Position numbers and translations under genes: made by a program
In this document: one piece after another, positions 1 to 26,602 of the stretch
Layout of the letters: the number at the start of each line of letters is the position of its first letter
How positions within the stretch are numbered: position 1 is the stretch's first letter
Origin: a virus
Virus record (IMG/VR): IMGVR_UViG_3300047476_000899
Coordinates: 1 to 26,602 of that record
Length of the DNA: 26,602 nt
Reading direction: 5' to 3' (one strand)
Notes under the pieces: model-generated
What the model saw: only the letters and a program-made list of their open reading frames with translations
Databases searched by the model: none
What the model was told of the DNA's origin: nothing

Positions 1-451
1 CTTTATTATCGGTTGTACCTAGAACATTACCTAATCTTAATATGCGATATTTTAATCCAAAAGTTTCACAATATGATATCAGTAATTGTTCTGCGGTTCT
101 TTTTGTAATTGAATAGAAACCTTTAGGATCACAATGTGAATCTTCTTTGGCTGGTAATTCAACGTTACCGTAAACGAACCACGAACTTATGAAATTAAAG
201 ACTGCATCAGGTGAATTCTCTCTAAAAGATTTCAACACATCCATTAATACAGATAAGTTTGTATCAATGTCGATGTGTAGGTCTGTATGCACATTATAAT
301 TATCAACAGTTGAAATGAAATAAACTATATCGGTGACACCAGGTGTCACTTCATAGTCATCACGAGCATTAACAATTTTTGTGTGGCCAGTTAATTCACA
401 ATATCGAGTACCAACAAAGCCTTTACCAAAGACATTAATTAATCGTTCCAT
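1..451 (-). CDS. NAD-dependent epimerase/dehydratase, partial (C-terminus off the window)
   Basis: This is the first 150 residues of a short-chain dehydrogenase/reductase of the extended nucleotide-sugar type. An N-terminal Rossmann glycine motif GKGFVG lies at residues 9-14. The catalytic set follows: Ser in SSWFVYG near residues 89-90, and YSITK with Tyr113 and Lys117. Enzymes of this family epimerise, dehydrate or reduce the sugar of a nucleotide-activated hexose in the cytoplasm. The ATG at 451 overlaps the end of the RfbH-type dehydrase gene by 13 nt, so the two are probably translated together and act on the same sugar. The exact reaction cannot be read because the substrate-binding C-terminal half lies outside the window. 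The family is clear; the substrate is not. Confidence 0.85.
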   Translation of the reverse strand, partial: MERLINVFGKGFVGTRYCELTGHTKIVNARDDYEVTPGVTDIVYFISTVDNYNVHTDLHIDIDTNLSVLMDVLKSFRENSPDAVFNFISSWFVYGNVELPAKEDSHCDPKGFYSITKRTAEQLLISYCETFGLKYRILRLGNVLGTTDNK

Positions 452-1725
452 TTTTCACATACCTTGTCGATATAATTTAGAATTTTATAGTTCCATAATG
501 GTGAGCATCCAACAAAGAATACATTACTGAGTGCGAGGTTTGAATTTGGATAATTTCTATAATCATCTAGGTGTTGATAACCAGGATGCAACAATATATT
601 ACCACTAAAGTAATTACGAGTTTGAATCTTGTTTGCTTCAAAATGTGCAACCAGTTTTTCTTTTACTTGTTGTGATTCACAGTAAATAGGAACACCAAAC
701 CAAGAAGGATCACCTTTTGGTAATGCATCAATTACTCTTACTTGTTTGATGTGATTCCGAATCGATTTTTGTACAACGTCCTTATATTCACGACGCTTTT
801 CATCAATGTATTCAAACTTCTTCAGTTGTTCTATACCAATAGCACCCTGTAAGTCTAAAGGTTTTAAATTATAACCCATAGTTGTGAAAACATACTTATG
901 ATCGATTGTACCATTATAGTTGGCCAACCATTCATCAAAACGATTACCACAAGTTCCACATTCCAATAAATTGTTTGAACCAACACAGTAACAATCACGT
1001 CCCCACCATGATACACTACGTGCAATATTCATGTACGCTTCATCATTAGAGCAAACCATTCCACCCTCACCTGTAGAGATATGGTGCGCCGGATAAAATG
1101 ATGTAGACCAACAGTAATAATAATCTGTTAGCAACTTACCATCCCAACGTGTGCCTAATGAATCACAGTTATCACCAATCAAAAGAATGTTGTGTCTTTC
1201 ACAAATATCTTTCAATTTGTCCATGTCAGGCGGATTACCAAGTACGGGAGAAACAAATATACCTCTGGTTCTAGGTGTAATCTTAGATTCAATTAGATCA
1301 ATATCGAAATTGAGTGTATTCAATTCAATATCGATGAATACGGCCTTCATTCCATTTTGAACGATAGGTGCGATTGTGGTTGGGAATCCTACAGGTGATA
1401 CGATAATCTCATCACCATCCTGCCATTTTAAATAATGTTTTAATGCAGTAATCATCACAAGGTTGGCCGAACTACCAGAATTGACCATGTGTGAATACTT
1501 CACATCAAATTTCTTACTGAATTTATTTTGAAATTGTGCGACCTTTTCACCTGATGTTACCCATTTACCATTCAGTAAGGCATCAAGTGCAACTCGCATT
1601 TCATTTTCATCCCACAATTGACCGGAATATTGAATGAAGTCGCCTTCTTTGTAATCATCATATTTTTTAACATACTTTGGTTGAACTGTAACTGCCAGTT
1701 CATTAATCAAATCATTCGTGTTCAT
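439..1725 (-). CDS. RfbH-like CDP-4-keto-6-deoxyglucose-3-dehydrase (DegT/DnrJ/EryC1 family)
   Basis: A 428-residue fold-type I PLP-family protein. Two features single out the E1/RfbH branch of 3-deoxysugar dehydrases. First, the usual PLP-binding lysine is replaced by histidine in FYPAHHISTGEGG (His214, followed by His215). Second, four cysteines follow (C245, C247, C256, C259), in the region where E1 enzymes hold a [2Fe-2S] cluster. Known family members use PMP plus the cluster to remove the C3 hydroxyl of CDP-4-keto-6-deoxyglucose on the route to 3,6-dideoxyhexoses such as ascarylose or abequose. They need an E3-type reductase, which is not in this window. It is flanked by an epimerase and glycosyltransferase genes, fitting nucleotide-sugar synthesis for a glycan. 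Substrate and nucleotide carrier are inferred from the family. Confidence 0.9.
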   Translation of the reverse strand: MNTNDLINELAVTVQPKYVKKYDDYKEGDFIQYSGQLWDENEMRVALDALLNGKWVTSGEKVAQFQNKFSKKFDVKYSHMVNSGSSANLVMITALKHYLKWQDGDEIIVSPVGFPTTIAPIVQNGMKAVFIDIELNTLNFDIDLIESKITPRTRGIFVSPVLGNPPDMDKLKDICERHNILLIGDNCDSLGTRWDGKLLTDYYYCWSTSFYPAHHISTGEGGMVCSNDEAYMNIARSVSWWGRDCYCVGSNNLLECGTCGNRFDEWLANYNGTIDHKYVFTTMGYNLKPLDLQGAIGIEQLKKFEYIDEKRREYKDVVQKSIRNHIKQVRVIDALPKGDPSWFGVPIYCESQQVKEKLVAHFEANKIQTRNYFSGNILLHPGYQHLDDYRNYPNSNLALSNVFFVGCSPLWNYKILNYIDKVCEKWND

Positions 1726-1749
1726 TTAAAAAATCCTTTAATGTGAATT

Positions 1750-2481
1750 TTACATCTCTACTTTATAAGTCCAAACACCTTCTTTTTGTGTTACTTCCTG
1801 AACATCTGTCCTATAATATGATGGAGGTGAATACCATCGACCACTAGGACCTAAATGCATTTCATACCAATTAGGTTTTCCACTGCCAATCCAACACTCC
1901 ATATCAAATCTATGATGCGGTTGTCCTTCAAATTGCGGTTTGAAATTTGCCTCAGGTGGTGGTAAGAGTCTATGACATTTACGGATGTATGATGCTTTTG
2001 CCCAAAAGAAAGTACCTGGATAGAATCCATAAGGAGGATCAGGTAAGTATGCTGCACCTACGGTGTCATAACCTTCATTCAGTTTTTCTACACATTCTTT
2101 CCATTTCTCAACAGTGAAGTATTGCATATAGTGACGCCAATTTTGATGGCCACCTGGTGCATGAGAAATTCCTTTACATGTCATGCAAAGAACATAATAC
2201 TCATCTTCTGATGCATGAGCCCGTTCTTGTATTCCTTGTATGGTAGTTCCTTCAAACCACTCTTTATAACTTTCATCAAATAAATGGAATTTTACATTCG
2301 GCCTGTTTTGCCATCTATCTTCAAGCCACTTGAAATTTTCTTTGTTGAAATGCATCATCAAATTAATTTCTGCAGCAGCATCAATTAATCCTGTTCTTTC
2401 AAGTAATTCTACTTGTTCTTCTAAAATTTGTTTACCGTTAGGTAAGTCCATTGCATGAATGTAAATTTTAATATCTTTCAT
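1750..2481 (-). CDS. Putative glycosyltransferase-like protein
   Basis: A 243-residue soluble protein. It starts with a beta-strand-like MKDIKIYIHAMDLPNG and has a His/Trp-rich middle (GGHQNWRHYMQYF near residues 110-122). A stretch DTVGAAYLPDPPYGFYPGTFFWAKASYI follows in short pieces typical of sugar-transferase families, where the acceptor end is lined by aromatic residues. No convincing DxD metal site was found, so the assignment rests mainly on this layout and on context: it lies inside a run of glycosyltransferases. Its ATG overlaps the TGA of the DUF5672-like gene by 4 nt (ATGA), which indicates coupled translation. It could instead be a glycan-binding or glycan-modifying enzyme. Confidence 0.5.
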   Translation of the reverse strand: MKDIKIYIHAMDLPNGKQILEEQVELLERTGLIDAAAEINLMMHFNKENFKWLEDRWQNRPNVKFHLFDESYKEWFEGTTIQGIQERAHASEDEYYVLCMTCKGISHAPGGHQNWRHYMQYFTVEKWKECVEKLNEGYDTVGAAYLPDPPYGFYPGTFFWAKASYIRKCHRLLPPPEANFKPQFEGQPHHRFDMECWIGSGKPNWYEMHLGPSGRWYSPPSYYRTDVQEVTQKEGVWTYKVEM

Positions 2482-3158
2482 AATTCAACTCCATAATTTT
2501 TCGCAATACCATGTTTACCATGAAACCCTAAACTTTTTCCAACCCATTCGTGATTGTAGTTAAGTTCTACACTGAATCTATTTGCAATGTGTGATGGTGC
2601 AAATTTGATTCCGTGTTTTGTTTCTAATTCATTTCTATGTATTTTGCAAATAACATTATCTTCAGGAATAAGATATTGACCTTTTGTAAATACATGATAA
2701 TCTGAATTATGTATTAAACCACCAAACTGTTCTGTAGCAAAATTGACATTCATTTTATTTAATGCTTGATACAGTTTTTGTGACCTCAAACAGAAACCAC
2801 CATTACCAACACGGCCGTCTTGCCATGTTGCACCAATATAATCATATTCAAAGAATTCATCAGTCCATGCATCTTTGTTGACTGCAAACCCATCAGAATG
2901 AATAATCAAATTAAAATCTTCAGTACAAATAACAGGACAAAGTTTTAATGTAATATTACCATATTCATCATTATAACTTTTAATTCTTGGTATTTTTATC
3001 CAAAAAACTTCTACATCAATAGGTTCAGGAAAAGGAATATCACTAAACCAATAAACCGATGTAATCTTATCACCTAAAGTTTCAAGTGTTTTTTTAAGTG
3101 CTTTAATACTTGGTGTATAGTGTAAAGTATCAATAACTGTTATACTAAGTGTTTTCAT
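2478..3158 (-). CDS. DUF5672-family putative glycosyltransferase
   Basis: A 226-residue protein with the layout of the DUF5672 family, which is widely found in glycan clusters. The N-terminal half is strand-rich. HSDGFAVN at about residues 87-94 follows, then EYDYIGATW at about 104-112, and VGNGGFCLRS at about 117-126. The HSDGF segment takes the place of the metal and nucleotide-sugar binding DxD found in GT-A enzymes. The VGNGGF segment is the most conserved signature of the family. The function is a sugar transfer inferred from fold and neighbourhood; the donor and acceptor are unknown. It is joined by 4-nt ATGA overlaps to both neighbours. Confidence 0.7.
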   Translation of the reverse strand: MKTLSITVIDTLHYTPSIKALKKTLETLGDKITSVYWFSDIPFPEPIDVEVFWIKIPRIKSYNDEYGNITLKLCPVICTEDFNLIIHSDGFAVNKDAWTDEFFEYDYIGATWQDGRVGNGGFCLRSQKLYQALNKMNVNFATEQFGGLIHNSDYHVFTKGQYLIPEDNVICKIHRNELETKHGIKFAPSHIANRFSVELNYNHEWVGKSLGFHGKHGIAKNYGVEL

Positions 3159-3808
3159 GTGTTACGATTCTTTTTGATTGCAATAACAGTTAATATATTG
3201 GGTAGGCCATCAACAGGAGTTCTTACAACATCTTCACAATTACCCAAGTAAAGAACTTTATAATCGGAGGAGTTAAGTAAATTGGCCAAACCATGTGAAT
3301 CAAAATGGTGTAAGTGTTCGTTTTCTCTACGGTGCTTCCAATTCATAAACCATTCGTTTCCTTGTTCTTCGTGATACCAAGGTACAGAAATACAAACGTA
3401 TTTTGTTTTCAGACCACGGAGAAAAGGAACTAATTCCATCTCTGGAAGATGTTCAAGTGAATCATAAAAAGTTACCACATCAACTTCATAATCATTTACA
3501 TTATCAATTTTTAGAGAACCTATAGGTGTCGGATAATCCGATATATCAAACCCGTAGGTTGTCTTACCGTTCTTGACACAATGTTGTAGAAATGCACCAT
3601 TACCATAACCAAAGTCGGTAACACTACTAAAGTTTTTAATTACTTTGGTTAACAAATTAAATCTCAACTCAGACATTCTATCATTTGTTGTATAAGTATC
3701 ATATCTTTGTTTTGAATATGATGAAGAATAATCTGGTATAGGTCCTGTCATTTTGTCCTGATACAAATAACCACCAATATCACCAAACATTTTTTTATAA
3801 ATTCTCAT
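3155..3808 (-). CDS. Class I SAM-dependent methyltransferase
   Basis: A 217-residue Rossmann-fold methyltransferase. Motif I is DFGYGNG (residues 65-71). An acidic residue ending the second strand (YGFDIS, Asp88) would bind the ribose of S-adenosylmethionine, and YDSLEHL at 115-121 matches motif IV/post-IV of class I enzymes. The ATG at 3808 is preferred over an upstream TTG at 3826 because it makes an ATGA overlap with the preceding gene, and because the GGAG Shine-Dalgarno at 3821-3824 overlaps that TTG. In a glycan cassette such enzymes commonly O- or N-methylate a sugar, and this is the likely role here. Modification of another acceptor cannot be ruled out. Confidence 0.75.
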   Translation of the reverse strand: MRIYKKMFGDIGGYLYQDKMTGPIPDYSSSYSKQRYDTYTTNDRMSELRFNLLTKVIKNFSSVTDFGYGNGAFLQHCVKNGKTTYGFDISDYPTPIGSLKIDNVNDYEVDVVTFYDSLEHLPEMELVPFLRGLKTKYVCISVPWYHEEQGNEWFMNWKHRRENEHLHHFDSHGLANLLNSSDYKVLYLGNCEDVVRTPVDGLPNILTVIAIKKNRNT

Positions 3809-4512
3809 AATAAATCTAATCTCCAATTACTATTGTGAAACATGTTTATATTTCCTTTTCCTTGCATCGCATAGAAAGGAGTAGTATGTAATAGTCCTAC
3901 TGATCCATAATAATAATTTAATTTCTCTTTCTTAGGTAAGACAGATGCAAAGTGTGATGTTCCAGTATCACCACCAACATAGTGACTACAATCAACTATA
4001 TGTTCTATGTTTTCAATAAAATCATAACTATTTTTCCAACCATCATAGAAGGTTGTATGTGTATCACTCTTTGCACAAATAATCTTTTCATAATCCTTAT
4101 ACTCATCTTTCGAGTAATGTTCAACGATAGAATCTAACATTGGATTGGACCAGTTTCTATATGTGTTATATGCACCATCAAACAATGGAGCAATTACAAT
4201 TTTCTTTTTTATTGGCCGATTAAAATCTAGTAATAGTATATCACCAGTTAATGATCTAAAATCCCAAAGATTCACATTATTCACATTCAATGAATTCGTT
4301 CCTGCATCGGTGGAAAGGAAAGAAACGTTGTCATTCAACCAATTACGAAATTTAATGATATAATCAGATTGATGTATTGATCGATCTGGAATGTGAAGTT
4401 TAATATCACCACCATGTTGTGGTGCCAACCAAGCATAGAAATTCAGTGCAGCAATAATATCTCCGTTGCGGAGTGGTCCACCGAAATTGTGTGGCTCAAT
4501 ATTAATAATCAT
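3805..4512 (-). CDS. GT9/heptosyltransferase-like glycosyltransferase
   Basis: A 235-residue protein related to the GT-B C-terminal half of ADP-heptose:LPS heptosyltransferases (GT9). The best signature is HYVGGDTGTSHFASVL near residues 178-192, matching the GGDTG/S-x-x-H donor-binding loop of that family, which sits after predicted beta-strands. The N-terminus (NFGGPLRNGDIIAAL) resembles the GDxl start of GT9 proteins. It is short compared with the usual 320-350 residues. The next gene upstream carries the other GT9-like start, so the two may work as a pair. The 11-nt overlap with that gene supports co-translation. Acceptor unknown. Confidence 0.6.
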   Translation of the reverse strand: MIINIEPHNFGGPLRNGDIIAALNFYAWLAPQHGGDIKLHIPDRSIHQSDYIIKFRNWLNDNVSFLSTDAGTNSLNVNNVNLWDFRSLTGDILLLDFNRPIKKKIVIAPLFDGAYNTYRNWSNPMLDSIVEHYSKDEYKDYEKIICAKSDTHTTFYDGWKNSYDFIENIEHIVDCSHYVGGDTGTSHFASVLPKKEKLNYYYGSVGLLHTTPFYAMQGKGNINMFHNSNWRLDLL

Positions 4513-5245
4513 ATTTAAAATCTTTTAAATAAACTAGTTTTGATTCCCTATCTTGATAGAAATGCATTTTAAATACATGTTCTATATCCCAACCTTGCCA
4601 ATTTCTCATATCTTCGTCCCACAAGATATAACTATCTTTCTTCATAAGATCGGCAAGTACAGCAATACCAGTAAATGTGGTAACAAATGCATTTGTATTA
4701 TATTTGATTAACGAACAATTATACAATAATTCATTAGTATAGTCAAGACAAAAACCTTTTTTATGTGGAATAATTTCAGATGTTTCTATTAAATTGGAAT
4801 ATCTCCGTTCATCCACATCAGGTGCATCTTTTGGTGACCATCTATCACCAATAATAAGTTTGTCGGAGTGGTAATCGATATCATATTTTGGTATTTGTAA
4901 TTCAAAGTTATCATCACTTTCTAAATCTAATTTGTATGTGTGATTTAAAAAGTTTAGATATTTTCTAACGACAATAGGAGAATTGAGATTGCCTTCTTCT
5001 GTTCCTGTATCATCCATAAGTACACAATTCATAGGGTTGAACTGTTTTTCGTGTAAGAACCAAACATTAGAAAACATTTCCTGTTCCAATAGTAGTTCTC
5101 TGATACCTTTAAATCTTTGTAATCTATCACAGATTGTAAATGATATTTTCTTGTCAAACCTTTTATATAAGGCCGATAATGCAGGTAAACAATGAGCAAA
5201 ATCACCCAAATTATGGATTCTAGGAGATACTATATCGATGTTCAT
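4502..5245 (-). CDS. GT9-like putative glycosyltransferase
   Basis: A 247-residue protein that opens with HNLGDFAHCLPALSALYKRF. This is the GD-x(2-4)-xLPal-aL pattern at the N-terminus of heptosyltransferase-like (GT9) enzymes. The C-terminal part, around TFTGIAVLADL, has the small-residue loop where these enzymes bind the nucleotide but lacks the full GGDTGxxH signature present in its neighbour. It is also shorter than a full GT9. It overlaps both neighbours (ATGA with the HtrL/YibB-like gene, 11 nt with the other GT9-like gene). The family is likely; the donor sugar is unknown. Confidence 0.5.
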   Translation of the reverse strand: MNIDIVSPRIHNLGDFAHCLPALSALYKRFDKKISFTICDRLQRFKGIRELLLEQEMFSNVWFLHEKQFNPMNCVLMDDTGTEEGNLNSPIVVRKYLNFLNHTYKLDLESDDNFELQIPKYDIDYHSDKLIIGDRWSPKDAPDVDERRYSNLIETSEIIPHKKGFCLDYTNELLYNCSLIKYNTNAFVTTFTGIAVLADLMKKDSYILWDEDMRNWQGWDIEHVFKMHFYQDRESKLVYLKDFKYDY

Positions 5246-6063
5246 ATGTTATCATTATATTTTCTAAAAATTCTGAACCAATCATTTGGATCTGCTGGAT
5301 GCAATTCAAATTCATCGGGTTTGGTGAGAAATGACATCAACAAAAGAGTTTGGTCATCATCAATCAAATTGTGTAACAATAATAAATTTACATTGTCCAT
5401 TACTAGTTCTTTCAGTAATGACCATTTCTTTGTGCCAGCAACAATATGACAACCTTGTATATAAACATCTCCAGTATATATTATGTCATTTATTGGTCTA
5501 GGATCAATATTACGTTGATTAAAGAAATGTATTTTCTCTTTATTGAAATCATATGTCCAACGATTTGATGCAGGTATCGTAGTGTTATTACGAACGTAAC
5601 CAAAATCGATCCATGCAGTCAAGTCGTTTGATATTAAATTCTTTTCGATAGCATCTGTTACATACCAAGCCTTGAATATATTAACCAACACATAATCAGC
5701 ATGCCAATATTCTATTAATTGTGGATTAATGACTTTATCATAATAATTAGGATCATCCATAGTTTTTTGAACACGTTCTTTTATTTGTTCATATTCTGTT
5801 GGTAGATACGATTCTCTAGTTACAACTTTAGTGAGTTCTTCAAGTCCATTTTCTTTTCGAATTGTTAAAACTCTATCTTCAAAATCTGGAGTGGTGTATA
5901 TCACCATCTCATTTTGTAGTTTAGCTAAGTTACTAAAGAATTCAAAATAAGTGTCAACACTTCTATGTTGATAGAATGGCAGTTCACGTCCATGTTTAGA
6001 CTTTGGTAAATTTCCTCTACCTATATCATAAAATGCTGTGACAACTGAAATATCTTTATTCAT
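5242..6063 (-). CDS. HtrL/YibB (WlaTC)-family putative glycosyltransferase
   Basis: A 273-residue protein beginning MNKDISVVTAFYDIGRGN, the characteristic N-terminus of the HtrL/YibB/WlaTC family. It continues with the family's YFEFFSNLAKLQNEMVIYT block. Members sit in lipo-oligosaccharide and capsule clusters and are treated as glycosyltransferases of GT-A type. Further on, TAWIDFGYVR supplies the acidic residue expected at the nucleotide-sugar site. I start at the ATG at 6063; a TTG 12 nt upstream is open but has no better ribosome site. The start lies 5 nt beyond the end of the preceding gene. The donor and acceptor are unknown. Confidence 0.7.
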   Translation of the reverse strand: MNKDISVVTAFYDIGRGNLPKSKHGRELPFYQHRSVDTYFEFFSNLAKLQNEMVIYTTPDFEDRVLTIRKENGLEELTKVVTRESYLPTEYEQIKERVQKTMDDPNYYDKVINPQLIEYWHADYVLVNIFKAWYVTDAIEKNLISNDLTAWIDFGYVRNNTTIPASNRWTYDFNKEKIHFFNQRNIDPRPINDIIYTGDVYIQGCHIVAGTKKWSLLKELVMDNVNLLLLHNLIDDDQTLLLMSFLTKPDEFELHPADPNDWFRIFRKYNDNI

Positions 6064-6901
6064 ATTTTCTTTCAATTTTATCTTTCCAATCCGGTACTCT
6101 ATTATATTGATGCACCATTACATATTTTTCACCTTTACTTGTGTAAACATACTCACCATCAAAAACAGGTTCAGGACTCAATAGATGAGGCCTAAAGGTG
6201 TTTATTTTGTTGGGGTCTACTGTAGTTCCACATTCACATGCCCAATTGTCATCATGATCGTTAAATTTGGTTAATGAAAGATATGGTTCAATAGATAACA
6301 TCACATTAACACCAGCTTGATCTGGTGTTGGATTTTGTATATTACTTATTGCCAAAGAAACAGCCAATGAAAAGTCTTTAAATGTATTAAATTCACCTGC
6401 CATTGAACCGGCATTATAGATTGGCCTATCTTTCATGTGTTGATAAAGTTGAGGAAAACAATCCATCATATTTTGATTTCCCCAGGCCTCATCTTTATAT
6501 TTTAAACCTTCGCAACCATAATTAAGTTTTTTGTCACCAAGATTGTTTTCAAGCCATGTTGATGGATTCACTTGAAATACGACATCAGATATATCGGTTG
6601 AAATAACATATCGTATATCTTGGTCTTTGAGTTGATTCAATAATGCCCAATAGAAATGATGTCTGAGCATTGGTACTTGATAAGTTAATCCTTCAACGAA
6701 TAAGTAACCATCATTATTTTTGTTTCTATTCTGAGAAGCAAGATAAACAGTTACACCCTGTTCTTCAAGTTTCTTCTTCGTTTCATCTTTCATATTAAAG
6801 GCTATAATTGCAATTATACCCTTGAATCCAGTTTGTTTGATTGAGTTTACCCAATACTTCATCTTGTCGTAACCATATTCGGATACGGCACTAATAATCA
6901 T
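6056..6901 (-). CDS. GT-A-type putative glycosyltransferase
   Basis: A 281-residue protein with a GT-A-like order. Strands at the N-terminus (MIISAVSEYGYDK, then GIIAIIAF) lead to the acidic motif STDISDVVFQ with Asp103 and Asp106, a DxxD variant of the metal-binding DxD. YNAGSMAGEFNTF resembles the acceptor-side NxG segment of family 8/34-like enzymes. A late conserved-looking histidine occurs in VMVHQYNR, as in enzymes that use a C-terminal His as third metal ligand. The ATG at 6901 is preferred to a GTG at 6910 because it makes an ATGA overlap with the preceding gene. Specificity is unknown. Confidence 0.6.
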   Translation of the reverse strand: MIISAVSEYGYDKMKYWVNSIKQTGFKGIIAIIAFNMKDETKKKLEEQGVTVYLASQNRNKNNDGYLFVEGLTYQVPMLRHHFYWALLNQLKDQDIRYVISTDISDVVFQVNPSTWLENNLGDKKLNYGCEGLKYKDEAWGNQNMMDCFPQLYQHMKDRPIYNAGSMAGEFNTFKDFSLAVSLAISNIQNPTPDQAGVNVMLSIEPYLSLTKFNDHDDNWACECGTTVDPNKINTFRPHLLSPEPVFDGEYVYTSKGEKYVMVHQYNRVPDWKDKIERKYE

Positions 6902-7689
6902 ATCTCGCACAATTCTTCTCCCAATTTCCGAATGATGTTAGTAATATACAATGGTTGAGTAGATATATTAAGTTCTTTTGTGAGCTTGTTATTGTCTATG
7001 ATGAACTGTTCTTTCATAACATCACTTGTGCATAAAAATTCACCAGCGCCATATCCACGAATCAGATATTTTGCAACTTTTCCTATTTCTAATCCATAGT
7101 TGGAACTCAAATTATAAATTCCAGTTAATTTTCTTTTTGAAATACTATCAAGCAACATACATGATGTACCTATATCAATGAAATCTCTTTTTACATGTTC
7201 ACTGATAGTAAAGACAATCTTTGAGTCGGATATCAATTGATTCATGCAAAATCCCATGAATGATTGTCTACCAAGTTCAAAACCGAAAAGGTTTGATCCA
7301 CGAACAATTACCGACTTATCACCAAATTCTTTTTGAATCTTGTATTCAGATATTAACTTATTTTCACTATAAAAGTCAAATGGATTTGTCTGACTTTCTT
7401 CGGTAAATGTTCTTAAATCTGCATATGAACCATATACCTTTCTTGTGGACAACATTACATAATTACATCCACTTTCATATGAAAGTTTTGCCATCTGATA
7501 ATCCACATCCTTTTCTTGGTCATAAGGTTGTGTTTTAAATGTTGGATTCAATGCACAATTAACCACACAATCATATTTTGAAAAATCAACATGATGTATA
7601 TTATTATACCCAACTATATCAAAATCTTCTAGTTTGGCCAGTTCCTTTGCAATAAAACTGGTCTTACCGATTACTAGTCGTTTCGCCAA
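6898..7689 (-). CDS. NAD-dependent sugar reductase/epimerase (RmlD-like SDR)
   Basis: A 263-residue extended SDR protein. The N-terminal dinucleotide segment is RLVIGKTSFIAKEL (residues 4-17), with the loose glycine pattern of RmlD-type 4-ketoreductases. STRKVYG (81-87) carries the Ser/Thr of the catalytic triad, and YSENK gives Tyr107 and Lys111. RGSNLFG further on is the typical substrate-loop strand. Such enzymes reduce or epimerise NDP-4-keto-deoxyhexoses, so it may complete the deoxysugar started by the RfbH-like dehydrase. The only plausible start is TTG at 7689, with GGAG 7 nt upstream. The gene overlaps the end of the GT2 gene by 16 nt. Confidence 0.8.
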   Translation of the reverse strand: MAKRLVIGKTSFIAKELAKLEDFDIVGYNNIHHVDFSKYDCVVNCALNPTFKTQPYDQEKDVDYQMAKLSYESGCNYVMLSTRKVYGSYADLRTFTEESQTNPFDFYSENKLISEYKIQKEFGDKSVIVRGSNLFGFELGRQSFMGFCMNQLISDSKIVFTISEHVKRDFIDIGTSCMLLDSISKRKLTGIYNLSSNYGLEIGKVAKYLIRGYGAGEFLCTSDVMKEQFIIDNNKLTKELNISTQPLYITNIIRKLGEELCEI

Positions 7690-8384
7690 GGTAGAACTCC
7701 ATTATATTTTTCAGACATCACTTTGTTGCCTTCATCAAAAAATTCTTTAGTAACAGAACCTTGATTACCAGCTAATCTATAATTTACTGTATATTTTTTG
7801 GTACAATCCCATCTCTTGAAATGAGTGGTTATTGCTTGCAAGAATACTCTATCTTGTCCCCATCCACCATGCCAAATTGAGGCCATTCTGATTAGAACAT
7901 CTCTACGCACACAATAAGAATTTGTGTCGATGTGATTTACTTTTGTCCATGCAGGCCACAAACCAAGACTTTCACAATCATCGTTACATATGTAATTGCC
8001 GTCTTTGTCCATTATCTTTCTAAGTGAATAAGACCACTCAAGATTTTTCTCTTTGATCTTTAAGACACAAGAACCTACATGATCTTTATCGAACCAACAG
8101 TCTTGATCTAAGAATAAAACATATTCTTCGTTAACTAGGTGTGAGAAAGCTGCATAGACACGATGGCCATAAAAACCATTTGCACCTACGTTGTCTGGTA
8201 GATAACAGACTTTAAAGTTGGGATTTCCTAAGTATTCATCAGCAATAGTTTTAACCTTGCCTTTGAATTGGTCACCATCACATACCAAATATAATTTGGT
8301 GGGATATGTTTGATTTAAAACACTTTCAATTGCAGTACGTACCTCAGGCGCACCTGTGGTAGGTAAAATAACAACAGCACTCAT
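7674..8384 (-). CDS. Family 2 glycosyltransferase
   Basis: A 236-residue GT2 (GT-A fold) protein. The opening VVILPTTGAPEVRTAIESVLNQTY is the usual GT2 first strand and helix. LVCDGDQ (Asp36, Asp38) is the uridine-binding acidic site, and FLDQDCWF (Asp93, Asp95) is the DxD metal motif. GGWGQDRVFLQ near the C-terminus provides the G-x-(E/Q)D catalytic-base segment. No membrane segment is seen, so it is cytoplasmic. It is the first gene of the glycan cassette in transcription order and has a good ribosome site (GAGG, 6 nt before ATG). It follows the membrane-protein gene by only 18 nt, so it may be read from the replication block too. Confidence 0.85.
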   Translation of the reverse strand: MSAVVILPTTGAPEVRTAIESVLNQTYPTKLYLVCDGDQFKGKVKTIADEYLGNPNFKVCYLPDNVGANGFYGHRVYAAFSHLVNEEYVLFLDQDCWFDKDHVGSCVLKIKEKNLEWSYSLRKIMDKDGNYICNDDCESLGLWPAWTKVNHIDTNSYCVRRDVLIRMASIWHGGWGQDRVFLQAITTHFKRWDCTKKYTVNYRLAGNQGSVTKEFFDEGNKVMSEKYNGVLPWRND

Positions 8385-8402
8385 AATAACCTCACTTAAA
8401 AA

Positions 8403-8648
8403 TTACTTCACATCTTTGTCACTGATACAGTAACCACCCTTAAATTTATAAACACTAGAATTAAATTCTACTTGTTCATATATATCATTATTAAAACACA
8501 TATATCTATCTTTCATATTTGTCGCAAAATAATACCCCGCATAACCTAGGCCACCGAGTATCATTAATACAGGAATGTACTTCAAGTATTTAATTACACC
8601 TGGCAATATATTCAATAACTGGGGTAAATATTTCAGCAAATCTTTCAT
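8403..8648 (-). CDS. Small membrane protein, unknown function
   Basis: An 81-residue protein with an amphipathic N-terminal stretch (residues 1-24). One strong membrane segment, YIPVLMILGGLGYAGYYFAT, lies around residues 25-45. A short polar tail with two cysteines follows (CFNN and GYCIS). The tail is probably outside the cytoplasm, where the cysteines could form a disulfide. The ATG overlaps the TGA of the preceding small gene (ATGA). I do not recognise the family. A TATAAATT box, one base off the late-promoter consensus, lies within it at 8443-8450 on the minus strand. Confidence 0.6.
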   Translation of the reverse strand: MKDLLKYLPQLLNILPGVIKYLKYIPVLMILGGLGYAGYYFATNMKDRYMCFNNDIYEQVEFNSSVYKFKGGYCISDKDVK

Positions 8649-8854
8649 TTTCTTTTTTTCAGATCATCCTTTAACATATCTCTGACAATCATAATTACAC
8701 GTTTCATTTCTCTTTCAGATACCGTTTTAATCACTGCCAATTTATCTTCATAACTTTTTGCATCGTTTAATAATTCTTTTGGTATTGTTAATTTCTTTTT
8801 CGCCGGTTTAAATTGTTTTAATTTCTTTTTTAGTTCGTCTATTTCGTCCGACAT
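8645..8854 (-). CDS. Small charged protein, unknown function
   Basis: A 69-residue highly charged protein. The N-terminus is Lys-rich (DELKKKLKQFKPAKKKLTIPKEL) and is followed by a predicted long helix ending MIVRDMLKDDLKKRK. No cysteines and no membrane segment were found. The ATG lies 11 nt beyond the stop of the 93-residue gene, and its stop overlaps the next start, so it is part of the same operon. Small charged helical proteins at this place in T4-like phages may be regulators or replication accessories, but nothing in the sequence decides this. Confidence 0.55.
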   Translation of the reverse strand: MSDEIDELKKKLKQFKPAKKKLTIPKELLNDAKSYEDKLAVIKTVSEREMKRVIMIVRDMLKDDLKKRK

Positions 8855-8865
8855 TTAATGGGCAT

Positions 8866-9147
8866 TTAACCTCTTGTTAGTTTTAGTATTCTCTCTATTT
8901 GTTTCTCAATCATTGGCTTCCTGTTTGGCCAATATATGTATTCTTTATCTCCTGTTGAATGTAACTTTTGCAGAAAAGGTATAATCATCTTTTCAACTTC
9001 ACTCAACCTTGTCTTGTAATCGTCAGCGGTTTCGGCTGTCTTGTTGATGACTGAATTATATTCTTCTTCTGATACGGCAGAGAAACCAAAATCATCATCG
9101 ATTGTTTGGTACTCTCTTAGAATTTTATCAAAATCACTGAATGCCAT
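8866..9147 (-). CDS. Conserved hypothetical phage protein
   Basis: A 93-residue soluble acidic protein. The C-terminal pattern is SEVEKMIIPFLQKL, then EYIYWPNRKPMIEKQIERILKLTRG. I associate this YIYWPNR-x(3)-IexQI form with a small family found in marine T4-like phages, whose function is not known to me. It is predicted to be mostly helical. It lies 27 nt downstream of the 429-residue gene and 11 nt upstream of the next small gene in the same direction. Confidence 0.65.
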   Translation of the reverse strand: MAFSDFDKILREYQTIDDDFGFSAVSEEEYNSVINKTAETADDYKTRLSEVEKMIIPFLQKLHSTGDKEYIYWPNRKPMIEKQIERILKLTRG

Positions 9148-9174
9148 TTAGTTCTCTCTTGATGTTAAATTATT

Positions 9175-10464
9175 TTAAAACCCACACTCTTTTTCTAATA
9201 ACTTTTTAAAATCAGAATTTAATGTGCCTTGAAATTGTGGTTGTGGAGTAAAAGCGCCCTTGTATCTAATTTCTAAATCCAATAGTGTAACATTTCCACG
9301 TTTTAATTGTAAGAAAATCTTAGCTGCATCTGAAGATTCTTTTTTCTGTTCATTCAACACAATTTCATATTTTTTATTTTTAAAGTCTTGTTCTATTCTT
9401 GTCAAACCACATAGAGTGGTTTTTAATGGTAATACGGAAGCATCACCAATTCTGACTTCACCCTTTGAAGAAATATCACCTACACCAGTAACAAGAAAAA
9501 AATTAAATTTGTATTTACCTAAACTCTTTGCATCTAGTTCTTCAAACAATTTAGTCTTTAGTATAATGTTAATGAGTGAATCAGCGAACAAGTCTGAATA
9601 TTCATTCATGACTTTAACGAATTCTTTCCATAATGGATTATTCTTTTCTGCTAATTTTTTATTAACAAAATACCTCATAGAGTTTTCATTCGTGGTATCA
9701 TTCGAAAGATACCCATCTTTTAATTTTGCAGATCCTTTAGTATCAATATAAGATCGATCAAATAATTTTTTATCACGTTGTTTAGCTTCAAAAAGTTCTT
9801 TTCGGCCTTGTTCAGTTTTCTTTAAAGCATCAAAATTTTTAATATGACTCTTTAAAATTATTCCCTTTTCTACAGCTTCTATTACTAGTGAAGCAAAATA
9901 TTCTTGTCTTACTTTTGCCAATTTATCTTTAATTGGATCAAATTTTTTACCCTGTAAAACACTATCAAAGGCTTTATTGATGAGTGTCGGTTCGCCACCA
10001 GTTGAACTTCTTTTTTTCTTTAATGATACACCATAATACATTTTACTATCAGCTGTCATAATTACATCTGCTGAATTGTAATCTTCGAATCCATAAGCAC
10101 TTATTCTGAATTTCTCAACATCTTTTGGCCAAACATTACCTGTCATATAAATTGATGGTGATAATCTACTTCCACCACTTTCACCTGATTTTGATAGATA
10201 GTCACGAACTCCTTTTGCAGCAGAAATTCCTCCAGCCAGGTCTTTTAGTGCTTCTTTATTATTTTCATCCATCAAATCAGTAAATCCTTTTTCGATGGCA
10301 ACACTTCCGAAATGAATATGTTTATCTGTATGTTTCTTTAATTTTGTTCTGGCGTCAATCATCAACTCACGCAACTTTCCAACATCTTGAGTGTATGCAT
10401 CCAACTCTTGGTTAGAATACATCATAGCAGCTGCTAACATAATCTCGGACGCTTCGTAGGCCAT
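9175..10464 (-). CDS. Unknown phage protein with possible PD-(D/E)xK nuclease-like segment
   Basis: A 429-residue soluble protein with a helical N-terminal third. SADVIMTADSKMYYGVSLKKK, near residues 130-152, is followed by EPTLINKAF. An acidic residue ahead of a strand that ends in an S/E-x-K with further lysines, followed by a helix, is the layout of many restriction-endonuclease-like folds. The usual second acidic residue is replaced by Ser in VSLKK, so the match is weak. The remainder is Lys-rich with a beta-rich C-terminus (about residues 310-410). A virion or DNA-processing role are both possible. The start has AGGG 6 nt upstream. Confidence 0.55.
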   Translation of the reverse strand: MAYEASEIMLAAAMMYSNQELDAYTQDVGKLRELMIDARTKLKKHTDKHIHFGSVAIEKGFTDLMDENNKEALKDLAGGISAAKGVRDYLSKSGESGGSRLSPSIYMTGNVWPKDVEKFRISAYGFEDYNSADVIMTADSKMYYGVSLKKKRSSTGGEPTLINKAFDSVLQGKKFDPIKDKLAKVRQEYFASLVIEAVEKGIILKSHIKNFDALKKTEQGRKELFEAKQRDKKLFDRSYIDTKGSAKLKDGYLSNDTTNENSMRYFVNKKLAEKNNPLWKEFVKVMNEYSDLFADSLINIILKTKLFEELDAKSLGKYKFNFFLVTGVGDISSKGEVRIGDASVLPLKTTLCGLTRIEQDFKNKKYEIVLNEQKKESSDAAKIFLQLKRGNVTLLDLEIRYKGAFTPQPQFQGTLNSDFKKLLEKECGF

Positions 10465-10483
10465 TTCAACCCTTAAATAAAAG

Positions 10484-10491
10484 TATTTATC
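10484..10491 (-). promoter_or_regulatory. Possible T4-type late promoter (GATAAATA, 7 of 8)
   Basis: The minus strand reads GATAAATA, one mismatch from the T4 late box TATAAATA, with the mismatch at its first base. It overlaps the stop codon of the DUF4338-like gene. Transcription would begin about 6 nt further on, leaving a short leader with an AAGGG ribosome site before the ATG at 10464. This would give the 429-residue gene its own late expression. A one-mismatch 8-mer is not rare in AT-rich DNA. Confidence 0.3.
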
Positions 10492-11590
10492 TTATGATAT
10501 CTATGTGTTTGCCACTAGTCCATACTTCTAATTCACTTCTTAGTCGACCTTCCGATTTTAGTGTTTCATATCGGTTAGTCGCTTTGTGTTTCCACCACTT
10601 AACTATGTTTTCCAGATTGTGTTTCTCATAATTATCACCCTTGACCAGATTATCGCACGTTCCGTTCACAAAGTCAACCATATTCTTAAATCCATAATCA
10701 GAAACATAGTACCGTTTCTGTTCAGTTAGATTCTTTGCATTATCGATTGTTGTCTGAAATTCAACACCTTCAGGAGTACCTTTCAGTGCAGCCTTAGTCA
10801 GAGCAATGATCTTCATACTAATTTTAAGTTTCTTACTTGAAACATCTTTATCAACCAACTCTCCAACCTTAGACTGTACAAAATCTCTGAGTTCAGAATA
10901 TGGTTTACCGTGCATCATCGGTAAGAAATCTGATTCGGTAAGGCCTTTATATCTAATATAAGGTTTCATGCCATCATATTGTGATGTTGTTTTAGAACTA
11001 CCATATAAACTAGTGGTTTCAAACAGGCAAAGATTCATGTTGTATTTCTTATTGACGATTTCACGCATTTCATGAGAAGTGCAAATGGCAGCCAATAATT
11101 TACCACCAAGATAATTATAACCAAAAGGTTGACTTGGTACAATAACAAAACCCATCATTGCAGAGTTATTAAAACGTTTGGCACCTTCAGGAGTCTGTGT
11201 AAAAACTTGTCCAAGCATTTCGTTTCTAGGTCTACAGTTGATTACAGGTGAACCTAGCCGAATGAAACCTACGAACTTTCCTGTATTCTTTTCTCTTACT
11301 GCCACTTTAACATTACGGCCAACAGGTGCAATATTAATATGTGATGAGGTAATACTCAACATCGATTCCCATGATTCAGATGGTATTTCTACCACTTCTA
11401 AATCCATATCATTTGGATGCATCGAGAAATCGGAGAACAAATCATCTTCGATGGGAAATATACCTTGTGGTATCTCTGATAATGAGTTTAACTTTTGATC
11501 TCTCATATATTCATCAATACGATCAAAGTTACTGAAATAATCATGAAATGCCTTGGCACAAACCAAGGCATCTTCTTTAGTCAACATCAT
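10487..11590 (-). CDS. DUF4338 (DruA)-like protein
   Basis: A 367-residue soluble protein. Its middle follows the order of the DUF4338 family: GKFVGFIRLGSPVI (a strand with a small-residue turn), then RPRNEML, then MMGFVIVPSQPFGYNYLGGKLLAA (the FlIlP-x(n)-N-LaskLL segment). CLFETTSLYGSS stands in for the LvETF-x(n)-G segment, and YIRYKGLT stands in for the Wi-x-lG end. DUF4338 is best known from DruA of the Druantia anti-phage system, and no catalytic mechanism is established to my knowledge. Here it sits directly after the gp41 helicase with an ATGA overlap, so a role in phage DNA replication or recombination is more natural than host defence. The family match is from pattern memory only. 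Confidence 0.6.
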   Translation of the reverse strand: MMLTKEDALVCAKAFHDYFSNFDRIDEYMRDQKLNSLSEIPQGIFPIEDDLFSDFSMHPNDMDLEVVEIPSESWESMLSITSSHINIAPVGRNVKVAVREKNTGKFVGFIRLGSPVINCRPRNEMLGQVFTQTPEGAKRFNNSAMMGFVIVPSQPFGYNYLGGKLLAAICTSHEMREIVNKKYNMNLCLFETTSLYGSSKTTSQYDGMKPYIRYKGLTESDFLPMMHGKPYSELRDFVQSKVGELVDKDVSSKKLKISMKIIALTKAALKGTPEGVEFQTTIDNAKNLTEQKRYYVSDYGFKNMVDFVNGTCDNLVKGDNYEKHNLENIVKWWKHKATNRYETLKSEGRLRSELEVWTSGKHIDIIR

Positions 11591-12990
11591 ACTTTAAACC
11601 CATTAAAAGATTTTTTACCAAAACTAGATTGTCGTTCACGTTCACCAAATGAATTTAAAGGTTTGTCATCTTGGCCAGAATCAGCAATACCATCTTGTGC
11701 AGATTGTTCAACATCATACAATCTCATCTTTGCTCTATCGATACCAAGAGTAAAACGTTTGAAGGTTGTCGGATCATTATAACGATTCTTCAACTGCTTA
11801 ATCATAATCTGATTCATAGATTCCATCTGTTCAGATGAAACCAAAGCAAACATTAAATCGGCGGTAGCAGGGAGTCCGAACGATTCACTTGTATCTTCGA
11901 GTCCTGGATCTGTGCTTGTGAAACCACTTCTTGTGGTCTGCGTTGCTGAAACAACTGGGACGTTGAACTCAACTGCAAGTCCACGTAATTCCTCAGCAAT
12001 TGCCTTAACGTAGGTGTAGGAATTAATAGAAGCCCCAGGTTTAATACGAGAAGAGCAACAGATGTTAAGATAATCAATAAAGATGATATCAGGTACAAAA
12101 CTACGTTTGAGATTAAGTTCATTTAATAAAGTCCTAAAGTGAACAGCCGATGCTGAGGCTGTTGGATATTCTTTAATAATAAGTTTACCTGTAGTCTTGC
12201 TTCTTACACGTTCAACTTTCTTGTCATACATATCTTTCGATAAATTAACCAATTCATCAATAGTTACATTCAAAAGGTTTGCATCTATTCGTTCTGCAAT
12301 CTTTTCTTCCGACATTTCCATCGTGATATAGAGAACGTTACGACCTTGTGACATAGCACCAGCGGCAACGTGACACATAAAAAGAGACTTACCAACGCCA
12401 GTCCCAGCCAAAGCAATATTAAGGGTCTTATTAGGTAATCCACCTTTTGTAATCTTGTTAAGGTATTCCAGGTCGAACGGTATTCGTTCTTCTTTTCTGT
12501 GGTAAAATTCGTATCGTGCATCTGAGTTTTCCAAGTAATCGTGGCCAACGTTTGTGTCGAAACCTACAGCCAGTGAGTCTGCCAATATCTGGGGTATCGC
12601 ACCCTTATCTTGTGTTTTATTCTTTCCATCGAGAATAGAAATAGCTTCCAAGACAGCATTATAAACAGCTTTCTCTTGGCAAAATGCCTCGGATTTGTCG
12701 ATGAGCCAAGCGATTTTGGTTTCATCCTTTGAAGTCTTTTCAATTTCTTGTAGATATGTTTCACATTGCGTAACTTCGTCAGCTGAAAGATTTTTCTTTT
12801 CTTGCACGGCAAGTACAACAGCTTCAATCGTTGGTGTACTGTTGTACGTAGATATGAATGATGATATTTCATTAAACAGAGTTCTTTCTATTCTATCTAA
12901 AAAATATTCAGCCTTTAAAAATGGTAATACTTTCCTGAGATATTCTTCATTGTAGATCAGATTCTTTAGTATCGTTTGTTCCAGTCTCAT
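11587..12990 (-). CDS. 41: Replicative DNA helicase, DnaB-like (T4 gp41 type)
   Basis: A 467-residue RecA-fold hexameric helicase. A helical N-terminal domain (about 1-150) precedes the motor domain. The Walker A motif is AGTGVGKS (Lys201), TMEMS near 223-227 is the H1a-like segment, IIFIDYLNI contains the Walker B Asp306, and VVSATQTTRSG is the sensor/H3 strand. It unwinds the duplex ahead of gp43 on the lagging strand and recruits primase. ATG at 12990 is preferred over a TTG one codon upstream because AGGA lies 8 nt before it. The gene overlaps the end of the 106-residue gene by 44 nt. UvsX lies two genes upstream, as in the T4 uvsX-40-41 order. Confidence 0.92.
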   Translation of the reverse strand: MRLEQTILKNLIYNEEYLRKVLPFLKAEYFLDRIERTLFNEISSFISTYNSTPTIEAVVLAVQEKKNLSADEVTQCETYLQEIEKTSKDETKIAWLIDKSEAFCQEKAVYNAVLEAISILDGKNKTQDKGAIPQILADSLAVGFDTNVGHDYLENSDARYEFYHRKEERIPFDLEYLNKITKGGLPNKTLNIALAGTGVGKSLFMCHVAAGAMSQGRNVLYITMEMSEEKIAERIDANLLNVTIDELVNLSKDMYDKKVERVRSKTTGKLIIKEYPTASASAVHFRTLLNELNLKRSFVPDIIFIDYLNICCSSRIKPGASINSYTYVKAIAEELRGLAVEFNVPVVSATQTTRSGFTSTDPGLEDTSESFGLPATADLMFALVSSEQMESMNQIMIKQLKNRYNDPTTFKRFTLGIDRAKMRLYDVEQSAQDGIADSGQDDKPLNSFGERERQSSFGKKSFNGFKV

Positions 12991-13267
12991 CAATTATTTC
13001 CTGTTCCATATTGTTGGACATTAATTGTACCAACAGATCACCAATATAATTTTTAAAATCCAAATCCTTCTGTAACTTCTTAGGTTTGATAGTGGATTCT
13101 AACACATCAAATGCAAAAAGTAAATGCATTTCTTCATTTTTTTCTTCAAACTTTACCTTACCATACTTAAATGTGGTGTCTTTATATGGACCATCCAATA
13201 ATTTAATATGTACAGTTTGTGCATCATCTTTAGGATAGATGAAACAATAATCTACACCTTCTGTCAT
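12947..13267 (-). CDS. Conserved hypothetical protein between uvsX and 41
   Basis: A 106-residue acidic protein. It has a beta-rich first half (HIKLLDGPYKDTTFKYGKVKFEE, then EMHLLFAFDVLES) and a helical, acidic C-terminus ending in DTKESDLQ. I associate this IKLLdGpYK-x(3)-FKYGKVKFEE form with marine T4-like phages, without a known function. In T4 the gene between uvsX and 41 is gene 40 (a membrane-associated head-assembly protein). This protein has no membrane segment, so it is not obviously gp40. The last 44 nt overlap the helicase start, and the first 4 nt overlap the preceding stop. Confidence 0.7.
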   Translation of the reverse strand: MTEGVDYCFIYPKDDAQTVHIKLLDGPYKDTTFKYGKVKFEEKNEEMHLLFAFDVLESTIKPKKLQKDLDFKNYIGDLLVQLMSNNMEQEIIDETGTNDTKESDLQ

Positions 13268-13521
13268 TCTTCTATTCCTTCCTCATGCAATTTCTTTTGA
13301 TTGAATTTTTTTTCTTGTATTGTTTTCTCACCAATTGATTTGCGTGGATTCATACACATAAAACAATTAGGATTACCACAATTGAATAGATGCCTCTTAT
13401 GTAATTTGTGTGGTTCTTTAACTTCGATTCCAAACTCTCTTGCCAATTTAATTTCTTTTTCCACTTTCACCTCTTTTTGGTGAATACGTTTAGAGTGTTT
13501 TATTTTGGCTTCTTCATCCAT
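13264..13521 (-). CDS. Small Cys-motif protein, possible zinc finger
   Basis: An 85-residue basic protein with a long charged N-terminal helix, a histidine-containing link (EPHKLHKRHLF) and NCGNPNCFMCMNPRKSIGE. The cysteines are spaced C-x4-C-x2-C and a nearby histidine could complete a metal site. Its end (EKTIQEKKFNQKKL) is helical and basic. Short proteins of this CGN-x-x-C-x-x-C-NPR type recur in phages and bacteria with no assigned role; nucleic-acid binding is a guess. I start at the ATG at 13521 (GGAA 7-8 nt upstream, one base after the UvsX stop). An ATG at 13533 would add four residues but has no ribosome site. Confidence 0.65.
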   Translation of the reverse strand: MDEEAKIKHSKRIHQKEVKVEKEIKLAREFGIEVKEPHKLHKRHLFNCGNPNCFMCMNPRKSIGEKTIQEKKFNQKKLHEEGIEE

Positions 13522-13522
13522 T

Positions 13523-14590
13523 TTAGGTTCCATTCATAGTTTCAACTTCAAAGGCCTCAGCAACATCACTTTGAATAATACTACCAGAAGCGATTTGATA
13601 CTTGTTTACGATATATTCTTGGAATGATTTTTGTTTTAGTATTGGTAACCAAAACTCTTTTGTGTCTGTTTCTTTGATACGATATTTCTTTTCTTCATAT
13701 ACACCATCTTCATCACGTTTAGAATACCAACCATTCGATGGTTTAATTACGTGACCACTTTCGAGTGCAATATCAAGTAGACCAGACCACTTACTAATAC
13801 CACCATCAAAAGATACAGAAACAGGTATCTTAGACTTTTCTTTGACATATCTAGATTTTTCGACATTGATGATAAAATTATAGCCAACAATTTCTGTACC
13901 TTCTTTCTCTTGTTGACGACCAAGAATAAAAATGTTATCTGCTGAATAGTATGAACCTGTACCACCACCAACGATGTCTTTGGGGAACATACCAATCTCT
14001 TTGTAAGTATGATTAACAACAATCATAGGAATATCTTTCATAGTCAGATGTGGTGTTACCATTCTGAATAACGATTTAACTTGTTTAGCACGTGACATGT
14101 CAGCCACAGATTTACCTTCAAGTGCATCATCAACTTCTTTCTTAGATGCTAAGTTACCAATAGAATCGATAACAATAATCAGTTTATCATTTCGTTCTAA
14201 ACTAGTTAATTGTTGCATTACATCAAATTTTAACTGTTCAATATCAGTAAGAGGAGTATGAAGGACACGATCTGTGTCGATGCCAAAGGAATCAAAATAA
14301 GACTGAGGAGTGCCAAACTCTGAGTCATAGAATAATAGTGCTGCTTCAGGATATTTGTCAAGATATGATTTCGCCATTAAAAGTGAAAAGGCAGTCTTAA
14401 AATGTTTTGATGGACCTGCCCACATTGTAAGACCAGGTGTCAACCCGCCATCCAATCGACCAGATAAGGCCACATTAATAATAGGAATGGATGTTGGGAT
14501 CATGTCTTTGTCCGTAAAGAACTTAGACTTAGAAAGAATAGCTGATTCTTTGATACTACTATTCTTTTTAATTTTGTCAAGTATACTCAT
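13523..14590 (-). CDS. uvsX: UvsX-type RecA recombinase
   Basis: A 355-residue RecA-family strand-exchange protein. The Walker A motif is GPSKHFKT (residues 59-66, Lys65), the T4 UvsX-specific form rather than the bacterial GPESSGKT. FYDSEFG (Glu91) is the catalytic glutamate strand, and KLIIVIDSIGNL contains the Walker B Asp142. IVVNHTYKEIG and GGGTGSYYSADNI correspond to the L1/L2 DNA-binding and sensor region. It coats single-stranded DNA and drives recombination-dependent replication and repair together with gp43 and gp41. A good ribosome site (AAGGA, 6 nt) precedes ATG, which overlaps the TGA of the preceding gene. Length is near T4 UvsX (about 390). Confidence 0.93.
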   Translation of the reverse strand: MSILDKIKKNSSIKESAILSKSKFFTDKDMIPTSIPIINVALSGRLDGGLTPGLTMWAGPSKHFKTAFSLLMAKSYLDKYPEAALLFYDSEFGTPQSYFDSFGIDTDRVLHTPLTDIEQLKFDVMQQLTSLERNDKLIIVIDSIGNLASKKEVDDALEGKSVADMSRAKQVKSLFRMVTPHLTMKDIPMIVVNHTYKEIGMFPKDIVGGGTGSYYSADNIFILGRQQEKEGTEIVGYNFIINVEKSRYVKEKSKIPVSVSFDGGISKWSGLLDIALESGHVIKPSNGWYSKRDEDGVYEEKKYRIKETDTKEFWLPILKQKSFQEYIVNKYQIASGSIIQSDVAEAFEVETMNGT

Positions 14591-15648
14591 TTTTTATCCT
14601 TAAATGTTGGTATTTCATATGGTGCTGATTCTTTTTCTCTAAAAGCAAATGCTGCTTCATAGTCATACTTAGGTTCAATTGTTTTCACTGATACACCAGG
14701 TGATTTTGTTTCCACAGGTTCAACATAATTAGGTTCATGATATATTTCCACTTTTCGTTGTGGAACTTCTTCCATGTTGGTAATGTTTTCTTTTTCAATC
14801 TGAACTATTTCTTCTACTGGTTCAGGTTTCTTTTTTAAGGTAGAGATTCTTTCTTCCACTCTTTCTTTTATGATATCAAGTGGATTCTTTTTCTTTTCTT
14901 CCTCTTCCTGTTCTTTCATTGTCATGTTACCTGCTATCAATAATAACACAGCTAGCGGGTCAAACACAAGCATAATTAAAATAATTACCAATCGAACGGC
15001 CTTATCAATAATATCTCTATCACTACTACCATAAATTAATTCGGCTACATATTTAATCGGGCCAAAATCCGACTCACTCTTGCGTAACTCATTCTGGATC
15101 GGCGCTTTTTCTTCTGTGATCTTAACGATTTCTTTTTGCGACCCCGCAATTTCATCATTAAGGCGACTGCGTTCTTTCTGTTGAGCTTTGCGTATTTGGA
15201 CCGATCTTTCAGCTCCCTTCGAGTCTTCCGTTCGTGCCATGACCTGATCCACAGCCGCATCAAGCTGTTTAATTGCCAACTTGTTTGCATCTATATTCTC
15301 CTTTAACGTCTTTATTTTATCATCATACATGGCAACCTTATCTGCAATAGGACCAATCATGACAGATTGTTCTAAGTGAGATTTGGAAAGGTAACCAAAT
15401 ATTCCCATTGAAGTAATCAACATTAAAATTACTACAGCAACGGTAAGATATATCTTTAGTAGAAGGGGTATTTTTCTCCAGTTTCTATATAGCCAAGATG
15501 TTGTAACCACTTTAGCAAACTCTAAACTAGAACCCATAAACACAACAGGCCAAAATGCACCGACAAATATCGATGCAAGGCCTATGATAGAATAATATGC
15601 AGCAATACCAGAGAGTAGTAGTGCGGAAAGAAATGTCAAGTAAACCAT
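14587..15648 (-). CDS. Membrane protein with periplasmic coiled coil, unknown function
   Basis: A 353-residue protein. The N-terminal 90 residues hold two to three hydrophobic segments (about 3-35 and 62-86). A long Lys/Glu/Gln-rich coiled coil at about 95-195 follows, then another hydrophobic pair (IIDKAVRLVIILIMLVFDPLAVLLLIAG, about 213-240), and a charged cytoplasmic tail with repeated Pro-Val-Glu segments. With an even number of membrane passes before it, the coiled coil would lie in the periplasm or the cytoplasm depending on the first passes. It sits between DNA polymerase and UvsX, joined by a 1-nt gap and an ATGA overlap. A membrane anchor for replication or an envelope function are both possible. 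Confidence 0.7.
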   Translation of the reverse strand: MVYLTFLSALLLSGIAAYYSIIGLASIFVGAFWPVVFMGSSLEFAKVVTTSWLYRNWRKIPLLLKIYLTVAVVILMLITSMGIFGYLSKSHLEQSVMIGPIADKVAMYDDKIKTLKENIDANKLAIKQLDAAVDQVMARTEDSKGAERSVQIRKAQQKERSRLNDEIAGSQKEIVKITEEKAPIQNELRKSESDFGPIKYVAELIYGSSDRDIIDKAVRLVIILIMLVFDPLAVLLLIAGNMTMKEQEEEEKKKNPLDIIKERVEERISTLKKKPEPVEEIVQIEKENITNMEEVPQRKVEIYHEPNYVEPVETKSPGVSVKTIEPKYDYEAAFAFREKESAPYEIPTFKDKK

Positions 15649-15649
15649 T

Positions 15650-18214
15650 TTAAAAGAAGTCCTCTAATGAAAAGTTTTTCTCTGTAGTCCAACCCATACA
15701 ATCCAATACAACTTTAATTGGTTCAACAAATGTCTTGTCGAACTGTGTGTCGTAATCTATGTAATTCTGTAAATTGAATTCAACAGGTAATCTACTAGGG
15801 AAAGAAATAACCATATCTTTGAAATGATTTGGTAATTTCAGATAAGTGAATTTAAGTTTTTCACCTTCTTGAATTAATGGATACTTTTTCGTTAGATCCA
15901 TTTGTTTCAGGAAATGATTATATAATATTGCACCCTTTACATGAATCGGTGTGCCTTTCTTATACAACGTTGCTGCATCATAATAAGTGGCCAGTCCATT
16001 ACAACCACGAGGGAAAGAAATATCTTCAACTGGCAACTTATTAAATTCTTTACGGAAGTTATCTATGAACTCATGTAAATCTTCTTGTGTTCCACTCACC
16101 ATAAGTTTGATTGCTTGTTTCATCTTCTCACGAATGATTGCTGGTGTAGAAGATTTAACCATTTCTAAACCCATGACTTTCATCTTAGGTTCAGCATACT
16201 GGACACCTTCATTATTATATACGTTTAAGATATAACGTTTCTTGGCAGTCCAGATACCTTTATCTGAAAGGCCTTCACGTTTCATTTGCATTTTTTGTTC
16301 GTATGCGTGGACATACGAAGCAAGCTCCTGATAACTTTCATCAATATACGGTTGTATTTTATCTTCACAGACACGATCCATGAATTCGATAACCTTGGAT
16401 CCAGAGATTGATAACTTGCCGTCTTGACCATACACTTTATTAACAAGTGGACCAAGTTTGAGATAAATCGAATCTGTATCTGAAGCAATAACATAATCTT
16501 CTTCTGTCTTTAATAATTTATTTAAGTAGTCATTTAGTTTCTGTTCAATCCAACGGATAGACAACTGGCCAGCAGTAGTAACACCCAAGGCCATTCTGAG
16601 GTCGTAGAACCTAAAATATTGAGAACCAAGAGCACCGTAAGCGCTATTAAGAGAAACTTTCTTCGCCAACTGTAGATTGTTATAACGGGCAATTCTTTTT
16701 TCGATGTCGTATTTTTTCGATTCGTCTTTTTCATTTTCATATTCTTGTTGTGCAGTCAACATTAATTTCTTAAACTTTTTACGATCTTCGTACATTTCTT
16801 CCATCATACTTGGTAAGAAACCACGAACATCTGTCCTAAAGAATTGACCATTCGGTGTCAATGTAACATTAACAAGACCGGAAGTATCTACCTTTTTCTT
16901 TAGTAAGTCATCAACTGTAACACGTGAAGAAATAACTTTACGCATTTCTTCTGTGTAATCTTCTGGTTCAACCAATGTCTCAGGAGAGATATTGTATTGC
17001 ATGATAAGATGTGGATACAGACTATTCAAGTCAAACGATGCAACCCAATCATGTAAACCTTTTTGTACTTCTTTTACGTATGCACCTTCAAATGCTGAAT
17101 CTTTGCTTTGATGACTACGAGGTGGAACAATAATATTCTTCTCATACAAATAAGAGTATGTCAATGAATCCCACATACGAGTCTGTGCAAATACATCTTC
17201 ATAGTTACACTTAGTGTCATAACCAAGAGTTAAGGCCATCTCGACCAGTTTAAGTTTATCTTCCAACCTTAAAACAAGTCTAACGTCTTTGATGTTGTAT
17301 TCAATAAACTTTTGATGGTCTAAACGATAGAGTGCATGTAAGTTATCAAACTCATCATAGGACAATTTACCTTCACCTAGTTCTATTTGTGCAATATTAT
17401 CTAGGCGATATGATTCTTGTGATTTACCACCTGGTGCATACCATTTGTATAGTTCAATATAATCAAGTGATGATACACCGACCAAAGTATAATCAATCAT
17501 TTGTCGATGATTAACATTCACTTTGCGTTCAGTAATAAAGTTCCAAGGTGACAAGGACTTGGTTGGTTGTTCACCAAGTATTCTAGTGAAACGATTTACG
17601 AGATATGGAATATCAAAGAACTTTGTGTTCCATCCAGTTAATACATCTGGACATTCGGCCTTCCATAATTCTAAGAATTGTTTGCAAAGAGAATATTCAT
17701 CTCGGCACTTAACATAAGTAACATTCGATGTATCATTCTCTTTGTCTTTTTCTTTATCATAATCACCACAGGCAAACACCCATGTTTTGCCATTCAGATA
17801 TTCAATACAAATGGCAGTGATGGGTTCGTTTGCTTCATATGGATCTGGAAAACCATTTTCCGAACCAACCTCAATATCTATAAACGCAACAGAGATTTTA
17901 TCTTGGTCATAATCAACCATTCCTCTATACTGTTCAGCAATAAAGGCATATTCAAATCTATTTTGACCATAGATTTTCGGTGCACCAGGTAAATCCTCAA
18001 ATTGTTTTAAGAATTCTCTAGCTTGTTTGATGTCATCAAATTTTTTCGGAGCCAAATTAGAACCAGATAACGTTCTAAAATTTGTATCCTTTTTTGAAGG
18101 TATGTAAAGTGTCGGTCCGTAATCAATTCTTTCCTTGACACGTTTACCATTGATTACTCCACGAAAGAGTATCTTACCACCAAAGCTTTGTACGTTTGTA
18201 TAGAAATTAGACAT
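15650..18214 (-). CDS. 43: Family B DNA polymerase (T4 gp43 type)
   Basis: An 854-residue replicative polymerase with 3'-5' proofreading. Exo I is AFIDIEVGSE (Asp113, Glu115), and Exo II lies at GWNTKFFDIPYL (197-205). The Exo III acid is in YNIKDVRLV (Asp310). Pol motif A is ASFDLNSLYP (Asp395), motif B is KKVSLNSAYGALGS (about 518-531), and motif C is ASDTDSIYL (Asp579, Asp581). All catalytic residues are present. The length is near T4 gp43 (898). It works with UvsX and gp41 encoded just downstream; the clamp and clamp loader are not in this window. Its ATG overlaps the stop of the Sm-like gene by 1 nt (TAATG), so the two are coupled. Confidence 0.96.
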   Translation of the reverse strand: MSNFYTNVQSFGGKILFRGVINGKRVKERIDYGPTLYIPSKKDTNFRTLSGSNLAPKKFDDIKQAREFLKQFEDLPGAPKIYGQNRFEYAFIAEQYRGMVDYDQDKISVAFIDIEVGSENGFPDPYEANEPITAICIEYLNGKTWVFACGDYDKEKDKENDTSNVTYVKCRDEYSLCKQFLELWKAECPDVLTGWNTKFFDIPYLVNRFTRILGEQPTKSLSPWNFITERKVNVNHRQMIDYTLVGVSSLDYIELYKWYAPGGKSQESYRLDNIAQIELGEGKLSYDEFDNLHALYRLDHQKFIEYNIKDVRLVLRLEDKLKLVEMALTLGYDTKCNYEDVFAQTRMWDSLTYSYLYEKNIIVPPRSHQSKDSAFEGAYVKEVQKGLHDWVASFDLNSLYPHLIMQYNISPETLVEPEDYTEEMRKVISSRVTVDDLLKKKVDTSGLVNVTLTPNGQFFRTDVRGFLPSMMEEMYEDRKKFKKLMLTAQQEYENEKDESKKYDIEKRIARYNNLQLAKKVSLNSAYGALGSQYFRFYDLRMALGVTTAGQLSIRWIEQKLNDYLNKLLKTEEDYVIASDTDSIYLKLGPLVNKVYGQDGKLSISGSKVIEFMDRVCEDKIQPYIDESYQELASYVHAYEQKMQMKREGLSDKGIWTAKKRYILNVYNNEGVQYAEPKMKVMGLEMVKSSTPAIIREKMKQAIKLMVSGTQEDLHEFIDNFRKEFNKLPVEDISFPRGCNGLATYYDAATLYKKGTPIHVKGAILYNHFLKQMDLTKKYPLIQEGEKLKFTYLKLPNHFKDMVISFPSRLPVEFNLQNYIDYDTQFDKTFVEPIKVVLDCMGWTTEKNFSLEDFF

Positions 18215-18525
18215 TAACCTGTTATGATCTGTTTAGTTGGAGGAACCATGATACCAGCACCGAATATCTGATTATAATTATTGATAAAGTCCTCAGCAGG
18301 AGTATAATAATACAAAACGTGCTTTTTGGCAATAGAATGTGTGGTGTCTTTTTCAGTCTGATCGGCATGTAATGGCCATGGTGCAAAACCAACATTTGGT
18401 CTACCATCTTGACCCCTAACAATTGCCACACCTACAGCGTTGGTAAGTATGTGATGTGTGTCATCCGTTTCAATTTCTGCCATCACTTCTTCATTATTGA
18501 TAAGTTTTAATATTTGAATAGTCAT
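18214..18525 (-). CDS. Phage Sm-like (LSm) domain protein
   Basis: A 103-residue protein beginning MTIQILKLINNEEVMAEIE. This is the Sm1-like pattern of strands around a hKLiNGeEvvaev core, and LYYYTPAEDFINNYNQIFG follows near the C-terminus. It resembles the small Sm-like proteins found beside DNA polymerase in T4-like cyanophages. Sm folds usually form rings that bind RNA, but the phage form has no proven role that I know. I choose the ATG at 18525, not a TTG at 18546: AAGGAGA lies 6-7 nt upstream of the ATG. It is the first gene after the sigma70-like promoter at 18552-18580 and heads the replication block. Confidence 0.75.
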   Translation of the reverse strand: MTIQILKLINNEEVMAEIETDDTHHILTNAVGVAIVRGQDGRPNVGFAPWPLHADQTEKDTTHSIAKKHVLYYYTPAEDFINNYNQIFGAGIMVPPTKQIITG

Positions 18526-18551
18526 TTCTTCTCCTTTAATAAACAAATAGT

Positions 18552-18580
18552 ATTATAACACATTTTTTCAGTTAAATCAA
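18552..18580 (-). promoter_or_regulatory. Sigma70-type promoter for the replication block
   Basis: On the minus strand a -35 box TTGATT (18580-18575) is separated by 17 nt from a consensus -10 box TATAAT (18557-18552). TG one base before the -10 makes it an extended -10. It points into the Sm-like gene and DNA polymerase, about 27 nt ahead of the ATG. The match to host RNA polymerase consensus suggests early expression. Confidence 0.8.
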
Positions 18581-18592
18581 CAGTTTATCTGG

Positions 18593-18600
18593 TATAAATA
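18593..18600 (+). promoter_or_regulatory. T4-type late promoter TATAAATA
   Basis: A perfect TATAAATA, the box recognised by the phage late sigma factor gp55 in T4-like phages, points into the plus-strand block. The start site would be near 18606, giving a leader of about 22 nt before ATG at 18628. It is back to back with the early-type promoter on the other strand. Confidence 0.75.
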
Positions 18601-18627
18601 GGTAAACAACTAAGAAACGGACAAACT

Positions 18628-18858
18628 ATGTATTGGGCACCTAATCTTCAACACTCACCCATTACAATTACTGATGTGGTAGAAAGACACAAGACTTTCT
18701 TGTGTGAATTTGTTGACCTAAAGAGAAATGGTTGGTTACATTACTCTAAGGCCTTAAATACTTTGACATACGGTTTCTGGGGTCCTTTGTTAAAGGATTC
18801 AGACAAGTATATAGAAAACTTGGCAGAAGATATGAAAACAGTTATAAGGACAAAGTAA
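18628..18858 (+). CDS. Hypothetical late protein
   Basis: A 76-residue soluble protein starting MYWAPNLQHSPITITDVVERHK. It is aromatic-rich with no membrane segment and no recognised motif. It is the first gene after the TATAAATA box and has a weak GGA ribosome site 6 nt before ATG. Its TAA is followed directly by the ATG of the DUF4337-like gene, so the two are likely co-translated. The promoter implies late expression and therefore possibly a virion or lysis-stage function. Confidence 0.6.
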   Translation: MYWAPNLQHSPITITDVVERHKTFLCEFVDLKRNGWLHYSKALNTLTYGFWGPLLKDSDKYIENLAEDMKTVIRTK

Positions 18859-19395
18859 ATGGCAGAAGAAAAGAAGGCACCATCTCGTTCCGAAAAAGAA
18901 GCAAAAATTAAAGATAAAGCCGGTTGGGTTATCACCGTTGTTGCAGCACTATTGGCTGTAAACACATATCTTGGCAATGGAAATAGTGGTAAAATTCTTA
19001 ATAACACAATCATGGCAAATGATACCTGGTCTTTTTATCAGGCTAAAAGTATTAAACAAAGTATAGCAGAAATGGCATATGATAATGCCGTTGAAAAGGG
19101 TGACAAGAAAAAAGCAGAAAAATTAGCAAAGAAAATTGAGAGATATGAAAGTGACCCAGAAAAGGGTGAGGGTAAGAGAGAGTTGATGGCAAAGGCCAAG
19201 AAACTTGAAGAAGATAGAGTTGACGCAAAGAAACGTAGTCCATGGTATACCTTTGCAGGTACAGCATTTCAATTATCAATTGTATTGTTGTCAGCAAGTA
19301 TATTGGCAGTTAACATTGGTATGTTCTGGGCAAGTGTAGGTGTTGGTGTTGTAGGTTTTACTTTAATGATGCAAGCATTATATTTGTTTATTTAA
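18859..19395 (+). CDS. DUF4337-like membrane protein
   Basis: A 178-residue protein. The N-terminus is charged (Lys/Glu), followed by a membrane segment WVITVVAALLAVNTYLG (about 28-44) and NDTWSFYQAKSIKQSI (about 54-69), the signature of the DUF4337 family. A Lys/Glu-rich helix (about 75-125) leads to a C-terminal hairpin of two membrane segments (about 135-178). Members occur in bacteria and in T4-like marine phages without a known function. Its position in a late-promoter block with other membrane proteins would fit an envelope or lysis role, but it lacks the compact form of a classical holin. Confidence 0.75.
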   Translation: MAEEKKAPSRSEKEAKIKDKAGWVITVVAALLAVNTYLGNGNSGKILNNTIMANDTWSFYQAKSIKQSIAEMAYDNAVEKGDKKKAEKLAKKIERYESDPEKGEGKRELMAKAKKLEEDRVDAKKRSPWYTFAGTAFQLSIVLLSASILAVNIGMFWASVGVGVVGFTLMMQALYLFI

Positions 19396-19447
19396 ATAAT
19401 AATCTTCGTTATGGTCATTAAAATGTATAACTTATTAGCATTGACAA

Positions 19448-20101
19448 ATGGATCCAATATCAGCATTTGCGGCTGCTCAGACTGCATTGGGTTTGATCCG
19501 CAAAGGAGTAGATTTTTACAAAGAGTGCAAGGCGGCCTCGGCTGACGTAGGCCAAATTACGTCCGAGGTTTCTGGACATATTGGTAAGTTTTTAGATGCA
19601 AAGTCAGTAGTACAAGAAGCAGCAAGAAAAGCAAAAGAAGATAGTGAGAATCCAGAAAATGCAGGTGATCTAAATTCTCAAGCACTAAACAATGTTATGT
19701 TACAGATGCAACTTGAAACAGCAGAAAAAGAGTTGCGTGAAATGTTGATCTATGAAACTCCTGGTCTAGGCGCAATCTGGACAAAGTTTGAAAAAGAAAG
19801 AGAACGCCTTAATCAACTAAGAATTAAACAACAAGAAGCAGCAGAAGCTCGTCGCCAAGAAGAATTACAAGAAGCTAGATTAAAAGCAGCAAGACGCAAA
19901 GCAAAGATTCGTGAATTGTGGGAAGAAGCCCATTGGATTGCATTAATTTTATCACTTGTCATATTTTATGGTGGTTGTATGTATTTAATTTGGCAAGATA
20001 GAATGGTACAGAATCCAGAATTAGGAACTTGTTTTATACCTAAAGATTCACCTGGTTATAAAACGTGGAGTAATTTACGATGGGTTGATTGTGAAAATTA
20101 A
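19448..20101 (+). CDS. Conserved late phage protein with C-terminal membrane segment
   Basis: A 217-residue protein. MDPISAFAAAQTALGLIRKGVDFYK begins a helical N-terminal domain, and a strongly charged coiled coil lies at about 110-155 (Glu/Arg/Gln/Ala repeats). One membrane segment (HWIALILSLVIFYGGCMYLIW, about 161-181) and a short tail with two cysteines (GTCFIP, VDCEN) follow. The tail is probably periplasmic, with a possible disulfide. I associate the MDPISAFAAAQTA start with marine T4-like phages. The 52-nt gap before it holds no clear ribosome site or late box (the nearest is TATAACTT, 6 of 8). A single-pass anchor plus coiled coil could suit a spanin-like or structural role; this is only inference. 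Confidence 0.65.
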   Translation: MDPISAFAAAQTALGLIRKGVDFYKECKAASADVGQITSEVSGHIGKFLDAKSVVQEAARKAKEDSENPENAGDLNSQALNNVMLQMQLETAEKELREMLIYETPGLGAIWTKFEKERERLNQLRIKQQEAAEARRQEELQEARLKAARRKAKIRELWEEAHWIALILSLVIFYGGCMYLIWQDRMVQNPELGTCFIPKDSPGYKTWSNLRWVDCEN

Positions 20102-20113
20102 CTTAGGACAAAA

Positions 20114-20575
20114 ATGAAAAAACTATTCCTTATTATCATGGCCTTAATGGCATTTAACTCTTACTCAAAAGAGTTTGAAGTTGAAATAGATCGTACCAAA
20201 ACTCCACCTGTGGCTAAGTATGTACATGACGATTGGGTATTTCTGAAACATGAAAATGATTATTCGTTCTATGTTAATAATGGAGGTTTCGAAAAAGCAC
20301 ATTCAGATTTAATAATGGTTTATACGTTGTTAATTTTTGATAAACCTAGGCAGGTTAAAGGTACTGATATAATGATAGATAAGATTTACAGTTTTGGATT
20401 ACTTGACTGCAATCTAGCTCTATTCTCTTTGATTGGTGAATTATACACCGATGTTGGTGGTGTCATACATCAGAATACACTATATGAAGAAGGACAATAT
20501 GTAGTGAAAATGGATTCTCCTGATACAGCAAGAAAAGAAGCCTATCTTTCGGCTTGTGTAAACAAGAGAATTTAA
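20114..20575 (+). CDS. Secreted protein, surface-adhesin-E-like
   Basis: A 153-residue protein with a signal peptide (MKKLFLIIMALMAFNSYS, likely cleaved before KEFEV) and no other membrane segment. The mature part has DWVFLKHENDYSFYVN, then a strand run and DCNLALFSLIGELY, ending with one cysteine near the C-terminus (SACVNK). This order, and a Cys pair (one mid-domain, one C-terminal), resemble the surface-adhesin E domain of small exported bacterial proteins. It would be periplasmic or outer-surface. AGGA lies 5 nt before ATG. It ends 3 nt before the convergent tRNA-Met 3' end. Confidence 0.55.
   Translation: MKKLFLIIMALMAFNSYSKEFEVEIDRTKTPPVAKYVHDDWVFLKHENDYSFYVNNGGFEKAHSDLIMVYTLLIFDKPRQVKGTDIMIDKIYSFGLLDCNLALFSLIGELYTDVGGVIHQNTLYEEGQYVVKMDSPDTARKEAYLSACVNKRI
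20530..20555 (-). terminator. Weak possible terminator after the tRNA-Met operon
   Basis: On the minus strand AAGCC and GGCTT form a 5-bp stem with an 8-nt loop, followed by CTTTTCTT. It lies just after the 3' end of tRNA-Met and antisense to the end of the exported-protein gene. The stem is short, so the call is weak. Confidence 0.3.
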
Positions 20576-20577
20576 AC

Positions 20578-20652
20578 TGGTTGCGGGGGATGGAATCGAA
20601 CCATCGACCTACGGATTATGAGTCCGTCGCTCTACCGCTGCGCTACCCCGCT
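20578..20652 (-). tRNA. tRNA-Met (CAT anticodon)
   Basis: A 75-nt cloverleaf with anticodon loop CTCATAA, T-loop TTCGATT and encoded CCA. The acceptor pairs at positions 2-71 to 7-66, but position 1 is A opposite A72, an unpaired end reminiscent of initiator tRNAs. The anticodon stem lacks the three G-C pairs of initiators, and D-stem pair 11-24 is C-G as in elongators. A tRNA-Ile with modified C34 cannot be excluded from sequence. Confidence 0.9.
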
Positions 20653-20657
20653 ACTGA

Positions 20658-20903
20658 TTATTCGTAAACAAATACTACTTCTGTAATTGGAATAACAAAG
20701 ATTTCGTCCTTATACTTTGTTGCTTTATTCCAATTAATTAAAACAACTTCTCCTACTGATACTTCATCTACTTCAGAACCGATGGCCATGATAATTGCTC
20801 TGTCTGGTTCTTCTGTTGATTTTAAAATAATTCCTGATTCTGTTGTATTGTCTTTTTTAGATAGACGTTCAACTACAACTTTATTACCTAACGGTTTAAT
20901 CAT
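20658..20903 (-). CDS. GroES-like co-chaperonin (gp31 analogue)
   Basis: An 81-residue Cpn10-fold protein. IKPLGNKVVVERL at the start matches the GroES N-terminus, TTESGIIL is the mobile-loop region with its SGIIL core, and RAIIMAIGSEVDEVSVGEVVLINW is the central beta-barrel. It is shorter than GroES (97) and T4 gp31 (111), mainly in the roof and mobile loop. In T4, gp31 replaces GroES as cap of host GroEL so that the capsid protein can fold; the same role is likely here. GGAG lies 7 nt before ATG. It sits between tRNA-Arg and tRNA-Met, only 5 nt before the latter, so it is probably released from a transcript shared with the tRNAs. Confidence 0.85.
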   Translation of the reverse strand: MIKPLGNKVVVERLSKKDNTTESGIILKSTEEPDRAIIMAIGSEVDEVSVGEVVLINWNKATKYKDEIFVIPITEVVFVYE

Positions 20904-20923
20904 AATATCTCCATTAAATTATT

Positions 20924-20998
20924 TGGTCCGGCGTGCAGGAATCGAACCCACATTAAAGGAGTAGAAATCCTCTGTATTATCCATTATACTAACGCCAG
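20924..20998 (-). tRNA. tRNA-Arg (TCT anticodon)
   Basis: A 75-nt cloverleaf: acceptor CTGGCGT with ACGCCGG, D-stem GTAT/ATAC, anticodon loop TTTCTAC (TCT, reads AGA), T-loop TTCGATT, encoded CCA. AGA is a favoured Arg codon in this AT-rich genome. It lies 4 nt after tRNA-Leu. Confidence 0.93.
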
Positions 20999-21002
20999 TG
21001 GT

Positions 21003-21085
21003 TGGTGCCCCAAGAGAGACTCGAACTCTCACGCCTAAGCACTGGCTTCTAAGACCAGCGTGTCTACCAATTCCACCATCGGGGC
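21003..21085 (-). tRNA. tRNA-Leu (TAG anticodon)
   Basis: An 83-nt class II cloverleaf: acceptor GCCCCGA with TTGGGGC, anticodon loop CTTAGAA (TAG, reads CTA), a long variable region, T-loop TTCGAGT, encoded CCA. It is the first product of a promoter just upstream and is followed after 4 nt by tRNA-Arg. Confidence 0.95.
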
Positions 21086-21106
21086 ATATATAGTGTATGA
21101 CAAAGA

Positions 21107-21135
21107 ATTTTACAGTGAATTCATACTATTGTCAA
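21107..21135 (-). promoter_or_regulatory. Sigma70-type promoter for tRNA-Leu/Arg, groES-like and tRNA-Met
   Basis: On the minus strand TTGACA (21135-21130) is followed after 17 nt by TAAAAT (21112-21107), a near-perfect host promoter. The start site would be about 15 nt upstream of tRNA-Leu. TATAAATG, one base off the late box, lies just upstream at 21153-21146, so late transcription could be added. Confidence 0.75.
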
Positions 21136-21226
21136 GCGAATACTTCATTTATACCAATTCAATTATACTCATCTCCAACACCTGTGTTTGTGCCATTGGT
21201 GTTTAAACCCATTGGAGAAATATTTC

Positions 21227-21394
21227 CTATTTCTTCTTAGGTTCTTCTACTGTGTGGTAAGCATATACCTTAATTGGTTTCCAATATTTGTGTATAATAT
21301 TGTTTATTAATACAACAGCTGATACTAATATCAACATGGCCAAACTGATTAATATACTTCCGACTAAAAAAATTGATGCAGATGTAACGTCCAT
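21227..21394 (-). CDS. Small single-pass membrane protein (55 aa)
   Basis: A 55-residue protein: MDVTSASIFLVGS, then one strong hydrophobic segment to about residue 34 (ILISLAMLILVSAVVLINNII), then a basic tail HKYWKPIKVYAYHTVEEPKKK. The N-terminus is likely outside and the Lys-rich tail inside. The ribosome site is weak (AGAG). It lies 18 nt downstream of the oxygenase-fold gene. A second open stretch in the -1 frame directly after the TAG carries GNISPMGLNTNGTNTGVG, which looks protein-like and is described in the findings. Function unknown. Confidence 0.6.
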   Translation of the reverse strand: MDVTSASIFLVGSILISLAMLILVSAVVLINNIIHKYWKPIKVYAYHTVEEPKKK

Positions 21395-21412
21395 ATTTTT
21401 CTCTTTTTATTA

Positions 21413-21988
21413 TTAATAATGGTATCTACTTAATATTGTATAGGCTTCCGAATAACTTATATTCAGATACAACTGAAAGACTGTTCTTGATTCATCTAAA
21501 GTATTCGTGTCAATAACAGCATGTGGTTTTCTTGTATTTAAGAGATAAACATCGCCACTTTTTGCCGTATAAGAAAAAATTTCTTTTAAATTTGTTTCAT
21601 CTATAAGATAATAACCTTTATCTGATTTAAACGTAGATGGATGGTCTACATTCTCCTCATAAAGTCCATCATAACAAACTGTTTTTTCTCCATTTGTTTT
21701 ATAATAGAAATTAATAACACAACCACCAACACCATGAGTATGTGGAGGTAAAGCACGTATAGATGATTTCAATACACTTAAACAATGACCTTTTAATTGT
21801 TCAGGTAATAAATTTTTAAATTTTTCTGAGTTTTCTACTGATACATAATCCATCATAACACCATAATTATCATTAGTGTTATCTTTAAAATGCTTAGCTA
21901 TAGATTTTGTCTTTCTATTTAAATCTACATCTGGAATATTAATGTTTAATTTTATAGCGTAATCGTTATGAGTTAATAAAAAATCCAT
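21413..21988 (-). CDS. Oxygenase-fold (2OG-Fe(II)/cupin-like) protein
   Basis: A 191-residue protein of double-stranded beta-helix type. PPHTHGVGGCVINFYYKTNG (His83, His85) begins the core, and SGDVYLLNTRKPHAVID brings His156. Arg168 in ESRTVFQLYLN lies where 2-oxoglutarate-dependent oxygenases place the 2OG-binding Arg. The usual HxD is HxH here, which weakens the oxygenase call and leaves a cupin-type metal site possible. Phages of this kind often carry such enzymes with unknown protein or sugar targets. ATG at 21988 is chosen for its AGGA 7 nt upstream. The gene overlaps the preceding one by 23 nt. Confidence 0.6.
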   Translation of the reverse strand: MDFLLTHNDYAIKLNINIPDVDLNRKTKSIAKHFKDNTNDNYGVMMDYVSVENSEKFKNLLPEQLKGHCLSVLKSSIRALPPHTHGVGGCVINFYYKTNGEKTVCYDGLYEENVDHPSTFKSDKGYYLIDETNLKEIFSYTAKSGDVYLLNTRKPHAVIDTNTLDESRTVFQLYLNISYSEAYTILSRYHY

Positions 21989-22484
21989 ATGAATCCTCTT
22001 GTGCAACTACAAGCTTATCTTCAGAATGAAATTTGATTCTATTAATATCTTTGAAATGTTTTTCGCCTATGATGATATGTCCTTTTACTAAAAACAAACG
22101 TTTATCTTGTTCAATTATAATAGAATTACCATTCATCAATTTAAATGGAGATATTTTTTCTTTCAATGGATGATATTTTACATTATCAGCAGTAAAAGGA
22201 CTAATACACAAATGTTCTATATCTTCATCAAATAACAATTTATATTCGCCAGGAGAAAGTGAATCATCGAAAGGATAAAAATCACCTTCTCTAAAAGTTT
22301 TTTTCTCTCCCGTTTTTATATTTTCAAATGTAATGATACCTTTTGTATGTAGAGTAACATAAGTAGGATTTTCTCCAATTAATACCTTATTATCTACAAA
22401 AGGTTCTGTGTTAATTATTTCTCCAACTCTAACTGAAACTAATCCACATATTATCTCCCATGCACCATGAACTGAAATTTCCAT
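21966..22484 (-). CDS. Hypothetical beta-rich protein
   Basis: A 172-residue acidic, beta-rich protein (for example LVSVRVGEIIN, TYVTLHTKGIITFEN, KRLFLVKGHIIIGEK) with no cysteine cluster and no membrane segment. I do not recognise it. A strong ribosome site (GAGG, 6 nt) precedes ATG. It lies 1 nt after the 113-residue gene and overlaps the oxygenase-fold gene, so the three are translated as a group. A small barrel fold acting as partner of the oxygenase-fold protein is possible but unproven. Confidence 0.6.
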   Translation of the reverse strand: MEISVHGAWEIICGLVSVRVGEIINTEPFVDNKVLIGENPTYVTLHTKGIITFENIKTGEKKTFREGDFYPFDDSLSPGEYKLLFDEDIEHLCISPFTADNVKYHPLKEKISPFKLMNGNSIIIEQDKRLFLVKGHIIIGEKHFKDINRIKFHSEDKLVVAQEDSYGFFINS

Positions 22485-22485
22485 A

Positions 22486-22827
22486 TTAAACCTCTGTCAC
22501 AGGATAATCTTCATGTTCTGAAATAAAATCACTCTCATCATATTCAAATGACATTCCAACTAATTTTTGTAATTCTATTTGTTTGACAGGGTTACCACCA
22601 ATATTCTCTTTTGCAACTTGTTGCCTAATAATTGACATTCCTACCTTAGCAATTTCTAATTTTAACTGTTCAATATCAGTAATTTCTGGCCACATCTCGG
22701 ATGTTTGAAAAGCGATAGCATCATAATCTTCTGGATTATTAGAACGAGTTTCATCTGATGCAAAAGAAACTAATAGTGAATGGTTTTCTTTATCGTATCC
22801 ACGTATCTTCATTTTTATATTTTTCAT
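22486..22827 (-). CDS. Conserved hypothetical phage protein
   Basis: A 113-residue protein. The start is MKNIKMKIRGYDKENHSLLVSF, followed by ASDETRSNNPEDYDAIAFQ and MWPEITDIEQLKLEIAKVGMSII. I associate this IRGYDkenHSLLVSFaSDET form with marine T4-like phages. The first half looks like a small beta-barrel and the second is helical. The start at 22827 has GGGA about 8 nt upstream; the internal ATG at 22812 has none. Function unknown. Confidence 0.65.
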   Translation of the reverse strand: MKNIKMKIRGYDKENHSLLVSFASDETRSNNPEDYDAIAFQTSEMWPEITDIEQLKLEIAKVGMSIIRQQVAKENIGGNPVKQIELQKLVGMSFEYDESDFISEHEDYPVTEV

Positions 22828-22843
22828 ATTGTTTTCCCTGTAG

Positions 22844-23596
22844 TCAGAATTTATTATCTAAAAATAATTGCTCTTGCTTTCGCCAAATACCTTTAATTTT
22901 ATTAATATCTTCGATAGCCATTTTATGTATGAGTGCAATAGGATGATTTTCATCATTTCTTGTGGTAAAATCTAAATGCGTTCCACTAATCAAATGGTCA
23001 TACTTATCTAATTCTTTTTCTGTGAATTGTTCACAATCCTTTTGTATTATAGAGTATAGAGAACTGGTTGTATCAAAACGATGCCATTCACCATTTAACA
23101 TAAAACTATAAGGCCTATAAAGTATTACATCATGATATATATTTTTAATTTGTTCGGTTCTTTCTACCATTTTTTGAGGATTGTTTACTACTAAAAAACT
23201 AGTATGTAAAAATTCAAAATATTTTCTACCACTTTTTACATCATAAAAAGGTGGTATTTTTCTACCAACTAATAACCCATCGGAATTGAAATCATCAAAA
23301 CTGTCCCAGAAAACTAAATCTGGATCTAGAAAAATTATTCTGGAACAATCTTGATTTTTTTCTATTTGGTGTTTTATGAAATCATGATGTGGAATATCTC
23401 TAGTATATTGTACATATTTTGCACCAATCGTGGCAGCGGCCAGCCTTATTTCTTTTCTGGCTTCATCGATGCTATTATTATCATACACAATAATCTCCGC
23501 ATCTTTAAAACCGGTTCGAACAGTTTTAAAAGTTAGGAGATTACCATATAATGTTTTTATATCTTTACAATAAGTTAAAATGAATATTTTAGTCAT
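22844..23596 (-). CDS. GT-A-like putative glycosyltransferase
   Basis: A 250-residue protein. MTKIFILTYCKD opens a nucleotide-diphospho-sugar-transferase-like domain, EIIVYDNNS gives the second strand, and IIFLDPDLVFWDSF (Asp91, Asp93) supplies the DxD-like metal site. HLDFTTRND later in the chain may give further acidic and His ligands. It stands apart from the main glycan cassette. ATG at 23596 lies 6 nt after the CCA end of tRNA-Trp. An open frame continues upstream through the tRNA but must be non-coding. The only Shine-Dalgarno-like sequence is GAGG inside the tRNA acceptor, 11 nt before ATG. Confidence 0.6.
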   Translation of the reverse strand: MTKIFILTYCKDIKTLYGNLLTFKTVRTGFKDAEIIVYDNNSIDEARKEIRLAAATIGAKYVQYTRDIPHHDFIKHQIEKNQDCSRIIFLDPDLVFWDSFDDFNSDGLLVGRKIPPFYDVKSGRKYFEFLHTSFLVVNNPQKMVERTEQIKNIYHDVILYRPYSFMLNGEWHRFDTTSSLYSIIQKDCEQFTEKELDKYDHLISGTHLDFTTRNDENHPIALIHKMAIEDINKIKGIWRKQEQLFLDNKF

Positions 23597-23602
23597 AATA
23601 TT

Positions 23603-23676
23603 TGGCGCCTCGCTAGGGACTTGAACCCCAACCGACGGTTTTGGAGACCGATATGCTGCCATTACACCAGCGAGAC
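23603..23676 (-). tRNA. tRNA-Trp (CCA anticodon)
   Basis: A 74-nt cloverleaf: acceptor GTCTCGC with GCGAGGC, anticodon loop CTCCAAA (CCA, reads TGG), T-loop TTCAAGT, discriminator G and encoded CCA. The 5' end is 3 nt after the stop of the CDGSH-like gene and the 3' end is 6 nt before the next ATG. Confidence 0.95.
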
Positions 23677-23679
23677 CTT

Positions 23680-23934
23680 TTATTCTTTTAATAGTTGTTT
23701 GTTTTCAGCCAATTGTTGTTCTTGCAATTTGACTTTGTATTGTTCATTTGTCAAAGCATGCCAACCAATGCATTTGCCAGTTGGACTACGACCACATCCA
23801 CAATTACCTATTTCTTCATTTGCACGTACTTGCATGTTTTTATCCTTTCCAAATATTTTGTCCCAATTGTTCTCAAAGGTTTTTGTGTCAACACTAAAAG
23901 GCCTTGGGTTACTTCCTTTTCCACCGTCGCTCAT
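23680..23934 (-). CDS. Small phage protein with CDGSH-like Cys3His motif
   Basis: An 84-residue protein in two parts. The first, GGKGSNPRPFSVDTKTFENNWDKIFGK (about 4-30), is a segment I associate with many small phage proteins of unknown role. The second, CGCGRSPTGKCIGWH (Cys45, Cys47, Cys55, His59), has the C-x-C-x(7)-C-x(3)-H order of CDGSH [2Fe-2S] or zinc-binding proteins. It is one residue short of the standard spacing and has Ile-Gly-Trp in place of Asp-Gly-Ser. A helical Gln/Lys tail ends it. It overlaps the membrane-protein gene (ATGA) and ends 3 nt before tRNA-Trp. Confidence 0.7.
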   Translation of the reverse strand: MSDGGKGSNPRPFSVDTKTFENNWDKIFGKDKNMQVRANEEIGNCGCGRSPTGKCIGWHALTNEQYKVKLQEQQLAENKQLLKE

Positions 23935-24182
23935 GATTTTTTATCACTCATATTTCTAATTTTTATTCCAATCCATGTACCACAAAAAGCACCTATACAG
24001 GCTGGTATCAATAACCAATGATTAGCGGTATATTCAATCACTGCTATACTACCAACCAGCCATACAACAGCACCCCAAAAACCAGCAGTTACAGCTTTGC
24101 TTTCGTTTACCGATTTTATGTAGTATGTATAAAAAATATCTACAACAGTCACAGCGAGAAAAGTTATGATATAACTTAACAT
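23931..24182 (-). CDS. Small membrane protein (three hydrophobic segments)
   Basis: An 83-residue protein with hydrophobic segments at about 1-20, 33-50 and 55-73, and a basic end (KIRNMSDKKS). It is almost entirely embedded in the membrane. ATG at 24182 follows AAGGA by 5 nt and lies 15 nt after the CCA end of the shortened Gly-like tRNA; an upstream open frame runs into the tRNA and is not coding. The size would allow a holin-like function, but no family is recognised. Confidence 0.6.
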   Translation of the reverse strand: MLSYIITFLAVTVVDIFYTYYIKSVNESKAVTAGFWGAVVWLVGSIAVIEYTANHWLLIPACIGAFCGTWIGIKIRNMSDKKS

Positions 24183-24197
24183 AATATTCCTTAAATA

Positions 24198-24265
24198 TGG
24201 AGCGGAAACTTGGATTCTCACCAAGACACATGAGGGGTACTCACATGCGGTTAATACCTTTCCGC
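24198..24265 (-). tRNA. Shortened, degenerate tRNA-Gly-like element
   Basis: A 68-nt element with a perfect 7-bp acceptor (GCGGAAA with TTTCCGC), discriminator T as in bacterial tRNA-Gly, encoded CCA and a perfect 5-bp T-stem (CTTGG/CCAAG). The best anticodon reading is ACC (loop GTACCCC, Gly GGT). The T-loop is TGAGAAT, not TTC-type. The D-loop lacks the GG pair, and the D-stem is short and leaves little linker. It may be a decayed or a highly divergent tRNA. Confidence 0.5.
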
Positions 24266-24271
24266 ATAACT

Positions 24272-24345
24272 TGGAGCGGAGTGTCAGAATCGAACTGACA
24301 ACTAGAGCTTGGAAGGCTTTCGTTTTACCATTAAACTAACCCCGC
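24272..24345 (-). tRNA. tRNA-Gly (TCC anticodon)
   Basis: A 74-nt cloverleaf: acceptor GCGGGGT with ACTCCGC, anticodon loop CTTCCAA (TCC, reads GGA), T-loop TTCGATT, discriminator T and encoded CCA. One A-C mismatch lies in the anticodon stem. It begins 1 nt after the stop of the oxygenase gene and is followed after 6 nt by the shortened Gly-like element. Confidence 0.93.
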
Positions 24346-24346
24346 A

Positions 24347-24853
24347 TTAAATGTTATTATCAATACAATATTGTTTAACTTGATTGTATAATAATTTATC
24401 CTTCTTATCTTTAAACTCAAGAGAAAACATATATCTAGTTGCACTTAAATTTAAGACTGTGTGTAATTCTTGTGTATTAAAAACATAAAACGTATTGCTT
24501 TTATAATCCAATTCAAGTATTGGAAATATATCTTTTCTTTTTTCTTTAGTTTTTTTTGTAAACACACAATGACTAATGTGGTTATGTGTTAATAACATAT
24601 TAATTGATACACCTCGATCATCATCAGTATGCCAATTATATACTGAATTTGGTGGTGTTTTCATCACACCAATAGATTTTATTTCAAATTTTTCACCAAT
24701 CTTTTTTAGTAATGGTTCTTTATCTATAATATTATTATCTAATGGATGTACCATCCAACCAATATGTTCAAACCAAGATACATTATCAAAATTTAACTTT
24801 GATATGTATTCTGATTTTGTTTTTAACTCTAAAAAGTAATCTTCACTATTCAT
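24347..24853 (-). CDS. 2OG-Fe(II) oxygenase-like protein
   Basis: A 168-residue beta-helix protein. NWHTDDDRGVSINMLL (His75, Asp77) is the HxD iron motif, and FNTQELHTVLNLSATRYMFSLEF gives the distal His131 and Arg140, the 2-oxoglutarate ligand. This H-x-D...H...R set is typical of 2OG oxygenases, with some similarity to aspartyl/asparaginyl hydroxylases. It probably hydroxylates a protein or small molecule; the target is unknown. I start at ATG 24853, 5 nt after the CCA end of tRNA-Thr. The open frame upstream runs through the tRNA. No independent Shine-Dalgarno is present, so tRNA processing may affect its translation. Confidence 0.75.
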   Translation of the reverse strand: MNSEDYFLELKTKSEYISKLNFDNVSWFEHIGWMVHPLDNNIIDKEPLLKKIGEKFEIKSIGVMKTPPNSVYNWHTDDDRGVSINMLLTHNHISHCVFTKKTKEKRKDIFPILELDYKSNTFYVFNTQELHTVLNLSATRYMFSLEFKDKKDKLLYNQVKQYCIDNNI

Positions 24854-24858
24854 TTTCT

Positions 24859-24933
24859 TGGTGCCCCAGGCAGGAATCGAACCCACACACCCGCATTACA
24901 AGTGCGGACCTCTACCACTAAGGATACAAGGGC
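24859..24933 (-). tRNA. tRNA-Thr (TGT anticodon)
   Basis: A 75-nt cloverleaf: acceptor GCCCTTG with CTGGGGC (one T-T mismatch), anticodon stem CCGCA/TGCGG with loop CTTGTAA (TGT, reads ACA), T-loop TTCGATT and encoded CCA. Its first G is also the last base of the TAG stop of the carboxypeptidase gene. Confidence 0.93.
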
Positions 24934-25655
24934 TATAAACTTTCTATTATTGCTCTACCAACATGTTGAACACTTTTAGTATTATGTTCACCTAAGATTA
25001 CAATTATATACTGTTCTTCATTCTTTGTCAAGTACATAACTAAACATTTACCAGCTAGGTTTGTAAACCCAGTTTTGGATATTTGTATCTCATTAAAATC
25101 TTTTAATAAATTAATATTGGTATTATTTACTGTTATTACTTTAGTTTTCTTCTTACGTGATTCATATATCTTAAAACTGGCCGTTGATGACATTTCTCTA
25201 ATTCTTGAATACACATAAGCATGTTGCAGTAAAATTGCCAAATCTTTTGCTGTGCTTCTATTATTAGAATTGAGTCCTGATGCATCTCTGTAATGTGTAT
25301 TAATCATTCCATATTGCATTGCTTGAATATTCATTGCAATAATAAAATTATCTCTACCACCAGGATAACTTCTCGCTAATGCTTCTGCGGCCTGATTATC
25401 ACTTTTAACTAACATCAAATACAATAATTCTTCTTTAGTTCTTTGTTTACCACGATAGTGGATTTTTATTGATAATGAATCACCCACATTTAAACTAATT
25501 ATTGCCGTCATCAATTTAGTAACTGATGCTATAGGTCTTATCATCTCTGAATTATCATCAATTATAACTTGATCTTTAGTAACATTATAAACATACTTTG
25601 TAGATGCATAACTTGTAGTACAAAGAAATGCAAGGATCAAAAATATGTTTTTCAT
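24933..25655 (-). CDS. D-alanyl-D-alanine carboxypeptidase (peptidase S11, PBP-type)
   Basis: A 240-residue exported penicillin-binding-protein fold. It has a signal peptide (MKNIFLILAFLCTTSYA, about residues 1-17). The catalytic S-x-x-K is SVTK (Ser44, Lys47), the S-x-N is SDN (Ser85, Asn87), and the KTG motif is KTG (Lys194-Gly196). All catalytic residues are present. It would trim the terminal D-Ala of peptidoglycan stem peptides in the periplasm. It lacks the C-terminal domain and membrane anchor of DacA/DacC (about 380-400 residues), so it is a minimal, soluble form. The ATG and ribosome site (AAGGA) lie in a 10-bp hairpin, suggesting translational control. In a phage it may remodel the wall during infection. 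Confidence 0.88.
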   Translation of the reverse strand: MKNIFLILAFLCTTSYASTKYVYNVTKDQVIIDDNSEMIRPIASVTKLMTAIISLNVGDSLSIKIHYRGKQRTKEELLYLMLVKSDNQAAEALARSYPGGRDNFIIAMNIQAMQYGMINTHYRDASGLNSNNRSTAKDLAILLQHAYVYSRIREMSSTASFKIYESRKKKTKVITVNNTNINLLKDFNEIQISKTGFTNLAGKCLVMYLTKNEEQYIIVILGEHNTKSVQHVGRAIIESL

Positions 25656-25683
25656 ATTCTTTTCCTTAGAGCAAAAAGAATAT
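25654..25683 (-). promoter_or_regulatory. Ribosome-site hairpin of the carboxypeptidase gene
   Basis: On the minus strand ATATTCTTTT (25683-25674) and AAAAGAATAT (25663-25654) are perfect 10-bp complements with a 10-nt loop. The loop holds most of the AAGGA ribosome site, and the A and T of the start codon lie in the closing pairs. ACTAAATA at 25688-25681, matching the last six bases of the late box, would start transcripts near 25675 and so remove most of the 5' arm. Confidence 0.65.
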
Positions 25684-25895
25684 TTAGTATAGGTGCTCTG
25701 ACGGACCCCGGAGGTAATTATACCGCATCAGGCTCGCTTTTTGGAACTTGCCATCACGCACGGCCTCCACCCTCTCCCCGACGGGTCCCGTTCTCGCATT
25801 GCCAGCGCACTTTCGGTTTGAAGTGTACCACCCGTGAGAGTCACCTCACTTCTCATCCTGCGGGTCACAGTATCCGCTAACAAAGCGGAACGGCT
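25684..25895 (-). ncRNA. GC-rich structured RNA domain, unknown family
   Basis: No credible coding frame is seen here. The region 25741-25920 is 58% GC by hand count, against roughly a third in most neighbouring genes. Complementary arms are dense: a 6-bp hairpin at 25873-25889 (5-nt loop), a 5-bp hairpin at 25834-25849, and an alternative 6-bp pair 25820-25825 with 25847-25852. A long-range 8-bp pair with one bulge joins 25701-25708 and 25783-25791. It directly follows the CCA of the tRNA-like element and ends just before the carboxypeptidase hairpin. I assign it to the minus strand because the tRNAs are there. I see no signature of RNase P, tmRNA, SRP RNA or a known riboswitch. A large ornate phage RNA is the best guess. 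Confidence 0.55.
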
Positions 25896-25983
25896 TGGTG
25901 AAGATGACAGGGTGTGATCCTGTGCTGATGGGTAGGCGTCTATAACCTGTGTACCCACTGCTCTACGTTTAAGCTACATCTTC
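25896..25983 (-). tRNA. tRNA-like element with extended anticodon arm
   Basis: An 88-nt element with a perfect 7-bp acceptor (GAAGATG/CATCTTC), discriminator A, encoded CCA, T8-A9, a 4-bp D-stem (GCTT/GAGC) and a 5-bp T-stem (ACAGG/CCTGT). The T-loop is ATCACAC, keeping C56 only. The anticodon stem GTGGGTA/TACCCAT (7 bp with a G-T) closes a 17-nt loop, not a 7-nt loop, so no anticodon can be assigned. It starts 6 nt after tRNA-Tyr. It may be a pseudo-tRNA, or a processing and end-forming domain of the adjoining RNA. Confidence 0.55.
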
Positions 25984-25989
25984 AAAATT

Positions 25990-26071
25990 TGGTGGGTTGG
26001 GTAGGGATCGAACCTACTTGCCGAAGCCACGGGTTTACAGCCCGCTGCCCTACCATTAGAGCATCCAACCC
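25990..26071 (-). tRNA. tRNA-Tyr (GTA anticodon)
   Basis: An 82-nt class II cloverleaf: acceptor GGGTTGG with CCAACCC, D-stem GCTC/GGGC, anticodon loop CTGTAAA (GTA), an extended variable arm, T-stem GTAGG/CCTAC with loop TTCGATC, discriminator A and encoded CCA. Confidence 0.95.
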
Positions 26072-26082
26072 ATTATAAAACT

Positions 26083-26161
26083 TGGCTCCGCATTAGAGAA
26101 TCGAACTCTACTAGCCAGTGATTAACAGTCACGCCCATGCACCTTGCTCGGGTTCTGCGGA
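26083..26161 (-). tRNA. tRNA-Asn (GTT anticodon)
   Basis: A 79-nt cloverleaf: acceptor TCCGCAG with ATGCGGA (mismatch at 7-66), a short CCC/GGG D-stem with a long D-loop, anticodon loop CTGTTAA (GTT), T-stem TAGAG/CTCTA with loop TTCGATT, discriminator G as in other Asn tRNAs and encoded CCA. Confidence 0.92.
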
Positions 26162-26170
26162 ATTGAAACT

Positions 26171-26245
26171 TGGCGATCCGTAGGAGAATCGAACTCCTAT
26201 ATTCCGCTAGACAGGCGGATATAATAACCACTATATGAACGGACC
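26171..26245 (-). tRNA. tRNA-Asp (GTC anticodon)
   Basis: A 75-nt cloverleaf: acceptor GGTCCGT with ACGGATC (one G-T pair), anticodon stem TCCGC/GCGGA with loop CTGTCTA (GTC), T-stem TAGGA/TCCTA with loop GTTCGAT-type TTC sequence, discriminator G and encoded CCA. It is the first tRNA after the long non-coding stretch at the right edge. Confidence 0.94.
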
Positions 26246-26602
26246 AATTATAAGATTAGGCTACTTACTCCCATAAGCCCCTAACTGAGCGGTTACTCTG
26301 TCCATCACATTTACTTATGGCAAGGTGTGATACCCACCTAACGATGTTCCAAGGCTCCCATAATCAGGACTTGAGGTCAAATTGATCGTCAGCACCCTAG
26401 CATTGTGGTGAAGCTAATTACCCCCTTTAATAACGCAGAAGGGACTGCGGGATTCTTTTTACTATTAATTGTGTTATCATGTTATACCTAGGATTCACCG
26501 CCTAGGGTTTGCATTTTATAGGATTGCACTTATTGGCCTATCGTCATAGGTTTTTCGTCAATCACACCCCGCAAACCTTGTAAGATATCGTCCAGTTTGT
26601 TG
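26246..26602 (-). ncRNA. Structured non-coding RNA stretch, continuing past the window
   Basis: No open frame of note lies here on either strand. The stretch 26281-26580 is 43% GC by hand count, above the coding regions. Paired arms are frequent: 26506-26512 with 26571-26577 (7 bp), hairpins at 26537-26550 (5 bp) and 26487-26506 (6 bp), 26271-26277 with 26314-26320 (7 bp), 26323-26327 with 26335-26339, and 26341-26345 with 26385-26389. A probable H-type pseudoknot has a 5-bp stem (26434-26438 with 26445-26449) whose loop AAGGG (26439-26443) matches CCCTT at 26423-26427. The tRNA strand is assumed. It may be the 5' part of a large RNA that includes the tRNAs and the GC-rich block at 25684-25895. 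Confidence 0.5.

Follow-up and report, generated by a model that had tools for sequence, protein, structure and literature searches.

The window analysed here, the whole of a 26.6-kb IMG/VR record (IMGVR_UViG_3300047476_000899, positions 1 to 26,602), encodes a T4-type DNA polymerase, a UvsX-like recombinase, and a DnaB-like helicase along with tRNAs, all on the minus strand. The closest cultured polymerases, from Synechococcus T4-like phages, are approximately 51% identical to that of the window. Consecutive minus-strand genes at 439-8384, including those for an aminotransferase, a methyltransferase, an epimerase, and HtrL_YibB/DUF5672 proteins, are suggestive of surface-sugar synthesis.

An earlier note, made from the letters alone, had described positions 25684-26602 as a GC-rich region devoid of genes and as a possible large phage RNA built around a tRNA array. 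The GC contrast was borne out (41-58% at 25700-26602 vs approximately 26-33% in the adjoining coding DNA), as was the absence of genes, the only reading frames at 25700-26602 being 2 chance ORFs of 76 and 52 amino acids on the minus strand and, on the plus strand, the end of one of 103 amino acids. We identified the region as 2 unrelated, independent structured RNA families, here named F1 and F2, and part of a third element (E3), lying among same-strand tRNAs. The features, in the 5' to 3' order of the minus strand, are as follows:

26459-26602, minus strand: 3' part of E3, cut by the contig end, with its 3' terminal arm at 26481-26459
26249-26455, minus strand: F2 RNA, approximately 207 nt, of a divergent subgroup, identified by covariation and a model built without the window
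26171-26245, minus strand: tRNA-Asp (gtc), 3 nt downstream of F2, called by ARAGORN
26083-26161, minus strand: variant tRNA-Asn (gtt) with an enlarged D arm (AACCCGAGCAnGGTGCATGGGC), read by eye
25990-26071, minus strand: tRNA-Tyr (gta), called by ARAGORN
25899-25983, minus strand: tRNA-like element, 45 bits with the Rfam tRNA model
25694-25898, minus strand: F1 RNA, approximately 205 nt, identified by homologues, covariation, and a covariance model
25889-25885/25877-25873, minus strand: helix of F1
25870-25866/25862-25858, minus strand: second hairpin of F1, with loop ACCC at 25865-25862
25865-25862 with 25833-25830, minus strand: ACCC/GGGU pseudoknot of F1
25848-25844/25839-25835, minus strand: helix of F1
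25825-25821/25812-25808, minus strand: helix of F1
25807-25805/25797-25795, minus strand: CGC/GCG hairpin of F1
25788-25779/25710-25703, minus strand: long 3' stem of F1
25774-25771/25714-25711 and 25764-25759/25727-25722, minus strand: inner helices of the 3' stem

Directly downstream of F1 is a D-alanyl-D-alanine carboxypeptidase (Peptidase_S11) gene (24933-25655, minus strand), and a gene resembling it was found approximately 0.9 kb upstream of F1 in locus L125.

The tRNA-Tyr, tRNA-Asp, and tRNA-Asn and the strange tRNA-like element listed above had all been recognized in the earlier note. ARAGORN and the Rfam model both overlooked the tRNA-Asn owing to its enlarged D arm, which is also present in the tRNA-Asn of Acinetobacter phage KARL-1 (L325, approximately 5030-5110) and is thus conserved between distant phages. 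In the tRNA-like element, an insertion of approximately 20 nt extends the anticodon arm, and the T loop (AUCACAC) is non-canonical. The element is identical in the nearest relative, L002; in the window, it is followed by an encoded CCA and then directly by F1, whereas L002 has neither the CCA nor F1, so that CCA plus F1 forms a clean 213-nt presence/absence between the two. Three different tRNA-like elements were found directly 5' of F1, in the window, in L016 (2076-2144), and in L085 (7438-7504), each with odd T loops or D arms and with relatives elsewhere that lack F1.

The block at 25684-25895 corresponds to F1, and that at 26246-26602 to F2 together with the 3' part of E3. These blocks are separate elements, because L002 carries 26246-26602 (94% match) but lacks 25694-25898 at a clean junction, while L004 carries F1 (98% match to 25694-25900) between different tRNAs. 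Of the 28 long phage records, some have only F1 and others only F2, which speaks against one RNA spanning both blocks. The earlier proposal was thus right about structured noncoding RNA in a tRNA array and wrong about a single RNA built around the tRNAs. E3 is intact in L002 (6991-7190), where TTACCATTAATTGTGTTATTATG pairs with CATGATGACACAATTAATGGTAA in a terminal helix of 23 bp, 2 of them G-U, that closes the element; with only 2 copies known, E3 is the weakest of the 3 elements. A first search pattern for the block at 26246-26602, drawn from E3, was too specific and matched only L002. The self-complementarity that had been pointed out in both blocks was not in itself evidence, since single-sequence folds were no better than those of shuffled sequences (z = -0.55 and 0.13), and homologues were therefore needed; it was these that yielded structure.

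Homologues of F1 were found in well over 100 viral contigs. A first scan with a 16-base motif returned 47 stretches, mostly true homologues, and in a MAFFT alignment of 29 distinct copies, 16 of 46 pairs showed double changes. The covariance model of F1 then found it in approximately 40 loci fetched solely for carrying F2, and in these copies, 24 of 46 pairs were doubly changed and 97.1% of cells were paired, a result reached by none of 500 shuffles. A third motif, from the 3' half of F1, fetched at least 87 new loci, with F1 present in 84 of those. Among 73 distinct members of this set outside the training alignment, compensatory double changes were present in 30 of the 46 predicted pairs, and 97.2% of cells paired, compared with 79.8% in shuffled alignments and 36-51% in slid structures. 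The last 2 alignments were fitted to the F1 model, which favours the structure of the model; fitting is nonetheless a poor explanation of the covariation, given how wide the gap is and what the MAFFT alignment showed. The window scores 215.7 bits against the family model, its sequence being part of the training alignment. The 3' tail is conserved and ends in AGAGC, and the terminal arms are variable and exchanged between otherwise distinct members.

The predicted loop pseudoknot of F1 is supported: in ACCC/GGGU, A-U changes to G-C in 2 sequences, and C-G changes to U-A in 5 and to A-U in 1, with one or more pairs broken in 4-5 sequences. The CGC/GCG hairpin also covaries, with C-G replaced by U-A in 17 sequences. 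Weak helices at 25892-25890/25797-25795 and in the G-U-rich base of the third hairpin are alternatives to these 2 better-supported structures and are probably artefacts. A Streptomyces match to the F1 pattern was rejected as chance by its sequence, and the F1 model does not match it.

The core motif of F2 occurs in at least 119 contigs and defines an RNA of approximately 200 nt. With the window excluded from a model of 51 standard members, the window copy still scores 53.4 bits (E = 6e-13; 26251-26370), mainly in the 3' domain, and the 3' end of the block recurs in L090. F2 contains a 5' H-type pseudoknot, CGCAG/CUGCG in the subgroup of the window and CGGAC/GUCCG, CGGU/ACCG, or CGUG/CACG in relatives as read from the alignment; a second pseudoknot, AUCACA/UGUGAU; a conserved hairpin, GGACAGAGUAAC.GCUCA; and a 3' hairpin, UUAGGGGCU...AGUAGCCUAA. 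With a hand-set structure including both pseudoknots, 98.3% of cells were paired and 10 pairs were doubly changed, compared with 33-43% of cells in slid structures. Both pseudoknots covary, having been set by hand and then counted, and thus chosen after the alignment was inspected. The count of further pair types was not above that of shuffles, so the support for F2 rests on fewer variable pairs than that for F1, and RNAalifold recovered only the 3' hairpins from a mixed F2 alignment. Covariation among homologues, which the earlier note had set beforehand as the test, is strong in F1 and, over fewer variable pairs, in F2 including both pseudoknots, and on this comparative evidence, F1 and F2 are almost certainly real structured RNA families.

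F1 and F2 occur widely in uncultivated T4-like and huge phages and are gained and lost as units. Most of the 28 long phage records carry one F1 and/or one F2, some carry one family only, and 21 encode gp23 of the T4 major capsid family; these records were chosen mainly for carrying F1 or F2. We found neither family by blastn in 50,697 cultured phage records, where the matches were tRNAs, and no match in Synechococcus phage BUCT-ZZ01, Acinetobacter phage KARL-1, or T4. The core motif of F2 was absent from 84,980 species genomes, and blastn of F2 against plasmids gave no match. The absence of both families from cultured phages, and of the F2 core motif from genomes, explains why they are not in Rfam.

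A same-strand tRNA was present within 150 nt of 44 of 50 F1 copies and 49 of 51 F2 copies, compared with 17% for positions drawn at random from those loci, and near 50 of 64 F1 copies in the third set. Many F1 copies start right at the CCA of the upstream tRNA and stop approximately 10 nt before the next, and F2 typically lies 1-4 nt from a tRNA on either side. F1 is nevertheless a unit of its own, as copies exist away from tRNAs (L114, L125, L126, and several in the third set).

Further elements were observed in these arrays. Class A, approximately 210 nt, follows tRNA-Glu in L005, L016, L057, L083, L093, and L094; a long helix, TACTAAAACATATTGGG...CCCCAATGTGTTTTAGTA, joins its ends, and 15 of 38 RNAalifold pairs were doubly changed in a quick alignment of 14. 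Class B, approximately 117 nt (TTTGTTTTGCTGA...GTCAGCAAAACAAA), was found in L016, L026, L057, L086, L089, L106, and others (9 of 34 pairs doubly changed), and class B', approximately 143 nt, in L009, L083, L087, and L104 (17 of 47). Class C, with a variable interior closed by ATATAAAAAyACA...TGTrTTTTTATAT, occurs at L002 7410, L009 3653, L016 613, and approximately 60 other sites. Endonuclease-like ORFs adjoin F1 in L105 (616-1152, minus strand), L166 (1481-2011), and L206 (13023-13553); their N terminus resembles GIY-YIG by eye, and Pfam identifies a NUMOD3 motif. In L105, the flank of the ORF opposite F1 retains a broken piece of F1, which suggests homing into F1.

The arrays of related phages begin with sigma-70-type promoters followed by a boxA-like element; in the window, this part of the array lies beyond the contig end, and the boxA evidence comes from related arrays. 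In 45 of 56 distinct occurrences, the boxA-like motif precedes a tRNA-Glu, -Gln, or -Leu on the same strand by 20-35 nt, compared with 0 on the opposite strand and 4-8 in shuffles of all loci. A strict promoter pattern caught 6 of the 45 sites, with TTGACA and TATAAT-like boxes visible by eye in many others. L002 has TTGACA-17-TATAAT plus TGTACTTTAACAATTT, 27 nt before tRNA-Glu, and in L201, boxA is TGCTCTTTAACAATTT, identical to the string in the E. coli rrnH leader. In rRNA operons, boxA serves antitermination, and the same may hold in these phage arrays. This sequence or near variants start related F1/F2 arrays as they do rRNA operon leaders, but the phage boxA leads tRNAs with F1/F2, 20-35 nt before the first tRNA, whereas in E. 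coli rrnH it lies 141 nt before 16S.

We compared the region with known RNA families. Rfam 15 at the gathering threshold and at E<=10 gave only tRNAs and chance matches, with F1 and F2 unmatched and no known ribozyme found, and the tRNA covariance model matched only the tRNAs and the tRNA-like element. The GOLLD model (RF02032) had no match at E<=10 in 25600-26602 or in the homologous region of L002, while the same pipeline found GOLLD in L090 with 160 bits as a positive control; ROOL had no match at E<=10 in the scan with the whole library, whose positive control was GOLLD alone. The option of a new family, which the earlier note had left beside GOLLD or ROOL, is thus the one that the region fits. 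Like GOLLD and ROOL, F1 and F2 are structured, pseudoknotted phage RNAs in or beside tRNA arrays, but they measure approximately 200 nt rather than approximately 580-800+ nt, and in L090, GOLLD is a separate element approximately 2 kb from F1. The rnaC and rnaD RNAs of T4 (the species 1 and 2 stable RNAs; 139 and 119 nt) are likewise small noncoding RNAs inside a T4-like tRNA cluster but are not detectably related, as neither the T4 tRNA region nor the whole T4 record matched the F1 and F2 models. Transfer-messenger RNA is another pseudoknotted translation RNA that may share phages with F1 and F2, which lack its tRNA-like ends and tag reading frame and have no match in Rfam. The huge-phage tRNA region of L090 that carries F1 and F2 also contains a permuted tmRNA (6296-6692) and the GOLLD (10928-11336). 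Conserved F1/F2 words neither complemented nor mimicked E. coli 16S, 23S, or 5S rRNA more than they did shuffled rRNA. No description of F1 or F2 was found in open-access papers; both are previously uncatalogued and so far found only in uncultivated phages.

The best explanation overall, and the one to which we incline on balance, is that F1 and F2 are 2 independent new families of trans-acting RNAs, co-transcribed with tRNAs and freed by tRNA processing. Transcription of F1 and F2 together with the tRNAs would start at a promoter and run through a boxA leader of the rRNA operon type, antitermination at boxA would protect transcription of the array, and the enzymes that mature tRNAs would cut the flanking tRNAs and thereby free F1 and F2. 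As judged from the arrangement of these arrays, this combination of co-transcription and release is likely; the many copies that start at the CCA of the upstream tRNA and stop a few bases short of the next one argue for release by tRNA maturation, which would not be the sole route for F1, given the copies without nearby tRNAs. More tentatively, the freed RNAs could persist during infection as stable, trans-acting molecules that target translation or the tRNA machinery, whether as decoys or through binding to ribosomes or to enzymes that handle tRNAs. A link to ribosomes is plausible by analogy only, since GOLLD is reported to bind ribosomes in pull-downs in work cited in PMC12286853.

A single large GOLLD- or ROOL-like RNA enclosing the tRNAs, possibly forming a cage, would agree with the noncoding GC-rich blocks on both sides of the tRNAs and with the occurrence of GOLLD and ROOL near phage tRNA islands, where GOLLD can contain tRNAs (PMC12286853); it is very improbable given that F1 and F2 occur apart and at different places and that the region has no Rfam match to either family at E<=10, though GOLLD was found in L090. 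It is also unlikely that F1, F2, and their companions serve in cis as spacer or processing elements, perhaps self-cleaving, that shape the fold of the array transcript and direct its cleavage. Their flush position between tRNAs and the long terminal helices closing neighbouring classes fit such a role, but internal sequence conservation and pseudoknots far exceed the needs of a spacer, copies stand alone without tRNAs, many arrays lack F1 and F2, and no Rfam ribozyme matched.

Patchy gain and loss with approximately one copy per genome, and variable terminal arms swapped between otherwise distinct members, would suit counter-defence RNAs, such as decoys for tRNA-cutting or CRISPR-type defences; we regard this role as doubtful, as neither F1 nor F2 resembles any of the known anti-CRISPR or antitoxin RNAs in Rfam. 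The idea that homing endonucleases spread F1 and F2 as selfish elements riding on tRNA arrays draws on the GIY-YIG-type ORFs beside F1 and on the broken older F1 fragment next to an intact copy in L105, but is quite improbable, as only 3 such ORFs were found among all loci and the strong structural constraint implies that the RNA itself is functional.

If F1 and F2 are indeed trans-acting RNAs released from tRNA arrays, they perhaps help the virus take over the protein-making machinery of the host. A broader and more speculative possibility is a whole set of accessory RNAs in environmental T4-like and huge phages, comprising F1, F2, classes A-C, tRNA-like RNAs, tmRNA, and GOLLD, that would be transcribed like an rRNA operon with antitermination at boxA, excised by tRNA maturation, and used jointly in infection to reprogram or protect translation. 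Few structured RNA families of such size and covariation come to light, and learning what they do generally proves worthwhile. The carriers are common uncultivated phages of freshwater type, in which these RNAs sit in a translation gene cluster and appear to borrow the antitermination signal of rRNA operons. F1 and F2 add small, tractable relatives in context to the puzzle of GOLLD and ROOL and offer a testable route to the role of the stable non-tRNA RNAs of phage tRNA clusters, a question that dates from species 1 and 2 of T4.
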